A stretch of 64,000 bases of DNA from assembly GCF_001457415.1 (NCBI RefSeq), contig NZ_LN881724.1, forward strand, positions 620,001 to 684,000. Direction: 5' to 3'. Every line of letters starts with the position of its first letter. Position 1 is the stretch's first letter. The position numbers and the translations under genes were made by a program. The notes beneath the pieces were generated by a model that saw nothing but the letters and a program-made list of their open reading frames with translations, was not told where the DNA came from and did not search any database. Below are positions 1 through 64,000 of this stretch, one piece after another. Source of the stretch: Gorillibacterium timonense. Lineage in GTDB: Bacteria > Bacillota > Bacilli > Paenibacillales > NBRC-103111.

Positions 1-819
1 TTTATCCTTCATCCAGATGGCGGCGATCCGTGTCTTCAAGGCTTCTCCCTTGATTTCCCGGACGATCAAGTTCCCGCTCCCAGCGATGCGGATGGCTGAC
101 TCGGGAACGAGGCCAATGCCAAGGCCCGCATTTGCCCAGAGTAGAGTCGTGCGTGCATCGTCGTTCAAGCAGAACACCTCCGGCTCAAACCCGGCGAGTC
201 CGCACGCTTCGCGGATCAAGGACTCGAACCTGCGGTAGAGAATGAGCGGCTTGCCTTCCAGCTCGCCGATCTCGATGGGGGCAGTATCTCCCGACCAGGT
301 GAGCTCTGGCGTCATGACGGCAATCATCGGCTCCGGCTCGACGAACAAGCATTCATAAGGAGCGGAAGGAAAGGGCGTCCGAACGATTCCCACCTCGACA
401 ATTCCTTTACGCAGCATATCCAGTACGGCGAAGGTGTTTCCTTCATGAAGCTCGAACTTGACTCCCGCATAAGCCTGGTGAAAATCGGACAGTCTTACTT
501 CAAGCAGGGCTGCTCCGGAGGAAGAGACGGTGCCGATGGCTAGCGTACCGGTGAGCCCCTTGGCATAATCCTCGATCTCGCGGACGGCGGAATCCGTCAA
601 GCTCACGATCTGGCGAGCCCGGTCACGCAATAGCTCACCCGCACCGGTGAGACGAATGCTGCGGGAGCCGCGCTCCACCAGCTTGACGCCGAACTCCTCT
701 TCAAGAAGTCGAAGCTGCTGGCTTAATGGAGGCTGCGCCATCTGCAAGCGCTTGGCGGCAGCGGTGATCTGACCCTCCTCGGCGATAGCGAGAAAATACA
801 TCAATTGGCGGATATCCAT
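1..819 (-). CDS. LysR family transcriptional regulator (3' end beyond window)
   Basis: Reverse-strand reading from the ATG at 819 stays open to the window edge (273 codons), so the C-terminus is missing. The start is supported by an AGGAGG-type site just upstream. Residues 1-60 form a LysR winged helix-turn-helix (MDIRQLMYFLAIAEEGQI, then AAAKRLQMAQPPLSQQLRLLE). The rest resembles the LysR effector-binding fold, with the usual FHQAYAGVKFELHEG stretch. It is divergent from an ABC exporter, and a perfect LysR box lies between them, so it probably controls itself and perhaps the exporter. The effector cannot be told from sequence. Confidence 0.93.
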   Translation of the reverse strand, partial: MDIRQLMYFLAIAEEGQITAAAKRLQMAQPPLSQQLRLLEEEFGVKLVERGSRSIRLTGAGELLRDRARQIVSLTDSAVREIEDYAKGLTGTLAIGTVSSSGAALLEVRLSDFHQAYAGVKFELHEGNTFAVLDMLRKGIVEVGIVRTPFPSAPYECLFVEPEPMIAVMTPELTWSGDTAPIEIGELEGKPLILYRRFESLIREACGLAGFEPEVFCLNDDARTTLLWANAGLGIGLVPESAIRIAGSGNLIVREIKGEALKTRIAAIWMKDK

Positions 820-847
820 CCTGAACCTCCTCGCGAATCAAACCAAT

Positions 848-866
848 CCATATGATTTCGGTATGG
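848..866. promoter_or_regulatory. LysR-type box (T-N11-A dyad)
   Basis: CCAT, 11 bases, ATGG forms a perfect dyad with the T-N11-A spacing typical of LysR regulators. It lies about 30 bases upstream of the lysR-type gene start, the usual autoregulatory place. Binding is inferred. Confidence 0.5.
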
Positions 867-886
867 AAAGGATATGTATCTAATAG

Positions 887-915
887 TTTTCATATGCAAA
901 GGGATATGCCATAAT
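887..915 (+). promoter_or_regulatory. Candidate promoter of the ABC exporter operon
   Basis: TTTTCA (887-892), 17 bases, CATAAT (910-915). The -35 matches four of six consensus positions, so this is a moderate candidate. Confidence 0.35.
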
Positions 916-952
916 CATAACCGGTGGTTGCAAATCGTCAACCCCCCGCATT

Positions 953-2875
953 TTGCCGAATCGGCTGAATGCCATCATGATGAATAAGGTGTTGGTTTCC
1001 TTGTCCAAACTCTCGAGTTTTCTGAAGCCCTATCGGAAGGAGCTTGTGATCGGCCCTATTTTCAAGCTGATTGAAGCCATTCTGGAGCTGTTATTACCCA
1101 CGATCGTCGCTCTCATCATCAATCGCGGCGTGGGGCAGCATGATTCATCCTACATCCTGAGAATGGGAGGGGTCATGCTTGTCATGACCGTCTGCGGATA
1201 TGCCAGCTCCCTCGTCTGCCAATATTATGCGGCGCGCGCTTCTCAGGGGTATGGAACGCTATTGCGAAATGCGCTTTTTCGAAAAATTTCATCTTTCTCG
1301 TACGCGGAGCTGGATCGCTTCGGCACCTCTACGCTAACCAATCGGCTGACCAACGATGTCAATCAGCTGCAGTTTGCCGTAGCGATGCTCATTCGGCTTG
1401 TTATTCGCGCACCGTTTATTTGCATCGGAGCGATCATCATGGCGATGATCCTCGACTTTCAGCTCTCGCTCGTCCTGCTGGCTGCCACTCCGGTGTTCGC
1501 TGTCCTGCTGTACTGGATCATCAGCCGAACCTCCCCTCTGTACCGTAGCTATCAGCGCAAGCTGGATGGCCTCGCGGTCATTCTGAGTGAAAATCTCTCG
1601 GGTGTACGGGTCATTCGTGCATTTGCAAAATCCCGCAGAGAAAAGGAGCGGTTTCGCGAAGCGTCCGACGATTTGACGGCAACGGCGATTCGGGTAGGGC
1701 GTCTATCGGCGCTGCTCAATCCGTTTACAACGCTCGTAGTAAATGCAGGAATCATCGCGATCCTGTGGGTCGGCGGCGGCCGAATCGACAGCGGCCGCTT
1801 GTCGCAGGGGGAGATCATCGCGTTCATCAACTATGTGACGCAAATTCTGCTTGCGCTCATCGTCGTTTCGAACCTGGTGGTCATCTTCACCAAAGCCTTT
1901 TCTTCCGCCGGTCGGGTCAGCGAGGTGCTGGCGGCTGAGCCATCGGTGAAGGATGCGGCTAGTTTGGCATCCCATGCGGAATCCTCGGCATCCATGCCAG
2001 AGCCTTCGGGAGTCGATCCCGAGCCTCGGGTCCTTCGAGTGGATTCCCAATGGAACGGCTCGACCCCTACAAGCAGCATCACCAAAACACAGAATGCCCC
2101 CGCTGAGGGAAGCTCTTCTTCCGGCTCCGCTCCAGCCATCGAGTTCGATCGGGTTTCCTTCGGCTACAGCGCGACTGGTGATTATGCGCTCACGGATGTG
2201 TCCGTCACCATCAAGCGCGGCGAGACGATCGGCTTGATCGGGGGAACCGGCTCGGGCAAAACGACGTTCGTGAACTTGATCCCCCGCTTTTATGATGCGA
2301 TTGAGGGGAGCGTGAAGATGGACGGGATTCCGGTGCAGGAGTATCCGCTGCTTGAGCTCCGCAAGAAGATCGGCCTCGTTCCGCAAAAGGCGGTTCTCTT
2401 CACCGGAACTGTAGCGGACAACATTCGCTGGGGCAAGGAGGACGCCTCGGACGAAGAGGTCCTTCGGGCAGCACGCATCGCGCAGGCGGACGAATTCATC
2501 GGCAGGATGCCGGAAGGCTATGCCACTCCGATCTCGCGCGGAGGCCTTAACCTGTCCGGTGGTCAGAAGCAGCGGCTGACGATAGCTCGCGCCGTCGTGT
2601 CGCGGCCGGATATCCTCATCCTGGACGATTCGTCCAGCGCTCTCGATTTTGCGACAGATGCGGCCCTCAGGCGGGCCATTCGCGAGAGCAGCGAGGGGAC
2701 GACGGTTTTGTTGGTTTCTCAGCGTGTCAGCACTATCCAACACGCCGACAAGATCCTTGTCTTTGAAGAGGGCCGTCTCGCCGGAATCGGCAAGCACGAC
2801 GAATTGCTGCGCACCTGCGAGGTCTACCGCGAGATTGCCATGTCCCAATTGGATGCAGAGGAGGCGAGGAGATGA
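953..2875 (+). CDS. ABC exporter half, degenerate-site subunit (TM287/BmrC-like)
   Basis: 640 residues if read from the TTG at 953; the ATG codons at 977 or 980 are alternative starts and no strong ribosome site decides between them. An N-terminal six-helix transmembrane domain (about 20-330) is followed by an ATPase domain with Walker A GGTGSGKTT (about 430), signature LSGGQKQR (about 533) and Walker B ILILDDSSSALD (about 557). The catalytic Glu after Walker B is Asp, and the H-loop His is Gln (LLVSQRVST). Both changes mark the non-hydrolysing site of heterodimeric type IV exporters. Between the domains is an unusual Ser/Pro-rich linker of about 60 residues (about 335-395). The gene overlaps the next one by four bases (ATGA). 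Likely a multidrug or lipid exporter; the substrate is unknown. Confidence 0.9.
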   Translation: MPNRLNAIMMNKVLVSLSKLSSFLKPYRKELVIGPIFKLIEAILELLLPTIVALIINRGVGQHDSSYILRMGGVMLVMTVCGYASSLVCQYYAARASQGYGTLLRNALFRKISSFSYAELDRFGTSTLTNRLTNDVNQLQFAVAMLIRLVIRAPFICIGAIIMAMILDFQLSLVLLAATPVFAVLLYWIISRTSPLYRSYQRKLDGLAVILSENLSGVRVIRAFAKSRREKERFREASDDLTATAIRVGRLSALLNPFTTLVVNAGIIAILWVGGGRIDSGRLSQGEIIAFINYVTQILLALIVVSNLVVIFTKAFSSAGRVSEVLAAEPSVKDAASLASHAESSASMPEPSGVDPEPRVLRVDSQWNGSTPTSSITKTQNAPAEGSSSSGSAPAIEFDRVSFGYSATGDYALTDVSVTIKRGETIGLIGGTGSGKTTFVNLIPRFYDAIEGSVKMDGIPVQEYPLLELRKKIGLVPQKAVLFTGTVADNIRWGKEDASDEEVLRAARIAQADEFIGRMPEGYATPISRGGLNLSGGQKQRLTIARAVVSRPDILILDDSSSALDFATDAALRRAIRESSEGTTVLLVSQRVSTIQHADKILVFEEGRLAGIGKHDELLRTCEVYREIAMSQLDAEEARR

Positions 2876-4611
2876 CAGCCTGGCAAGCTTGGAAAAGATT
2901 GATCGCCTATGCGGAATCGTTCCGCCTTCTGGCTCTAGGTTCTGTACTGGCCGCGCTGATCAGCGTAGCGGCGAGCGTGGCCGGTCCCTTGCTGATCGGC
3001 CGCGCCATCGACCACATGGTCGGCCCGGGAACGGTGGATTTTCATTCCGTCGGAGGGATTTTGGCGGGGCTCGCGGTGGTCTATGCAATCGGCAGCTTCT
3101 TCGGCTGGCTGCTTACGTATTGGACGAACAAAATCTCCTATCAGACCGTCAACCGCATGCGTGAGGATTTGTTCGACAAGCTGAACACGCTCCCGCTCAA
3201 GTTCCATGACACCACCCCGCATGGGGATACGATCAGCCGTTTCGTCAACGATATGGATGCGATTTCGGATGGGATGCTGCAAGGCTTTTCCACCTTTTTG
3301 ACGGGCATCTTCACGATTGTAGGAGCCATCGGCTTCATGCTCTACATCAGTCCGCTCATGGCGCTTGTCGTCCTCGTATCAGCCCCGATCTCCTATTATG
3401 TGGCCCGCTTTATCACCACCCGGTCGCAAAAGCTGTTTCGCGAGCAGGCGAAGATTCTCGGCAGCCTGAACGGGTATGCGGAGGAAACCATCGGTGGGCA
3501 AAAGGTCGTGCAGGCCTTTCACTATGAGGAGCATACCTATAAAGAATTCGAAAGCCGCAACGGTGAGCTGTATGAAGTTGGAATCAAGTCTCAATTCAAC
3601 GGTTCGCTGGCGAATCCGACGACCCGCCTCGTGAACAACATCACCTTTACTGCGGTCGCCATCATCGGCTGCATGGACATCATTTACGGAGGGATCACCA
3701 TCGGTGATCTGTCCAGCTTCCTGATTTATTCCAACCTGTTCGCCAAGCCGTTCAATGAAGTGACGGGTGTGCTGACACAGATCCAAGCGGCCACCGCCTC
3801 CCTTCAGCGGATTTATGCGGTGCTCGACCAGCCTTCGGAGATGCCGGATGACCCGGCTTCCCGGGAGCTGGCTCCCAAGCAGGGAATCATTGTTTTCGAC
3901 CAGGTGAGCTTCCGGTATACCCCGGACCGTCCGCTCATTACCGGCTTCAGCCTGGAGGTTCCTCCGGGCACGCGAGTTGCTATTGTCGGCCAGACCGGAG
4001 CGGGTAAGACGACGCTCGTCAACCTGCTCATGCGGTTCTACGATGTGGATTCCGGCTCCATCCGCGTGGACGGAACGGACATCCGCAGCCTCACCCGAGA
4101 TAGCCTGCGCAAAAGCTTCGGTATGGTGCTGCAGGAGACCTGGCTGTTCGGCGGCACCATTCGCGAGAATATCGCGTACGGCAAGCCCGATGCGACGGAG
4201 GAAGAGATTGTGGTGGCCGCCAAAGCGGCATACGCTCACGGGTTTATCAAACGGCTGCCGGAAGGCTACGATACCCGCTTGTCCGCTTCCGGAGACAACC
4301 TGTCCGGCGGGCAGAAGCAACTGCTCACAATCGCGCGCGTCATGCTGGCCGATCCGCCTATGCTCATTCTCGACGAAGCGACCAGCAGCATCGACACGCG
4401 CACCGAGCAGCGCATTCAGCAGGCGTTCCTTCGCTTGATCGAAGGCCGCACGAGCTTCGTCATCGCCCACCGGCTTTCGACGATTCGGGAAGCGGACCTG
4501 ATTCTTTTCATGCAGAACGGGAATATCGTGGAGAAGGGGACGCATGAACAATTGCTCACTTTGAACGGCGGGTATGCGCGGCTCTACAACAGCCAGTTTG
4601 CGGCGGTATAA
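2872..4611 (+). CDS. ABC exporter half, catalytic-site subunit (TM288/BmrD-like)
   Basis: 579 residues: transmembrane domain (about 10-320), then an ATPase domain with Walker A GQTGAGKTT, signature LSGGQKQ, Walker B ILDEATSSID and H-loop FVIAHRLST. Unlike the upstream subunit, both the catalytic Glu and the switch His are present, so this subunit supplies the active site of the heterodimer. The start ATG overlaps the stop of the upstream gene, implying coupled translation and one-to-one assembly. No substrate can be assigned. Confidence 0.92.
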   Translation: MTAWQAWKRLIAYAESFRLLALGSVLAALISVAASVAGPLLIGRAIDHMVGPGTVDFHSVGGILAGLAVVYAIGSFFGWLLTYWTNKISYQTVNRMREDLFDKLNTLPLKFHDTTPHGDTISRFVNDMDAISDGMLQGFSTFLTGIFTIVGAIGFMLYISPLMALVVLVSAPISYYVARFITTRSQKLFREQAKILGSLNGYAEETIGGQKVVQAFHYEEHTYKEFESRNGELYEVGIKSQFNGSLANPTTRLVNNITFTAVAIIGCMDIIYGGITIGDLSSFLIYSNLFAKPFNEVTGVLTQIQAATASLQRIYAVLDQPSEMPDDPASRELAPKQGIIVFDQVSFRYTPDRPLITGFSLEVPPGTRVAIVGQTGAGKTTLVNLLMRFYDVDSGSIRVDGTDIRSLTRDSLRKSFGMVLQETWLFGGTIRENIAYGKPDATEEEIVVAAKAAYAHGFIKRLPEGYDTRLSASGDNLSGGQKQLLTIARVMLADPPMLILDEATSSIDTRTEQRIQQAFLRLIEGRTSFVIAHRLSTIREADLILFMQNGNIVEKGTHEQLLTLNGGYARLYNSQFAAV

Positions 4612-4649
4612 GGAACGGAACTCACGGAGACACGGAGTACGAACCTTTG

Positions 4650-4676
4650 GAGCACGAACCCTCGAGCACGAACTCC
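4650..4676. repeat. Short tandem duplication
   Basis: Two adjacent near-identical units of about 14 bases (GAGCACGAACCCTC then GAGCACGAACTCC), with a further related AGTACGAAC just upstream, in the gap after the exporter operon. No function is apparent. Confidence 0.4.
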
Positions 4677-4766
4677 CCAGTGAAACCCAGCCGCTTGTGA
4701 GACGTATGTGTTGCATGGATGCAGACGGTTGTGAACCGGTTTGCGCAAGGGAGAGGAGAATGCAGC

Positions 4767-5222
4767 ATGGATTTGCTGAAGAAAGCAGGTCGATACGCCG
4801 GTAAAATGACAGGACTCGTGATCGGTGGCAGCGTCCGCGTGGTCGGGGAACTGGCCGGAAGCCCGTTCATCAAGGAGATCGGCGACAGCGTTGAGAAGGT
4901 GACGGTGAAATCGGGCGAGACACTCGGCACGGCAGCCAGCGGCCTGTGGGATACGGGAGCCGGCTTGATCACTTCCGATGCCGAGAAGCGGGATGCCGGA
5001 CTCGCCGATCTGGGGAGCGCTGCGGATCGGGTTGTTCGCGGAACGGTACAAGGGGCAGGTTACGTCTACCACAATGGCAAAGAAGCTGTGAACGGAATGC
5101 GGCAGGGGGATGCCGAGCAGACGAAGGACGCTGCCAAGAATCTTGTCAAGGCAGCCGCCATCGGCGTGCTCGCCGTGGGCACCATCGACTTGCTTGACGG
5201 ACCGGACGGAGTCGATCTGTAA
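4767..5222 (+). CDS. Conserved hypothetical protein, Gly/Ala-rich
   Basis: 151 residues from the ATG at 4767, chosen because GAGAGGAG lies at the right distance upstream; an earlier in-frame ATG at 4719 has none. The protein is Gly- and Val-rich with amphipathic stretches (AGKMTGLVIGGSVRVVGELAG and a C-terminal AAAIGVLAVGTIDLLDG) and no clear cleavable signal. I do not recognise the family. Codon use and the ribosome site make it credible as a real gene. Confidence 0.7.
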   Translation: MDLLKKAGRYAGKMTGLVIGGSVRVVGELAGSPFIKEIGDSVEKVTVKSGETLGTAASGLWDTGAGLITSDAEKRDAGLADLGSAADRVVRGTVQGAGYVYHNGKEAVNGMRQGDAEQTKDAAKNLVKAAAIGVLAVGTIDLLDGPDGVDL

Positions 5223-5371
5223 GCCGGGAATGGCCACTCGATGGGCTGGTCAAAGCTTTAGTCAAAGCTTCTTTCAAAGATGGTTTATTCCGTGGGTTCG
5301 GCCGGTGTTGATCGCGAATCGGGTTCCGGATCTACGCGGAGTCGAACCCACCACCTCACTCAGCATACCAT

Positions 5372-5401
5372 TTGTAAGCAGCTTATTAATCCGTGTATAA
5401 T
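5372..5401 (+). promoter_or_regulatory. Promoter of the nitroreductase gene
   Basis: TTGTAA (5372-5377), 18 bases, perfect TATAAT (5396-5401), ending about 40 bases before the nitroreductase start. Confidence 0.6.
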
Positions 5402-5442
5402 GATCCCGAACGAACCATTTCCGTTTTGGGAGGCAAAGACCG

Positions 5443-6069
5443 ATGGAGCCCACTTTCTTTGACGTCATCCGCGAACGCCATTCCGTTCGCTATTATGATC
5501 CGGAAGTTAAAATCTCGGACGATGAACTGAAGCAGATGCTCGAAGAAGCGACGCTTGCTCCATCATCCTCCAATCTGCAGCCGTGGCGTTTTCTGGTTAT
5601 TACCGATCAGGAAGCGAAAGAAAGGCTGAAGCCCATTGCATATGGCCAGCAGCAGGTCGTGGACGCCTCTGCCGTGATCGCCGTGTTTGGGGATCTGGAT
5701 TCCTATAAACAGACGGAGAAGATCTACAACCGCGCCGTCGAAATCGGCTTTATGGATGAAGCGACGAAGAACCGGATGGTGCCCCGCAACATCGAAACCT
5801 ACAAGAACCTGCCGCCGGAAGTGGCGCGGGGAATCGTATTGGTGGACGGCGGGCTCGTCTCCATGCAGCTCATGCTGGTAGCGAAGGCACACGGCTACGA
5901 TACCGTGCCCATGGGCGGTTACGACTCGGTTAGGTTCAAGGAAGAGTTTGGCGTTCCCGACCGCTATGCTCAAGTCATGCTCATCGCAGTGGGCAAAGCC
6001 GCACGGGAGGCGCACAAGAGCTCACGGCTTACCGTGGATGAAGTGACAACCTGGAACAAATTCGAGTAG
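5443..6069 (+). CDS. Nitroreductase family protein
   Basis: 208 residues, the usual size of FMN-dependent nitroreductases. The N-terminal FMN-binding region (RERHSVRYYDPEVKIS) is followed by EATLAPSSSNLQPWRFLVI, a hallmark of the family, and the C-terminal GGYD...VMLIAVGKA region. Such enzymes reduce nitro compounds, quinones or enones with NAD(P)H in the cytoplasm. The start is supported by GGGAGG about 10 bases upstream. It is monocistronic, between its own promoter and a terminator. Substrate unknown. Confidence 0.93.
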   Translation: MEPTFFDVIRERHSVRYYDPEVKISDDELKQMLEEATLAPSSSNLQPWRFLVITDQEAKERLKPIAYGQQQVVDASAVIAVFGDLDSYKQTEKIYNRAVEIGFMDEATKNRMVPRNIETYKNLPPEVARGIVLVDGGLVSMQLMLVAKAHGYDTVPMGGYDSVRFKEEFGVPDRYAQVMLIAVGKAAREAHKSSRLTVDEVTTWNKFE

Positions 6070-6127
6070 TTGGAGGGATTCCAGCTCTTGAATTAGGGTA
6101 GCGCGACAAGAAGATCTGAGTTGAATG

Positions 6128-6150
6128 GGGCCGGATAACGGCCCTTTTCT
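6128..6150 (+). terminator. Rho-independent terminator of the nitroreductase gene
   Basis: GGGCCG, loop GATAA, CGGCCC, then TTTTCT: a perfect six-pair GC stem with a T-run. Confidence 0.8.
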
Positions 6151-6226
6151 TATACCCATAACAGATCGTCACTCTTCCCTCATAGTGAGAAGGAGGAAGG
6201 GTTGAGACTTCTTTTCGAAGTTAGGA

Positions 6227-6255
6227 TTGACAGGTGCTTCCAATCCGAATATGCT
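6227..6255 (+). promoter_or_regulatory. Promoter of the sdpR/sdpI-like operon
   Basis: Perfect TTGACA (6227-6232), 17 bases, TATGCT (6250-6255). The operator-like repeat begins three bases downstream, fitting direct repression. Confidence 0.7.
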
Positions 6256-6257
6256 AC

Positions 6258-6292
6258 ATTTAGAAAATAATCGAAATGAAATTGATCTAAAT
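6258..6292. promoter_or_regulatory. Candidate SdpR-like operator
   Basis: ATTTAGA (6258-6264) and TCTAAAT (6286-6292) are perfect inverted arms 21 bases apart, spanning the likely transcription start and leader of the ArsR-type gene. Inferred autoregulatory site. Confidence 0.45.
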
Positions 6293-6312
6293 GATGAAGG
6301 GCGGGGCTGTTC

Positions 6313-6627
6313 GTGAGCTTGAAGCTGACTTTCAAAGCGCTGTCAGATGAGTATCGAAGGGACATTCTCGAGATGCTGCGAGACGGGAAAATGACGGCTG
6401 GCGACATATCCGCCCGCTTTGAGATGAAGCAGGCGACGGTCTCCCATCATCTGGCGATCCTCAAGGAAGCGGAGCTCGTTCGAACGGAACGCAAGGGAAA
6501 GTTCATCGTCTATGAACTGAACACAAGCGTATTTGAAGATGTGATGAAATGGATGATCTCGCTGGGCGGTAATGAGAATTCACAGGAAAGGGAGTCTGAC
6601 GATGAACGGCGCAGGATCGAAGAATAA
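6313..6627 (+). CDS. ArsR-family repressor, SdpR-like
   Basis: 104 residues from a GTG start. A single winged helix fills the protein (KALSDEYRRDILEMLRDGKM, then EMKQATVSHHLAILKEAELV), as in SdpR. It lacks the CxC metal motif of classical ArsR sensors. The following gene encodes an SdpI-family membrane protein and starts inside the last codons of this one, the arrangement of Bacillus subtilis sdpRI, where SdpI sequesters SdpR at the membrane when it binds toxin. The ribosome site is weak. Function by analogy. Confidence 0.85.
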   Translation: MSLKLTFKALSDEYRRDILEMLRDGKMTAGDISARFEMKQATVSHHLAILKEAELVRTERKGKFIVYELNTSVFEDVMKWMISLGGNENSQERESDDERRRIEE

Positions 6628-7342
6628 GCTTGTGACGGGTCAGATGCTGAAGGGAACAAGTTCGGAGCAAACCAAGAACAAGAAATTCCGCTTGTCCTCC
6701 TGGGTGGCTTGGGGGATTGCGCTCGTGCCTGTCATGGCGTTGATGGTGCTGTACCCGCATATGTCGGACCGAGTTCCGGTGCATTACAATGCGGCGGGGG
6801 CCGCAGACCGCTATGCGGATAAGTTCAGCTTCGACATGCTATTGTTTGCCCTTCTCGGGTTTATCGGACCGCTTCTCATGAAGCCGATCGGCTACTTTGT
6901 CATCCGTGCTCAGGAAGCGGAGGGCAACGGCAGCGCATCCTTGCGCTTTTACATGAATACGGTTGCCGCCTTGGTCGCGCTGTTGTTTACGGCAATGAGC
7001 ATCCATTCGATGCTCCGCATGACGGATCTGGATGTTCTCAGGTCGATTTCGCTTGAACGGATCGTCGCTTTCTTCCTCGGCCTCCTTCTGCTAGGCTTGG
7101 GCAATTTCATGCCGAAGCTTAAGCGAAACCGCCTATCCGGCTTCCGGACTCGCCGCAACCTGGAGGATGCCGATGTCTGGTTCAAGACCCAGCGGTTCGC
7201 AGGGAAGGTCTGGATGGCGGGCGGTGCCAGTGTGGCGCTCTCGGCATTTCTTCCGGGCTCGCTCTTCCTTCCGGCTGCCATAAGCTTGCTCGTGCTGCTG
7301 GTCTTGATCCCGCTCGTGTACGGCCGGAGGCTCGCCCGTTAG
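6602..7342 (+). CDS. SdpI-family immunity / signal membrane protein (DUF1648 + SdpI)
   Basis: 246 residues from the ATG at 6602, chosen over an upstream in-frame ATG because GGAAAGGGAG precedes it. A DUF1648 segment sits near the N-terminus (YPHMSDRVPVHYNAAGAADR), followed by several membrane helices and the SdpI signature region (GNFMPKLKRNRLSGFRTRRN). In B. subtilis SdpI protects against the SdpC toxin and signals through SdpR. No sdpABC-like toxin genes are nearby, so this looks like an orphan immunity or sensing pair. Confidence 0.87.
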   Translation: MNGAGSKNKLVTGQMLKGTSSEQTKNKKFRLSSWVAWGIALVPVMALMVLYPHMSDRVPVHYNAAGAADRYADKFSFDMLLFALLGFIGPLLMKPIGYFVIRAQEAEGNGSASLRFYMNTVAALVALLFTAMSIHSMLRMTDLDVLRSISLERIVAFFLGLLLLGLGNFMPKLKRNRLSGFRTRRNLEDADVWFKTQRFAGKVWMAGGASVALSAFLPGSLFLPAAISLLVLLVLIPLVYGRRLAR

Positions 7343-7549
7343 CAATCTTGTCGGTTGACTCGTATTTTCCGGCATGCTTGTAGTAAAATAAGGGAAACGA
7401 CCCCCGCCGCTCGCGGCTGCCGATCAAGTCCTTCATCGGACGGCGCTGTCTATGCTGCCGGTGAACCGCACTCTCGCTTTGGCCTAACCCTAGGCTAAGA
7501 AGAGCGGCAACCGCAAATCGGCGGGTGAATTACTTTCAGGAGGATCAAC

Positions 7550-8905
7550 ATGGATTACCAAACGTATTTCAGTGAAAATCGGGAAAAGCATCTGGCTGAG
7601 CTGCAGGAATGGCTCCGTATTCCGAGCATCTCCGCTCTGTCCGCACATAAACCCGATATGCAAAAGGCCGCTTCCTGGCTGGCCGATAAACTCCTTGCAG
7701 CCGGCATGGAGCATGTGGAAATTCATCAAACCGCAGGACATCCGATCCTGTATGCCGATCACCTGCACGCGCCTGGCAAGCCGACGATTCTCGTCTACGG
7801 CCATTATGACGTCCAGCCGGTAGATCCGCTGAACCTGTGGCAATCCCCGCCTTTTGAGCCGGAGATTCGCGACAACAAGCTGTATGCCCGCGGAGCAACC
7901 GATGACAAAGGTCAATTGTTCCTCCATGTCAAAGCGCTGGAAGCGATCCTGAAGCTGGAGGGCAAGCTGCCGGTCAACGTGAAGCTTTGCATCGAAGGTG
8001 AGGAGGAGATCACGAGCCCGAATCTGTACGGCTTCGTCGACGAGAATTCTGACAAATTGGCCGCAGACGCTGTACTGATCTCCGATACCGAGCTGCTCGG
8101 TCCGGACAAGCCTGCAATCTGCACCGGTCTGCGCGGACTGTGCTCCCTGGACGTCGACTTGACGACGGCCAACACGGATCTGCATTCCGGAACCTTCGGA
8201 GGCGGCGTACCGAACGCCCTGCATGCGCTCGTCGAACTGCTCAGCACTCTGCACACGGCGGATGGACGGGTGAACGTGGCTGGATTCTATGACGACGTTC
8301 CCGATCTGAGTCCGGAGATGCGAGCAGAGCTGGCCCGCAAGGAATTCGACGAAGAAGCCCTGAAACGCGATCTCGGCCTTGACGAGCTGTTCGGTGAAGC
8401 CGGTTATACCTACGTAGAGCGCACCGGAGCGCGCCCGACCCTTGAGCTGAACGGGGTCTATGGCGGATTCCAGGGAGAGGGAACGAAGACGGTCATCCCC
8501 AAGGAAGCACATGCCAAGATCACCTGCCGCCTCGTCGGCCGCCAAGACCCGCAGGATATTCTCGACAAGCTCGAACGGCATATTAAGGCTCACACCCCGG
8601 TAGGAGCTAAGGTCTCGGTCTTGCAGCGGGAAAAAGGCAACCCCTTCACCATCGATCCGTCTCTGCCGATTCTGCAAAAAGCCGCGGACGCCTTTGAGCA
8701 CGTATACGGCACCCGTCCGGTCTTCACGAAGGACGGCGGCTCCATTCCCATTGTGGAGAACATGTCCCGCGTGCTGAACATTCCGGTCGTGTTGATGGGC
8801 TTCGGACTTCCCGACGAAAACCTTCACGCTCCTAACGAGCACTTCCATCTGGAGAACTTCGACAAAGGGCTGCAAACCATCGTCCGCTTCCTGGACTCCT
8901 TGTAA
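7550..8905 (+). CDS. M20-family metallodipeptidase
   Basis: 451 residues, typical of cytoplasmic M20 dipeptidases (CNDP/DUG1-like). Metal-site motifs occur in order: GHYDVQPV (about 85), the bridging Asp in GATDDKG (about 120), the catalytic and metal Glu pair in EGEEEITSP (about 155), Asp in SDTELL, and a C-terminal His in HAPNEHFH. The central dimerisation domain contains the GVYGGFQGEGTKTVIP loop typical of this subfamily. The start follows AGGAGG at ideal distance. Monocistronic, ending in a long hairpin. Likely cleaves dipeptides or N-acyl amino acids. Confidence 0.92.
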   Translation: MDYQTYFSENREKHLAELQEWLRIPSISALSAHKPDMQKAASWLADKLLAAGMEHVEIHQTAGHPILYADHLHAPGKPTILVYGHYDVQPVDPLNLWQSPPFEPEIRDNKLYARGATDDKGQLFLHVKALEAILKLEGKLPVNVKLCIEGEEEITSPNLYGFVDENSDKLAADAVLISDTELLGPDKPAICTGLRGLCSLDVDLTTANTDLHSGTFGGGVPNALHALVELLSTLHTADGRVNVAGFYDDVPDLSPEMRAELARKEFDEEALKRDLGLDELFGEAGYTYVERTGARPTLELNGVYGGFQGEGTKTVIPKEAHAKITCRLVGRQDPQDILDKLERHIKAHTPVGAKVSVLQREKGNPFTIDPSLPILQKAADAFEHVYGTRPVFTKDGGSIPIVENMSRVLNIPVVLMGFGLPDENLHAPNEHFHLENFDKGLQTIVRFLDSL

Positions 8906-8963
8906 GCAAGCGGGTCCAATCCATTGGCAGCAGCAATCGGTCCCTGTATAGGGAATGAATAAG

Positions 8964-9033
8964 AAAACCGGTCCTTTTTGGGGATAGGGGGAGTGCGATA
9001 CTCCCCTATACCAAAGGATCGGTTTTTCTTTTT
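8964..9033 (+). terminator. Long hairpin terminator after the dipeptidase
   Basis: Imperfect inverted repeat of about 30 bases per arm (AAAACCGGTCCTTT and AAAGGATCGGTTTT at the base, GGGGAG and CTCCCC near the tip), ending in TTTTTCTTTTT. Confidence 0.8.
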
Positions 9034-9134
9034 GCTATCTCCCTGGGTGGTTTGCCTTTAGAGGCAGTCCTTATTCGGAGAGGGTTGTTTTCGGCTTTAT
9101 CCTCCAACAGAAAAAAGGGCTTTCCTTTTCTAAT

Positions 9135-9154
9135 GTTATAGTGTACTATATAAC
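9135..9154. promoter_or_regulatory. Candidate operator of the YtrA-type regulator
   Basis: GTTATAGTGTACTATATAAC has perfect six-base outer arms (GTTATA / TATAAC) and an inner ATAGT/ACTAT dyad, about 70 bases upstream of the first gene of an operon that encodes a YtrA-type GntR repressor. Inferred to be that repressor's target. Confidence 0.5.
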
Positions 9155-9223
9155 TATGACACCGATACAGTTAAGCAAAGCCAATCCGCCTTACAGCGGA
9201 TCAAGGATAATGGAGGCGATACA

Positions 9224-10285
9224 ATGACCATGCATGTGGAAGATGCGAAATCCAAGCGGGGGGTAACCGTCCCGGTACTTCGGTTGAACGGAGTCACCAA
9301 GCGCATTGGAGCCAAGAAGATTGTAGACGGTCTTTCCTTCGAGATCGGTACAGGAGAGATCGTCGGACTGCTCGGACCGAACGGAGCGGGGAAGACAACC
9401 ACCATCCGGATGATCGTCGGCCTGATCGGCATGAGCGAAGGGGATGTCTTCATCGGCGGCAAAAGCGTCCGTAGCAACCATGCGGAAGCGATGAGCCTGA
9501 TTGGCGGCATCATTGAGAACCCCGAGTTCTACCCCTACATGACCGGCTTCGATAACCTGAAGCAGTACCAGCGGATGACCCCGGGGGTAACGGAGGAACG
9601 GCTGATGGATGTGATCCGGCTGGTCGGACTTACGGAAGCGATGGGGAAAAAGGTGAAGGCCTATTCGCTCGGGATGAGACAGCGGCTCGGGATCGCCCAA
9701 GCGCTTCTGCATCGGCCGAAGCTGCTCATTCTCGATGAACCGACCAACGGCCTCGATCCGGCGGGTATACGCGAGATGCGCGAATACTTGAAGAAGATCG
9801 CGATGGAGGAAAAGATCTCGGTCCTCGTCTCCAGCCACTTGCTCTCGGAAGTGGAACAGATGTGCAGTCGGGTAGTGGTCATTCAGGAGGGCAAGCTTGT
9901 GACCGTTCGCTCCCTTCATGAGACAGCTCCTGCAGAGAGCGCGCGAGTCGTCCTGTCGCTTCGTGTTGGAGCGGGACAGAGGAGCGCCGCTCGGCAATTG
10001 ATCGAACAACGGAAGGATGTCGAGCTGCTGGATAATCCGGTAGACGCCGGAAAAGGCTCCTCCGGAATGGATAGCCCTTCGAGCGTGCAGGGAGATTCAT
10101 TTTCCGGAGCAAGCAATCAGCCGGGTGCGGGCAGCGACCTGCTTCTTCGATTGAATGAAGAGGTCGTCCCAGAGCTGGTTGCCCTGCTCGCAGCCGGACA
10201 GATTCGGATTCACCGAATTGAAGAACAGAAAGCAACCTTGGAAGAAGAATTCTTGAAATGGACGGGGGGCAACCGCATTGCGTAG
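9224..10285 (+). CDS. ABC transporter ATP-binding protein, BcrA-type
   Basis: 353 residues. Walker A GPNGAGKTT, a divergent signature YSLGMRQRLGIAQALL, Walker B LLILDEPTNGLDP and an H-loop in SSHLLSE place it with ABC-2 (bacitracin/lantibiotic-type) ATPases. The C-terminus is extended by about 120 residues with a Gly/Ser-rich insert (about 270-300) and a final segment that probably contacts the permease. TGGAGG precedes the ATG. Its partner permease overlaps by eight bases. First gene of a five-gene operon. Confidence 0.92.
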   Translation: MTMHVEDAKSKRGVTVPVLRLNGVTKRIGAKKIVDGLSFEIGTGEIVGLLGPNGAGKTTTIRMIVGLIGMSEGDVFIGGKSVRSNHAEAMSLIGGIIENPEFYPYMTGFDNLKQYQRMTPGVTEERLMDVIRLVGLTEAMGKKVKAYSLGMRQRLGIAQALLHRPKLLILDEPTNGLDPAGIREMREYLKKIAMEEKISVLVSSHLLSEVEQMCSRVVVIQEGKLVTVRSLHETAPAESARVVLSLRVGAGQRSAARQLIEQRKDVELLDNPVDAGKGSSGMDSPSSVQGDSFSGASNQPGAGSDLLLRLNEEVVPELVALLAAGQIRIHRIEEQKATLEEEFLKWTGGNRIA

Positions 10286-11027
10286 CTTTGGATTGCTTTT
10301 ATGGAACGAATGGTTAAAAATATGGAAGAAACCGGGGTTCTTCATCCCGTATCTCTTGATTCTTCTCTTGACGGTTATCACCGCTATTGTGGTCAACAAT
10401 CTCGATCCGACCATGTTTCATTCGGCATTCGATTATACGACGGGTACGCTCGACAAGAGCGGCCTTGGCAAGCTGATCGCTCTGATCGCTGTATCGAGTA
10501 CGGCCTCGATTGTGACACAGGAATTTCGGTTTGGCACGGTGAAATTTCTACTCATCCGGACGCACAGTCGGGGAAGTATCCTCGCCTCGAAGCTAATCAT
10601 CACCCTGATTTACACGATGAGCATAACCGTCTTCGCTTCGATTGCTATGTTTGTTGTCGGAGGAATTGTATTCGGTACTCAACCAGCCGCTGGAGAGACC
10701 TGGAGTCACCTGCTCTTGATGGCTCTCTATCAATGGATCTACATGTCGATCTTCGTGCTCTTCACCTTCTTGGTCGGCGTGCTCACCCGTTCGTCTGGAA
10801 AGGCGATCGGCGCCGGCATCTTCATCTCCTTGCTCAGTGATATCATGATCCCGAAACCCTTTTACAAGTACGTGCTGTTCTCCAATGTGGATCTGTCGGT
10901 CTACTCTGCCGGACATCCTCCTCTCTCCGGTATGACGCTCGGGTTCTCAGCCGTCGTATTGGCCGTGTACGCAGCCGCATTCATCGGACTTGGCTTTCTC
11001 GCTTTTTGCAAACGAGATGTGGCTTGA
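10278..11027 (+). CDS. ABC-2 type permease
   Basis: 249 residues from a TTG start preceded by GGGGGG and overlapping the upstream ATPase gene. About six membrane helices, starting with FFIPYLLILLLTVITAIVV, and the cytoplasmic segment TQEFRFGTVKFLLIRTHSRG typical of BcrB/ABC-2 permeases. It should pair with the upstream ATPase as an exporter or antibiotic-removal pump; substrate unknown. Confidence 0.88.
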   Translation: MRSFGLLLWNEWLKIWKKPGFFIPYLLILLLTVITAIVVNNLDPTMFHSAFDYTTGTLDKSGLGKLIALIAVSSTASIVTQEFRFGTVKFLLIRTHSRGSILASKLIITLIYTMSITVFASIAMFVVGGIVFGTQPAAGETWSHLLLMALYQWIYMSIFVLFTFLVGVLTRSSGKAIGAGIFISLLSDIMIPKPFYKYVLFSNVDLSVYSAGHPPLSGMTLGFSAVVLAVYAAAFIGLGFLAFCKRDVA

Positions 11028-11060
11028 TTGTAGGTTTTCAGGAAAGGGGGCACCAGGAAT

Positions 11061-11528
11061 ATGCCCATTGAATTTGACAACAACCTGCCGATTTACCTCC
11101 AGATCATGACCTACCTCAAGCGGCAGATTGTAACCGGGGTTTTACGAACCGGTGATAAGGTGCCTGCCGTGCGGGAATTGGCCGCTGAGCTGCAGATTAA
11201 TCCGAACACCGTACAGCGGGCGCTGCAGGAGCTGGAACGCGAAGGGACCGTGGAAAGCCGCCGCGGTCTCGGACGATACGTGACGAGTGAGGAAGGGAAG
11301 ATCATGGCGATCAAGAAGGAAATGGCCGGGGAGCTTCTCGGCCGCTTTATCGAAGGGATGCAGGAGCTGGGGTTTGCGGGCGATGATATCGCTGCGATCG
11401 TGGCGGACGCTGTTCGCACGGGAAGATCGGATGGAAACGGGAATGCCGCTGCGTCGGGAGGGCAACCTGCGGGAACCTCGTCCGGGCAGAATGGCTCCAA
11501 CGGCCAGGAAGGAGGAGCGGAAGCATGA
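11061..11528 (+). CDS. GntR-family regulator, YtrA subfamily
   Basis: 155 residues. The N-terminal winged helix begins NNLPIYLQIMTYLKRQIVTG and contains the recognition region LQINPNTVQRALQELEREG. The effector domain is short, as in the YtrA subfamily, and a Gly/Ser/Asn-rich tail follows from about residue 118. Its stop overlaps the start of the next ATPase gene. YtrA proteins repress ABC transporter operons induced by cell-wall antibiotics; the family context fits here. Confidence 0.9.
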   Translation: MPIEFDNNLPIYLQIMTYLKRQIVTGVLRTGDKVPAVRELAAELQINPNTVQRALQELEREGTVESRRGLGRYVTSEEGKIMAIKKEMAGELLGRFIEGMQELGFAGDDIAAIVADAVRTGRSDGNGNAAASGGQPAGTSSGQNGSNGQEGGAEA

Positions 11529-12220
11529 GTCTGCTGGAGCTGAAAGACGTGACGAAGCAATACAGGAATAATCGCGGACTGAGGCAGGTTTCCTTGCAGC
11601 TGGAGCCGGGCAGAATCGTCGGCTTGCTCGGGCCGAACGGCAGCGGGAAGACGACGCTGATGAAGCTCATCGCCGGGCTGAACCACCCGAACCAAGGCAC
11701 GATAACCGTAAACGGTATTCCGGCGGGACTTGCGACAAAACCCTTAGTCTCCTTTATGCCGGATAAGCCGCTCACGGAGTCGTGGATGAAGGTGAGGGAC
11801 GCGATTGCCTACTACGCGGATTTCTTCCCCGATTTTGACAGGCAGAAAGCGGATGAGCTGCTCGCTTTCATGAAGCTGTCTCCTGCGGATCGAGTGGAGT
11901 CCCTCTCCAAGGGCATGAACGAGCGGCTGCAGCTCACAATCGCCTTGTCGCGTCGGGCGCGCCTCTATCTGCTTGACGAACCGATCGGCGGCGTCGATCC
12001 GGTCGCCAGAGGCAAGATCCTCGATGCCATCGTGGATCATTATACCGAGGACAGCACCTTGATCGTCTCCACCCACCTTGTGCGCGATATCGAGCGAATA
12101 TTCGATGAAGTGGTCTTTTTGAAGGAAGGGGAGATCGTGCTGCACAAGGAAGTGGAAGAGATTCGGATCACGACGGGAAAAAGCATCGACGAGCTGTTCA
12201 AGGAGGTGTTCGCGGATTGA
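11525..12220 (+). CDS. ABC transporter ATP-binding protein, YtrB/YxlF-like
   Basis: 231 residues. Walker A GPNGSGKTT, a reduced signature SLSKGMNERLQLTIAL, Walker B LYLLDEPIGGVDP and H-loop VSTHLVRDIE. GGAAGGAGGAG precedes the ATG. The start overlaps the GntR stop and the end overlaps the next permease start, so the three are translationally coupled. Together with the following permease it forms the second transporter of this operon. Confidence 0.92.
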   Translation: MSLLELKDVTKQYRNNRGLRQVSLQLEPGRIVGLLGPNGSGKTTLMKLIAGLNHPNQGTITVNGIPAGLATKPLVSFMPDKPLTESWMKVRDAIAYYADFFPDFDRQKADELLAFMKLSPADRVESLSKGMNERLQLTIALSRRARLYLLDEPIGGVDPVARGKILDAIVDHYTEDSTLIVSTHLVRDIERIFDEVVFLKEGEIVLHKEVEEIRITTGKSIDELFKEVFAD

Positions 12221-12978
12221 GTAAATTGTTGAAATATCAATTCCGCCAAAACGCGACGAGCTTGCTTGGTGCCCTCAGCATCCTGATCTTGATCCAGCTA
12301 TCCTTGCTGCTGTATACGCCTGGAGGCGAGCAGGCGAAAGCGTACACGATCATGATCAGCGTGATTTCGTACGCGGCCGTCTGTATCTTGATCTTCGTGG
12401 AGTGCATACGCGGCTTTTATCAAAGCCTCAAGCTGCCTTCCCGCCGGCTGCTGCCGCTCGGACCTCTTGCTTATATGGCAGCATCTCTGATTTACGGTCT
12501 TATCTCCCAGAGTGTTCTCGGCCTCATCGCTCTCGCTCAGGCGGCGCTCATCAAGCATCGGCTGCCCCATCATCTTCTGCATGATGCAATCGCTTCGTTT
12601 GGCATTGGGGATTATCTCGCGGCGGCCATAACCGGGCTTTGGATGTTCGTGTTTTATTGCATGGTTGCCTATTTTCTGGTGACCTTCCTGTTCAGCTTCC
12701 GCTTTAAAGGCAAAATCCCGGTCGTGATCATCGCATTCACCCTGCTGCAGAATGTTCCGTCTCTGATTGAGCAAGAGCTTTTTCATACCCCTGTAACGAA
12801 AATGACTCAATATTTCTCGTTCAAGCTCTATGAGAGTGACGGCGCCGGGAGTTTGACCGTTCCCGTGAATTTCCCGCTTAAAGAGTGGTTTATGGGTCCC
12901 GTTCTCTTCGAACTGGCCATTGTTCTCGTTCTGCTCGGCGTCACCCTCTGGCTGATGAAGCATAAGGTGGAGAATTAA
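12217..12978 (+). CDS. ABC transporter permease component
   Basis: 253 residues from TTG at 12217 with AAGGAGG upstream. Six or so membrane helices (LLGALSILILIQLSLLLYTP first, ELAIVLVLLGVTLWLMKHK last). No conserved motif beyond its topology. Paired by overlap with the upstream YtrB-like ATPase. A terminator follows, closing the five-gene operon. Confidence 0.85.
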   Translation: MSKLLKYQFRQNATSLLGALSILILIQLSLLLYTPGGEQAKAYTIMISVISYAAVCILIFVECIRGFYQSLKLPSRRLLPLGPLAYMAASLIYGLISQSVLGLIALAQAALIKHRLPHHLLHDAIASFGIGDYLAAAITGLWMFVFYCMVAYFLVTFLFSFRFKGKIPVVIIAFTLLQNVPSLIEQELFHTPVTKMTQYFSFKLYESDGAGSLTVPVNFPLKEWFMGPVLFELAIVLVLLGVTLWLMKHKVEN

Positions 12979-13031
12979 CGAACGGAGAAATCATCAAGTC
13001 CAACCGTCTGGAAGTTGAAAGTATCGCCATG

Positions 13032-13064
13032 AGAAAGGGCCGTTCTTGGCCCTTTCTTTTTTTG
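13032..13064 (+). terminator. Terminator of the YtrA-type operon
   Basis: AGAAAGGGCC, loop GTTCTT, GGCCCTTTCT then a seven-T run: a perfect ten-pair stem. Confidence 0.88.
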
Positions 13065-13078
13065 TGGAAAGAACCGTC

Positions 13079-13279
13079 CCGGCCTTCATGAGCTCATTGA
13101 GATCGGCGACTTCCATCCGGCTTTCCTTCCATTTGTAGATGGAGGTTTGCGGGTTTGTTCCGACCGTAGCGATGATCTCATTGTCGCCGTCTTGATCGGC
13201 ATCCGCCTCCACGGTAGACACCGCAGCCAGCAGCAAGAAGGCAGATGAAGAGGAATGGAGCAAGCAAGGAGAATTTCAT
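13079..13279 (-). pseudogene. Decayed lipoprotein gene with VCBS/FG-GAP-like segment
   Basis: The reverse strand from the ATG at 13279 encodes a textbook lipoprotein signal (MKFSLLAPFLFICLLAAGC) and then closes out of frame. The continuing similarity lies in another frame (ADADQDGDNEIIATVG, then TSIYKWKESRMEVADLNEL), which resembles the calcium-loop repeat of VCBS/FG-GAP secreted proteins. The frame change falls around 13210-13215, and the C-terminal part runs straight into the neighbouring operon's terminator, so the end is lost too. GGGAG precedes the start. Best read as a frameshifted, truncated remnant; a sequencing error could explain the frameshift but not the missing end. Confidence 0.55.
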
Positions 13280-13319
13280 GAACGGACAGCTCCCTCAACT
13301 GACACGGCTTCATGCGCCG

Positions 13320-13351
13320 TTAAGGTGCGATTAAGGTTTGGTGGCTATAAT
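13320..13351 (+). promoter_or_regulatory. Promoter with OmpR-type direct repeats
   Basis: TTAAGGT occurs at 13320-13326 and 13331-13337, an 11-base spacing (one helical turn), followed by a perfect TATAAT at 13346-13351. The second repeat occupies the -35 region, typical of promoters activated by OmpR/PhoB-type response regulators. Drives the glycosyltransferase gene at 13385. Confidence 0.5.
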
Positions 13352-13384
13352 GAGCCAAAGGATTGATGCGGGAGGCGGAGTCGA

Positions 13385-15226
13385 GTGACGGCAGTGAAGC
13401 GAAATAAAGCGAGAATCGCGATGATGGTAATCCTAGTGGCCGCGCTGATCGCGACCGGTTATTCCCTTTGGTCGTATCATGGCAGTACTGCCTACACGAA
13501 CGCCAAAAGCAGCAGTGGGATGACCTGGACCGGACGCGGCTTTATGGGAGGCATGGGACAAGGGGCCGGGTCAAATGGCGGCGGGATCCAGAGACCGGAT
13601 AGTGGCTCTGCTTCAACGAATCAAGAAGGGACCAATCGGGGAGGCGGTTTTGGAAGTGGCAGCCGCAATAACGAGGATGGGACCCAATCCGATCAAACCG
13701 AACAAAGCGGTTCCGGAATGGGCAATCGCAATAAAGGGGAAAACCTTCAACCCGATCAAACTGGTCAAAGCAGCTTTGGAATGGGCAATCGCGGAGGGCG
13801 AGGGTTTGGCGGTGCTTCTGGAGCTGGCTTTGGCAGCTCGGGCGGCAGCCAAGCTCAGCGGGTCTCGCTGCTTTGGTATGCGGCGGGCTTTGCGGCGCTT
13901 TGTGCGGCGGCAGCGATTCTCGTGAAGAAGCACTCGCTGCGTGTGCGGGAAGCGAATCGATTGCTTGTGCTCGTTACGGTGCTAGGCACCGGTTTTTTGC
14001 TGCGAGTGGCGATTGCGCCTTGGATTAGCGGACATATGGATTTGTCGCTGTTCCGCAATTGGGCTGTGACGGCAGCGAACGGACTTAAGGATTTTTACGT
14101 GAATGGGAATGCGGATTATCCGCCGTTCTACATCTATTTTTTGTACCCGATAGGCAAGGCGATCTCCACTTTGGGACTCGGTGGCTACTCCCCTCTGCTG
14201 CTCAAGCTTCCTTCCCTCGCTGCAGATGCGGGAAGCGCCTGGCTGCTGTACAGGCTTGCCCGCAAGGCCCTTTCGTATGAGGCGGGAGTGCTCTTGGCTG
14301 CTTTTTACATGGTGAATCCGGCTGTCTTGATCAACTCGACGTTCTGGGGGCAGGTCGATTCCTTCTTCACTCTGTTCATTCTGCTGGCGCTCACGGCGAT
14401 CGTCGGAAGAAAACCGGCCTTGTCCGCCGCGTTGTTCGCCGCCTCCATCCTAATGAAACCGCAGGGCATCATCTTCCTGCCCGTGTTGTTCTTCGAGCTG
14501 GTGCGGCAGCGGAGCCTGAAGGTTTGGCTCAAAGCCATTGCTGCGGGAATCGGAACAGCGGTGTTGATCCTTGTTCCCTTCTCCCTCAAACAGGAACCGC
14601 TATGGATCATCGATCTCTTCAAAAGCACGGTCGGAGAGTATCCATACGCTTCGGTCAATGCGTACAATTTCTTTAGCCTGATCGGAACAAATTATACCCC
14701 GAGCGCAAATGTCGGGTTCCTGTTCAGCTATCATCTCTTGGGGCTGATCTTCATCGCGATCACGACACTCTTCTCATGGGCGGTATATGATCGCGGGAAA
14801 AGTCCCGCATTTGCGTTTCTTGCAGGGGCGATCCAGATTGCCGGAGTGTTCACCTTCTCGACGAGCATGCATGAACGCTACCTGTATCCGGCTATCGCGC
14901 TCACTCTCGCGGCTTATGTTTACCTCCGGGACAAAAGGCTGCTCGCCTTCGCCGCTGCCTTCACGGTGACGGTCTACGTGAACACACATGTCATCTACTT
15001 TTCTCGCTCCATCGGAATGAGCGGGGGTTCGGCTGATTTCCCGATGCTCGCCGTGTCGCTCCTCAATGTAATCCTCTGCTGCTTGCTCGCAAAGGTCGCC
15101 TGGGAGCTTGCGGGGCGGAGCTTACATGCGAATAGGTCGAATCCGACGGAACCGAATGCGAGCGAAGATGAGCGGCAGCCGAGGCTGCCTGAAATGATGA
15201 AAAAGAGGGGCGAATCAAGTAGGTGA
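13385..15226 (+). CDS. Gpi18-like multi-pass membrane glycosyltransferase with Gly-rich loop
   Basis: 613 residues from a GTG preceded by GGGAGGCGGAG. One helix at about 12-30 is followed by a Gly/Asn/Ser/Gln-rich extracytoplasmic loop (about 40-160) containing a duplicated QSDQTEQSGSGMGNR / QPDQTGQSSFGMGNR motif. About ten further helices follow. The segment DLSLFRNWAVTAANG, then NADYPPFYIYFLYPIGK resembles GT-C polyprenol-phosphate mannosyltransferases (COG5542, Gpi18-like), with the acidic residue in the first loop as likely catalytic residue. It probably transfers a sugar from a lipid donor to a surface acceptor; donor and acceptor are unknown. The 120-residue low-complexity loop is unusual for the family. 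Confidence 0.75.
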   Translation: MTAVKRNKARIAMMVILVAALIATGYSLWSYHGSTAYTNAKSSSGMTWTGRGFMGGMGQGAGSNGGGIQRPDSGSASTNQEGTNRGGGFGSGSRNNEDGTQSDQTEQSGSGMGNRNKGENLQPDQTGQSSFGMGNRGGRGFGGASGAGFGSSGGSQAQRVSLLWYAAGFAALCAAAAILVKKHSLRVREANRLLVLVTVLGTGFLLRVAIAPWISGHMDLSLFRNWAVTAANGLKDFYVNGNADYPPFYIYFLYPIGKAISTLGLGGYSPLLLKLPSLAADAGSAWLLYRLARKALSYEAGVLLAAFYMVNPAVLINSTFWGQVDSFFTLFILLALTAIVGRKPALSAALFAASILMKPQGIIFLPVLFFELVRQRSLKVWLKAIAAGIGTAVLILVPFSLKQEPLWIIDLFKSTVGEYPYASVNAYNFFSLIGTNYTPSANVGFLFSYHLLGLIFIAITTLFSWAVYDRGKSPAFAFLAGAIQIAGVFTFSTSMHERYLYPAIALTLAAYVYLRDKRLLAFAAAFTVTVYVNTHVIYFSRSIGMSGGSADFPMLAVSLLNVILCCLLAKVAWELAGRSLHANRSNPTEPNASEDERQPRLPEMMKKRGESSR

Positions 15227-15520
15227 GGCTCAACAAGCTTGATTTGCACTCTTCTAGGATCGATCGTTGGCTTCTCGAACACCTTGTGGGCATGCGAAAG
15301 CCACCGACCATTTGGGTGAGTCCCCCTCACCCCTAGAATGTGATCGGAATTCCTAGTGGTTCTACCAAATTCTAAGGGGGAATTTCAAGGCTGTTCGAGT
15401 GAGTTTCTCTAACGGCGGCCACGGCCGCTATTTTGCTAAAAGATAGGGTTTTGAAATTTTAACGGAGCTACTGCGCTGGTCGTGAATAGGATGATCGAAC
15501 ACGGCGGTAGACGTCAAAAA
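15227..15520. other. Intergenic region with repeat-like elements, no gene
   Basis: No plausible coding frame. It holds TCCCCCT (about 15320) facing AGGGGGA (about 15375), and two TAACGG-based units described separately. It may be a dispersed intergenic repeat. Confidence 0.4.
15410..15480. repeat. Two related TAACGG units 50 bases apart
   Basis: TAACGGCGGCCACGGCCGCT at 15410 and TAACGGAGCTACTGCGCT at 15460 align end to end, each a small GC dyad, separated by T/A-rich sequence. Possibly part of a dispersed genomic repeat; only one locus is visible here. Confidence 0.35.
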
Positions 15521-15559
15521 CCAAGGAACTAAGCGTGAACAAGCCGCTTAGTTCCTTGG
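15521..15559 (-). terminator. Terminator of the pentapeptide-protein gene
   Basis: Perfect 15-pair inverted repeat CCAAGGAACTAAGCG / CGCTTAGTTCCTTGG with a nine-base loop. The reverse strand ends in TTTTT, the forward in TTCTTTT, so it may act both ways. Confidence 0.75.
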
Positions 15560-15706
15560 CTTCTTTTCAAAGGTCATCCATTGGTTCTAAGGGTGTCCAA
15601 GGTTACCTTTTGGGGACACTCCCATAAAGGAATGGCGGCCGATAGGCGGAAGGCTTTAGAGTAGCTCTCCGTTTACCGCTTAGCGATCTCTCAGCTATTC
15701 CACCTT

Positions 15707-16312
15707 CTATTCGACCTTCGCCCCGAACGACCGGAGGAACGCGACAGCTTGGAACATATCCATCCGTGCCCCTTTTACATTCATCGAGGGAAAGTCGACG
15801 CCGTCGAGCTTGGCTCCGCGTAGGTCTGCGCCTGAAAGCTTGGCTTTGGCCAGGATGGCGCGGGTCAAGTCGGCTTCGCGCAGATCGGCTTTTTCCAAGT
15901 TGCAATCCATGAGATCCGCCTCGCAGAAGCGTACCCCGCGCAGATTTTGGCGGCTGAGATTGGCAAACCGCAAATTCGTATAGGACCAGTCGCCTCCGAG
16001 CAGCGTGAATCCGTTCGTCAAGCTCTCCGTCAAATTCGATCCGACCAGCTTGCACTCCTCGAAACGGGAGACAAACAGGTTGACGCCCTGCATCTCGCAG
16101 TTAGTAAAAGCGGTATGAAGGTGAGTGGAGGCATTCAGCAGCGCACCGGTCAGATCACAATCAATGAACTGGCAGTGCTCGGAGCGGGTGTCCTCCATAC
16201 GAGCTCCTCGAAAGCGGCAGCGAATGAACGTGCACTGCCTCCACTCGGTCTCCCGCAAGTCTTCACCCGAAAAATCCGCTTCAATCCATTCTTGCTGTTC
16301 ATAGGTGGACAT
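15707..16312 (-). CDS. Qnr-like pentapeptide repeat protein
   Basis: 201 residues from the ATG at 16312, set by a perfect AAAGGAGGTGA upstream; an earlier in-frame ATG lacks one. Nearly the whole protein is pentapeptide repeats of the A(D/N)LXX type (EKADLREADLTRAILAKAKL near the end), forming a right-handed quadrilateral helix. The layout matches Qnr proteins in length, in a Trp-containing break midway (GDWSYTNLRFANL), and in the C-terminal helix (MDMFQAVAFLRSFGAKV, compare the Qnr C-terminal helix). Qnr proteins bind and protect DNA gyrase from quinolones. Chromosomal Gram-positive relatives often have unknown native roles, so resistance is only inferred. Confidence 0.8.
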   Translation of the reverse strand: MSTYEQQEWIEADFSGEDLRETEWRQCTFIRCRFRGARMEDTRSEHCQFIDCDLTGALLNASTHLHTAFTNCEMQGVNLFVSRFEECKLVGSNLTESLTNGFTLLGGDWSYTNLRFANLSRQNLRGVRFCEADLMDCNLEKADLREADLTRAILAKAKLSGADLRGAKLDGVDFPSMNVKGARMDMFQAVAFLRSFGAKVE

Positions 16313-16415
16313 TGCAGCTTCACCTCCTTTAACAATCGGTTCCCCTGGCATACTTCTAAGTGAACCACAATTGCACACGAGATACTGCCTGCCGATCTTT
16401 CATCAGCGCTGAGTA

Positions 16416-16631
16416 TTACCGGCGCTTCATCTCAAAAAACTCGCATTCCGTGCGGCTGTAATAAGCGACGTCGCCGACTCCGGATTGGATGACGACGAGA
16501 TCGGGAGAAAACCGGACGATGACCCCGCCGGCATCCACCATGTGATCGTCCTGAAAGACGCGGATGAGCACCTGCTTCTCCTCCGCCTCCGCAAAGTCCG
16601 CATCGGTAAACAATCTTCGGTTAAGCGCCAT
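16416..16631 (-). CDS. Small conserved hypothetical protein
   Basis: 71 residues from the ATG at 16631, preceded by AAGGAGGAAG. Beta-rich, with GGVIVRFSPDLVVIQSG and DVAYYSRTECEFFEM, suggesting a small barrel-like domain. It starts 15 bases after the stop of the MFS gene, so it is probably the third gene of the ferrochelatase-MFS operon. Family not recognised. Confidence 0.65.
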   Translation of the reverse strand: MALNRRLFTDADFAEAEEKQVLIRVFQDDHMVDAGGVIVRFSPDLVVIQSGVGDVAYYSRTECEFFEMKRR

Positions 16632-16645
16632 TTCGGGCTTCCTCC

Positions 16646-17899
16646 TTATCTTTCTTTTCCAGCGGCGGGCAGAAGCCGGGATGAATGTTGAATTCGCGAA
16701 TGTACGCCATAAAAGACCGTTGATAAGCCTGCGGTTACCACAGCCAGCCAAGCGACCGGAGTGAGTCCGCCGCCATCGAACAGGCTGCCCATAACAAACG
16801 GGCCAAACACGCGTCCGACTGATCCGATTCCGCCGGTCAATCCGATGTAGAAGGGGGCGTGTCTACCGCCGTTCTCCGATAGATAGGCGGGTACGGCGGG
16901 AGCGATGAGCATTTCGCCGAGAGTGGCGAACACCATGCCCGTGATCATACCGGGATAACTCTGAATGAGCAGGATACAGGCATAGCCCGCCAAATAGAAG
17001 GCGCTGCTTGCGGTCATCTGGGCCGTGACGGTCCGGGCGGCAAAACGGCGAATGAGGGCCGTCAGCGGCTGGGCGACAAAGATCATGATACCATTCAAGG
17101 TCCAGAGGAAGCCGTATGCCTTCTTCTCCATCCCGCTTGCGATGATGGAAGGGGAGACGCCGGTGTTCCAGATCGAGTTACCGACCTGCAGCAGCAGGCC
17201 GCCTATTGCGATCAGCAGATACAGACGGACATTGGAGAGCAGGGCCCAAGTACCGCCTGCCGACGATTTTTCATCGTCGGCAGGCGGGATGCTTTTCCAT
17301 CCGGCTCTTTGAGGGGCTTCCTCAAGGCCCGCTTCATCCACCTTCCCCAGATAGATGAGAAAAAAGCCCGCGAACAGCGCACAGGAAACCCCATTCAGCA
17401 CGAAGCTGAGGTTATAGGACAGATCAGCGAGAAACCCGCTCATAGCGGTTCCAAGAGCGACGCCGATATTGTTGGCCACATAGATGACGTTAAACAATTC
17501 CGCTCGACGCTCGGCGAACCGGAAGCCGACGAAGGCTTGAATAGCGGGCGAGGAGACGGAGTTGAAGAGGCCGATGAGGCCCATCGTCACCAGAAATAGC
17601 GGCCAAACCTCTCGGACGAAAGGCAATAGGAAGAGACCGAGTGCGTTCAGGGCGAGCGCCCCGACGATGAGTCGTTTGACTCCAATTCGATGGTAGAAGG
17701 AGCCGCCGAACAATTGGCCGGCAATTCCTCCGAGAGATTGGATGAGAATAGCAAGACCGGCATCCGCCATGCTTCGGCCGAGCTCATCGAACACGAACAT
17801 GCTGACGAGCGGCCACATCAAGGCGCTGCCGGTTGCATTGATCAGACTGGCGGCAAGGAAGACTTTCACTTCTCGTGGATAGGCTTTCAAAGGGTTCAT
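16646..17899 (-). CDS. Major facilitator superfamily transporter
   Basis: 417 residues with twelve predicted helices in two halves. The loop between helices 2 and 3 carries FYHRIGVKRLIVGALA, a degenerate MFS motif A. The central cytoplasmic loop (about 195-220) is encoded by a perfect 15-base inverted repeat (see separate entry). It starts 14 bases after the ferrochelatase stop, so the two share a transcript. DHA1-like drug or metabolite efflux is the usual annotation; substrate unknown, though heme precursor or metal-related transport is conceivable from context. Confidence 0.88.
   Translation of the reverse strand: MNPLKAYPREVKVFLAASLINATGSALMWPLVSMFVFDELGRSMADAGLAILIQSLGGIAGQLFGGSFYHRIGVKRLIVGALALNALGLFLLPFVREVWPLFLVTMGLIGLFNSVSSPAIQAFVGFRFAERRAELFNVIYVANNIGVALGTAMSGFLADLSYNLSFVLNGVSCALFAGFFLIYLGKVDEAGLEEAPQRAGWKSIPPADDEKSSAGGTWALLSNVRLYLLIAIGGLLLQVGNSIWNTGVSPSIIASGMEKKAYGFLWTLNGIMIFVAQPLTALIRRFAARTVTAQMTASSAFYLAGYACILLIQSYPGMITGMVFATLGEMLIAPAVPAYLSENGGRHAPFYIGLTGGIGSVGRVFGPFVMGSLFDGGGLTPVAWLAVVTAGLSTVFYGVHSRIQHSSRLLPAAGKER
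17253..17287. repeat. Perfect 15-bp inverted repeat inside the MFS coding region
   Basis: CCGCCTGCCGACGAT, loop TTTTC, ATCGTCGGCAGGCGG. On the coding strand it encodes PPADDEKSSAGG in the loop between the two transporter halves. Such a GC-rich perfect hairpin inside a reading frame is unexpected. Confidence 0.85.
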
Positions 17900-17913
17900 C
17901 GTAAGCTCCTGTA

Positions 17914-18972
17914 TTATTCGTGCAAGATACGGGTCAGGCCATAGGGAAATTCTTCATGCTCCTCCCATCCGAGCGAATGAACACGGACGAGATCGGCGAG
18001 AAAGTCGAGCCAGTCCGCCCTGTCATTCAGACAAGGACTGAGGGTGAAGCCGTCCGGTGCGCCCCCATGATCGGTAAAGTCCTTGCGGGCGTCAATCCCA
18101 AGCTCATGAAGCGTCTCCAGGCAGTCGGTAACGAGTCCCGGAGAGAAGACGAAAGGCCGGTGGACACCCTCTGAAGCCAATCGCGCTAACGTATCGGCGG
18201 TGGAAGGGCCGAGCCATTTCTCTGGTCCAAAGCGGGATTGATAGGTAACGATCCACTCGTGCGATTCCAGACCCAGCTCGCTCGCGAGGAGCCGAGCTGT
18301 TTCCTCGCATTCCTGCGGATAGGGATCCCCCGACTCTACGTAGCGTCTCGGTATACCATGGAAGGTGAAGAGGTATTTATCCGGCTTTTCGGCAAGCCGT
18401 TCGAGTTCTTCGTTCATTAAATCTCGCATGGCACGGATATAGCCATACCGGTTGTGATAGCTGCCGATAAGCCGCAGCTCGGGAACAAACCGCTTGGGAG
18501 CGGGACCGTCCGCTTTCGTTCGCCCCAATGCGGCAAAGCAGGCTCTGTCATACATAACGGCAGTCGTCGTGGAGGAATATTGCGGGAAGAGGGGCAGGAC
18601 GACGATGCGGCGTATGCCGGCTTCTTCGAGCTTTTGCACCGCTTCCGCTATATCCGTCTTGCTGTAGGCGAGCCCGAGCTCTACCCGGTAGCCTTCACCG
18701 AGCCGTTCCTGTAAGCCCTTCTTCTGATTCTCAGAGATGACAAGAAGAGGAGAGCCGTCTTCGGTCCAGATCTCCTTGTAGAGGGAGGCGGAGCGTTTCG
18801 GGCGCACGCGCAGAATAACGGTATGAAGCAGGGGCTTCCAGAGATAGGAAGGGTAATCGATCACCCTCCGGTCGGAAAGAAACCTTTGCAGATAAGGCCG
18901 GACCGCACGGGCGTGAGGGACCTCCGGAGTCCCGATCTGAGCCAGTACAACACCGATTTGCTGCGAAATCAT
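17914..18972 (-). CDS. hemH: Ferrochelatase, proteobacterial (HemH) type
   Basis: 352 residues from the ATG at 18972, preceded by GGGGGATC; an upstream ATG at 18990 has no ribosome site. It inserts iron into a porphyrin at the end of heme synthesis. The catalytic His lies in LFTFHGIPRRY and the conserved Glu in SPGLVTDCLETLHEL. YPSYLWKPLL, GSPLL, DPYPQECEETA and TYQSRFGPEKWL align with Escherichia coli HemH and differ from the roughly 310-residue coproporphyrin ferrochelatase typical of Firmicutes. No C-terminal Fe-S motif is seen. First gene of a ferrochelatase-MFS-small protein operon. Substrate (proto- or coproporphyrin) is not certain. Confidence 0.92.
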   Translation of the reverse strand: MISQQIGVVLAQIGTPEVPHARAVRPYLQRFLSDRRVIDYPSYLWKPLLHTVILRVRPKRSASLYKEIWTEDGSPLLVISENQKKGLQERLGEGYRVELGLAYSKTDIAEAVQKLEEAGIRRIVVLPLFPQYSSTTTAVMYDRACFAALGRTKADGPAPKRFVPELRLIGSYHNRYGYIRAMRDLMNEELERLAEKPDKYLFTFHGIPRRYVESGDPYPQECEETARLLASELGLESHEWIVTYQSRFGPEKWLGPSTADTLARLASEGVHRPFVFSPGLVTDCLETLHELGIDARKDFTDHGGAPDGFTLSPCLNDRADWLDFLADLVRVHSLGWEEHEEFPYGLTRILHE

Positions 18973-19331
18973 CAAAGATCCCCCGTTCATTGGCGTTGGT
19001 GGAATAGGTTGAAGCAGCCGAACTCATGGGCAGCTGGCATTTCCCTAGTTAGGGACAGCAAGCTGCAGACAATGGCTCTATCGTACCCCTTCGGTTTGAT
19101 CGGTGTCAATGAAGGATACAGGATCAAATCGCTTAGGGGAGAGGAGAGGCGCTTCCACTTGTCGGAACAAGTCAAGATTTGCACATTATTGCATATAACC
19201 CTCATGCAAATGCGCAATCGTCATTATGTTGTGCAAATGGATGTGTCTCTGAAATAGAGAGGATTTGAATGATTTAGCGAGTTAGGAAGAAATTGAATGG
19301 TAATAATCTGGCATTCCATTGTGCAAACGAT
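18973..19331. other. Intergenic region, nothing recognised
   Basis: Upstream of the ferrochelatase operon and of the pullulanase promoter. No convincing coding frame, hairpin or repeat beyond one CAAACG half-site (19324-19329). Confidence 0.4.
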
Positions 19332-19359
19332 TTGACTTGTTTATATATTCCAGTATGCT
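19332..19359 (+). promoter_or_regulatory. Promoter of the pullulanase/amylase gene
   Basis: TTGACT (19332-19337), 16 bases, TATGCT (19354-19359). A long leader of about 200 bases follows before the gene. Confidence 0.55.
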
Positions 19360-19371
19360 TGAATCATTGAT

Positions 19372-19381
19372 AAAGCGCTTT
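19372..19381. promoter_or_regulatory. Candidate cre / LacI-type operator
   Basis: AAAGCGCTTT is a perfect ten-base palindrome with the central CG of CcpA (cre) and other LacI-family sites, placed just after the -10 element where binding would repress. Confidence 0.45.
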
Positions 19382-19434
19382 CTTTGGCGCGTTTATCCGT
19401 TAATTCGCATATTTGTGAAGTTGTGTCTTCTGAA

Positions 19435-19444
19435 CAAACGTTTG
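19435..19444. promoter_or_regulatory. Candidate MalR/LacI-type operator
   Basis: CAAACGTTTG is a perfect palindrome and the core of the streptococcal MalR site (CGCAAACGTTTGCG). Related CAAACG half-sites occur at 19324 and 19530. Confidence 0.45.
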
Positions 19445-19527
19445 CCATTGATTTTCTTGGGAAAGGAGGCTAAACGACCGGTTTCTCAGCATGATTGAAA
19501 GGAATCAGGTTGATGGTTATCCGAAAA

Positions 19528-19541
19528 AGCAAACGCTTACA
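19528..19541. promoter_or_regulatory. Candidate cre site in the leader
   Basis: AGCAAACGCTTACA matches 12 of 14 positions of the cre consensus TGWAANCGNTNWCA and ends about 25 bases before the start codon. Confidence 0.45.
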
Positions 19542-19566
19542 TCTTATACCGTGACAAAGGAGTTGA

Positions 19567-22500
19567 ATGAGCTTGACGGATATGCACAACATCCCTCGCA
19601 ATAACCCCCGTAAAGCCTCACGCAAAGCGGCCCGGCCGATGGTCTGGCTGCTTGTGTTCGCCCTTCTGGTCAGCTTGCTGCCCACTTATTCAGCAACAGC
19701 CAAAGCAGATGCAGCAGCGATCACGAGCCCGCAGATTGGTACGCCTTATGCGGACGGCGCAGAGATCAGCTTTTTCTATCAAGGGAATGGATCGGAGAGC
19801 AAGGTTATTGTAAAAGGTGAGTTTACCGGCGACAGCTGGGGAACTCTGCTGCCGTTGGAGAAGGGTAGCGGAGATGTCTGGTCGTTGACCAAGAAGATTC
19901 CGGCCGGATGGTATGAATACGGCTTGGTGGCGAACGACAGCGACTGGAAGGCGGACCCGCTCAATCCAGTCCGGAAAAACGGAAATCCGGGGCTATCGGT
20001 TCCGGGAATCTCCTTCAAGCAGCCGACCAACATCGCTCGAGGGTCGGAGACGGTGCTCGACGCGGTTTATTATACCGGTGAGCTTGGCAAGACGGAGTCG
20101 GTGGATCTGACCGTAGCGCCTGCGGGCCAAGGGGTTGCCCTAGCGGACGGCAAGCTGGTGGTGGCAGCGGATGCGGCAGTTGGCGACTACCAAATCACCG
20201 CTACCCACGGTACTTGGAGTCTAAACCGAACCGTTCAAGTGGCGGCCTCCGCGCTTGTGAGTCCGAAGCTCGAAGCGGATGGCAGCATCTCGTTTGCCAA
20301 CGCCAGCCATACGGGCGACACTCTGTATCTTGTAGGCCAAATGAACGGCTGGAATGAGAAGACGGCGATTCCTTTTATCAAAATAGACGGACAATTCCGC
20401 TTGAATCTGAAGCTGGACCCCGGTACTTATGAATACAAATTCATCCCGACCCTCGGCAGCTGGTCCGGCGATTTCACGGACCCGCTCAATCCCAAGATGA
20501 CTGGAGGCAACTCACTAGCCATTGTCCCTGGCTTGCTCTATGAAGCGGGAACCGATGTGGCGGCGGGTAGCACTCTGGAGTTGAAGGCATCCCTGCTGTC
20601 TCCCACCGGAGAGAAGACAGAAGCGGCCCCGGTTTGGAGCTTGAAGGAGGCGGTAGATGGCATCGCGTTGGCAGGGAACCAACTGACGGTAGCGGCTGAT
20701 GCGGCTGCCAAATCGGCTGTTGTTGTCGCTGAGTATGGCGGTTACCGGTTGGAGCGGACGATCAACGTCGTCACTTCGATGAATCGGTATACCATCCATT
20801 ACTATCGCACCGACGGCAAAGCAGGTGATTGGAATCTGTGGCTGTACCCGGAAGGAAAGGAAGGCAAGGGCTATACGTTCAAAGGAGTGGATGAAGACGG
20901 CTATGCAACGGGGACCTACATATTCCCTGATACGAAGCTGAATGTGATTCCGCGCTTGTCTGTGGAAGGGAACGACTGGTCAGCTCAAGATTCTACACGC
21001 CAAGTCGAAGTCCGCAGCGGGCATGAAGCGGAAGTCTGGATCATCCAAGGCAAAGAAGGGGTGTTCTACACCAAGCCGGGTTCGATCAAGCCGGACCGCT
21101 ATATCAAGTTTACGTATACAAAGCCAGACGGCGATTTCGAAGGCTGGAACCTGTGGGTATGGAGTTCCGGCGACTCAGACGGACAAGTGAATCTCACCAA
21201 GGTATCCGATACGGAAGCGGTCGCCATCATTCCCATCAGCAAATCAACCGCCAAAATCGGCTTTAAAGTGCGCAAAGGAACCGATTGGCGGATCATTGAC
21301 CAGGACTATGACCGGGAGATTGTGACGGGAAAGAGTGCGGTAACCAAGGTGACCGTGACGGCAGGCCAAGGAGCGATTCGTACCTATCCGCCTATGTCCG
21401 CGCCGCTCTTGGCCGATGGAGCTGCGACGTTCTATTACCGGGATTCCGAGCTGTTTGCGGAAGATGAAATGAGCCAGATCAGCGGAGTGGTACTCAAGAT
21501 CGATGGCAAAGAGTACCCGATGACCTACTCCGTCGAAGATGAGATTTTCCGCTACACGCTGGATCCTCTTACTCCGGGACTGCATCCTTATACGTATTTA
21601 GTAACCAGGGACGGCGTGACAACCGAGTTGAACGACCCGATGAACACAGTAGACGGCCGCTCGGTGATCGAATATGCACTTCCCACATTTGGGCTAAGTG
21701 CGTCGGTCGCGCCGGGTGAGATCAGCTCCAACGAGAACGCAGTGATGACTTTGGCGATCGAGGGGAACGCCGCTGACGTCAAGAGCCTCTCGGCGGACCT
21801 CAGTTTCTTGGGCGGCAAAGCCGATACGGCGATTGACCCGGAACTTCTCGCGCTGACGATCGCGGTGAAGGATTCGGTGACCGCCGGAGTGAAAGCAATC
21901 CCGCTCACACTGACCGATCGCTTCGGCAACAAGCACCGCTTCCAGACGAGCGTGATGGTAAAGACTCGCCAGCAGGTAGACGCGAACGATTTCGACTGGG
22001 ATGAAGCGCGCATCTACTTCCTGCTGACCGACCGGTTCTTTAATGGAACTCAGGCGAATGACGATCCGAACGGAGAGAATTCCGATAAGACCCATCTCGA
22101 GTCCTATCATGGTGGAGATTGGCAGGGGATCACCGACAAGCTCGATTACTTGGCCGATCTCGGCATCAACACCATCTGGATTTCTCCAATTGTGGACAAT
22201 ATCGATTTCAACAAAGGGACTGACTTCGGCGGGACGCAGTATGCCTACCACGGGTATTGGGCCAAGGATTTCACGAAGACGGAGGAGCATTTCGGTGAAA
22301 TCCGCGACTTCCAGAACCTGCTCGACGCCGCTCACAGCCGCGGCATCAAGATCATGGTCGACGTAGTGCTGAATCATACCGGCTATGGCATGGACACCCC
22401 GGATACGAAGGGAATCCAGAACTATCCGACGGACGCCGAACGAAGCGTATTTGACGGAATGCTGCGTTCGAAGAACGAGGATGGCGTCGTTCGCAATAAT

Positions 22501-24759
22501 CTGGCGGGCTTGCCCGATCTGCGCACGGAGGACCCGGCGGTTCGGGCGAAGATCATCGAATGGCAGACGGACTGGATCGCGAAGACGCGTACGGAGCTCG
22601 GCAACACGATTGATTATTTCCGTGTGGATACGGTGAAGCATGTGGATACAACGACCTGGATGGCCTTCAAAAACCGGCTTACCGAGATCGCTCCCGCTTT
22701 CAAACTGATCGGGGAAAATTTCGGAGCAAGCATCGACAATGACGGAGGCTACCTGAAGACCGGTACGATGGACTCGGAGTTGGATTTCCGGTTCAAGGGC
22801 ATTGCCAGCGAATTTGTATCCGGCAAGATCGCCAGCGTGGAGAAAGAACTCGCCGCCCGCAACGAGAAGCTGGACAATACGGCGACGATGGGACAGTTCC
22901 TCAGCAGTCATGATGAGGACGACTTCCTGATCAAACTCTTGAGTGACGCCGACAGGGTGAAATTCAAAAATGGAACGCTGGATGAAGCAACGTTGCGTTC
23001 CGCACAAGCGAAGCAGATGTTGGCTGCCGCCTTGCAGATCACCGCGAAGGGCCAGCCTGTCATTTACTACGGAGAAGAGATCGGACATTCCGGTATGAAT
23101 GCCATCGACATGAGCCAGGGGTTGTTCAGCGAGAATCGCTACGATTTCGACTGGAGTCGTCTGAACGATCCGAAGTACAGCTTCATTCACGAGCATTATA
23201 AGAAGCTGCTCAACATCCGCAAAGCGAACTCCTTGCTCTTCTCCAAAGGAACGCGCACGCAGGTCGCCGGTTCGGATGCCGAAGGTTATGATGTGTTCGC
23301 GAGAAGCTATCAAGGGCAAACGGCTTATGTCGCCCTGAACATCAAGGAATCCGAGCAGATGGTTACCATCCCGGTCGGTGAGGCAGGACGATGGAAGGAC
23401 TCGTTCAGCGGAACGATCTATACCTCTGACGACAAGGGTCAAGTGACGGTTAAGCTGCCCTCCGCATTAACCGGTGGAACCGTGATTTTGCTGGCAGAGA
23501 AAGACAACGGCAATGGAAACCATAACGGAAACAACAATGGTTCCGGGACAATATGGCCAACTGTTACCTCCACTCATCTCAATCTGGTTCCAATCTCCAC
23601 AGGGAATAGAGCCAAGCAAGCGGAAGTTACCGCCACCGATTTAAAGGCAGCTATCGCCCTTGCAGCCGGTACCACAGAGCGGACCGTTGAGCTTGCCGTA
23701 TCTGGATTAGCGGCAGGAGAACGGGTGAATCTGATCCTTCCGGCTTCCGCTTTATCGTCGGAAGCGGCTCGACAAGTTTCCATCCGGATCATCGCAGGGG
23801 ACCTCGTCGTTACGATCCCAGGCGGTGCTTGGCCAATGGACGAATTGTCGCCGTCCGACCGGTTCACCTTGAGCCTGGGTACGGCATCGTCCTCCGAAAC
23901 GGCAGCGGCCGCTGCGAAGCTTCTAGCGGCTGATCCCGGCTACAAGCCTTCGGGAACAATCTTCCACCTGACACTAACAACCGGCAGCGGAAAGATAAAC
24001 GCGTTCCGGGACAAGGTCGAATGGAAACGGACGCTCAACAGTGCTGAACTGGCACTTCTGACTCAACCGGCCAAGGCGGGAGCCTACGAGATCGGCAATG
24101 TGGAGAAACCACTATATCTGGGAGGCGCGCTATCGAACGGCAGCTTCAGCTTCAAGACCGCAGCTCTGGGCGACTTCTTGATCCTGCAGTACAACAAGAC
24201 CTTCTCGGACGTGCCGGATGGCTGGGCGAAGGCATATATTGAGATTTTGGCCGCGAAGCACCTTGCAAACGGAACGGGAGAAGGCACGTTTACCCCGCAG
24301 GGAACGATTACGCGAGCGGATTTCGCCGCTTTCCTCGGCCGTGCGCTCGGCTTTGCCGAATCCGGCAAAGCCGGTTCGGCGGGTACCTTTGCAGATATCC
24401 CAGCAACTGCTTATTACGGCGGATATGCCGCTCAGTTGAAGCAAGCGGGCCTCTTGACGGGTTACGAAGACGGAAGCTTCCGCCCGAATGAAGCCATCAC
24501 ACGCGAGCAGCTTGCTGTGCTCCTGGTCCGGGCTTATGATTATGCGGCCGGATCGAAGGGGAGTCCAAGCGCAGCTGCTAAGTCGGACTTCGCTGATCTC
24601 GCGCAAGCTTCCGCGTATGCAGTCGATGCGATCCGCACCGCACAGGCGCTCGGCTTGATGGAAGGAGACAGGCAAGGCCGTTTCCATCCGTCTGCCGCCG
24701 CTACCCGCGAGCAGATCGCCAAGGTGCTGGTGCTGCTTATGGAGAAGGCGGGGATGTAA
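19567..24759 (+). CDS. S-layer-anchored pullulanase / alpha-amylase (CBM, GH13, 3x SLH)
   Basis: 1730 residues, ATG after AAAGGAG. A signal peptide (about 20-47, cleaved near ATAKA) is followed by CBM48/AMPK-type starch modules (about 55-370), two CBM41-like modules beginning RYTIHYYRTDGKAGDWNLWLY and RYIKFTYTKPDGDFEGWNLW (about 405-600), a GH13 catalytic domain (about 810-1300), a linker rich in Asn/Gly, a beta domain, and three SLH repeats (about 1545-1590, 1608-1655, 1672-1720). GH13 catalytic residues are Asp1021 (FRVDTVKHV), Glu1050 (LIGENFGA) and Asp1116 (SSHDEDD). It should hydrolyse starch, glycogen or pullulan while bound to pyruvylated wall polymer. Alpha-1,4 versus alpha-1,6 preference cannot be settled here. 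Confidence 0.93.
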   Translation: MSLTDMHNIPRNNPRKASRKAARPMVWLLVFALLVSLLPTYSATAKADAAAITSPQIGTPYADGAEISFFYQGNGSESKVIVKGEFTGDSWGTLLPLEKGSGDVWSLTKKIPAGWYEYGLVANDSDWKADPLNPVRKNGNPGLSVPGISFKQPTNIARGSETVLDAVYYTGELGKTESVDLTVAPAGQGVALADGKLVVAADAAVGDYQITATHGTWSLNRTVQVAASALVSPKLEADGSISFANASHTGDTLYLVGQMNGWNEKTAIPFIKIDGQFRLNLKLDPGTYEYKFIPTLGSWSGDFTDPLNPKMTGGNSLAIVPGLLYEAGTDVAAGSTLELKASLLSPTGEKTEAAPVWSLKEAVDGIALAGNQLTVAADAAAKSAVVVAEYGGYRLERTINVVTSMNRYTIHYYRTDGKAGDWNLWLYPEGKEGKGYTFKGVDEDGYATGTYIFPDTKLNVIPRLSVEGNDWSAQDSTRQVEVRSGHEAEVWIIQGKEGVFYTKPGSIKPDRYIKFTYTKPDGDFEGWNLWVWSSGDSDGQVNLTKVSDTEAVAIIPISKSTAKIGFKVRKGTDWRIIDQDYDREIVTGKSAVTKVTVTAGQGAIRTYPPMSAPLLADGAATFYYRDSELFAEDEMSQISGVVLKIDGKEYPMTYSVEDEIFRYTLDPLTPGLHPYTYLVTRDGVTTELNDPMNTVDGRSVIEYALPTFGLSASVAPGEISSNENAVMTLAIEGNAADVKSLSADLSFLGGKADTAIDPELLALTIAVKDSVTAGVKAIPLTLTDRFGNKHRFQTSVMVKTRQQVDANDFDWDEARIYFLLTDRFFNGTQANDDPNGENSDKTHLESYHGGDWQGITDKLDYLADLGINTIWISPIVDNIDFNKGTDFGGTQYAYHGYWAKDFTKTEEHFGEIRDFQNLLDAAHSRGIKIMVDVVLNHTGYGMDTPDTKGIQNYPTDAERSVFDGMLRSKNEDGVVRNNLAGLPDLRTEDPAVRAKIIEWQTDWIAKTRTELGNTIDYFRVDTVKHVDTTTWMAFKNRLTEIAPAFKLIGENFGASIDNDGGYLKTGTMDSELDFRFKGIASEFVSGKIASVEKELAARNEKLDNTATMGQFLSSHDEDDFLIKLLSDADRVKFKNGTLDEATLRSAQAKQMLAAALQITAKGQPVIYYGEEIGHSGMNAIDMSQGLFSENRYDFDWSRLNDPKYSFIHEHYKKLLNIRKANSLLFSKGTRTQVAGSDAEGYDVFARSYQGQTAYVALNIKESEQMVTIPVGEAGRWKDSFSGTIYTSDDKGQVTVKLPSALTGGTVILLAEKDNGNGNHNGNNNGSGTIWPTVTSTHLNLVPISTGNRAKQAEVTATDLKAAIALAAGTTERTVELAVSGLAAGERVNLILPASALSSEAARQVSIRIIAGDLVVTIPGGAWPMDELSPSDRFTLSLGTASSSETAAAAAKLLAADPGYKPSGTIFHLTLTTGSGKINAFRDKVEWKRTLNSAELALLTQPAKAGAYEIGNVEKPLYLGGALSNGSFSFKTAALGDFLILQYNKTFSDVPDGWAKAYIEILAAKHLANGTGEGTFTPQGTITRADFAAFLGRALGFAESGKAGSAGTFADIPATAYYGGYAAQLKQAGLLTGYEDGSFRPNEAITREQLAVLLVRAYDYAAGSKGSPSAAAKSDFADLAQASAYAVDAIRTAQALGLMEGDRQGRFHPSAAATREQIAKVLVLLMEKAGM

Positions 24760-24855
24760 GGTCTTCAAGCTTCAGCCAGGGACGTGTACATCGTATAAAT
24801 GAAGTCCTAGATGAACGTGTACGATTTTTTTGATGTCGTTCTCGCAAGGGAGCCG

Positions 24856-24886
24856 AACAGGCTGCCGATTTTGTCGGCAGCCTGTT
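24856..24886 (+). terminator. Hairpin downstream of the SLH enzyme
   Basis: AACAGGCTGCCGA, loop TTTTG, TCGGCAGCCTGTT: 13 perfect pairs, weak T-run after. Lies about 100 bases past the stop. Confidence 0.6.
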
Positions 24887-24990
24887 TGCTGTTGTACAAT
24901 CATTTCCTCCAGCTGAACTTGCCCGGAGTTCCTTTTCGACTCTACAGGGATAACGATCCCTTTGCGACTAATGCCTATGATTCCATGAGA

Positions 24991-25033
24991 TTGACATGGA
25001 TGGTTAATTGAATTATATTAAATTGCATACAAT
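24991..25033 (+). promoter_or_regulatory. Promoter and OhrR-like operator of the DUF1304 gene
   Basis: Perfect TTGACA (24991-24996), 17 bases, TATATT (25014-25019), then ATTGCATACAAT (25022-25033). The last element differs by one base from the OhrR core ATTGTATACAAT, and it sits where a repressor would block transcription start. The ohr gene at 46123 has the same layout. Confidence 0.65.
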
Positions 25034-25086
25034 ATAATAATCAAGAATAAACTTGGAAATGATCATATGGAAAAGAGGGTTACCCC

Positions 25087-25452
25087 ATGGAGATCGTAAG
25101 AAACCTGCTCGTGGCGATCGTAGCGATTGAGCATGTGTACATTTTGATTCTGGAAATGTTTTTATGGACGTCCGCAAGAGGCCAGCGGGTCTTCGGCACA
25201 ACGCCGCAATTTGCTCAGGAGACTCGCGCTCTTGGCGCTAATCAAGGGCTTTACAACGGCTTTTTGGCAGCCGGTTTGATCTGGGGCTTGGTACACGGGA
25301 ACGCGGCATTTGGCCATCAAATTCAACTGTTCTTCCTCATCTGCGTATCCATCGCGGCGATTTACGGCGGGTTCACTGCGAAAAAATCGATCCTCTTGAT
25401 GCAAGGCCTTCCAGCTTTTCTCGCTTTGTTGGCTGTGCTCGCGATCGCCTAA
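25087..25452 (+). CDS. DUF1304 membrane protein
   Basis: 121 residues with four helices. The family signature region EHVYILILEMFLWTSARGQR, the NQGLYNGFLAAGLIWG motif and a length near 120 identify DUF1304. The start follows AAGAGGG. Role unknown in general. The OhrR-like operator suggests induction by organic hydroperoxides, so a part in membrane peroxide defence is inferred. Monocistronic, with its own terminator. Confidence 0.88.
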   Translation: MEIVRNLLVAIVAIEHVYILILEMFLWTSARGQRVFGTTPQFAQETRALGANQGLYNGFLAAGLIWGLVHGNAAFGHQIQLFFLICVSIAAIYGGFTAKKSILLMQGLPAFLALLAVLAIA

Positions 25453-25473
25453 ATACGGGAAGTGGCAGAATCG

Positions 25474-25512
25474 AAAGAAGAGACCTTTACCTCTACGGGG
25501 TCCCTTCTTTTT
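25474..25512 (+). terminator. Terminator between DUF1304 and the convergent gene pair
   Basis: AAAGAAGAGACC faces GGTCCCTTCTTT with one mismatch, followed by T-rich sequence; usable from both sides. Confidence 0.7.
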
Positions 25513-25517
25513 GTGTT

Positions 25518-25904
25518 TTATGGCTTTCGTTTGTGATACCCTTTTTCGGCATAGGGCTGCAGCTTTTCGATCCACATTTCCTGCAGCGTGTCGAGCTCGT
25601 CCTTGTATTTCTTTTGCTCGTCTGGAGCTCCGGGCTGTTCTTCTTGTGGTTTGATCACATCCAATTCCTCGAAGACAAAGCTGCCGCTGCCGAAGTTCAC
25701 CCAATCGGCTCTAAACTCGGCGAACATGGGGGAGTTCATCTGTTTCATAAAGTCAAAGCGGTTGCGCGTGCCTTCCAGATCCATGGAGGAACGGATAAGG
25801 ATCTTGCCGTTCTGCTCATTGCGGATTTGATAAATCCCCATCCGTCGGAATGAGGTTTTGTAGGCATCGGCCAGCTCTTTCTTTTGCTGTTTATCAAGGG
25901 CCAT
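25518..25904 (-). CDS. GIY-YIG-like nuclease-fold protein
   Basis: 128 residues. The segment RMGIYQIRNEQNGKILIRSS has the GIY and YxI core spacing and the following strand of a small Firmicutes GIY-YIG family, and MWIEKLQPYAEKGYHKRKP is its conserved C-terminus. The canonical catalytic Arg/Glu arrangement is incomplete (an Arg and a Glu in FDFMKQ... and MWIEKL regions are present), so nuclease activity is uncertain. Starts three bases after the stop of the next upstream gene; the two form an operon. Confidence 0.7.
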   Translation of the reverse strand: MALDKQQKKELADAYKTSFRRMGIYQIRNEQNGKILIRSSMDLEGTRNRFDFMKQMNSPMFAEFRADWVNFGSGSFVFEELDVIKPQEEQPGAPDEQKKYKDELDTLQEMWIEKLQPYAEKGYHKRKP

Positions 25905-25907
25905 GAA

Positions 25908-26387
25908 TTAATACCCCATCTCCTTCAAAATGTTGGACAAGGTTTGCAGACGCTCTCCGATTATTTCATCGTCCTGACTGAGCGCTTGCTTGAACAGCTT
26001 GATGTCCTCGTTGATTTTTTCGTTGTCGGTGCATACCGCGATCGTCATCGCGTCTCCTTGAAGGCCGACGCGGTCGATAACCGGCTGCTCGGGGTCATAA
26101 AGCTGTTCATATTGATAGGCTTCGCGAAAATGCTCAAGGCTTCTGGCTACCAAGATCGCCAGGTCAAGCACACGATGGAGCGGAAGCTCCTCGGACTGAC
26201 GCGACCACTTCTCACCGGTATACCGCCACACTTTGGCGGATATGTCGAGTTTGCCGCGGTCGTTCCATTGTGCCAGACCGAGCGAAAGTCCTTTGGCATC
26301 AGTTTGACCGGCGTAACGGCCATCCACCTGCTCATAATTGTCGGACACGATGACGGGCTTATGCTTTAAGGTTGTGGGAATGCTCAC
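25908..26387 (-). CDS. Conserved hypothetical protein (DUF6530-like)
   Basis: 159 residues from a GTG preceded by GAAAGGACG. The segments KPVIVSDNYEQVDGRY, TDAKGLSLGLAQWNDRG and SRQSEELPLHRVLDLAI look like a conserved Firmicutes family I place as DUF6530 from memory. No catalytic motif or membrane segment. Operon with the GIY-YIG-like gene immediately downstream; a shared function is possible but unknown. Confidence 0.65.
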   Translation of the reverse strand: MSIPTTLKHKPVIVSDNYEQVDGRYAGQTDAKGLSLGLAQWNDRGKLDISAKVWRYTGEKWSRQSEELPLHRVLDLAILVARSLEHFREAYQYEQLYDPEQPVIDRVGLQGDAMTIAVCTDNEKINEDIKLFKQALSQDDEIIGERLQTLSNILKEMGY

Positions 26388-26462
26388 GAGGATCGTCCTT
26401 TCATGATCTAGATGGGGAAGAAGCGGTATGGATAATGAGTATCAACAATCCGAAAGACTAGC

Positions 26463-26494
26463 AAATTAGTGAATTACTAAATTACTAAATTAGT
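26463..26494. promoter_or_regulatory. Repeated ATTAGT/ACTAAT operator-like array
   Basis: Overlapping copies of ATTAGT, ATTACTAA and the palindrome ACTAAATTAGT (26484-26494) lie about 80-120 bases upstream of the GTG start at 26387, overlapping a reverse-strand TTGAAA-17-TAGTAA promoter candidate. Looks like a multi-site operator; regulator unknown. Confidence 0.4.
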
Positions 26495-26629
26495 ACTTTC
26501 AAATGGAGTATACAGAATCCACCAACAGGAGTCAATGTTCCCAAGCTTTTGTTTTGTCGTTCCCAAGCTTTGCTCTCAAGCTTTGACTTGTCCCCCGAGT
26601 TCCACATGAGCGGAATGCTCCGCCTGCGG

Positions 26630-26658
26630 TTGACTTTTGCCGCCTGATATTGTACAAC
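26630..26658 (+). promoter_or_regulatory. Promoter of the ileS T-box transcript
   Basis: TTGACT (26630-26635), 17 bases, TACAAC (26653-26658), shortly before the T-box stem I. Confidence 0.45.
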
Positions 26659-26689
26659 GAAAGGTAACAGTTCAATCCAACAGCAACTT

Positions 26690-26970
26690 CCTTGACGAGA
26701 CTACCGTCACCGGTTCCTTGCATCTCCAGAGAGTTGGCCCTCGCGCTGCAAGCCAACGTTCAAGCCCGGTTGATGATCCTCTCCGAGAAGGTAAGCCGAA
26801 ATCCAGTAAGCTGACCCGGTTCCCCGCCGTTATAAGGGGCGCGTGCCGTTTGCGGGTGCGCGTTAAGGAGCCGTTTTCGGCGTTCGTCGCAGCAGGCGAA
26901 ATGCAGAAGCGGAATTAGGGTGGTAGCGCGGGAAATCAGTCCCGTCCCTTTGGGGGCGGGGCTTTTTTGC
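26690..26970 (+). ncRNA. T-box leader of ileS
   Basis: Transcription-attenuation riboswitch sensing uncharged tRNA. The conserved T-box AGGGTGGTAGCGCG lies at 26917-26930 (the TGGT bulge that pairs with the tRNA end is intact; one base departs from the common TACCGCG). A terminator follows, CCCGTCCC / GGGGCGGG with a T-run at about 26963. Stem I is closed by 26690-26700 pairing with about 26780-26792, with the distal AGAGAG...GCTGCAAGCC arrangement between. An ATC triplet at 26776-26778 sits in the internal loop on the correct side and is the likely isoleucine specifier. Confidence 0.85.
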
Positions 26971-27084
26971 ATACAGGGGCTGTTGAAGATCGTCATAACA
27001 GCATGTTTGGATTTGGCAGCAGCATGTTCCGCTGGGAACCGTATGGGGTATCGTTTAGGACGCATAGAAAGGGAAGGGATAACC

Positions 27085-30000
27085 GTGCAAAAGGTAGACG
27101 TCAAAGAAAAAGCCCGGGCGCGCGAGGAGCGCATCCTAGAGAAATGGCGCAAGGAGGACACGTTCGCAGCCTCGATCAAGAACCGCGAGGGCAAGCCGAA
27201 CTTCGTCTTCTACGAAGGACCGCCTACGGCAAATGGCAAGCCGCATATCGGGCATGTGCTCGGCCGCGTCATCAAGGATTTTGTCGGCCGCTACAAGACG
27301 ATGGAGGGGTATCGGGTCATCCGGAAAGCGGGCTGGGATACCCATGGGCTTCCGGTTGAGCTTGGGGTGCAGAAGGAGCTCGGCATCTCCGGCAAAGCCG
27401 AGATCGAAAAGTACGGAGTCGAGGAATTCATCAAGAAATGCAAGGGCAGCGTGTTTGAATATGAAAAGCAGTGGCGGGACCTCACCGAAGCTATCGCTTA
27501 CTGGACGGACCTGGACCATCCCTATGTCACGCTGGAGAATCCCTATATTGAATCGGTCTGGCATCTCTTGTCCGACATCCACGGGAAGGGGCTTCTGTAC
27601 AAGGGGCACCGCGTCAGCCCGTATTGTCCGGACTGCCAAACGACCCTCAGCTCCCATGAAGTGGCTCAAGGCTATGAAGATGTCAAGGATCTGAGCGCGA
27701 CCGTCAAATTCAAGAGCAAGAACGAAGATGCGTATTTCCTCGCTTGGACGACGACCCCTTGGACGCTTCCGGCGAATATCGCCCTTGCAGTGAATAAGGA
27801 CATCGAATACGTGAAGGCGCGCAAAGATGGCGAAGTGTACATTCTAGCCCGCAGCCTGGTGGAAAAAGTATTGAAGGAAGATTATGAAGTACTGTCTGTG
27901 CACAAGGGCGCCGAATTCGTCGGTACTCCGTACACACCGCCCTTCGATTACATTCAGGTAACCAACAAGGGTCACATCGTCGTCGATGCGGACTATGTCA
28001 GCGACACGAGCGGTACCGGGATCGTGCACACCGCTCCGGCGCACGGCGAAGATGACTACAAGACGACTCGCCAGCATGGAATCGACTTCGTCAACGTGGT
28101 CGATCTGGCAGGCCGCTACACCGACAAGGTGACGGCATTTGCAGGACGGTTCGTCAAGGATTGCGATGTCGATATCGTCAAAAACTTGGTAGAGCGCGGC
28201 CTTCTCTTCAGCAAAGAACGCTATGAGCACAGCTATCCGTTCTGCTGGCGCTGCAAATCTCCGCTGCTCTACTATGCGATGGAGAGCTGGTTCATCAAGA
28301 CGACCGCTGTTCAGGAGCAGTTGATCGCGAACAACCGGGACATCGCTTGGTACCCGCCGCATCTTCGCGACGGCCGTTTCGGCAAGTTCCTGGAGGAGCT
28401 GGTTGACTGGAACATCAGCCGCAATCGTTATTGGGGAACGCCGCTCAACGTCTGGGTATGCCGCGATTGCAGAGCGGAATATTCTCCGGGAAGCCGCCAA
28501 GAGCTTCAGGATCGAGCCATCGATCCCATCGAGGGCGAGCTGGAACTACACAAGCCTTATGTAGACGCGGTTAAAGTCCGCTGCTCCTGCGGCGGCATCA
28601 TGGAGCGGACATCGGAGGTCATCGACGTCTGGTTCGACAGCGGCTCGATGCCGTTTGCTCAGTACCACTATCCGTTCGGCGACAAGAAGCTCTTTGAGGA
28701 GCAGTATCCGGCCGATCTGATTTGCGAAGGGATCGACCAGACGCGCGGCTGGTTCTTTAGCCTGCTGGCCGTGTCCACGCTGACCACCGGTAAAGCTCCG
28801 TATAAAGCCGTTATCTCCACCGGACACGTGCTGGACGAGAACGGGCAGAAGATGTCCAAGAGCAAGGGCAACGTCATCGACCCTTGGGAGATCATCGAGG
28901 AATTCGGAACGGATGCGTTCCGCTGGGCGCTCCTCTCGGATAGCGCACCCTGGAACAGCAAACGGTTCTCCAAGCAGATCGTGGCAGAGGCCAAGTCCAA
29001 GGTCGTCGATACGATTCATAACACCCATGCGTTCCTCGCGCTCTATGCCAGCATCGACAACTATCAACCGGAGGATCATGCCCGTGTTGAAGTAAAAAAT
29101 CCGCTCGACCGCTGGATTCTGTCCCGCCTGAACACGACGCTTGAGCAGGTGAAGAAGGGGCTCGGCGGCTACGACTTCCTGAACCCGGCACGCTCCATCG
29201 AGACGTTCGTCGATGAGCTGAGCAACTGGTACATCCGCCGTTCACGCGACCGCTTCTGGGGCGGAGAGTGGACGGAGGACAAGGTCGCAGCTTATCAAAC
29301 GCTGACCGAGGTGCTTCGCACGCTCGCCTTGATGATCGCTCCGTACATGCCGCTTTTGGCCGAAGACTTGTACGGCAATCTGGGCGGGGAAGGCAGCGTC
29401 CACCTCGCGGATTATCCGGCAGTGAATGCCGCTGCCATTGACCTTGATCTGGAAAATGACATGGAAGCCGCTCGCCAGATTGTCGAGCTGGCCCGCAACA
29501 TCCGCAACGAAACGGGATTGAAGACCCGTCAGCCGCTCTCCGAATTGATTCTCTCCCTCGATCTCGACCGGGAGTTCCATTTGGACCGCTTCGCCGACAT
29601 CATCCGCGACGAGGTCAACGTCAAGGACATCCGCATCGCGGAAGGCGACGGAGGCTTCGTCAACTTCACTCTGAAGCTGAACCTGAAGGTCGCCGGCAAG
29701 AAGTATGGTAAATTCGTCGGTCCGATCCAGCAGCACCTGAAGGGGCTGTCCGCTCCGGCTGCCAAGGAGATCGTCGATAACGGATTCCTCGATCTCACGC
29801 TGGACGGCGAGCCGCAACACATTATCCTGGATGAGCTGCTCGTCGAGAAGCAGGCGAAGCCGGGCTTTGCCTCAGCTAGCGGCTACCGCATGACGGTTGC
29901 TTTGAACACGGAACTGACCGAGGCGCTCGTGCAGGAAGGTCTCGTTCGCGAGGTGGTCCGCGCTGTTCAGGACTACCGCAAGAAGCTGGAGCTGCCGATC

Positions 30001-30177
30001 GAGAAACGCATTCGCCTCGTGCTGGATGCCGATGCCGAGCTGCAAGCGGCGCTCACCCGCTTCGATAACGTCCTGCAAGAGAACGTTCTGCTAGCAGGCG
30101 TCCGCTTCGCCTCCGAGCCGGACATGGAACGCGCTTCTCTCGGCGACAAGACCATTGGGATGCGAGTGGAGGAGTAA
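27085..30177 (+). CDS. ileS: Isoleucyl-tRNA synthetase, type 2 (eukaryote-like)
   Basis: 1030 residues from the GTG at 27085, chosen because GGGAAGGG precedes it and the longer frame would overlap the T-box. It charges tRNA-Ile in the cytoplasm. The class I motifs are HIGH (residues 54-57, within GKPHIGHVLG) and KMSKS (from about residue 589). PPTANGKPHIGH, KAGWDTHGLPVE and the CP1 editing domain with TTTPWTLPANIAL match IleRS2, the eukaryote-like class that is naturally less sensitive to mupirocin, not the bacterial IleRS1 form. The zinc-finger C-terminus of IleRS1 is absent. Controlled by the upstream T-box. Confidence 0.96.
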   Translation: MQKVDVKEKARAREERILEKWRKEDTFAASIKNREGKPNFVFYEGPPTANGKPHIGHVLGRVIKDFVGRYKTMEGYRVIRKAGWDTHGLPVELGVQKELGISGKAEIEKYGVEEFIKKCKGSVFEYEKQWRDLTEAIAYWTDLDHPYVTLENPYIESVWHLLSDIHGKGLLYKGHRVSPYCPDCQTTLSSHEVAQGYEDVKDLSATVKFKSKNEDAYFLAWTTTPWTLPANIALAVNKDIEYVKARKDGEVYILARSLVEKVLKEDYEVLSVHKGAEFVGTPYTPPFDYIQVTNKGHIVVDADYVSDTSGTGIVHTAPAHGEDDYKTTRQHGIDFVNVVDLAGRYTDKVTAFAGRFVKDCDVDIVKNLVERGLLFSKERYEHSYPFCWRCKSPLLYYAMESWFIKTTAVQEQLIANNRDIAWYPPHLRDGRFGKFLEELVDWNISRNRYWGTPLNVWVCRDCRAEYSPGSRQELQDRAIDPIEGELELHKPYVDAVKVRCSCGGIMERTSEVIDVWFDSGSMPFAQYHYPFGDKKLFEEQYPADLICEGIDQTRGWFFSLLAVSTLTTGKAPYKAVISTGHVLDENGQKMSKSKGNVIDPWEIIEEFGTDAFRWALLSDSAPWNSKRFSKQIVAEAKSKVVDTIHNTHAFLALYASIDNYQPEDHARVEVKNPLDRWILSRLNTTLEQVKKGLGGYDFLNPARSIETFVDELSNWYIRRSRDRFWGGEWTEDKVAAYQTLTEVLRTLALMIAPYMPLLAEDLYGNLGGEGSVHLADYPAVNAAAIDLDLENDMEAARQIVELARNIRNETGLKTRQPLSELILSLDLDREFHLDRFADIIRDEVNVKDIRIAEGDGGFVNFTLKLNLKVAGKKYGKFVGPIQQHLKGLSAPAAKEIVDNGFLDLTLDGEPQHIILDELLVEKQAKPGFASASGYRMTVALNTELTEALVQEGLVREVVRAVQDYRKKLELPIEKRIRLVLDADAELQAALTRFDNVLQENVLLAGVRFASEPDMERASLGDKTIGMRVEE

Positions 30178-30215
30178 GAGAGCCATACGGACCCAAACGG
30201 GACGCTGCGAATAAC

Positions 30216-30252
30216 GGAAAGCTCCAGCCTGAGGATTCGGCTGGAGCTTTCC
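30216..30252 (+). terminator. Terminator of ileS
   Basis: GGAAAGCTCCAGCC, nine-base loop, GGCTGGAGCTTTCC: 14 perfect pairs, followed by TATTTAT. Confidence 0.8.
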
Positions 30253-30435
30253 TATTTATGCGGTGGGGTGTATTCGATAAATTTGCATTTTGCCAACTTA
30301 AGGCAAACTATTATATAATTGATAAAACATTCCGAATACTAGAGTAGAACAGGGCATTCAGTCAACGTAGAATAACGGGGCTGGGTGTCCTTCTATTTTA
30401 TGGAATAAAATACTAATTATCTGGTGGAGGTTTGG

Positions 30436-30954
30436 ATGGTTCGAGATAAAATTCATCAGCTTTTAGACCGATTGCCGGAAGAGGAATTGGATAACGTCGT
30501 GTTTGTATTGGAGTTTATCGAAATGAAATATTTGTTTAAGAAAAACCTGCGCGAAAAAGGGGTTGTCGTCTCGGAGCTTTTTGAAGAGGCACAGGATCTT
30601 ATTGACACATGGGATCGCGCTTTTGCCGAAAACATCAGTGAAGAAACAAAAGAATCGATTCATTATGATGAATTTAAGTGGCATATGTTCAGTTATGAGA
30701 AACAAGATTGTTTAAAAGAAGAAGAAGCGAGAGCGGCTTTCAATGCGATGCCGAAGGACGAACTGTATGGGATGGTTCAGAGATCCCCTAGTGTATTTCG
30801 CTATGAAAATGCTGGGAAGGTCCTCGCCTCCGATTTTGATTCGGAACAGGATATTTATCTGTTTGATATGAACCTCACGTGGACGTATGTCCATACTCAT
30901 GAATCCGACCTCGGTCCCTATTTCTTCAAAAGAAAAGAGAACTCCACTATCTAA
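30436..30954 (+). CDS. DUF4275 family protein with N-terminal extension
   Basis: 172 residues from the ATG at 30436, which has GGTGGAGG seven bases upstream. The region FKWHMFSYEKQDCLKEEEAR, then ENAGKVLASDFDSEQDIYLF and LTWTYVHTHESDLGPYFF is the DUF4275 domain. In front lies about 45 residues (KIHQLLDRLPEEELDNVVFV) of helical sequence, resembling a small independent module, longer than usual for the family. Soluble, function unknown. Confidence 0.75.
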   Translation: MVRDKIHQLLDRLPEEELDNVVFVLEFIEMKYLFKKNLREKGVVVSELFEEAQDLIDTWDRAFAENISEETKESIHYDEFKWHMFSYEKQDCLKEEEARAAFNAMPKDELYGMVQRSPSVFRYENAGKVLASDFDSEQDIYLFDMNLTWTYVHTHESDLGPYFFKRKENSTI

Positions 30955-31017
30955 GTGCATTCCTGTCGCTCTAACAGCCTGAGCCGTAGACTCAAAAGTA
31001 GAGGGAGTAAGTCTCCA

Positions 31018-31458
31018 ATGATCCAAATCCTAGAGGAACCTGTCGGTGAGGCCTATCGATCTTTGATCTCCTTAGCGTTTAAGATTTGCGATGAGCTTAT
31101 TTTGGTGAAGAGAGATCAGCTTCCATTAAACGAGAGCGGTCAAGACCTCATTACCCAATTGAGACCTTATACGAGGATAATTAGGAAGCAAGAGAGTTGG
31201 CCTGGAACGGCTTTGTTTGGTCATTTCGCGGATGTGTATTATCTCCCATGTACCGAGATGGTGAAGGATATTCTTCTGAGCCGGACAACCGGATTGTATG
31301 ATTGGCTGCAGCCCGACTTGCTGGAGGATCTGTGCTTTTATAAGAATCAATCTGAATGGTTAGTGACAGTTTCGCATGAGAAAAGGGGCTATCTCAACAT
31401 CGAGGATCGCAGCGAGATCTTGGAGTTAAGAGAAATCGAAGAATTGCTGTTTTATTAA
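31018..31458 (+). CDS. Conserved hypothetical protein
   Basis: 146 residues from the ATG at 31018 with GAGGGAG upstream; the longer reading from 30955 lacks a ribosome site. No signal peptide. Recognisable features are only WPGTALFGHFADVYYLPC and a C-terminal WLVTVSHEKRGYLNIED. Composition suggests a soluble alpha/beta protein. Family not identified. It starts 63 bases after the DUF4275 gene and may share its transcript. Confidence 0.65.
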   Translation: MIQILEEPVGEAYRSLISLAFKICDELILVKRDQLPLNESGQDLITQLRPYTRIIRKQESWPGTALFGHFADVYYLPCTEMVKDILLSRTTGLYDWLQPDLLEDLCFYKNQSEWLVTVSHEKRGYLNIEDRSEILELREIEELLFY

Positions 31459-31547
31459 TAAATCGATAGATGGAAGAGTTCTCAGAGCAACGGTTGATGG
31501 AGTAATCCTAGGGATCCGAATGATTGAAAGAGGGGAGACCTGGAGCG

Positions 31548-32084
31548 ATGAAAAAGCTCTCAACGCTTCTTCTTGTTCTTTGTCTGATTCTGATCGTGTG
31601 TAAAATCGAATCCAAGCCGGAGTCGGTCGATACCGCCTTGTACAATGGGAATAGCTTATTCATTGGTGTGGTTGGAGATCCTCCCCTCGTTAGGGAGCCT
31701 AACATTCATTTTAAGAAAATGAGCTTGGATCAAATGGAAGAGCTTGCCCCTTCCTCAGGCCTTGATGCGGTCTTTATCATGAAGGATCACTTTCGTGAAG
31801 CGGCCGGTCCGCAATATGCAAAGGTCTATCAGCATGCGGGGATTCCTTTTTTCTATATCGATACGCATAAAACCTACATACCCTTTGTAAATGAGGATCT
31901 CGCTTACGAGGATGTTCCCGATCTTTCAATGGAATATGCCGTAGGATACTACCAATCGGGTGTGAAATACCAAGGCTGGGGGTTTGGGTTATACAACGAC
32001 ATCGAGAATGAGGCGAATATCAGGGACGTTTACACCCGAATCTTCACAACGATCGAGTCTGTCCATGACAGTGGACCCATTTGA
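31548..32084 (+). CDS. Secreted or membrane-tethered hypothetical protein
   Basis: 178 residues from the ATG at 31548. An N-terminal hydrophobic segment, KKLSTLLLVLCLILIVCKI, serves as signal or anchor; the Cys near its end is not followed by a good lipobox. The rest (SLDQMEELAPSSGLDAVFIM, PFFYIDTHKTYIPFVNEDL) is soluble and of unknown family. GAGGGGAG precedes the start. Confidence 0.6.
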   Translation: MKKLSTLLLVLCLILIVCKIESKPESVDTALYNGNSLFIGVVGDPPLVREPNIHFKKMSLDQMEELAPSSGLDAVFIMKDHFREAAGPQYAKVYQHAGIPFFYIDTHKTYIPFVNEDLAYEDVPDLSMEYAVGYYQSGVKYQGWGFGLYNDIENEANIRDVYTRIFTTIESVHDSGPI

Positions 32085-32171
32085 TTTCGTGATGGACACC
32101 ACGTTCGCCGAATTTGATTAGGTAGTCCCCCATTCCGCTTATGCGGCTCCATCAGATGGGTGGTCAAAGAA

Positions 32172-32214
32172 AAAGAACCTTCCATCCTGATGGTGCTAAG
32201 GCGGAAGGCTCTTT
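32172..32214 (-). terminator. Terminator of the S8 protease gene
   Basis: AAAGAACCTTCC and GGAAGGCTCTTT form an 11-of-12 stem. On the reverse strand it ends in TTCTTTTTCTTT. Confidence 0.7.
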
Positions 32215-32231
32215 GGCTTGGAGTTTGAACC

Positions 32232-35200
32232 TTAGACGATGGTAATGTTCTTGGTGACTTTCGCGGTGGCTCCCGTGTTGTCCGTTACTGTCAAGGTGAC
32301 CGTATAGGTTCCCGGTTTCGGGAACTTATGCTTCACCTCGGCGGTGCTGGCGGTGCTGCCGTCGCCAAAGTTCCATTCGTATTTGACGATTTTTCCTGCC
32401 GGAGCGGTGGAGTTCGCCGCGCTATACGGAATGGCCAAATCCAGGCTGGCCTTGGTCGGAGCCACGATGACGGCAACCGGCGGTTTCGCAGCCGGTTCTT
32501 CCACGTACAGCTTGCCTGCCGCTTGAGCGGTTGCTAGGTTGCCTGCGGCATCGCGGGCGGTTACGGTGATGATGCCGCCGGAGAGCCGCAGCGAGGCGGG
32601 AGCCGTGAACGTTCCTTCATAATGGCCGGGAGCCGTCTCCTTCAAAGCCGTTTCCGTAGCAACGAAGGTAGTCGGAGAAGCGGGCAAGCTGATCGTGAAG
32701 GAAGCCGTGAGTCCCGGGTTGCTGTCAAACGCAATCTTCACGCTGCCGCCGGGTGCAAGGCGCACATCAGCAGCCGGCAGGACGCCGGTGATAACCGGTG
32801 GCACCGTATGAACGGTCACCGTGCGAATAATGGTGGTCACATTGCCAGCCAGGTCGATGGCTTCCACCGTGATGCGGTTTTCTCCCTCGCTGACGAGGAG
32901 ACGTTCCGCAAAGGCTCCGTTTGTCAGAGCAGCGGCTTTGCCGTTGATCTTCACTTCTTTCAGATGAAGATCCTGGGCAGTGCCATCTACGCGAATGACT
33001 TCGGTGTTGGTCACGAGACGATCCGTCGGCGAGGTGACATCCAATACCGGCGCCGTAGAATCAAGCGTGTAGACAAGCGGGAGGCTGCGGTCCGAGACGG
33101 CGCCGTTCACCACGACTTCAGCGGTGAGCGAATTGTCGCCTTCCCCAAGCTGCACTTGGGCTTGGAAGCCGCCGTTCTGAACCGTGGTTGTGGCGGCCAA
33201 GGCAGTACCGTTGTAGATCCGAATCTCGCCTCCATTGGCAGGCGAGGTGCCGTTCACAGTCACAGCCGGTTGGCTGGTGATGGTCCCGCCTTCCGGTGCG
33301 AGAAGCACGGGAACACCGGCATCGTACCGTACGGCTGCTCGGATCATGTAGTTTCCTTCGTCAGCAGGCGACTTCGTCCAAACCCCGCTGACCACCTGCC
33401 AGCTGCGACCCGCATTCGGGCTGCTCTCGTCCGTAGCAAGGCCCGGGGAGAGGGTTCCCACTTGCGGCTGGATGTAGACGATGTAGAAGTCTCCGGTCAC
33501 CGAAACGGCGGAGGGGAACACCACATTCGTCCATTGATCGTTCCGCAGAGCCGTTCCGGCAAAAGGACCGGCGAGCTTGCGTCCCGGAGCTCCGCCCGTT
33601 CCGCTTGCATCATAAACCGCATACTGGAAGGCGGTTCCGCCCGGTGACGGGAATTGCGTATTCCAGAAGCGGAAGGAGGCGCCGGTTACTTGAGCAGAAG
33701 CCGATTCCGGGGTGAACCGGACGGCCCAGCCGTTGTTCGCCGCATTGAAGGCGCGGGCATTTTCCGCGGTTCCGTCATCATAAGCAATGTTCGCCGAGTA
33801 GCCGACAAACGGCTTCAGCGCGATGTTCTGCTCCAAACCGGCTGCCGTGACGGTAACCGACTTGGTGATGCTGTGATACTCGTCGGCGATCACCGACAGC
33901 GTGTACGTACCTTCCAGCACGTCGAGCGAGTATCGGCCGTTTGCATCGGTCGTTGCCGGTGTGATGGCAGCGTCCTCCAGCACGCTTACTTTCGCTCCCG
34001 CTATGGGGGCTCCCGTCCGTTGATCGGTGACGGCTCCTTGCAGGATTCCATGCGGGATCGGCTCCAGGCTGAAGTTGACTTTGGCTTCCGCCCCTTGAGC
34101 GATCGTAACCGTCTTGGTTTGGGCTCGGTATCCGTAGGTTTCCGCCTTCAGCGTGTACGTACCGGCGGCATGGCGCAGCGAGTAGCGTCCGGTAGCCGGG
34201 TCGGCCTTGACCGAGCGTCCGGTCTCCAGAACGGTCACGGTGGCGCCAACCGGCAGGCTCTCCAGCTCAATGTCTCCATGGGCAGCAGCGCTCGACAGGA
34301 GGCTGGTCTTCGATTGGAGCTCAGGCAGATAAGAGTCGTTCTTCACCTTTCCGTCCGCAAGCTCCACACGAGAAGCGGTGGGGACGGAGGTCGGAGCCGT
34401 GTCTTCCGTAATGCGGAAGTCATCGATGTACCAACCGGCCTTGTTGACGCTGGTGTCCGTCTTCAGGTGGAAGCGGAATTGAACAGGTCCGCCTACATAA
34501 GCACTCAGGTCGTATACGACCGAAGACCACTTCTTGCCGTCGGTGCTGCTGCTGAAGCGGAGCAGCTCGGTCCATGTGGCGCCGCCATCCTTGGAGGCTT
34601 CCACGGTTCCGGCGTCATAGCGGGTTTCGATTTCATACCAATGCGAGAAGTTCAAGGCGGCATGCGGTTGTCCGGTCAAGTCGATGACGGGACTGTACAA
34701 GGAGTAGTCCGCGCTATTCTCATAAGTGGAATCCAGGTCGGTTGCCCAGACATTCGGGAGCGATGCAGCGGAAGCAGGGCCGCCGGTTCCACTCGGTATT
34801 CCGCGTTCCCATTCATCCTTCACGCCGCTGTGCGTCCATCCGTTGTCCGTCGTACCATCGAAATGATCCGAATAGAGGACGGTGGCAAAATGAACGGTAA
34901 CGCTGGCCGGATCGGAGGCCGGTCCGGTATTGCCGGAGAAGTCTTGTGCCGCTACCTTGTACGTGTAGAGCACGTCATTCGGTGAACCATAGACGCCAGC
35001 CGTTACCGTGTCGGTATAGGAAGTAGCAGTTGTCGTGGTAATCGGAGCAAAGTCTCCTGCTTCCTGAGCACGATAGACGACGAATTGCTTCACGTCTTCA
35101 TCGGCAGGCGGCGCCCAGTTCAATTGAACATGACCAACCGTATCGGCGACTGCAGTAAGGTTGATCGGAGCTCCGGGCAGTACTTCATCCGGTGCTTCCA

Positions 35201-37625
35201 CCCGGAAGTCGTCGATGTACCAGCCGGCCTTATTAACGGTGTTGTCGCTCGTCAGATTGAAGGCGAGCCATACCCGTTCGCCGGCGTAGGCGGTGAGGTC
35301 GATATTTTGAGTCTTCCAGCCGCCGCTGGCTCCGGTGAACGAGGCAAGAGGCAGCGCATCTTCCTCACCTGCTTTTACCAGGTATACGGTGCCTTCGTCA
35401 TAGTTGGTTTCGATGTCATACCAGTGCTTGAAGGTGACGAATGCGCCTCGCGGGCTGCTGCTGAGGTCAATGGGAGGGGAGAGAAGGAAGACGTTGGAGC
35501 TGGCTGCGTAGGTGCCGGTAAGGTTGGTGGCCACCACGTTTTGTCCGGAATAAGCGGCTCCCGGTCCGCTGACGGGGTTGCCCCATTGCCATGCTGGGCC
35601 TGTTCCTCCAGTAGAGAAGCCATACGCGCTCGCTTCGAAATCCTCGAAATACCCTGGAACGACGCCGTCCGAAATCTGCACCGGATAGAGCGGGGAATCG
35701 TAGCCGTTGTTGCCGTAGTCGTTTACGCGAATGCGATATTCAAGTCCCGGCTTTGCAGCAAGCTGTCCGGGAATGACCGCCTCGTACACGCCGTCGCGAT
35801 AATCGCCCGACACTCGGGCGGCGGGAATGCTCGTGAACAGCGAGTCGCCTTTCTTGCGAGCCTGGACTTCGACAGCCGTGATGCTGACATCATCGCGAAC
35901 ACGCGCGCTGATGGTGATGTCGAGGCCGCTAAAGGCCGAAGTAACGGGGGTATGTTCGATGACCGGTTCTTCCAGGTCGTCGCCGCCGGTTACCACCTTC
36001 CCGGAAACGGTACCGCTTCCGACCAGCACCTCATTAACGGCGGCTAAGGCATTGATGATCCCGTAACCGTACCCGTTATTCGGCGTGGTAGGATATTGGG
36101 AGTCTGTCCTGGGGTCGGCGGTTTGGGTGATAATTTCCTCCAATTGGTCGACGGTGAGGGAATGATTGGCCTGCAGCAGCAGGGCGGCGAGAGCCGTCAC
36201 ATGCGGACCGGCCATCGAGGTGCCGTTCCAGCCGCCTTCATACCCGCCGGGTACGGAAGAGCGGATGTTTACGCCAGGTGCCGAAACCTCCGGCTTGATC
36301 TCCCCGTAAGGAGATGGACCGCGCAGGGAAAAGTCTGCGATCTGGCCGTTGATGTTGGTGGCGCCGGTGGCGAAGGATTCCGGATAGTTTGCCGGATTGG
36401 CAACCGACCCCGGTCCGCCTGGATTCGTCAGCTTCACGTTGCCGGCAGAAAACTCGGGGAAGATACCCGCTGCTCGCCAGGCTTGTACCGAAGGACGGAA
36501 CCATTCATCCAGCCCGGCACCGCCGCCCCAGGAGTTGTTGACGACGTCTGGAGCGAGCTCGGGATGAAGATTGCCCTGGGCATCCACCGGAGCAAGAATC
36601 CATTGGGCTCCGGCGAGAATGACGCTGTCGGTCGTACTCGGGTTGAAGATCCGTACGGCGATCCACTTGGCTCCTGGTGCTACGCCGATCTTGTTGGTAC
36701 CGTTCGCCTCCGAGCCGACCATCGTCCCCATCGTATGGGTCCCGTGGCCGTCTTCGTCCGCGGGAAGCCGTGCACCGCTGTGAGCATCGTACCAGCTTAG
36801 CTCGGGGTTCACGACTTCGCCGTTCGCGTTGACGGCGCGCCATTTGCTGTACAGGGCAGGGTGCGTATAATCGACGCCGCTGTCAAGATTCGCGACCACG
36901 ATCCCCGTGCCGTCGATCCCCTTGTCCCATACGGCGGGAACTCCGATCGCCGCGATGTTCCACTCCACATTGGGGTCGGCGGCCAAAGCAGCACCGCTTG
37001 TTGCTTCCGTAGCCACTTCCTCCTTCTCCAACGGAGCAGTAGCCGGTGCTTCGGATGGGGAGGTCGTTACGACTCCCTTATCCAAAAAGTGTTCTTCATC
37101 CGGAAGAATCTTGGCAACCTCCGGCAGTTTAGCGATTTCCTCCATGACGGCTCTCGTGCTCGTGACCGACAAGGCATTGACGATAAAGAAGCTTTGGAAG
37201 CTTTTGACGTTGCCGTTCTGCTTCTCCTTCTCCAGAAGCTTTTCTACCGATCCTTGTGTTTCGGCGGTTACCTGCCGAAGGGCGCTGACCACGGCGTTGC
37301 GCGCCGATAGCTTGGCGGCAGATGGAGTGGCTTTGAGCAAGGTGGACTTTTGCAAGGCTTGGCGAGAAACTTCTGTCGTGTTCACCTGATCCGTCATCTT
37401 GACCAGATAGGAGACATAGTCCGAACTTTCAAACTCCTTGGACAGCTTCGTGGATATTTTGGCATCCGGCGCGGTCTGAGCCGATTGAAGCTCCTGAGAG
37501 CCAAGCACTAGCTTGTCCCCGACAGAGCCAGCAGGTGAGGCGAGGGCCGGAACCGCGAGGGTGAGCGACAGCAGCAGTTTGGCTCCAATCAGAAGAGATC
37601 GTTTTCTTCCATTGCCAATACTCAA
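32232..37625 (-). CDS. bpr: Multidomain secreted subtilisin-family protease (bacillopeptidase F-like)
   Basis: 1797 residues from a TTG preceded by AGGGAGTGG. Signal peptide 1-29 (cut after PALA), I9-like propeptide about 55-195, S8 catalytic domain about 215-535 with Asp248 (NLDSGVD), His294 (DGHGTHTMG), Asn396 (FSAGN) and Ser470 (NGTSMAGPH). Then two immune-inhibitor-A-like jelly-roll modules (about 658-810 and 918-1073, both ending in NKAGWYIDDFR), an Fn3 module between them, two carboxypeptidase-regulatory-like modules (about 1130-1285), Ig-like modules and a C-terminal PKD domain with WNFGDGS. The catalytic part and following modules match Bacillus bacillopeptidase F. It degrades extracellular protein; the tail modules probably bind wall or substrate. 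No SLH or LPXTG anchor. Confidence 0.93.
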   Translation of the reverse strand: MSIGNGRKRSLLIGAKLLLSLTLAVPALASPAGSVGDKLVLGSQELQSAQTAPDAKISTKLSKEFESSDYVSYLVKMTDQVNTTEVSRQALQKSTLLKATPSAAKLSARNAVVSALRQVTAETQGSVEKLLEKEKQNGNVKSFQSFFIVNALSVTSTRAVMEEIAKLPEVAKILPDEEHFLDKGVVTTSPSEAPATAPLEKEEVATEATSGAALAADPNVEWNIAAIGVPAVWDKGIDGTGIVVANLDSGVDYTHPALYSKWRAVNANGEVVNPELSWYDAHSGARLPADEDGHGTHTMGTMVGSEANGTNKIGVAPGAKWIAVRIFNPSTTDSVILAGAQWILAPVDAQGNLHPELAPDVVNNSWGGGAGLDEWFRPSVQAWRAAGIFPEFSAGNVKLTNPGGPGSVANPANYPESFATGATNINGQIADFSLRGPSPYGEIKPEVSAPGVNIRSSVPGGYEGGWNGTSMAGPHVTALAALLLQANHSLTVDQLEEIITQTADPRTDSQYPTTPNNGYGYGIINALAAVNEVLVGSGTVSGKVVTGGDDLEEPVIEHTPVTSAFSGLDITISARVRDDVSITAVEVQARKKGDSLFTSIPAARVSGDYRDGVYEAVIPGQLAAKPGLEYRIRVNDYGNNGYDSPLYPVQISDGVVPGYFEDFEASAYGFSTGGTGPAWQWGNPVSGPGAAYSGQNVVATNLTGTYAASSNVFLLSPPIDLSSSPRGAFVTFKHWYDIETNYDEGTVYLVKAGEEDALPLASFTGASGGWKTQNIDLTAYAGERVWLAFNLTSDNTVNKAGWYIDDFRVEAPDEVLPGAPINLTAVADTVGHVQLNWAPPADEDVKQFVVYRAQEAGDFAPITTTTATSYTDTVTAGVYGSPNDVLYTYKVAAQDFSGNTGPASDPASVTVHFATVLYSDHFDGTTDNGWTHSGVKDEWERGIPSGTGGPASAASLPNVWATDLDSTYENSADYSLYSPVIDLTGQPHAALNFSHWYEIETRYDAGTVEASKDGGATWTELLRFSSSTDGKKWSSVVYDLSAYVGGPVQFRFHLKTDTSVNKAGWYIDDFRITEDTAPTSVPTASRVELADGKVKNDSYLPELQSKTSLLSSAAAHGDIELESLPVGATVTVLETGRSVKADPATGRYSLRHAAGTYTLKAETYGYRAQTKTVTIAQGAEAKVNFSLEPIPHGILQGAVTDQRTGAPIAGAKVSVLEDAAITPATTDANGRYSLDVLEGTYTLSVIADEYHSITKSVTVTAAGLEQNIALKPFVGYSANIAYDDGTAENARAFNAANNGWAVRFTPESASAQVTGASFRFWNTQFPSPGGTAFQYAVYDASGTGGAPGRKLAGPFAGTALRNDQWTNVVFPSAVSVTGDFYIVYIQPQVGTLSPGLATDESSPNAGRSWQVVSGVWTKSPADEGNYMIRAAVRYDAGVPVLLAPEGGTITSQPAVTVNGTSPANGGEIRIYNGTALAATTTVQNGGFQAQVQLGEGDNSLTAEVVVNGAVSDRSLPLVYTLDSTAPVLDVTSPTDRLVTNTEVIRVDGTAQDLHLKEVKINGKAAALTNGAFAERLLVSEGENRITVEAIDLAGNVTTIIRTVTVHTVPPVITGVLPAADVRLAPGGSVKIAFDSNPGLTASFTISLPASPTTFVATETALKETAPGHYEGTFTAPASLRLSGGIITVTARDAAGNLATAQAAGKLYVEEPAAKPPVAVIVAPTKASLDLAIPYSAANSTAPAGKIVKYEWNFGDGSTASTAEVKHKFPKPGTYTVTLTVTDNTGATAKVTKNITIV

Positions 37626-37639
37626 ACTAAACCACTCCC

Positions 37640-37870
37640 TATACTAGGATTTATGATACCATTCAACTAAGCTCGACCTGCTGTCACCGGAAGAGGCGAC
37701 AATCGAGCTTCTGATTTCGTTCGACGAGATACCGGAATGCGGTTCTTCTCGCATCTCGTCAGCCGCGCAGGATGCGGCAAGTCTCGCCAGAGAGCAAACC
37801 GTTTCGATAGGCGAGGCGCCTTTCGTCCGGCTTCCGCGCCTTTGATCCTCCTTTCGTCAAAGTCTCTCTA
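37640..37870 (-). other. Structured 5' leader of the protease gene, unassigned
   Basis: The gap upstream of the protease is GC-rich and foldable when read on the reverse strand: GACGAGAT pairs with ATCTCGTC around 37695-37760 (22 bases between), GCCGC with GCGCGGC around 37760-37785, CTCGCC with GGCGAG around 37784-37816, and GGCGC with GCGCC around 37813-37840. Purine loops GACGAAAG and CGGAAGCC recur. It looks like a long structured untranslated leader; I could not match it to a riboswitch class. Confidence 0.35.
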
Positions 37871-38512
37871 CCGTTGCTCGCAGTCTGGCTGATAACCGCT
37901 CTATGATCGTTTATAACACGAAAATACAGGAATGGGTATAGAACCCAATTACTGGATTTAAACGGTTAAAAGTGATTTTCTAAATCGTGTTTCTCTCCGT
38001 TCTCGCCTCATGCCGACATTGAAAACCCTCTCAATCAGAAAATGTAAGAAATTTCTTCCTTTGATCAGACATGGACATTCGAAATTTGTGTTTGTTCCTG
38101 GACCCCAAGGCTTGGACCGAAAGACCTGTCATGCTTTTGCGGCCCGATTATCTCCAGCGGCATCCGCTTGTATCTGGAACAATATCTGTCGACTCTTTGT
38201 TATCCAAAATCTACCGATTCTGTCTCGTTGTGCTACGCCCTCCTGGAGGACCATTCTCGGTAAGCGGAAAGAATGAGCCCGGCTTCTCTCCCGCAGAATG
38301 GTGGTTGTCTTCCGCAGCAATTGGGTATTCTACCAATAAGAGCATGTATGCAAACCTGATTTTTGGTCGAATCCGTTGAGTGGTTTCCCCTGACGATAGC
38401 CGCATATGGTTAATCTTCCGGCGCTTCTCACCTGCTAATCGATCCTTTCATGGGTTTGCAAACACGCTCTAGCCGAAAGGTGATTCATTCAAGCGAAGAG
38501 AGGGGATGCATC
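37871..38512. other. Intergenic region, nothing recognised
   Basis: AT-richer than its surroundings; probably holds the promoters of the flanking divergent genes (TATAAA-like element on the reverse strand near 37910). Open frames here show no family features or ribosome sites. Confidence 0.35.
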
Positions 38513-39007
38513 ATGGCAACGCATACGGCAGATACCCATCAGGAAGCCGTCGAGACGGTTCGAGATCTCATGAAAGGTATCGACATCGCCATGCTCACGA
38601 CGGTGACGGACGAAGGGTTGGTATCCCGTCCCATGAAGACGCAGGAAGTGGAGTTTGACGGGGACTTGTGGTTTCTCACCAAGAAGGACACGGGGAAATA
38701 CGAAGACCTCGTGAGTAATCCCCATGTGAACGTTGCGTTCGTCGGCAAATCGTACCTGTCAGTCCGGGGTACGGCAGAGCTCATCCAAAGCCCCGCCAAG
38801 ATCCGGGAATATTGGAATGCCGCGTATGAGAAATTCCTGGAGACGTCGAGCGACGATCCCAACCTGATCCTGATCAAGGTGAAGGCGGAAACGGCCGAGT
38901 ACTGGGAGACCGGCAGCATGACCAAGATGGTGAAGCGCCTCTTCCAGAAAATCACCGGCAACGGAGAGAAGGATTCGGGCTTGAATGAGACGATTGAGTT
39001 GGGGTAA
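38513..39007 (+). CDS. Pyridoxamine 5'-phosphate oxidase-fold general stress protein
   Basis: 164 residues from the ATG at 38513, with GAGAGGGG upstream. Split-barrel flavin-binding fold: DIAMLTTVTDEGLVSRPM, then DLWFLTKKDTGKYEDL and NVAFVGKSYLSVRGTAEL, then a C-terminal AEYWETGSMTKMVKRLF tail as in B. subtilis YdaG (general stress protein 26). Probably binds FMN; the reaction is unknown. Confidence 0.88.
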   Translation: MATHTADTHQEAVETVRDLMKGIDIAMLTTVTDEGLVSRPMKTQEVEFDGDLWFLTKKDTGKYEDLVSNPHVNVAFVGKSYLSVRGTAELIQSPAKIREYWNAAYEKFLETSSDDPNLILIKVKAETAEYWETGSMTKMVKRLFQKITGNGEKDSGLNETIELG

Positions 39008-39049
39008 GACCTGGAGCATGTTTGCATACACGCTCTGCTATTCGCAAAA

Positions 39050-39084
39050 AACGGCCTTTCAGAGAAACTCTCTGGAAGGCCGTT
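39050..39084 (-). terminator. Terminator of the sigma-ABC operon
   Basis: AACGGCCTTTCAGAGA faces TCTCTGGAAGGCCGTT with one mismatch; the reverse strand ends in TTTTTT. Confidence 0.8.
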
Positions 39085-39096
39085 GCCGTTATTGCG

Positions 39097-40359
39097 TTAG
39101 ACAACCTGATGGTTGCGAAAGCCCCGATATGCGAAAGGAATGACGAGGAGTGCAATCAAGAAGGCGACGGCTCCGATCATGTACGGCTGCGGAATTTGCC
39201 ATCCGAAGAGGTGATAGAGCTCATAACTCCGGAAGGCATCGATGTTTCCCACTTGTTTTCCGGGAAGGAGAGCGAGTAGATGATTGAAGAGCCGACTCGT
39301 CTTGCTTTCGGAGATGAACATCGGTCCGAACAAGAGAATAATGGTGCAGACGATAACCGGGAAGGGCGATTTCATCCGTGAGGAGAACAAGAGCGTCACT
39401 CCGGTCATCATAAGACTGCCCAGATAGCCGAGCAGGGACAGCCACAGGTACGTCTCCAAGGCGGTAAGCGGAAAGGGGGAGAGCAAGTAACGTAAGCCTA
39501 CCGTTTGCAGAGAGGCATTCCACCCCGAAGCTCCGTATACGGCAAATACGGATGTTGTAAAAGAAAGCCATCCGAACAGGAACATCCCGGTTGCGAAGGC
39601 GAAAGCCGCCATCAGCTTGGCGCGAATGACTTTGCCTCGTCCATGTCTCGTCGAGAGCACGATGGCTGCGGCGCCGGTCTGGTACTCGGAGGCAAATACA
39701 GGCGCGGTGTAGACACAGATCACAAAGGTGGCGATCAAGAAGATGAAGGACGAATTCCTAAGTAGAGTCTGCCAGCCTCCGGTGTAGTCTACCCGGAAGG
39801 GGGTGCTTATCTTCGCGTTCATGTTCTCATAATACGTTTTGTCCGCTGCGGAATAATTGCCGTAGGAGTAATCCATGTTGAGGTAAGCCTGAACCTGCTC
39901 CATCCGCTTTTCATAGAAGTCATTTAGATCGTTTGGTGAAAGGCTGTCGACGATGTAGTAATCATATTGATCGATGGGAGAATAAACGTCGCGAAGGAAG
40001 TCGAGTACAAAATGATACGGATAGACCTTATAGTAGGCTTCATTTGTAAGCACCCTCTTCCCGATATCGGAACGATAAACACCCAGATTGGCAGGATCAT
40101 CACGAATGGCACGATAGCCCTTGAGCGCATCTTCAAACACCTTCGGTGTAAGCGGGCCTGCGAAGGCTTGGGCATACCTCTTCTCCAGGGAAATGGTCGC
40201 CATTCCGTTCACTTCCCCGTGGCTATCGTACGAAGGTCCATCCTGAAGGGCGTCTACCACGGAGCCGTACAAGGCGAACAACAGCATCGCGAGCAGGCCG
40301 AACAGGACGGATTTGCGTCGCATCAGCTTGCGAAGTTCAAAGCGGGTTAAGGTACTCAT
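39097..40359 (-). CDS. ABC-2 type permease, copy 2 of a tandem pair
   Basis: 420 residues. One N-terminal helix (VLFGLLAMLLFALYGSVVD) is followed by an extracytoplasmic domain of about 150 residues (about 40-200, with YSPIDQYDYYIVDSLSP), then five or six helices, the last around GAVAFLIALLVIPFAYRGF. The segment FASEYQTGAAAIVLSTRHGR is the cytoplasmic coupling loop. It is closely similar over its whole length to the next gene and must have arisen by tandem duplication. Last gene of a sigma factor / ABC operon, 72 bases after its paralogue. Confidence 0.85.
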   Translation of the reverse strand: MSTLTRFELRKLMRRKSVLFGLLAMLLFALYGSVVDALQDGPSYDSHGEVNGMATISLEKRYAQAFAGPLTPKVFEDALKGYRAIRDDPANLGVYRSDIGKRVLTNEAYYKVYPYHFVLDFLRDVYSPIDQYDYYIVDSLSPNDLNDFYEKRMEQVQAYLNMDYSYGNYSAADKTYYENMNAKISTPFRVDYTGGWQTLLRNSSFIFLIATFVICVYTAPVFASEYQTGAAAIVLSTRHGRGKVIRAKLMAAFAFATGMFLFGWLSFTTSVFAVYGASGWNASLQTVGLRYLLSPFPLTALETYLWLSLLGYLGSLMMTGVTLLFSSRMKSPFPVIVCTIILLFGPMFISESKTSRLFNHLLALLPGKQVGNIDAFRSYELYHLFGWQIPQPYMIGAVAFLIALLVIPFAYRGFRNHQVV

Positions 40360-40431
40360 AAGTGAGCCTCCTTTTCTCCGAGAGAGTTAACTTCGGATTG
40401 GTCACGGATGATACAAGCTATCCGCTGTCTG

Positions 40432-41688
40432 TTAGACAACCTGATGCTTGCGGAAGCCCTGGTACGCAAAAGGGAGTGCGAGTAGCGTAACCAAGAAGGC
40501 GACGGCTCCGATCATGTACGGCTGCGGAATTTGCCATCCGAAGAGGTGGTAGAGCTCATAGTTGCGGAAGCTATCGACGATCTCTGTCTGTTTACCGGGA
40601 AGCAGAGCAATCACATGATTGAAGAGCCGACTCGTCTTGCTGGCGGAGATGAACATCGGTCCGAACAAGAGAATGACGGTGCAGACGATAACCGGAAAAG
40701 GCGATTTCATTCGCGAGGAGAACAGCAGCGTCAGACCAGTCATCATGAGGCCGCCTAAATAGCCGAGAAGAGACACCCACAGGTAACTCTCCAACGCAGT
40801 TAGCGGGAATGGGGAAAGCAAGTAGCGGTCCACCAACTGCAGAGAGACATACCACCCCGAGGCTCCGTATACGGCAAATACGACCGTTGTAAAAGCAAGC
40901 CATCCGAAGAGGAACATCCCGGTTGCAAAAAGAAAGGCACCCTTCAGCTTGGCGTGAATGGCTTTGCCTCGTCCGTGCCGCGTCGAGAGCACGATGGCCG
41001 CAGCGCCGGTCTGGTATTCGGAAGCAAACACAGGCGCGGTGCAAACGCAGATTATGAAGATGGCGAGCAAGAAGACGACGGAGGAATTCTCAAGAAGCTT
41101 TCCCCATCCCCCGGAGTAGCCCGCCTGGAAGGGGGTGCTTATCTTCGCGTTCATGCGTTCATAATACGTTTTGTCCGCTTCGGAATAATTGCCGTAGGAG
41201 TAATCTGCATGGAGGTAAGCGTGAACCTTTTCCATCCGCTTTTCATAAAAGTCCGGTAGTTTTGTTGGCGAAAGGCTGTCGACAATGAAATAATCATACT
41301 GGCCGATTGGAGAATAAACGTTACGCATGAAGTCGAGTGCGAAAAAATACGGATATGCCTGATAGAATGCTTCATTGGACAGCGACATTCTCCCGGCATC
41401 GGGATCGTAGACCCCCTGGTTCTTGGGATCATCATTAATGGCGCGATAGCCCCTGAGCGCGTCTTCAAGCACCTTCGGAGTAAGGGGGCCTTCGAAGGCT
41501 TGGGCATACTTCTTATCCAAGGAAATGGCTGCCATTCCTTTAACTACGCCTTCGCTATCGTATGACCTTTCCAGTAGGGCAGGCACCAGGCCGCCGAGCA
41601 GGGCAATTGCCAGCATCGCGAGCAGGCCGAACAAGGTGGATTTGCTGCGCGTAAGCTTTCGTAGTTCAAATCGGGTTAGGGCATTCAT
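40432..41688 (-). CDS. ABC-2 type permease, copy 1 of a tandem pair
   Basis: 418 residues with the same plan as its downstream paralogue: N-terminal helix, large extracytoplasmic domain, coupling loop FASEYQTGAAAIVLSTRHGR, and C-terminal helices. The start overlaps the ATPase stop by four bases, so this copy is translationally coupled to the ATPase. Two different permease chains with one ATPase suggest a heterodimeric membrane part. Confidence 0.87.
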   Translation of the reverse strand: MNALTRFELRKLTRSKSTLFGLLAMLAIALLGGLVPALLERSYDSEGVVKGMAAISLDKKYAQAFEGPLTPKVLEDALRGYRAINDDPKNQGVYDPDAGRMSLSNEAFYQAYPYFFALDFMRNVYSPIGQYDYFIVDSLSPTKLPDFYEKRMEKVHAYLHADYSYGNYSEADKTYYERMNAKISTPFQAGYSGGWGKLLENSSVVFLLAIFIICVCTAPVFASEYQTGAAAIVLSTRHGRGKAIHAKLKGAFLFATGMFLFGWLAFTTVVFAVYGASGWYVSLQLVDRYLLSPFPLTALESYLWVSLLGYLGGLMMTGLTLLFSSRMKSPFPVIVCTVILLFGPMFISASKTSRLFNHVIALLPGKQTEIVDSFRNYELYHLFGWQIPQPYMIGAVAFLVTLLALPFAYQGFRKHQVV

Positions 41689-42587
41689 GCGTGAGCCTCC
41701 TCTTTTCCAGGGGCTGGAGCGACGGATTGATCGCGGAAATGATACAAATACAGATCTTCCAGAGTAGGAGTGGCAGGTACCGCATCCGTTGTCGGCCGCG
41801 CAGCCGAGATGACGCGGAGTTCGACATAGGGGCCGTCATGCTTCAGATTGCTGATGACAAGGTCGCCTCCTACATGCTCCGCTTCGGCTGGCGTGAGTCG
41901 ACAGTTCCAGACGAATCCCTCCATGGAGGAGGTCAATTCCTGTGCGGTGCCGCTCATGAGGAAGCGCCCCTTCTTCATGATGAGAATCCGATCGGCGATG
42001 TACTCGATATCGGGAACGATATGCGTGGAGAGAAGAATGATCTTGTCCTTGGCCAGATCCGCGATCATGTTCCGGAAGCGGACTCGCTCCTTCGGATCAA
42101 GGCCGGCCGTGGGCTCGTCCAGCACGAGGATGCGGGGATCATTCAGCAATGCCTGGGCAATGCCTAGGCGCTGTTTCATTCCACCGGAGAAGGTGCGAAT
42201 TTTCTTGCGCGCTGACTCCGTCAAGGCTACCTGTTCCAGCAGCGCTCGGCTCTTGCGTTTGGCTGCGGGAGTCGACAGTCCCTTCAGGGCCGCAACATAA
42301 AGCAGAAATTCTTCGGCGGAGAAGTCGGGGTAATAACCGAAATCCTGAGGCAGATAGCCGAGCAGGTCGCGGTATCGTTCACCCAGCGCGGCAATGTCCT
42401 GTCCGTCCAAGCAAATCCGTCCGGCTGTCGGGTTCAGGATGCCGCAAATCATGCGCATGAGCGTGGTCTTCCCGGCGCCATTGGCGCCAAGCAGACCATA
42501 GACGCCTGCGTTCATTCGGGTGGATACGCCGTCAACGACAGGTATACCGGCGAATCGTTTGCTGATGCCTTCAAGTGCGAGTTCCAA
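41685..42587 (-). CDS. ABC transporter ATP-binding protein
   Basis: 300 residues. Walker A GANGAGKTT, signature FSGGMKQRLGIAQAL, Walker B ILVLDEPTAGLDP and H-loop LLSTHIVPDIE. The C-terminal 80 residues (from about 215) vary as in antibiotic-type ATPases. Serves the two permeases downstream. Located directly after the polytopic membrane protein of the same operon. Confidence 0.92.
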   Translation of the reverse strand: MELALEGISKRFAGIPVVDGVSTRMNAGVYGLLGANGAGKTTLMRMICGILNPTAGRICLDGQDIAALGERYRDLLGYLPQDFGYYPDFSAEEFLLYVAALKGLSTPAAKRKSRALLEQVALTESARKKIRTFSGGMKQRLGIAQALLNDPRILVLDEPTAGLDPKERVRFRNMIADLAKDKIILLSTHIVPDIEYIADRILIMKKGRFLMSGTAQELTSSMEGFVWNCRLTPAEAEHVGGDLVISNLKHDGPYVELRVISAARPTTDAVPATPTLEDLYLYHFRDQSVAPAPGKEEAHA

Positions 42588-42633
42588 CGATAATGCCTCC
42601 TTGTTTTGAATGATGGAGTTGGTGAGTGAGAGT

Positions 42634-43443
42634 TCACAATGGGCTGCTGATCTCTATTTGGCGGCAGGTGTTCAGCAGCTTGCGCAGCTCGCGAATCAGA
42701 GCAAGGGAGGATAGCAGCAGGACGACGGCCCAAATGCCGAGCGAGGAGCTCTCATAGACGAGAGCGTTCAGCCCGGTCTGGTTCTCGGTCCGATAGGCGC
42801 AGGCTACCTGCACAGTCAGAAGGAGCAGGATATACGCGGCGCAGCCAAAGCCTTTGTCCCGGATGCGAGGAGAATTGAGCAGCCATAGACAGCCGACGCA
42901 GGCCACTGTAAACGGGGTAAACAGATAGAGCAGCATTCGCCCCAAGTCCTGCCCCCATTCCAGGCTGAACAATCCGGCGAGAACGCCGAGTCCCACGATG
43001 TCGATCAGCGCGAGCAGACTCAGGCGGGCTAAGAATAACCGGTCCAGGGAGTACAGGGTGCTCATCTCAAGCTCAACCATCCGGCTGGCGAAGGAGCGGG
43101 AGAGAGTCTGAATTCCGATGAGCACAAGAAGCGGGGCGGCGGTGGAGAGCAGCGCAAGCAGCTGCAAGCGCTCGCCGGACGAATCCTCCGGCATCCGGTG
43201 AATCAGAGCAGCTGCCATCAGGAGGACCCCTGCATGAAGGAACCAAACCCGCAAACCGATAAAGCGGAGCTGTCGGATGTAAAAATCCTTAAACGAGATA
43301 CGCCGTTCTTGATCCTTCCGCAGCTTCTCTTCTAGGATCAAGCGAGAATGCTTGACGGTCTCCGCGATCCGCTCGGGATCATGGCCGGGAGCAGGGGGAA
43401 GCGGGAGACGGGCGGGCAGCTGGCTTCTCCGGTTCTTCATCAT
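42634..43443 (-). CDS. Polytopic membrane protein, possible sigma-factor partner
   Basis: 269 residues, ATG after AAGGAGG. The first 60 residues are hydrophilic and charged (RIAETVKHSRLILEEKLRKD), followed by about six helices. Its start lies inside the sigma-factor gene, overlapping by 65 bases, the typical arrangement for a sigma/anti-sigma pair, so the cytoplasmic N-terminus could hold the sigma factor. No known anti-sigma motif is visible, so this is inference. It could also be another transporter subunit. Confidence 0.75.
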   Translation of the reverse strand: MMKNRRSQLPARLPLPPAPGHDPERIAETVKHSRLILEEKLRKDQERRISFKDFYIRQLRFIGLRVWFLHAGVLLMAAALIHRMPEDSSGERLQLLALLSTAAPLLVLIGIQTLSRSFASRMVELEMSTLYSLDRLFLARLSLLALIDIVGLGVLAGLFSLEWGQDLGRMLLYLFTPFTVACVGCLWLLNSPRIRDKGFGCAAYILLLLTVQVACAYRTENQTGLNALVYESSSLGIWAVVLLLSSLALIRELRKLLNTCRQIEISSPL

Positions 43444-43975
43444 CGGTTTCCTCCTTTTGAATGATCTTCTTTAAGGCGGCGAGTCCACGCTTCACCCGGT
43501 ATTGGGCGGTATAGAGGTTTACACCGGTAATGGCGGAGATTTCACGGAACCGCAGCCCGTAGCTGTAGCGAAGGATGACCGCCTCCTGCAGCTCGTCCGG
43601 CAAATGAGCGAGCCATCGCACAAGCTCCCGGCTCTGCCAAACCCGCTCCGCGGTCTCTTCCGCTGAAGGTGCCGTTCCCAGGGCTGACTCAGCGATTTGG
43701 TCCAGTCCCACCTGCGATAGGTCTTTCCTAGCGTTGCTCGCGAGCCTGCGGGCAATGGTATATAGATAGGCGCGGCACTTGCCGGTGTGGGTGTAGCGGT
43801 CCAGGGAACGAAAGAAACGATAGAATGTTTCCTGAGTGAGATCCTGTGCCATCGCCGCATTGCCGGTTTTCCAATAGCAGTATCGGCAGATGCTGTCGTA
43901 ATGGCGTTCGATCAATTGATTCAGCGCGTCGGGATCTCCGCCATGAATCCGTTCGAGCAGTTCAGCGTCGTCCAA
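43379..43975 (-). CDS. ECF-type RNA polymerase sigma factor
   Basis: 198 residues from the TTG at 43975, preferred because AAGGAGAGG lies just upstream; the GTG at 43993 would bury that site. Region 2 (QLIERHYDSICRYCYWKTGN, DLTQETFYRFFRSLDRY) and region 4 (LPDELQEAVILRYSYGLRFR, GVNLYTAQYRVKRGLAAL) are intact and no region 3 domain is present, as in the ECF group. The Pro-rich tail overlaps the next gene. It probably drives its own operon in response to an envelope signal. Confidence 0.9.
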   Translation of the reverse strand: MDDAELLERIHGGDPDALNQLIERHYDSICRYCYWKTGNAAMAQDLTQETFYRFFRSLDRYTHTGKCRAYLYTIARRLASNARKDLSQVGLDQIAESALGTAPSAEETAERVWQSRELVRWLAHLPDELQEAVILRYSYGLRFREISAITGVNLYTAQYRVKRGLAALKKIIQKEETDDEEPEKPAARPSPASPCSRP

Positions 43976-43993
43976 GGGTTCCTCTCCTTCCAC

Positions 43994-44346
43994 TTGGTAT
44001 AACCGGACAAGGCTAGATTTTGAGAAGATGAAAGATGTCTATATTGTGAATTGTTGCATGCTTAAGGACAACCCGGCAATGGGTTTACCAATGGGAACAG
44101 GATGGCGCATCATGATGTGATCGCAGAATAGCGAGAAAGTGGGCGGTTCTGGTGTTGAGGGTTGGACTACCGTTATTTTGCATCAGTTAGGGAGGGAAGG
44201 GGTAGGAGCTGTGTCACAGGGGGAGGGATGAATCCGTAAGCTTTTGGGATTCCGCCATCTCTTCTGCCAATAAAATCGCAACCATTGAGGATTTAAAAGG
44301 TATATAGCCATGGGTAGGTTTTGTAGGAGGATACGAGATTTTCTAC
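43994..44346. other. Intergenic region, nothing recognised
   Basis: Divergent gap between the sigma operon and the coiled-coil gene. No repeat or coding frame; promoters presumably lie here but none stands out clearly. Confidence 0.35.
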
Positions 44347-44871
44347 ATGGATAATCTCGCAGCTTCACTAAGAGGAGAGAAAGGAAGTACTGGATTCATG
44401 AATGAAGGGGTTGACCTGATCGCTCAAGAGCGGGGTCGGGGGAAAAGCAGGGCTGTACGCAAGCGAATGCCGAGGTGGGTGGTCCTCACCATCATTTTGA
44501 TAGTATGGATCGGGATCGGCTACGGTGGATATACGCTGGCCCGAACGTATCTGGGTCACATCCAGCAGCAACTGGACCAGATTGCGGAGACGAACAAGAC
44601 GGAAATTCAGGAATTGAACGCACAGCTCACTGCACTGAAGAAGGGAATGGACGACCAGAAGACTCAGGCGGAAAACCTGCAGAAAAAACTGGCTGCCGTT
44701 GAAAAGGAACTGACGGCGGTGAAAGACGAGATGTCGCTTGCCGGAGATTCTCTCAGTACAACTGCAGAGACGAAAAAGGCGCTAAATGACCGAATCACGG
44801 ATCTCAGCAAGGAGTTGACCGAGCTGCGCAAATTGGTCAAGCGCCTGGAGGAAGCCGCCCGTGTTTACTAA
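44347..44871 (+). CDS. Single-pass membrane protein with coiled coil
   Basis: 174 residues. A basic N-terminus, one helix (WVVLTIILIVWIGIGYGGYT, about 43-65), then a coiled coil from about 70 to 170 rich in Leu, Lys and Glu heptads (LKKGMDDQKTQAENLQKKLA). AGGAGG lies 16 bases upstream, so the ATG at 44398 is a possible alternative start. It overlaps the following phosphodiester glycosidase gene by 11 bases and probably works with it at the outer face of the membrane. Confidence 0.7.
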   Translation: MDNLAASLRGEKGSTGFMNEGVDLIAQERGRGKSRAVRKRMPRWVVLTIILIVWIGIGYGGYTLARTYLGHIQQQLDQIAETNKTEIQELNAQLTALKKGMDDQKTQAENLQKKLAAVEKELTAVKDEMSLAGDSLSTTAETKKALNDRITDLSKELTELRKLVKRLEEAARVY

Positions 44872-45964
44872 ATGGATTCTACCCTCTACGTTGATCGTTG
44901 CGCTGATCGCGGGTCTCATCGCCGGGTTTGCCTCGGACAAGCCGAAGCTTGAACCCCGCTACAAGAATGCTGAACTCAATCTGAACGCGGAACGAAAGGT
45001 GGCGGAGGCGATTAAGCAGCCTCTCTCGAGCTTGAAGGAAGCCTTTCGCCTCATGGATGATTCAGCAGGTACCTCCACGGAACATCTTCAGGGAATCCAA
45101 ACCGTCTTGGCTGCACTGGAGAAGGATGCCAAGCAGGAGAGCGCATCGGATGCCGCTCATAAATCGGCGGTAGAGGCCATGGTCAGCGACAGCGCCAAGC
45201 AGGCCAAGGCCGCCAGCGATGTACTCGATTCTGTACTGTCGAGCATACTGGGCAAGCCGATCGGACAGACTTATGGCGAGCGCTCGACCATCAAGGTGTT
45301 TTCCCTGAAGGAAGCCGGTTATCGCGGGTACATGGCGAAGGTGAAGCTGCATGATCCGGCTGCCGTCAAGCTGGTGCTCTCTGGCGATAAAGTCGGAGAC
45401 AAGGGAGAGACAGCCTTGGAAGCCGCCAACCGAACGGACGCTGTCCTCGCCATTAACGGCGGAGGCTTTGCCAAGCAGAACGGCCTCCTGTACCCGATGG
45501 GGATCACGGTGGTTGACGGCGTGGTCAAAACCTTTTCCCAAGTGGACCTCAGCTTTATCGGCCTCAATCAAAAGGGCCACCTGGTAGGCGGCAATGTCAC
45601 TACTCGTGAGCAAATCAAGCAGATGGGCATCCAGCAGGGAGCCACCTTCGTACCAACCTTACTGAAGGACGGCAAAAAGCTGACCATTCCCGCCAAGTGG
45701 AAAAACCGGAAGGAGCCGCGCACGCTCATCGGTCATTTCTCGAATGGGGACATGCTCTTCATCGTCATTGACGGCAGGCAGAAGGACAGCGCCGGTCTCA
45801 CCCTGGAAGAAGCGCAGACCAAGCTGCTGGAATGGAAGGTGGTCGACGCCTACAACCTCGATGGAGGCGGGTCCAGCACGTTCGTCTACAATGGCAAGGT
45901 ATTGAACAGCCCGTCTGACGGCAAGCTGCGCAAGGTCGTATCCAGCTTTGTGATCAAGCCTTAG
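44861..45964 (+). CDS. Phosphodiester glycosidase (NAGPA/DUF2233) family protein
   Basis: 367 residues from a GTG with CTGGAGGAAG upstream. N-terminal signal anchor (TLIVALIAGLIAGFAS), a helical spacer (about 35-135), and a C-terminal NAGPA domain with the hallmark motifs AINGGGF (about 200) and NLDGGGSST (about 335). The family includes the uncovering enzyme that removes GlcNAc from phosphodiester links and bacterial wall or exopolysaccharide proteins. An extracellular, membrane-tethered enzyme acting on a phosphodiester-linked glycan is the reasonable guess. Confidence 0.88.
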   Translation: MFTKWILPSTLIVALIAGLIAGFASDKPKLEPRYKNAELNLNAERKVAEAIKQPLSSLKEAFRLMDDSAGTSTEHLQGIQTVLAALEKDAKQESASDAAHKSAVEAMVSDSAKQAKAASDVLDSVLSSILGKPIGQTYGERSTIKVFSLKEAGYRGYMAKVKLHDPAAVKLVLSGDKVGDKGETALEAANRTDAVLAINGGGFAKQNGLLYPMGITVVDGVVKTFSQVDLSFIGLNQKGHLVGGNVTTREQIKQMGIQQGATFVPTLLKDGKKLTIPAKWKNRKEPRTLIGHFSNGDMLFIVIDGRQKDSAGLTLEEAQTKLLEWKVVDAYNLDGGGSSTFVYNGKVLNSPSDGKLRKVVSSFVIKP

Positions 45965-46003
45965 GAAGTGCCGTCATTAGCATTTCTATCTTTTTTGATT
46001 GGG

Positions 46004-46044
46004 TAGAAGATCGTCGATTATCATCGCGGTCTTCTTTTTTTGTG
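46004..46044 (+). terminator. Terminator after the glycosidase gene
   Basis: GAAGATCG and CGGTCTTC arms with an inner GAT/ATC pairing, followed by TTTTTTT. Confidence 0.7.
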
Positions 46045-46052
46045 ATTTCGAT

Positions 46053-46097
46053 TTGACATTTAAATTTATTGTGTTAAATTATATTGTATACAATATA
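46053..46097 (+). promoter_or_regulatory. Promoter and OhrR-like operator of ohr
   Basis: TTGACA (46053-46058), then TAAATT at 46075-46080 (16-base gap), then the 18-base perfect palindrome TATATTGTATACAATATA (46080-46097). The core ATTGTATACAAT is the OhrR recognition core. A regulator gene is not in the window. Confidence 0.7.
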
Positions 46098-46122
46098 TAT
46101 TCACTTAAAGGAGAAATGCACA

Positions 46123-46551
46123 ATGATGACCATTCAACAGAAAATGTACGAAACCTCGGTAAAAGCCGTTGGCGGAAGAGACGGCTATGTGGAGTCGGCT
46201 TCCCCGGCATTCCATCAGAAAATTTCGACTCCCCGGGAAATGGGAGGCGCGGGCGGAGAAGGCACCAATCCCGAGCAGCTGTTCGCCGCAGGGTACGCGG
46301 CCTGCTTCGACAGCGCGCTGAATATGGTTGCCCGCATGCGCAGGATCAAGCTGGAGGGGACGGAGATTACCAATACCGTGAGCTTCGGCAAAGTAGAGGA
46401 CGGTGGGTTTGGCATCGCAGCCAAGCTGGATATTCTCGTGAAGGGCGTCGATCACGAAACGGCTGTTTCGCTTGTGGAAGGTGCTCATGAAGCTTGCCCC
46501 TACTCCCGTGCTACGCGCGGCAACATCGTTGTTGAGCTCAACGTTCTGTAA
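46123..46551 (+). CDS. ohr: Organic hydroperoxide resistance protein (Ohr/OsmC)
   Basis: 142 residues from the ATG at 46123, fixed by AAAGGAG. Thiol peroxidase that reduces organic hydroperoxides. The two catalytic Cys occur in AAGYAACFDSAL and HEACPYSRATRGN, and the Arg in SASPAFHQKIS...PREMGG is in the usual place. ATRGN at the C-terminus marks Ohr rather than OsmC. Monocistronic between its own promoter and terminator. Confidence 0.95.
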   Translation: MMTIQQKMYETSVKAVGGRDGYVESASPAFHQKISTPREMGGAGGEGTNPEQLFAAGYAACFDSALNMVARMRRIKLEGTEITNTVSFGKVEDGGFGIAAKLDILVKGVDHETAVSLVEGAHEACPYSRATRGNIVVELNVL

Positions 46552-46601
46552 TCGCCGATTTCGGGCGATCAACGTCCGTTTCTGATGGTTATCCTAAAAC
46601 G

Positions 46602-46637
46602 GGACTATGGTGAGAAATCCTCACCGTAGTCCTTTTT
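46602..46637 (+). terminator. Terminator of ohr
   Basis: GGACTATGGTGAG, loop AAATC, CTCACCGTAGTCC (one G-T pair), then five T. Confidence 0.85.
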
Positions 46638-46724
46638 CGGTTTGGTTTTGGAATCACGCTCAGGAGAAGAGCAGGGCGAAAGTCATCACCCTTGGTAAAC
46701 TTCTCTTCTTACTCATTCTCGGTA

Positions 46725-46753
46725 CTTACAGTCCAATTGAGGTCGTTTACAAT
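46725..46753 (+). promoter_or_regulatory. Candidate promoter of the GNAT gene
   Basis: CTTACA (46725-46730), 17 bases, TACAAT (46748-46753), between the ohr terminator and the proposed start at 46772. Confidence 0.45.
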
Positions 46754-46771
46754 GAGGGAAGCAGAAGAGAG

Positions 46772-47680
46772 GTGGCGAGGCAGGTGGCGGTTGCATTCAG
46801 AACGCATTCCGGTGAGCCGGGATTTTCTCAGGATTATAGACGAATCCATGATTTTATGATTAGGTTGAATCAGCCGGTAATCCGGACGGAAGGCTTCCTG
46901 TGGGGGCGTTGGGAATGGGTGAATTCTCTTCCTTACTTCGAGAAGGAGCATTTGAACCGGATTGGGATCTGGGAGGACGATGGCGTAATCGTCGCCTTGG
47001 CTACCTATGAACAGGGGCTTGGGAATGCGTGGCTACTCCTCGACCCGAACTACTCTGAGCTGAAGCGGGATATGCTTCTGTACGCCAAAGCCTGCTTGAA
47101 CCGAGATGGGTTAATCAGCGTCTTGATCCCGGACACTGATCGCGAGCTTCAGGACATCGCCGCCGATGAAGGCTTCATCCCGACAGATGAAGGCGAGAAG
47201 AACGCCGTCATCCCGATCGATGTTTCCAGGCTTACATACGCATTGCCCGAGGGATATCGCATCGTCAGTCTAGCGGATGAATTCGATCTGCACAAATACA
47301 ATCAAGTTCTCTGGCGGGGCTTCAATCATCAAGGGGATGCTCCGGATACACCGGATAGTCTGGAAGGCCGTCGCGTCGAACTGTCCGGCCCCCATGTTCA
47401 ACTGGAGTTGAAGGTTGCCGTAGCGGCGCCAAACGGCAATTTTGTCTCCTATTGCGGCATGTGGCATTTGCCTGGGACCGATTATGCTTTGGTTGAACCG
47501 GTCGCGACTGATCCCGACTATAGAAGGATGGGGCTCGGACGAGCCGCCGTATTGGAGGGAGTCAGACGCTGTGGCGCTCTCGGTGCTATAAGGGCCTATG
47601 TCGGCTCCTCACAGCCGTTTTATTACAGCATCGGGTTCCGCCCGCATTCTACCGACACCTGGTGGAAATGGAGCAAGTAG
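46772..47680 (+). CDS. GNAT family acetyltransferase (tandem domains)
   Basis: 302 residues if started at the GTG at 46772; the long open frame from 46607 would run through the ohr terminator and promoter and is unlikely. GTG at 46784 is an alternative and neither has a strong ribosome site. The C-terminal half holds the acetyl-CoA motif, EPVATDPDYRRMGLGRAAVL (about residues 242-262), followed by AYVGSSQPFYYSIGFRP. The N-terminal half looks like a second, degenerate GNAT domain. Transfers an acetyl group to an unknown amine. Confidence 0.82.
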   Translation: MARQVAVAFRTHSGEPGFSQDYRRIHDFMIRLNQPVIRTEGFLWGRWEWVNSLPYFEKEHLNRIGIWEDDGVIVALATYEQGLGNAWLLLDPNYSELKRDMLLYAKACLNRDGLISVLIPDTDRELQDIAADEGFIPTDEGEKNAVIPIDVSRLTYALPEGYRIVSLADEFDLHKYNQVLWRGFNHQGDAPDTPDSLEGRRVELSGPHVQLELKVAVAAPNGNFVSYCGMWHLPGTDYALVEPVATDPDYRRMGLGRAAVLEGVRRCGALGAIRAYVGSSQPFYYSIGFRPHSTDTWWKWSK

Positions 47681-47716
47681 AAATCGAGCGAACGATATGC
47701 AGAAATGGAGAACATC

Positions 47717-48733
47717 ATGAGCATCGAAAAAGCAATCGAAGAGACAATCGAAGAGGCAATCGGTAGTGATTTTTGCGGCTGTGTATCCATCAAGAAGGAT
47801 GGAAGTATTCTCTTTCAACATGCATACGGATATGCGGATAAGCCCAACCAAATCCCGAATCGGATCGACACGAAGTTTCCGACGGCCTCAGCTGGGAAAG
47901 CCTTTGTTGCGGTGGGCATTCTTCAATTAATCGAGCGGGGCAAATTGAAATGGGATGATACTCTCGGCAGCTTGCTGAACCGGGATTGGAAAGGCATCGA
48001 CCGGGAGATCACCGTCCGTCAGCTGCTGACCCACACATCGGGAATCCCGGATTATTTCGATGAAAGCGTAATGGACGACTACGCCGAGCTGTGGGTGGAG
48101 TATCCCAATTATAAGATCAGAAGGTCGGCCGATCTGCTTCCCTTGTTTCTGGATAAGCCGATGATGTACCCGCGGGGAGAACGTTTCCTCTACAACAATA
48201 CCGGTTATGCCGTTTTAGGTCTCATCCTGGAGGAAGTGGCGGGCGTTCCGTTTGACGACTATTTGCAGGAGCAGGTCTTTCTGCCGTGCGGAATGACCGG
48301 CACCGGGTACTATGAGCTCGACCGGCTCCCTGCAGGCTGCGCAAACGCGTATATCTATGATGACGCACGTAAGGAGTACTATACGAACATTTACAGCGTC
48401 GATGTCAAAGGGACTGGCGCAGGCGGAGCTTTCACCACCGTTCTGGATGTGGACCGGTTTTGGGAGGGCTTGCTTGAGGGTCGCTTGCTGTCCGATAGCA
48501 TGGTGGAGCAAATGCTGGCTCGACAAAGCGGGGATGAAAACTGCTCCTATGGATATGGAGTTTGGTTGAAGGTCGGGGAGGACGGAGGCTTGATTCCTTA
48601 CTTTCAAGGGTTTGATCCAGGGGTCAGCTTCCTGTCCCGCTATTATCCATCCCAAAGAACGAGCTGCACGCTGGTAAGCAACCTCGGCTGCAATGTGTGG
48701 GAGCTGGAGAGAGCCCTGAAGAAAGTGCTCTAA
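47717..48733 (+). CDS. Serine hydrolase, beta-lactamase/PBP-like fold
   Basis: 338 residues from the ATG at 47717 (GGAG seven bases before; the ATG at 47705 lacks one). The catalytic SxxK is SAGK in FPTASAGKAFVAVG (about residue 59), and the YxN motif is YNN in FLYNNTGYAVLG. The third motif near GFDPGVSFL departs from the usual HTG. No signal peptide, so cytoplasmic; more likely an esterase or peptidase than a true beta-lactamase. Confidence 0.87.
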   Translation: MSIEKAIEETIEEAIGSDFCGCVSIKKDGSILFQHAYGYADKPNQIPNRIDTKFPTASAGKAFVAVGILQLIERGKLKWDDTLGSLLNRDWKGIDREITVRQLLTHTSGIPDYFDESVMDDYAELWVEYPNYKIRRSADLLPLFLDKPMMYPRGERFLYNNTGYAVLGLILEEVAGVPFDDYLQEQVFLPCGMTGTGYYELDRLPAGCANAYIYDDARKEYYTNIYSVDVKGTGAGGAFTTVLDVDRFWEGLLEGRLLSDSMVEQMLARQSGDENCSYGYGVWLKVGEDGGLIPYFQGFDPGVSFLSRYYPSQRTSCTLVSNLGCNVWELERALKKVL

Positions 48734-48767
48734 AGCGGACAAAGTAAATGGGCATTCGTATGAACTA

Positions 48768-48810
48768 GCACCCACGTCCAGCTTGCTGCTGAACGCGGGT
48801 GCTTCCTTAC
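48768..48810 (+). terminator. Terminator after the serine hydrolase gene
   Basis: GCACCCACGTCCAG, loop CTTGCTG, CTGAACGCGGGTGC with two mismatches, then TTCCTT. Confidence 0.5.
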
Positions 48811-48968
48811 TTTCGAAGCGGATTGCCACGATTCACGATTAGTATTGATTAGCGGTGACTTCAAACCTGCGTTGCAGCGAAAGCGGAGTCGAGTGGAGGA
48901 ATGAGACGTTGTCTGAATAATTCAAGGGTTCCCCACTCATTAAAGACACGCTCTAGAGCGATAACCGG

Positions 48969-51092
48969 TCATTCCGGTAAAATCGGCAGGCGCACGTGAC
49001 TCGGGTACGTTTCATTATGGTAGATCGTCTGCTTGGCGATCACCGCTTGCGCGTCTTCATAAGGGTCGCCGCCTGTGTTGAGATTCGGGAAGGCGACATT
49101 TTTGCTGGAGGACGTGATGGTGAATCGGATGCGGTGTCCCGCTGCGAACGTATGGGCGATGTTGGGCATAAAGATCTCATAGGCTTCCACGACGCCCGGA
49201 GTCAACAGCTCGGGTTTGTCGAAGCCCATGCGATAGCGGGCTCTCACGATGTAATTGGACAAGCGGATCGAATCTCCCCGCTCGTTGACATCGCATAACG
49301 CGACAGCCCAATCGGTGTCGAGTGCCGAGCTTGCGGCATAGAGGAGGGCGGATAATTCGCCTGCAAGAGTCAACGGACTTAATAACGGCTCGCTGGTATA
49401 AACCAGCATGTCGCTGCGAAGCTCGTATTTGCGCATGTTCTCCGGTTCCCGTTCGCCGCTGTCATCCATTGGGTCCTCCGGATTATAGAAATAGATGTCC
49501 TCTGGAGCATCGGCGGCTTTGGACCAAGCCAATCGGCCGTCTCCCAGACTCGAATTGGCCTTTCCTTCGCTGGTCAGGTAGAACGGAGTGACGACGGCTT
49601 CCACAGGAGGCCAATCCACGGAGGTATTCCAGCGATTCTCTCCTACTACGTAATAAGAAGCCCTCGGCTCCTCTTCAATCCCGTTCGGAATGCCTTTCAG
49701 AAACCGGTCAAACCAACGAAGCACGGAAATGTCGTAATCGTATACGACAGCGTCGTTTCCAAACGCTTGTCCGCCAAATTCCCGCGATCGGTTCGGCCCA
49801 TGCTCCCAGGGACCGAGCCGTATTTTGCGGTTCGGCACATCATGCTTGCTGAGCATCCTCCACGTTTCGGATACGCCTGCGCTGTCCCCGTCGTACCAGC
49901 CGGAGATGACATACATGGGCACACGGACTTGATCACCGCGTTCGCTGAAGGTGCAGGCTCTCCAGAAGTCATCATACTCCGGATGCTGGCTCCAAAGCTC
50001 CCATGGACCTGACGGTCTGCCGATCATCTGCTGGGGGATCTCCTTGATGGGGCGGGCATCGACCGCCTTTTGAGGATCGACGGTAATTCCGCCGAAGATG
50101 TCAAAATCCGTGCGAGGACCCACCGATTGGGCTAAGGTCCAGCAGAGCAGCGGCCACGAGCACAGCGTCCCGCCTTTGCGGGCGGTATCCACAAACGGCG
50201 AGCCCACATTCACCTCGTCGACGACGGCCAGTAGGTTCGGATGGCCGCTTGTGGCAGCGGATACGACCACATAACCGAGATAAGAAGCCCCCCACATGCC
50301 GACCTTGCCGTTCGACCAGCTCTGGTCAATGATCCAATCGATTGTGTCATAGCCATCATCCCGCTCATGGTAAAAGGGTACCAATTCACCTTCCGAATCC
50401 GCCCGTCCTCTCACATCCTGACAGACGACGGCATAGCCCTTGTTCGCCCAGCGCATGAAGAGCTCCTTCTTGCCATTGCGATCATAGCAGGTTCGGACTA
50501 GAATCGCCGGAAGGGTCGCATCCGCGGGTATCCCTTCGGGCAGATAGACGTCCGTCGCGAGCCGTATACCGTCGCGCATGGGGACGAGAAAGGTGCCCAA
50601 ATCGTTAATGCCGTATTCGGGCTTGGAAAGGAGAGGATCGTTATAGCCGGCAAGCGGAGTCAGCGACTCGCAGCCCTCTTTCACGATTATCTCGATCCCA
50701 TACCGATTCGGCGTCAGAAATGCCACGACCTTCCCGTCCACCGTCACGACATCCAGAGCTGTGTCCTTGCACCTTGCCCATACCTGGGAGCTTCGTGTAT
50801 GACCGTCCCGATCATCGTGATACGAGATGTGCTTCCGGTACCTATCGCCATTCTCAAGCACAACTTCTTCTCCGGACCAGTTCGCTTGGGTGTAGGCTTT
50901 GAGCTGCTGGTGAATATAGGACAGAGGCAGCGCATAACCCGGCTTGTCCTCAAGCGGAGCGTCCTGCATTTGAGTGCTACGACGCCGATCAACTTTCGCA
51001 TGCAGAATGGCTTGCTCGGTGAAGGTGATCTTGCCCGAATAGATGCCGGAGCAGTAGAGAAGGAAGACTTCTGTTAACTTGTCGGTTGTCAT
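48969..51092 (-). CDS. CocE/NonD-family alpha/beta hydrolase with N-terminal extension
   Basis: 707 residues. From about residue 165 it reads as an S15/CocE hydrolase: GTFLVPMRDGIRLATDVYLP opens the domain, the nucleophile Ser lies in KVGMWGASYLGYV, the acid is likely Asp in VISGWYDGDSAG, and His in GPWEHGPN. The C-terminal jelly-roll holds LLYTSEPLLSPLTLAGELSA and GHRIRFTITSS. The first 165 residues form an extra domain of unknown kind, not part of standard CocE. The start overlaps the M19 gene stop. Probably an acyl-amide or peptide hydrolase in the same pathway. Confidence 0.85.
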   Translation of the reverse strand: MTTDKLTEVFLLYCSGIYSGKITFTEQAILHAKVDRRRSTQMQDAPLEDKPGYALPLSYIHQQLKAYTQANWSGEEVVLENGDRYRKHISYHDDRDGHTRSSQVWARCKDTALDVVTVDGKVVAFLTPNRYGIEIIVKEGCESLTPLAGYNDPLLSKPEYGINDLGTFLVPMRDGIRLATDVYLPEGIPADATLPAILVRTCYDRNGKKELFMRWANKGYAVVCQDVRGRADSEGELVPFYHERDDGYDTIDWIIDQSWSNGKVGMWGASYLGYVVVSAATSGHPNLLAVVDEVNVGSPFVDTARKGGTLCSWPLLCWTLAQSVGPRTDFDIFGGITVDPQKAVDARPIKEIPQQMIGRPSGPWELWSQHPEYDDFWRACTFSERGDQVRVPMYVISGWYDGDSAGVSETWRMLSKHDVPNRKIRLGPWEHGPNRSREFGGQAFGNDAVVYDYDISVLRWFDRFLKGIPNGIEEEPRASYYVVGENRWNTSVDWPPVEAVVTPFYLTSEGKANSSLGDGRLAWSKAADAPEDIYFYNPEDPMDDSGEREPENMRKYELRSDMLVYTSEPLLSPLTLAGELSALLYAASSALDTDWAVALCDVNERGDSIRLSNYIVRARYRMGFDKPELLTPGVVEAYEIFMPNIAHTFAAGHRIRFTITSSSKNVAFPNLNTGGDPYEDAQAVIAKQTIYHNETYPSHVRLPILPE

Positions 51093-52270
51093 GACTCCGC
51101 TCCTTTCCCGCAGACTTGCTCAAAGACACGCAGCCAATTGCCGCCCATGATCTTGGCGATATCCTCGTCGCTGAAGCCCCGGGCTACAAGGCCTCTTGTA
51201 AAATTGATAAAAAACCCATACTGCTCCAGCCCTCGAACCGTTTCGGTGGAAGGACCGTCGCCTTTGGCGAAGCCGAGCCGAGGCGCAATGTTCTCCTTGA
51301 AATAGACGAGCGACCAAAGTACGTCGCTCATCGGCCAATCGGTGCCGATGCCGACATGATCGATCCCACACAGCTTGACCACATAATCGATGTGATCCAG
51401 CACATGCTCAATCGTGGTTTGGTTTGGGTCATCGTGGATAAACCACGGCATCGCGAAAATGCCGATAACTCCGCCGGTTCCCGCAATAGCAAGCAGTTCC
51501 TCATCGCTCTTGCAGCGCATATGCGGATAGATGGCTTCTACCCCTGTATGAGAGGCGATGACAGGGGAAGAGGAGTACAGGCAGGCATCCAGCGTCGTCT
51601 GCTTCCCGCAATGGCCCGTGTCCACGAGGATGCCCAACTGATTCAGCCTTTCCACAAAGGTTCTGCCGTAATTGGACAGACCGCCGTTTGCCCGCTCGGC
51701 GCAGCCAGAGCCGATCATGTTCTGGTTGTTGTACGTCAATTGTAGAATCCGCAGCCCGTAGTTGTGCAGCATGTCCAGCAGCTCCAGATTTTTGCCCAGC
51801 GCATCCGTTTCCTGCGCCGTAACGATGCCCGCCTTGCGGCCTTCCCGTTTCGCTTTGCGGATATCCTCCGCCGTTAATGCCTTCGTCAGCCAATCCGCCG
51901 TATCGAACTGAAGCTGGACTTCACCCATGCTGTCCAGCATGCCGTCGAGGCTGCCCAAGGCGAGTTGACGGTTTCCCGCCGTGATCCCGGACTTGTACCA
52001 TTGTTCCTTATACTCGGGGAGTTCCCCTTTGGCAACCATCTGCAAGAGCAGCTTGGCGGGCATTCCGCTGTATTTCATCGGATCTTCGATATAGGGCTCG
52101 CACTGTTCACGGATTCGCTCCGACACGGACTCCGGAATTGCTCCGGGCGACAAGGGGCCCTGAAAAAGGAGGTCGATGATGATCATGCTCTCGTGCAGGT
52201 TCCGTGCCCGTTCCTCTTGCTCTTCCGTCAAATAAAAATCGTATAGCCCCTCTTGCTGTCCAAAACTCAT
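51089..52270 (-). CDS. Membrane dipeptidase (M19)-like metallohydrolase
   Basis: 393 residues. The renal-dipeptidase barrel is evident in GILVDTGHCGKQT and PVIASHTGVEAIYPHMRCKS (metal His residues) and HVGIGTDWP (Asp). The first HxD metal motif, normally near the N-terminus, is changed: the expected His is Ile in SMIIIDLLFQG, though the Asp stays. Activity or metal content may therefore differ from classical M19 enzymes. No signal peptide. It lies between an ornithine-cyclodeaminase-like gene (13 bases upstream) and the CocE-like gene (4-base overlap). Confidence 0.87.
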   Translation of the reverse strand: MSFGQQEGLYDFYLTEEQEERARNLHESMIIIDLLFQGPLSPGAIPESVSERIREQCEPYIEDPMKYSGMPAKLLLQMVAKGELPEYKEQWYKSGITAGNRQLALGSLDGMLDSMGEVQLQFDTADWLTKALTAEDIRKAKREGRKAGIVTAQETDALGKNLELLDMLHNYGLRILQLTYNNQNMIGSGCAERANGGLSNYGRTFVERLNQLGILVDTGHCGKQTTLDACLYSSSPVIASHTGVEAIYPHMRCKSDEELLAIAGTGGVIGIFAMPWFIHDDPNQTTIEHVLDHIDYVVKLCGIDHVGIGTDWPMSDVLWSLVYFKENIAPRLGFAKGDGPSTETVRGLEQYGFFINFTRGLVARGFSDEDIAKIMGGNWLRVFEQVCGKGAES

Positions 52271-52283
52271 GGGTCTGCCCCTC

Positions 52284-53258
52284 TCAGAATGGAATGGTGA
52301 AGCCTATCTTGGTTCGTAGGGCTTCGTCGTACAAGAATGAAGCGGCTGCCAAATCCTCGACCGCCAGTCCGAGCGATTTGAACAGAGTTATCTCCGATTC
52401 GAATTGTCTTCCAGCAATGGATCCCGCAAAGACTTGGCCGATCTCTCCGATGAGGTGATCCGCTTCGATCGCACCTTCGGCGAGGGGGATCAGATAGTCG
52501 CCCGCCTCGTGAAGAGCGGATTCCAAGCGGTCCACATAGAGCCGGGATTTTACCACAGCCGCTGTGTCCAATTCGCGGTCCGCCGCTCGGCAAGCTCCTA
52601 CCGCATTGATGTGAACTCCTTCCTTCAACCATTCTCCATGGAGGACGGGAGTGGTGGAAGCCGTCACGGTGCAGATGATGTCCGCGTCTCTCACCGCCTC
52701 CTGAACGGATTCCGCAGCGATAATCGGAACTCCGACCCTCGGGCTCATCTCCTCCAGAAATGTTCGGACATGAGCGGGGGTTGGTCCCCACACATGGACC
52801 TGCCGAACGGGGCGGACGAGCAGCATGGCCTCCAGATGGCTTCTCGCTTGTTCTCCGGTGCCAAGGATCGCCAGCACTTCTGCCCGTGCTCTCGCCAAAT
52901 GGCGGGTTGCCTCGCCACTGGCCGCGGCGGTACGGATGGCGGTGATCTCTCTGCCATCGATCAAGGCCAGCTGCTGTCCGGTTTCGGAATCAAACAATGA
53001 GATCATTCCTTGATGGGAAGGCAGCCCCTTGCTATGGTTTCCGGGAAAAACGGAGATGATCTTGGCTCCTGCCCGCTTCAAATCGGGCAAATAGCCGGGC
53101 ATGAGGCCGAGCAAATTGCTGTTCTCTAGCGGCATCACCTGCCGCAGCGGTTGTACGGCTCTGCCTGCGGATAAGCTGGTCAGCACCGCCTTCATCGCAT
53201 CCATGCATGCCGGCATGGATAGCAGCTCTCGCACCTGCTGCCGGTTAAGAATAAGCAT
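52284..53258 (-). CDS. Ornithine cyclodeaminase / mu-crystallin family protein
   Basis: 324 residues from the ATG at 53258, fixed by GGAGGG; the open frame extends further without a ribosome site. The Rossmann motif VLAILGTGEQARSHLEAML (about 125-145) and GEITAIRTAAASGEATRHLA are typical, as is DADIICTVTASTTPVL. NAD(P)-dependent enzymes of this family deaminate or reduce imine and amino-acid substrates; exact substrate unknown. First gene of an operon with two amide/peptide hydrolase-type genes, suggesting use of an amino acid released by them. Confidence 0.9.
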   Translation of the reverse strand: MLILNRQQVRELLSMPACMDAMKAVLTSLSAGRAVQPLRQVMPLENSNLLGLMPGYLPDLKRAGAKIISVFPGNHSKGLPSHQGMISLFDSETGQQLALIDGREITAIRTAAASGEATRHLARARAEVLAILGTGEQARSHLEAMLLVRPVRQVHVWGPTPAHVRTFLEEMSPRVGVPIIAAESVQEAVRDADIICTVTASTTPVLHGEWLKEGVHINAVGACRAADRELDTAAVVKSRLYVDRLESALHEAGDYLIPLAEGAIEADHLIGEIGQVFAGSIAGRQFESEITLFKSLGLAVEDLAAASFLYDEALRTKIGFTIPF

Positions 53259-53408
53259 CGCGTTCCCTCCGTTTCTTCCTATGCGTTTGATTCCAGCTTT
53301 CTCTATCTTATCACGATTCGCGGGCTTATGGCCGAAGGATGGACGACAGAAGGCCGCTTGGTCGTTACACTTGGAGATGCACCGGTCGGAGGGAAAATGT
53401 CCAAAATG

Positions 53409-53434
53409 TGAAACCTTTCGGGGGGATAAACGTA
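53409..53434 (+). promoter_or_regulatory. Sigma-W-like ECF promoter of dedA
   Basis: TGAAAC (53409-53414), exactly 16 bases, CGTA (53431-53434). This is the consensus of B. subtilis sigma-W promoters in both elements and spacing, 48 bases upstream of the DedA start. Confidence 0.65.
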
Positions 53435-53481
53435 GTCTTGTTGAGGCATCATGCCAGCATCTCACAACCAGGGAGGTACGA

Positions 53482-54105
53482 ATGAAGGATTGGATCACCG
53501 GGTTTATGGAGGAATACGGATATTTGGGCGTCATGCTGATGTTGGCTGTGGAGAACATTTTCCCTCCGATTCCATCGGAAGTGATTCTACCGTTCGGAGG
53601 ATTCATGACCACCAATTCAGAGCTGACTTTGCCGGGTGTTGTGATCGCAGCGACGGTAGGTTCTCTCCTCGGGGCCGTTATTCTCTATGCCATCGGAAGG
53701 CAGCTTGATGTCGAGCGGATGGAAGCACTAGTCGACAAATACGGCCGTTATCTCAAGATCAGCAGGAAGGATGTCCGCAAAGCGGATGCCTGGTTCGATC
53801 GTTATGGCGGGTGGACCGTACTCTTTTGCCGGATGATTCCGCTTGTCCGCAGCTTGATCTCCATCCCGGCGGGGATGTCGGGAATGAACTTTGGTCTGTT
53901 TCTCTTCTATACGACCATTGGCACCTTGGGCTGGAATATCCTCCTGGTATCAGCGGGTGCGGCTCTTGGCGCATCCTGGGAATCGATAACGGGATATATG
54001 GATCTGTATTCGAATGCGGTGTACGCCCTTCTGTTGGTGGGTGCCGGGACCTTGGGGTATCTATTTTGGCGAAAGCGCCGCAAGCCCAAACCCGATCTTG
54101 AATAA
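53482..54105 (+). CDS. DedA family membrane protein
   Basis: 207 residues from the ATG at 53482 with GGGAGG upstream. Family motifs appear in order: ENIFPPIPSEVILPFGGF, GAVILYAIGRQLD, then RMIPLVRSLISIPAGMSGM and NILLVSAGAALG. DedA proteins are undecaprenyl-phosphate or phospholipid flippase-like transporters needed for envelope homeostasis. The sigma-W-like promoter fits an envelope-stress role. Basic C-terminus on the inside. Confidence 0.93.
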   Translation: MKDWITGFMEEYGYLGVMLMLAVENIFPPIPSEVILPFGGFMTTNSELTLPGVVIAATVGSLLGAVILYAIGRQLDVERMEALVDKYGRYLKISRKDVRKADAWFDRYGGWTVLFCRMIPLVRSLISIPAGMSGMNFGLFLFYTTIGTLGWNILLVSAGAALGASWESITGYMDLYSNAVYALLLVGAGTLGYLFWRKRRKPKPDLE

Positions 54106-54113
54106 CCGGAGAC

Positions 54114-54161
54114 AAAAACCTTGAACAACCGTAAGTTTAGTTACGGTGGTCAAGGTTTTTT
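54114..54161 (+). terminator. Terminator of dedA
   Basis: Long stem AAAAACCTTGA / TCAAGGTTTTT with an inner ACCGTAA / TTACGGT, followed by T-run. Confidence 0.85.
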
Positions 54162-54162
54162 C

Positions 54163-54489
54163 GATAGAGCGGGCAAGCATGCGCTTGGTTGTCTTTTTGA
54201 TAAGCCATTCTTGGCCTATACAGACCGCATTCGATTCCCTACAATGAACGTGTTCCAATTAAAAGCGAAACGTTGTTTCGATCAAGAGCGGGTTCCTCCG
54301 TATGAAAGCAGGTGAGACGATGGCGGTCCAATTTGGTAGAGTACTTGCCAAACTCCATGCAAAGTCTATAGGACAAACAGACGGCGAAGCTTGCATGGAG
54401 AGATAACCCGGTTCGCCGATTCGAACAGGCTGTTTGTCATGAGGCTTTGCATCCTTAATTGAACCATACCAATTAGGGAGCGGGTTTCT
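54163..54489. other. Intergenic region with possible gene remnant
   Basis: No intact gene. A short stretch around 54330-54405 reads FGRVLAKLHAKSIGQ, faintly like the kinase-fold segment of aminoglycoside phosphotransferases, then ends in a stop. Weak; may be chance. Confidence 0.25.
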
Positions 54490-55230
54490 ATGAAGAATAA
54501 GACGAACGGCATCAAGCCTTATCAAAAAGAATTTGATTATTCCTACGCCCTTGGCGCTTATGCCACGATTGAGCTGCTTCAGGTGCGGCCCGATATCGTG
54601 CGGAGTGTGCTTCTCCATTCGAAATGCACGGATAGAGCTAGGGTCGTGGATCTGTGCCGAATAAACGGCATTCCGATCGTTTATGACGACAATCGGATCG
54701 CCAGAATCAGTCCGAAGGAAAATTGTTACGTCATCGGGGTGTTCTCCAAATATGAAGACCGCATCGAGGAGGATAAGCCTCATCTCGTTCTCGTTCAACC
54801 GGGGGATATGGGGAATGTGGGGACGATTCTTCGAATGGCAGCGGGCTTCCACGTGGGCAACCTGGCAATCGTGCTGCCTGCCGCCGACCGATTCCATCCG
54901 CGAACGGTACGGGCCTCGATGGGCTCGTTGTTCCGCATGAAATGCGAGACGTTTCAAACGTTTGACCACTACCGGAGCAGGTTCGGTCAGCACCGCCTAT
55001 TTCCATTTATGCTCCATGGAGAAACCGTGCTGACTCCGAATAATTGCCCGAGGGCGGAGCTGTTTTCCCTTATCTTTGGGAATGAGGCGACAGGCTTGGA
55101 TGAGGCGCTATTTGGGAAAGTCGGAACGAGCCTGACCCTTCCGCAATCCGAGCTTGTGGATTCGTTAAATCTGTCGGTTGCGGCGGGCATTGGAACGTAT
55201 CTGTTTGCATCAAAAAACGGGTTGATTTAA
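54490..55230 (+). CDS. SPOUT (TrmH/SpoU-type) RNA methyltransferase
   Basis: 246 residues, with GGGAG upstream. The three SPOUT motifs are clear: VQPGDMGNVGTILRMAAGF (motif 1), LIFGNEATGL (motif 2) and SLNLSVAAGIGTYLF (motif 3), forming the knotted SAM site. The N-terminal 100 residues are not the usual L30e-like substrate-binding domain, so the RNA target is unclear. Probably 2'-O-methylates a tRNA or rRNA ribose. Confidence 0.87.
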   Translation: MKNKTNGIKPYQKEFDYSYALGAYATIELLQVRPDIVRSVLLHSKCTDRARVVDLCRINGIPIVYDDNRIARISPKENCYVIGVFSKYEDRIEEDKPHLVLVQPGDMGNVGTILRMAAGFHVGNLAIVLPAADRFHPRTVRASMGSLFRMKCETFQTFDHYRSRFGQHRLFPFMLHGETVLTPNNCPRAELFSLIFGNEATGLDEALFGKVGTSLTLPQSELVDSLNLSVAAGIGTYLFASKNGLI

Positions 55231-55252
55231 TTTGGAAGAAGGAAAGAGAAAT

Positions 55253-55296
55253 GAGGCGAATCCGGTAAGCCGTAGGAGCGGCACTGGATTCGCCTC
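55253..55296. terminator. Bidirectional terminator
   Basis: GAGGCGAATCC and GGATTCGCCTC, 11 perfect pairs, between the convergent methyltransferase and serine hydrolase genes. Confidence 0.75.
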
Positions 55297-55302
55297 TTTC
55301 GC

Positions 55303-56217
55303 TTAGAGCAGCGGGTAAACTTCTTCCCAAACCGCATTCAGGATATCCGCCAATCGGTCGTCCTCACTGTTGATAGCGACAACCGCGTCCTTATCCGGCA
55401 GGACGATACAGAATTGACCGTGGGCTCCGTCAGCGCGGTAAGCTCCGTGTGTGCACATCCAGAACTGGCACCCATAACCCACTCCCCAGTCGCCTTCCCC
55501 GCTGCCATTCTCGATCTGCTTCCGGCTGACAAAGTCAATCCAGTCAGCGGGGACAAGCTGCGTCCCGTTCCAAATACCTTTTTGCAACAGCAATTGCCCG
55601 AATCGACTGAGCTCTTCGGTGGTTAGCCAAAGACCTGCACAGCCGAGCGTCACTCCGAGCGGCGATTTCTCCCACTCGATCTCTCGGATGCCAAGCGGCT
55701 CAAACAATCGGGGTGTCAGGTAATCTTCCACTGTCATGCCGACCGCTTCTTGGACGAGTGCGGAGATCACGAAGGTGTCGCCGCTGCTGTAGGTGAACGG
55801 TTCGCCCGGAGGTCGGTCGAGCGGGAGAGACAGGTAGTGCTTGACCCAGTCCTTTTCTGGAAGAGTGGCTCGTTCATCCGCCCACAAGGGGGGAGAATCG
55901 TGACCGCTTGTCATCCTCAACAGGTCGTAGAGGGTCAATTCTCCCGGCGGGAAGCCGCATCCTCCAGTCGGCTGAACAGCGGCTTGCTGCGGGAAAAAGT
56001 CCTTCAAACGCGAATTCAGCCTCAGCTTGCCTTCGTGAATAGCGAGTCCCACCGCCATACAGGTAAAGGACTTGCTGACCGAATGCTGCAGCCGCCTCCT
56101 ATCTTGATCTCGATCCCATTGCCCGAACAGCCGACCTTCCTTCAACACTCGAATCGAGTGTACATGCAGTCCATCCCTTACGATGCGTTCTGAAAAGCGT
56201 TGCCCAAGGTTGTCCAA
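55303..56217 (-). CDS. Serine hydrolase, beta-lactamase/PBP-like fold
   Basis: 304 residues from the TTG at 56217, chosen because AAAGGTG precedes it; the open frame continues to an ATG at 56313 with a very basic 32-residue extension and no ribosome site. Catalytic SxxK is SVSK in QHSVSKSFTCMAVG, the second motif is YSS in FTYSSGDTFV, and the third is HGQ in GAHGQFCIVL. No signal peptide. Esterase or amide hydrolase of the class C beta-lactamase fold; not shown to act on beta-lactams. Confidence 0.85.
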   Translation of the reverse strand: MDNLGQRFSERIVRDGLHVHSIRVLKEGRLFGQWDRDQDRRRLQHSVSKSFTCMAVGLAIHEGKLRLNSRLKDFFPQQAAVQPTGGCGFPPGELTLYDLLRMTSGHDSPPLWADERATLPEKDWVKHYLSLPLDRPPGEPFTYSSGDTFVISALVQEAVGMTVEDYLTPRLFEPLGIREIEWEKSPLGVTLGCAGLWLTTEELSRFGQLLLQKGIWNGTQLVPADWIDFVSRKQIENGSGEGDWGVGYGCQFWMCTHGAYRADGAHGQFCIVLPDKDAVVAINSEDDRLADILNAVWEEVYPLL

Positions 56218-56431
56218 TCGCCGCACCTTTCTTTCTTCTCGATCCTGGAGGCGCCGTTTACCGAACCCGAGCCGCCAGCCAAAGATCGCGCTTGATTGCA
56301 TGTCTCTCATCATACAAGCTGCTGCTGGGGATGTAAATGCTTGCAGAGAAATGAAAGCCCTCGGTTTTCTTCCATTCCAGCAAGGGAAAAACGATGGTTG
56401 ACACGAAAGAAGAGTCGTATTATGATGTTAA

Positions 56432-56459
56432 TCGAAACGATTCGATAAAACCGCTTACA
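56432..56459. promoter_or_regulatory. LacI-like operator and adjoining cre site
   Basis: TCGAAACGATTCGA (56432-56445) is a near-palindrome with a LacI-family central CG. TAAAACCGCTTACA (56446-56459) matches 13 of 14 positions of the cre consensus TGWAANCGNTNWCA. They abut upstream of the sugar operon promoter. Confidence 0.55.
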
Positions 56460-56479
56460 AAACAGGATTTAATGATTAT

Positions 56480-56506
56480 TTGCCAAAAAAAGCGGTTAAA
56501 TATTAT
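56480..56506 (+). promoter_or_regulatory. Candidate promoter of the beta-glucoside operon
   Basis: TTGCCA (56480-56485), 15 bases, TATTAT (56501-56506). Spacing is short but the second operator starts at the end of the -10, as expected for repression. Confidence 0.4.
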
Positions 56507-56519
56507 TGAAACGATTCGA
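56506..56519. promoter_or_regulatory. Second LacI-like operator
   Basis: TTGAAACGATTCGA shares GAAACGATTCGA with the copy at 56432, 74 bases away, flanking the promoter. Paired operators of this sort allow looping by a LacI-family repressor. Confidence 0.5.
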
Positions 56520-56557
56520 ATTGCTGTCGTTTTAAGCAAGGTGGAGAGGAGAAACCT

Positions 56558-56884
56558 ATGGCTTGTTTATCCATGGAGGAGGGTTCGGTCTTTGGGGATT
56601 CTCTACTGATTACCCCGATTCCGTCGCTTTACGCAGAGAGAAGAAAACGAATACAAACTTGCTCCGAGCTGTCTTTCTTTTCATGCAAGCGCATGGACGG
56701 AGGTCCTTTTGCCGAAAGTAACCAGGTAGATTCGGAAGAGAAGGAAGCAAAGGCATTGAATGGCTTTCGGTGCGAAGGAAGTCTTGGCAGTCTTACCGGA
56801 TCGTTCCTGCAAGAGCGTCCGAGTGCGGTGTTCGGCTTCCTTGGCGCGGAATGCAATGATGAAGAGCGAGGTGAATTCCATTGA
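56558..56884 (+). CDS. Possible small leader protein of the sugar operon
   Basis: 108 residues. The ATG has a very strong site (AGGTGGAGAGGAG) seven bases before, and the stop overlaps the permease start as TTGA, a coupling arrangement. The sequence (five Cys, Ser/Glu-rich, no helix or signal) is not of a family I know. It is either a real small gene or leader frame that couples translation to the permease. Low confidence in a stable product. Confidence 0.35.
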   Translation: MACLSMEEGSVFGDSLLITPIPSLYAERRKRIQTCSELSFFSCKRMDGGPFAESNQVDSEEKEAKALNGFRCEGSLGSLTGSFLQERPSAVFGFLGAECNDEERGEFH

Positions 56885-57834
56885 AACCAGCAGTCTTAGG
56901 CCCCGAGAAAAAAGAGAACACGCGAATGAAACGGCTGTTTACGGAAATTTGGAAAAACCGGATGGTCTACACGCTCCTGATTCCCGGTCTTGTCTGGCTG
57001 TTCCTGTTTGCCTACATGCCGATGGGAGGCTTGTCGTTGGCTTTCAAGGATTACAAGGCGAATCTTGGCATCTGGAAAAGCCCTTGGGCTGGGTTGGAGA
57101 ACTTTCAATATGTTTTCCGCGATCCGAATTTCTCAGCCGCCGTGTGGCGCACTTTGTACGTCAACATCCTGAAGCTGATCGTCCAGTTCCCTTTCCCGAT
57201 TCTGGTCGCTCTCCTGCTGAATGAATTGCGGATGCGGAAGATGAGCAAGATTTTCCAGACGGTGCTGACCTTTCCGCAATTTCTGTCCTGGATCATCGTC
57301 TCTGGGATCGTGATCAATGTGCTGTCCTACGACGGTCTCGTCAATAGCTTGCTCACGCTGGTCGGGCTGCCCACCATCAACTTCCTCGGCTCGGAGAGCA
57401 CCTTCGTTCCGATGCTGCTCCTGACGGATATCTGGAAGTCCACCGGCTGGGGCGCCATCATCTTCTTGGCTGCCATCTCGGGGATCGATCAAGATCAATT
57501 CGAATCCGCTCAGATTGACGGAGCTTCGAGATTTCAGCAGATGTTCCGCGTCACGCTGCCGAATATCCTGCCAACCATCGTCGTCATGTTCATTCTCAAC
57601 GTCGGCGGACTGATGTCCTCAGGCTTTGATCAAATCTTCAACTTGGCGAACGCCGCTACGAAGAATGTTTCAGAAGTGCTTGACGTTTACATCTACCGGA
57701 TCACCTTCCAGTCCTCCACGGACTTCTCTTTCTCGACTGCCGTCAGCTTGTTCCGTTCCCTGGTGAACATGAGCCTGCTGCTTCTGGCAGACCGTGGGGC
57801 CAAACTGCTCGGTGGAGACGGATTGTTCAAGTAA
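56881..57834 (+). CDS. Carbohydrate ABC transporter permease, LplB type
   Basis: 317 residues from a TTG preceded by GCGAGGTG. Six helices starting at VYTLLIPGLVWLFLFAYMPM and the EAA coupling loop SAQIDGASRFQQMFRVTLPN (about 215). This is the LplB/YtbE-type permease common in Paenibacillus oligosaccharide importers. Pairs with the next permease. Confidence 0.93.
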   Translation: MKPAVLGPEKKENTRMKRLFTEIWKNRMVYTLLIPGLVWLFLFAYMPMGGLSLAFKDYKANLGIWKSPWAGLENFQYVFRDPNFSAAVWRTLYVNILKLIVQFPFPILVALLLNELRMRKMSKIFQTVLTFPQFLSWIIVSGIVINVLSYDGLVNSLLTLVGLPTINFLGSESTFVPMLLLTDIWKSTGWGAIIFLAAISGIDQDQFESAQIDGASRFQQMFRVTLPNILPTIVVMFILNVGGLMSSGFDQIFNLANAATKNVSEVLDVYIYRITFQSSTDFSFSTAVSLFRSLVNMSLLLLADRGAKLLGGDGLFK

Positions 57835-57863
57835 GACAGAACGTAAGAAAGGAGATGGTCCTG

Positions 57864-58763
57864 ATGAGTACACTATCGAAATCCGCCAAATTCGGCACGA
57901 ACCGGCTGACGCTGATGGATTACTTGATCTTCGTGATCATGCTGATCGCAGCTCTCCTGATTCTCGTTCCCTTCTGGAATGTCATCATGATTTCCTTTTC
58001 AACTCCGAAGGAATACGCGGATAACCCGCTGTTGATGTTTCCGAAGAACCCGACGCTTGATTCCTATAGGGCGCTGTTCGCGGACGGCACCATTCTTACC
58101 GGTTACTGGAACACGATCAAGCTGCTTCTGGCCGGTCTGCCGCTCAGCTTGTTCTTGACCACCAGCATGGCTTATGGCCTGAGCCGTCCTCCGTTTCCCG
58201 GCAAGAAGCTGTTCTTCTTCCTCGTGCTCTTCACGATGGTCTTTAACGGCGGGATCGTTCCGATGTATCTGGTGATGAAGTCGCTTCATCTAACTGGGTC
58301 GCTCTGGTCCGTCATCTTTGTCGGAAGCTTCAGCTCCTTCAATATGATACTGATGATGAACTACTTTTACAGCCTGCCAGAGTCGCTGATGGAATCGGCC
58401 CGTCTCGACGGAGCGGGGGAATGGCGCATCCTGTTTCAGATCGTCCTTCCGCTCGCCGCTCCGATCATGGCAACCATCGCCCTGTTCTATGGGGTAGGCT
58501 TCTGGAACAGCTGGTACGACGCCATGATCTTCCTGCGCAGAGCCGAACAGCTCCCGCTGCAAAACGTGCTGCGAGCGATCATCGTCGAATCGACCACGAA
58601 CGCTTCCAATGCTTCCAGTGTCGATCAGATCGGCAAGGGATCCTTCTCGATGGGGATGAAGATGGCCGCCGTCTTCGTGACGATGGTGCCGATCATGTGC
58701 TTCTTCCCGCTCTTGCAAAAGCATTTTGCCAAAGGGGTATTGACAGGGGCAATCAAGACCTGA
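57864..58763 (+). CDS. Carbohydrate ABC transporter permease, YtcP/LplC type
   Basis: 299 residues from the ATG at 57864, which has AAAGGAG at the correct distance. Six helices and the EAA loop SARLDGAGEWRILFQIVLPL. Partner of the upstream permease. No ATPase gene is linked; such importers commonly use a shared MsmX-type ATPase encoded elsewhere. Confidence 0.93.
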   Translation: MSTLSKSAKFGTNRLTLMDYLIFVIMLIAALLILVPFWNVIMISFSTPKEYADNPLLMFPKNPTLDSYRALFADGTILTGYWNTIKLLLAGLPLSLFLTTSMAYGLSRPPFPGKKLFFFLVLFTMVFNGGIVPMYLVMKSLHLTGSLWSVIFVGSFSSFNMILMMNYFYSLPESLMESARLDGAGEWRILFQIVLPLAAPIMATIALFYGVGFWNSWYDAMIFLRRAEQLPLQNVLRAIIVESTTNASNASSVDQIGKGSFSMGMKMAAVFVTMVPIMCFFPLLQKHFAKGVLTGAIKT

Positions 58764-58819
58764 TCTATACAAATAAAACCAAGCTTCAAGCAATCCATTA
58801 TGACACATGGGGGAAAAAC

Positions 58820-60421
58820 ATGAAGACCAAATGGAAGTTCTCCGGCAAGGCGGTTCTTGCAACCGTGATGTGCATGTCCCTGGTTTTGGGTGCCTGCTCC
58901 AAGAGCAGCTCCGGCAGCGCAGACGACAACGCGAAGGATGAGAACGGGAACTACAAGACCCAACTGACCATCTCCGCAGCCAACCTGACTAACCTTAAGG
59001 ACGGACAGCTTGACAACGAGTTCCACAAATACTGGATGGACAAGTTCAATATCAAATGGGATTACAACTATATCGATTGGGATTCCTGGGCAGAGAAGCT
59101 GCGTCTCTGGATCAACTCCGGCGACCTTCCGGATGTAGCGGTCTGGAATTATGTTCACGGCGATGCCATGAACTACATCGATCAAGGCCTGCTCTACAAG
59201 TTCCCGGATGATTGGAAAACCCGCTGGCCGAACGTCGCTGCCGCTTACAAGGAGACGGGCCTCGGCGACAAGCTGGAAGAGCTGACTGGCGGAACATACA
59301 TCCTGCCGCGCCCGGTTTATTTTGAGAACAAGCCTGCTGATCCACTGCTGAACCAAATCGGCGTTATCGCTCTCCGCAAGGACTGGGCACAGGCTGTCGG
59401 CTTCGAATTGAAGGATGTTTACACCACGAGCGAGCTCAACGAGTACGCCCGCCTCGTAAAAGAGAAGGACCCGGGCAAGGTCGGCAACAAGCTGGTTCCG
59501 ATCTCCTACAACTCGGCTGACGCCCTGACCAACTTCGTCATGGCAAACAGCGAGCATTCCCGCGTAGAATCGGCCTTCTACAAAGGCGAAGACGGTCAGT
59601 ACCATTGGGGTCCTGCCGATCAAGAAACGCTTACCGGCTTGAAGATCATGCAGCAGGCTTACAAGGACAAGCTGCTTGATCCGGAATTCTACACCTGGAA
59701 GAACAGCGAAGGCACCGACAAGTTCCGCGTGAACGGCGTAGCCGCAGTCATGAGCCTCGGCGGTTTGGCTTCGTACCGTCAGGATCTTAATACGAACATG
59801 AAAAAGAATCTCGGCGTAGACAGTGACGATCTTATCCAGACGGCGCTGGTGACCGGCGATGACGGCAAATACCGCAACCTGGAACAAGCCAACTTCTGGT
59901 CGGCCTTGATCTTCAATCCGAAAATCAGCAAAGAGAAATTCGAACGCATCATGGATTTGATCGACTACTCGGTCAGCAAGGAAGGCCAATTGGTTCTGAA
60001 CATGGGCTTTGAAGGCAAGGACTGGAAGTACGACGACAACAAACAGCTTGTCAGCCTTCTGCCAGAAGGAACCTCTCTGGAAGACAAATACCCGAGCCGC
60101 TTTGAGGGGCTGTACCTTCTGGGCGACGACTTCAGCGTCATCAACCCGGCGATCAAGAAGGATTACCGCGACCGTGCGGTCGAGCTGTACAAGGAAAAAG
60201 CGAAGCTGAGCACCGAAGGCGGCAAGATGGCTACCTATGATTGGGACGTCCAGCTGTACGATTCGAAAGCGAAGAACCAAGCCAGCTTTGACTACGCAAC
60301 GGAATACACCAACCTGATTCTCCAACCGGGCGATTTGGAAGCCAACTGGAAGAAATGGGTGGAAAGCAAGCAATCGATGGTGAAGCCGGTTCTTGATGAA
60401 TTGAATAGCCAGAAGAAATAA
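58820..60421 (+). CDS. Sugar-binding lipoprotein of the ABC importer (LplA type)
   Basis: 533 residues from the ATG at 58820, after GGGGG. A lipobox signal peptide ends in SLVLGACSK (cleaved before Cys20 or so). The two-lobed binding fold follows (SGDLPDVAVWN, YILPRPVYFENKPADP, FKDK-type hinge), at the large LplA-type size. Captures an oligosaccharide at the outer face of the membrane. Placed between the permeases and the intracellular GH3 and GH94 enzymes. Confidence 0.92.
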   Translation: MKTKWKFSGKAVLATVMCMSLVLGACSKSSSGSADDNAKDENGNYKTQLTISAANLTNLKDGQLDNEFHKYWMDKFNIKWDYNYIDWDSWAEKLRLWINSGDLPDVAVWNYVHGDAMNYIDQGLLYKFPDDWKTRWPNVAAAYKETGLGDKLEELTGGTYILPRPVYFENKPADPLLNQIGVIALRKDWAQAVGFELKDVYTTSELNEYARLVKEKDPGKVGNKLVPISYNSADALTNFVMANSEHSRVESAFYKGEDGQYHWGPADQETLTGLKIMQQAYKDKLLDPEFYTWKNSEGTDKFRVNGVAAVMSLGGLASYRQDLNTNMKKNLGVDSDDLIQTALVTGDDGKYRNLEQANFWSALIFNPKISKEKFERIMDLIDYSVSKEGQLVLNMGFEGKDWKYDDNKQLVSLLPEGTSLEDKYPSRFEGLYLLGDDFSVINPAIKKDYRDRAVELYKEKAKLSTEGGKMATYDWDVQLYDSKAKNQASFDYATEYTNLILQPGDLEANWKKWVESKQSMVKPVLDELNSQKK

Positions 60422-60575
60422 GTTGATAGAGAAGCGGTGATTCGGCACGGGGTGTCTGCCCGAGCCGGAGTCGGAACCCGGTCTGCCACGGATCATCCGC
60501 ACGCAGCCGGGTTCTTGACATAACCGCGGGAATGACACGGGATAGGGTACCAATGGGATAGTGGAGGGAACCGTA

Positions 60576-62738
60576 ATGAATGATCAGCAATTGCTGGACC
60601 TGATCGGGCAAATGACAAGAGAAGATAAGATCGCTCAATTGCTGCAGCTCACCGGAGCTTTCTATGAAGGGTTTCACGATAAGGAACTCCTCACCGGTCC
60701 GATGGAGGAGCTCGGTGTCAATGAAGCGATGGTGAATGCGAGCGGTTCAGCGCTCAATCTGTCAGGAGCCCGAACGATCACAGAGGTTCAACAAACGTAT
60801 CTGAAGAAAAATAGGCTTGGCATTCCGCTACTGTTTATGGCGGATGTCGTTCACGGCTTCAAGACCATCTTTCCGATTCCGCTTGCGATCGGTTGCTCCT
60901 GGAATCTTCCGCTTGCGGAAAAGAGCGCCGAAATCGCAGCCCGGGAATCTGCTGTGTCCGGGATTCACGTGACCTTCGCTCCGATGGTCGACCTCGTGCG
61001 CGATCCGCGCTGGGGGCGCGTCATGGAATCGACGGGCGAAGACCCGCATCTGAACAGCCTGTTCGCACGGGCGTTCGTCCGCGGCTACCAAGGCGACGAC
61101 CTGAAGGGTGATAAGGAAAGACTCGCTTCCTGCGTCAAGCACTTTGCCGCATACGGCGCTCCGGAAGGCGGTCGGGAATACAACACCGTTGACATGTCGG
61201 AGCGGAACCTGCGCGAGTACTACCTGCCAGCGTACAAAGCGGCGATTGAGGAAGGCTGCGCGCTGGTCATGGCCTCCTTCAATACCGTGGACGGCATCCC
61301 GGCGAGCGGCAACGAGAAGCTGATGCGCGGCATCCTTCGCGGCGAGTGGGGTTATGACGGAGTCGTCATCTCCGATTGGGCGTCCATCCGCGAGATGATC
61401 GCGCACGGAGTCTGTGAAGACGATCGGGAAGCGGCGCTCAAGGCCATTCGAGCAGGCATCGATATCGAGATGATGACGCCGTGTTATGTGCACCATCTGC
61501 CGGAGCTCCTTGCGGGCGGCGAGGTTGATGAGAAGCTGATCGATGAAGCGGTGCTACGGATCCTGCAGCTGAAGGAGAAACTCGGCCTGTTTGAGAATCC
61601 GCTTAGGGGCGCCGATCCCGAGCGGGAGCGCGAGGTGATCCTCTGCGACGATCACCGGGAGGCGGCCTATGAACTGGCGGCGGAATCGTGCGTTCTGCTG
61701 AAGAATAACGGCTCGCTGCCGCTCAGCCCGAATGCGAAGGTCGCGCTCGTCGGTCCCTACGCCGAGAGCAACGACATACTTGGCTGGTGGTCCTGCGCCG
61801 GCGATAAGGAAGACGCGGTTTCCCTTGCGGCTGCGCTTCGGGAACGCATGGACAGCAGCCGATTGACCACAGCCGGCTGTGGGATCGAATCGATCAGCTC
61901 CTCTGAGCGGGATGCCATGTTCGCCGCCGCGAGCGATGCCGACGTTCTCGTCGTGGCATTCGGCGAAGACGTTGCCATGAGCGGCGAAGGCGCATCCCGC
62001 ACGAATCTGCAGCTGCCGAAAGCGCAACTGGAGCTGCTGCAGCAGCTCGCGGCGACCGGGAAACCGATAGCCGTCGTGCTCTTCAACGGACGGCCGCTCG
62101 ATTTGACCGGCGTATTCGAAGAAGCGGACGCAGTGCTCGAAGCCTGGTTCCCCGGTGTTGAAGGAGGGGCAGCGATCGCTGATCTGCTGCTTGGCCGCGT
62201 GAATCCGTCGGGACGCTTGAGTATGTCGTTCCCCCATTCGGTGGGCCAGGTGCCCGTTCATTACAACAAATTCAATACGGGACGTCCTCTTACGCCGGGA
62301 CACGAGGATGAACGCTATATCTCGAAATATATCGATAGCCCGAACGAACCGCTCCTGCCCTTCGGTTTCGGCCTTTCCTACACCGAGTTCGAATACGGAG
62401 AGCTTGAGATCAGCGGGGCGAAGCTTAGCCGGAATGAGTCGTTGACGGTTCAAGTCAAGGTCACCAACACCGGACTTCGTTCGGGGATCGAGACGGTTCA
62501 GTTATATATCCGGGATCTAGCCGGGGAGGTTGTACGGCCTCTTCGCGAGTTAAAGGATTTTGTCCGACTCGCGCTGAAGCCGGGCGAGACCGGAACGGCG
62601 ATCTTCACGCTTACGGAGCAACAATTGCGCTATCATCATTCTGATCTTTCGTTCACCAGCGATTCGGGCGCGTTTCGCGTCTATGTCGGAAGCAACAGCC
62701 GGGACACCCGGGAAGCCGGGTTTCAGCTTGTCCCTTGA
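60576..62738 (+). CDS. GH3 beta-glucosidase
   Basis: 720 residues from the ATG at 60576 (GGAGGG seven bases before). Cytoplasmic, no signal. The GH3 barrel has FMADVVHGFKTIFPIPLAIG and KHFAAYGAPEGGREYNTVDM; the nucleophile is Asp267 in GVVISDWASI. A candidate acid/base Glu471 lies in MSGEGASRTNLQLP. The C-terminus holds the alpha/beta sandwich and an Fn3-like module (VTNTGLRSGIETVQLYI). Hydrolyses beta-glucosides released or imported by the operon. Confidence 0.93.
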   Translation: MNDQQLLDLIGQMTREDKIAQLLQLTGAFYEGFHDKELLTGPMEELGVNEAMVNASGSALNLSGARTITEVQQTYLKKNRLGIPLLFMADVVHGFKTIFPIPLAIGCSWNLPLAEKSAEIAARESAVSGIHVTFAPMVDLVRDPRWGRVMESTGEDPHLNSLFARAFVRGYQGDDLKGDKERLASCVKHFAAYGAPEGGREYNTVDMSERNLREYYLPAYKAAIEEGCALVMASFNTVDGIPASGNEKLMRGILRGEWGYDGVVISDWASIREMIAHGVCEDDREAALKAIRAGIDIEMMTPCYVHHLPELLAGGEVDEKLIDEAVLRILQLKEKLGLFENPLRGADPEREREVILCDDHREAAYELAAESCVLLKNNGSLPLSPNAKVALVGPYAESNDILGWWSCAGDKEDAVSLAAALRERMDSSRLTTAGCGIESISSSERDAMFAAASDADVLVVAFGEDVAMSGEGASRTNLQLPKAQLELLQQLAATGKPIAVVLFNGRPLDLTGVFEEADAVLEAWFPGVEGGAAIADLLLGRVNPSGRLSMSFPHSVGQVPVHYNKFNTGRPLTPGHEDERYISKYIDSPNEPLLPFGFGLSYTEFEYGELEISGAKLSRNESLTVQVKVTNTGLRSGIETVQLYIRDLAGEVVRPLRELKDFVRLALKPGETGTAIFTLTEQQLRYHHSDLSFTSDSGAFRVYVGSNSRDTREAGFQLVP

Positions 62739-62786
62739 TACGTCCATTAGCCGATAGAAGCAGCAGAGCTGCCCAGGGCCTAAGAG

Positions 62787-62810
62787 CCCGATCCTCTTGG
62801 CAGGATCGGG
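62787..62810 (+). other. Hairpin between the GH3 and GH94 genes
   Basis: CCCGATCCT, loop CTTGGC, AGGATCGGG, with few T after. Perhaps an RNA-processing or stability element, not a full terminator. Confidence 0.4.
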
Positions 62811-62844
62811 TTCCGGGTTCCGGATAGGAGGTAGGAACATACTA

Positions 62845-64000
62845 ATGACAACTCTAGCCAAATCGAAAATCGAAGTGCGGGCCGGTGCCCTCGCTTTCAC
62901 CTTCTGGAACAGCGGCGATCTGTACCTTGCAGAGAGCGGCCGGACCATGATCAACCAACTGATGACAAGTCCCCTTGACGGATCGTTGAACAACCTGTAT
63001 CTGCGCGTTCATCAACCATCCGGGATTGCTTACTACCCGCTTGTCGGCATCCGATCCGGAAGCCGTTTCGCCTATAGTGAAGATTACGCGGTGTGGGAAG
63101 GGGAAGCGGCCGGCATCGGCTACCGCGTGCTGTTCGCCCCGACCGAGCAAGGTGTCTGGTTCTGGGATATTACCGTTGAGGGAGAAGGCGCAACCGTCGA
63201 TCTCGTGTACGGGCAGGACGTGGGCCTTGCGGACGGCGGAGCGGTACGCAGCAATGAAGCTTACCTCTCGCAATATATCGATCATGCGGTATTCGAAGAC
63301 GCTGAGCAAGGCTTCGTCGTGTGCTCGCGACAAAATCAGCCTCAAGGCGGAGCTTTTCCTTATCTTCAGCAAGGGGCTCTCACCCGGGCGACGGGATATT
63401 CCACGGACGGGTTCCAATTCTACGGCTTGTCCTACAAAGAAACAGATGTTCCGGAAAGCCTCCTGCACGAGCAGCTTGCCAATGAAATTTACCAATACGA
63501 ATTCGCCTATACGGCACTCCAGTCGGAGAAGGTCGAGCTAAATGGGAATGCGCGGTTCGTCTTCTACGGTCTCCTTCAAGCGGATCATCCGGCTGCGATC
63601 ACAGAGCTGGAGTATGCGGGACTTCTTGCTGAGGCTTGGAGCGCTTATCAAGGCCGGTTTGCGGAATCGGCGCAGGCAGTGGCAGCAGCGAAGCCCGCTG
63701 TGAAAGCCGCCTATCGCCCCGTCATCGGCAAGCCAGTCCAGACGCTGCCCGTATCTGATGAGAAGCTGGAGCAGCTTTTCCCGGCAAGCACGAGGCATCA
63801 AGAAGAAGTTCTGGACGGCAAGCTGGCTGCCTTTTTCACGGAAACCTATGAGCATGTGGTTCTGAAGGAAAAAGAACTGCGCGTCGAGCGTCCGCATGGA
63901 CATATCCTGATGAGCGGCAATAACGTGGTGCTGGGAGAACCGGTTATCACCACCACTTCGTATATGTACGGGGTATTCAACTCCCATTTGGTTATCGGGA
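62845..64000 (+). CDS. GH94-type glycoside phosphorylase, N-terminal part (cut by window edge)
   Basis: 385 residues from the ATG at 62845; the rest lies beyond the window. AGGAGG occurs 13 bases upstream. SPLDGSLNNLYLRVH, DLVYGQDVGLADGGAVRSNE and VVCSRQNQPQGGAFPY are typical of large GH94 proteins of the 1,2-beta-oligoglucan phosphorylase group, as I recall them. The catalytic barrel would be in the missing part. Gene order (importer, GH3, GH94) resembles the Listeria innocua sophoro-oligosaccharide locus. Substrate inferred. Confidence 0.8.
   Translation, partial: MTTLAKSKIEVRAGALAFTFWNSGDLYLAESGRTMINQLMTSPLDGSLNNLYLRVHQPSGIAYYPLVGIRSGSRFAYSEDYAVWEGEAAGIGYRVLFAPTEQGVWFWDITVEGEGATVDLVYGQDVGLADGGAVRSNEAYLSQYIDHAVFEDAEQGFVVCSRQNQPQGGAFPYLQQGALTRATGYSTDGFQFYGLSYKETDVPESLLHEQLANEIYQYEFAYTALQSEKVELNGNARFVFYGLLQADHPAAITELEYAGLLAEAWSAYQGRFAESAQAVAAAKPAVKAAYRPVIGKPVQTLPVSDEKLEQLFPASTRHQEEVLDGKLAAFFTETYEHVVLKEKELRVERPHGHILMSGNNVVLGEPVITTTSYMYGVFNSHLVIG

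Follow-up and report, generated by a model that had tools for sequence, protein, structure and literature searches.

The window analysed here is a 64-kb stretch (64,000 nucleotides) of the genome of Gorillibacterium timonense, a Paenibacillus-like bacterium. Positions 24991 to 25452 comprise a gene of the DUF1304 family together with its promoter, with the open reading frame alone occupying 25087 to 25452. The following features were recorded at this locus.

24991-24996, + strand: −35 element TTGACA of the DUF1304 promoter (sequence read directly; function assigned from the consensus)
25006-25014, + strand: AATT-G-AATT within the DUF1304 promoter, in the OhrR core form AATT-N-AATT (sequence read directly)
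25014-25019, + strand: −10 element TATATT of the DUF1304 promoter, 17 bp from the −35 (sequence read directly; function putative)
25016-25039, + strand: predicted OhrR box of DUF1304, TATTAAATTGCATACAATATAATA (scored at 18.8 bits by the matrix derived from ohrR promoters of other genomes)
25087-25452, + strand: DUF1304 gene, 121 amino acids, four long predicted helices (PF06993; E value, 2.5e−45)
25471-25512, + strand: probable terminator, a hairpin followed by a T run (minimum free energy, −14.6 kcal/mol; function putative)

Assignment of the downstream gene to DUF1304, first made from the letters alone, was confirmed by the PF06993 match, which scored 153.5 bits against a curated cut-off of 26.9. 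The promoter has the layout TTGACA-N17-TATATT, with the palindrome ATTGCATACAAT covering the −10/start region; the palindrome is located at 25022 to 25033, 31 bp from TTGACA when measured start to start. Because TATATT stands at a spacing of 17 bp, the palindrome would lie over the −10 element and the likely start region. The overlap of the box with the −10 corresponds to the geometry of a repressor site, the −35 and −10 being assigned by consensus. The AATT-G-AATT sequence at 25006 to 25014 could possibly form a second, weaker part of the operator; 24-mers overlapping it reached 7.2 to 10.4 bits with the ohrR-trained matrix. DUF1304 appears to be monocistronic, since a hairpin and T run follow it and the upstream gene, which lies in tandem, ends approximately 330 bp before it. 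This upstream gene (19567 to 24759) encodes a 1,730-amino-acid protein with alpha-amylase and pullulanase-associated regions and three S-layer homology stretches.

DUF1304 is found in several bacterial phyla, and Pfam assigns it no function. Across 48 aligned sequences, H16, E23, M24, W27, N52, Q53, G54, L55, Y56, N57, G58, F59, L64, A90, G94, I102, and Q106 were invariant, of which H16, E23, N52, Q53, Y56, N57, and Q106 make up the invariant polar set. The AlphaFold2 model (mean pLDDT, 96.1; pTM, 0.87) contains four long and two short helices, and on this prediction the protein is a small four-helix protein with a putative location in the membrane. A sequence search of the PDB returned no match up to an E value of 1, and Foldseek with the model gave nothing at an E value of ≤0.001. 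Structural matches obtained with VIA-align were mostly helical bundles. One recognized membrane protein, NACHO/TMEM35A, which we take to be DoxX-like, was among the top ten (Z, 10.6; rmsd, 3.1; 105 aligned residues), with a Z of a size common for helical bundles. Comparison of the DUF1304 profile with 20 proteins of DoxX_2 (PF13564) gave an hhalign probability of 0.1 and shallow alignments, and DoxX homology was left aside as unproven. Because neither the structure nor the profile comparisons gave a clear relative, the function of DUF1304 is considered below from its regulation alone.

The sequence-only reading had likened the DUF1304 promoter and operator to those of an ohr gene 21 kb away in the same window, where the following features were found.

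46053-46058, + strand: −35 element TTGACA of the ohr promoter (sequence read directly)
46062-46085, + strand: second OhrR box of ohr, lying 15 bp before the main one (16.5 bits)
46077-46100, + strand: main OhrR box of ohr, AATTATATTGTATACAATATATAT (21.4 bits)
46123-46551, + strand: ohr, organic hydroperoxide reductase, 142 amino acids (TIGR03561; E value, 1.1e−47)

The likeness was evident on direct reading. At ohr, ATTGTATACAAT occupies 46083 to 46094 and begins 30 bp after the start of TTGACA, one base fewer than at DUF1304. Exact copies of ATTGYATACAAT were present at only two places in the window, the DUF1304 and ohr promoters. When up to two mismatches were allowed on both strands, 10 matches were obtained in the window, compared with a mean of 4.22 and a largest count of 10 in shuffled sequences (1 of 100 shuffles reached 10).

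A 24-bp palindromic matrix, close to AATTaAATTGTATACAATTtAATT, was used to score these sites. It was trained on 17 ohrR upstream regions from other genomes of the same family. The source was a set of 30 OhrR loci with upstream DNA, from which 13 rows were left out: 10 had coding-like upstream DNA, two lacked a box, and one came from the genome of the window itself. An initial matrix built from all 30 ohrR upstream regions was dropped, as coding DNA from the gene preceding ohrR had entered it, and the 17 training rows were therefore chosen after the result of this first matrix had been seen. In 10 of the 30 relatives, coding-like DNA lies before ohrR (L192, L195, L200, L202, L205, L206, L210, L211, L213, and L214); it is presumably the C terminus of a glutathione peroxidase, and this suggests a gpx-ohrR operon.

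With the final matrix, the G. timonense ohrR, ohr, and DUF1304 promoters scored 20.4, 21.4, and 18.8 bits, respectively, each at 1/501 in dinucleotide shuffles. An OhrR-like operator upstream of DUF1304, as originally proposed, was thus recovered with a matrix derived from the ohrR promoters of other genomes. Within the window, the main ohr box ranked first, the DUF1304 box second, and the second ohr box third; next came a 10.4-bit match inside the DUF1304 promoter, and values elsewhere were ≤8.2 bits. The maximum over 60 simulated windows (first-order Markov) was 13.2 bits. In the same family, 7 of 29 ohr upstream regions, own genome included, reached at least 15 bits (L182, the thirtieth row, was dropped, as its upstream DNA reads N), and so not every ohr is under an OhrR-type box.

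The genome was also searched for the regulator. At an E value of ≤1e−30 it encodes one OhrR (the L025 protein), 1.29 Mb from DUF1304, and its best PDB match was 1z91, an organic hydroperoxide resistance regulator (E value, 9.4e−37) that we take to be the B. subtilis protein; 2pfb (OhrR) and 3hrm (SarZ) were further matches. The N-terminal cysteine is present in the sequence NQICF; the 1z91 chain has S at this place, presumably the engineered C15S change. The ohrR gene that the sequence-only reading had said to look for is therefore present, and the box in its promoter (TTGACT-N17-TACAAT) is formed by ATTGTTTACAAT over the −10.

Scanning the 5.26-Mb genome for the palindrome identified exact copies of ATTGYATACAAT at three places, the third of which (C7:1764714) falls within a long open reading frame. 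Allowing at most one mismatch gave 24 forward and 23 reverse matches versus 2 and 3 for the reversed control. A 22-base pattern was modelled on the ohrR, ohr, and DUF1304 sites and hence matches these by construction; no fourth exact place was found in the whole genome, and with up to two mismatches there were 6 forward and 9 reverse matches versus 2 and 1 in the reversed control. One two-mismatch site (17.9 bits) precedes a glutathione-peroxidase gene (PF00255; E value, 1.7e−37) on contig C4, outside the window (locus L263; gene at 963 to 1448, box at 1500 to 1523). A one-mismatch site, which includes TATAAT, precedes a MarR gene, and the next gene is nitroreductase-like by likeness; this pair (L023/L260, C7:602455 onwards) is also outside the window. 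On C5 (C5:556476; L015, 1495 to 1518) a 15.1-bit match to the OhrR matrix was seen.

Taken together, the DUF1304 gene of G. timonense is very probably a member of the OhrR regulon. Gene neighborhoods of DUF1304 in other genomes bear on which repressor is involved. In Paenibacillus sp. DMB5 (L072) and in G328 (L246), DUF1304, a glutathione peroxidase on the opposite strand, and ohr follow in this order, and in G443 ohr lies approximately 0.8 kb downstream of DUF1304. In G290, from another Bacilli family and the only genome of that family with DUF1304 in the class search, ohrR is divergent to an ohr-nitroreductase-DUF1304 run in which DUF1304 comes last, and two boxes of 30.9 and 31.2 bits are located between ohrR and ohr; this genome was absent from matrix training. 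On a Priestia megaterium plasmid (L338, 2652 to 3885), boxes of 19.6 and 17.3 bits, 15 bp apart, precede a nitroreductase-DUF1304 pair; on a second Priestia plasmid, the best match was 12.5 bits, approximately 430 bp upstream, with no such neighbor in its incomplete gene table. When the flanks of 110 DUF1304 loci (80 with up to 5 kb, 30 with 1.5 kb) were searched for relatives of ohr and OhrR, one ohr (in L072) and no ohrR were identified. The neighborhoods that had been suggested as a check therefore agree in part: ohr, glutathione peroxidase, or ohrR adjoins DUF1304 in some genomes. OhrR was detected at an E value of ≤1e−25 in all 32 of the DUF1304-bearing genomes tested, and within the family at ≤1e−30 in 37/37 genomes with DUF1304 and 39/67 without, counts in which relatedness is not controlled.

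In other Bacilli outside the order, a MarR-nitroreductase-ABM monooxygenase-DUF1304 run was identified in L280 (by Pfam) and in L283 and L284 (by likeness), and in L282 a MarR gene lies directly upstream of DUF1304. These arrangements raise the alternative that a different MarR-type repressor, of the kind found in such runs, controls DUF1304 in G. timonense, where the MarR gene noted above lies approximately 43 kb from DUF1304 and carries in its promoter the one-mismatch match to the 22-base pattern. However, that match reaches 14.4 bits with the ohrR-trained matrix, which the DUF1304 site fits better at 18.8 bits, its TATAAT may simply be the −10 element of the MarR promoter, and the partners of DUF1304 in G290, L072, and L246 are ohrR or ohr themselves. 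Control by another MarR repressor is therefore considered improbable, and OhrR is retained as the very likely regulator.

Whether the box recurs with DUF1304 was assessed in related genomes. At an E value of ≤0.001, DUF1304 was detected in 37 of the 104 family genomes and in 101 of the 398 class genomes. Upstream DNA was compiled for 86 loci of the order: 36 from the same family (these exclude G009, a DUF1304-bearing genome among the 37 whose match fell below the cut-off), 28 from a second family, and 22 from Paenibacillus and Cohnella genomes identified by name; these 22 were taken as belonging to the same order and overlap the other sets (for example, L058 with L156 and L063 with L155). From the 101 class genomes, upstream DNA was read for 28 of the same order and for 15 others. 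A box was classed as direct when it reached at least 15 bits within approximately 215 bp upstream, and as weak at 10 to 15 bits. Across the 86 loci, 27 had a direct box, 4 lay behind a boxed gene, 4 had a weak box, and 51 had none. The second family accounted for 21 direct and 2 operon cases, and the Paenibacillus/Cohnella set for 4 direct, 2 operon, and 1 weak. The same family contributed 2 direct and 3 weak boxes among its 36 loci, and the link between box and DUF1304 is patchy for this reason and not universal. When upstream DNA was clustered at 75%, 52 clusters resulted, of which 12 were direct and 2 operon. Relative to the approximate DUF1304 start, box centers fell at −26 to −34, −43, −53 to −59, or −85 to −106, and these differing distances indicate that the boxes are not one inherited stretch of DNA. 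Directly upstream of DUF1304, none of 15 loci in other Bacilli and none of 58 outside Bacilli reached 15 bits, with one of the latter (L066) at 11.6. The expectation that the site would be found in relatives thus held for 27/86 loci directly and 4/86 via the upstream gene, but neither for most of its own family nor outside Bacilli. In L221, L236, L050, and L064, an OhrR-type box stands before the gene directly upstream of DUF1304, a gene that we take to be DinB-like; at three of these loci the box also serves as the upstream region of a divergent gene.

Control upstream regions in the loci of the order reached 15 bits in 15 of 238 instances. These scorers comprised DUF1304 itself (one, from L242, mis-centered in the control set and recentered for the 86-locus count), ohr (three), glutathione-peroxidase genes named by likeness (four), genes directly before DUF1304 (four), and divergent partners of such genes (three). 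Of 40 control regions from other Bacilli, 2 scored, both being the ohrR-ohr intergenic region of L278. Promoters are AT-rich, and 31 of the 36 same-family loci have no box at ≥10 bits, so that the palindrome could be regarded as a chance AT-rich inverted repeat. The shuffles, the simulated windows, and the control genes speak against this, as do the recurrence of the box in 12 upstream clusters with differing arrangements and the ohr/ohrR neighborhood, and a chance repeat is accordingly rated as quite unlikely. It is very unlikely indeed that, in genomes with a divergent upstream neighbor, the box belongs to that neighbor with DUF1304 as a bystander: such a neighbor flanks 18 of the 27 genes with a direct box (8 are tandem and one is at a contig edge, according to the ORF caller), and in most of these 18 the box lies approximately 85 to 106 bp upstream, but the upstream gene in the window is tandem, tandem neighbors accompany the box in L149, L224, L238, L243, L245, L246, and L055, and between L220 and L222 the neighbor differs while the distance from box to DUF1304 is about constant.

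Under regulation by OhrR, a dimer of the repressor would occupy the 24-bp palindrome over the −10 in unstressed cells and block transcription; repression at DUF1304 is suggested by the position of the site and by known OhrR proteins. Organic or lipid hydroperoxides would oxidize the N-terminal cysteine of OhrR and release it, after which ohr, ohrR, DUF1304, and probably the glutathione-peroxidase gene would be expressed together. The DUF1304 protein most likely acts in the membrane beside the soluble peroxidases, where its task may be, as a guess, to protect or repair the membrane or to handle a lipid or quinone-like peroxidation product. The natural reading of the regulation is a membrane role for DUF1304 in tolerance of organic peroxides or electrophiles. 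The original connection of this family with organic peroxide stress is thereby supported in silico by the box, the ohrR gene, and the relatives. A broader proposal, which is tentative and somewhat doubtful, is that DUF1304 could represent a general membrane-bound arm of the bacterial organic peroxide/electrophile response, one that OhrR or its sister MarR repressors have recruited repeatedly, in company with Ohr, glutathione peroxidase, nitroreductase, and ABM-type enzymes. It would act within the membrane, beyond the reach of soluble peroxidases, on lipid peroxides or quinones. The finding is of interest because no function is assigned to the family and because separate lineages repeat the association. 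The tie to OhrR in one order, and to ohr/ohrR or MarR-nitroreductase runs in some other Bacilli, points to stress by organic hydroperoxides or electrophiles as a concrete condition under which to look for a phenotype. It also suggests a membrane component in the Ohr response.

DUF1304 genes are listed in published expression tables, with values of 29.84 for Streptococcus agalactiae in human monocytes (PMC9902490), log2 0.62 for Acinetobacter with imipenem (PMC12263672), −2.01 for S. aureus with BC exposure (PMC9796851), and −4.45 for a comparison of Leptospira strains (PMC8055020); the table passages of these four papers tie DUF1304 neither to OhrR nor to organic peroxides. Among the open full-text papers listed on OhrR regulons (in Paenibacillus, and 8 of 55 on comparative genomics), the titles and the starts of the abstracts contained no DUF1304-OhrR link.

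Three known systems offer points of comparison. DoxX of the M. tuberculosis DoxX-SodA-SseA complex is reported to be a small protein of the membrane with a tie to oxidative stress (PMC6930017); DoxX-type proteins and DUF1304 would thus both be small membrane proteins with such a tie, the membrane location being a putative one for DUF1304. In Pseudomonas aeruginosa, the OhrR homologue OspR is reported to regulate a glutathione peroxidase, with expression responding to organic hydroperoxides (PMC4999210). Glutathione-peroxidase genes here likewise carry OhrR-type boxes, but G. timonense has one OhrR, with no second copy at an E value of ≤1e−30, and DUF1304 is in the set. A further parallel is the OhrR/Ohr regulon of B. 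subtilis, Xanthomonas, S. meliloti, and Chromobacterium, whose MarR-family OhrR bears an N-terminal cysteine and whose ohr and ohrR promoters carry palindromic AATT-N-AATT-type operators, often in adjacent pairs. AATT-N-AATT is given as the core form (PMC3469484), and several species are reported to have adjacent motifs (PMC3469484, PMC3107159). The counterparts here are the double ohr box and the AATT-G-AATT of the DUF1304 promoter. The arrangement in G. timonense differs in that ohr, ohrR, and DUF1304 lie far apart on the chromosome rather than in a cluster, and in that a gene for a predicted membrane protein, DUF1304, is very likely a new addition to this known type of regulon.
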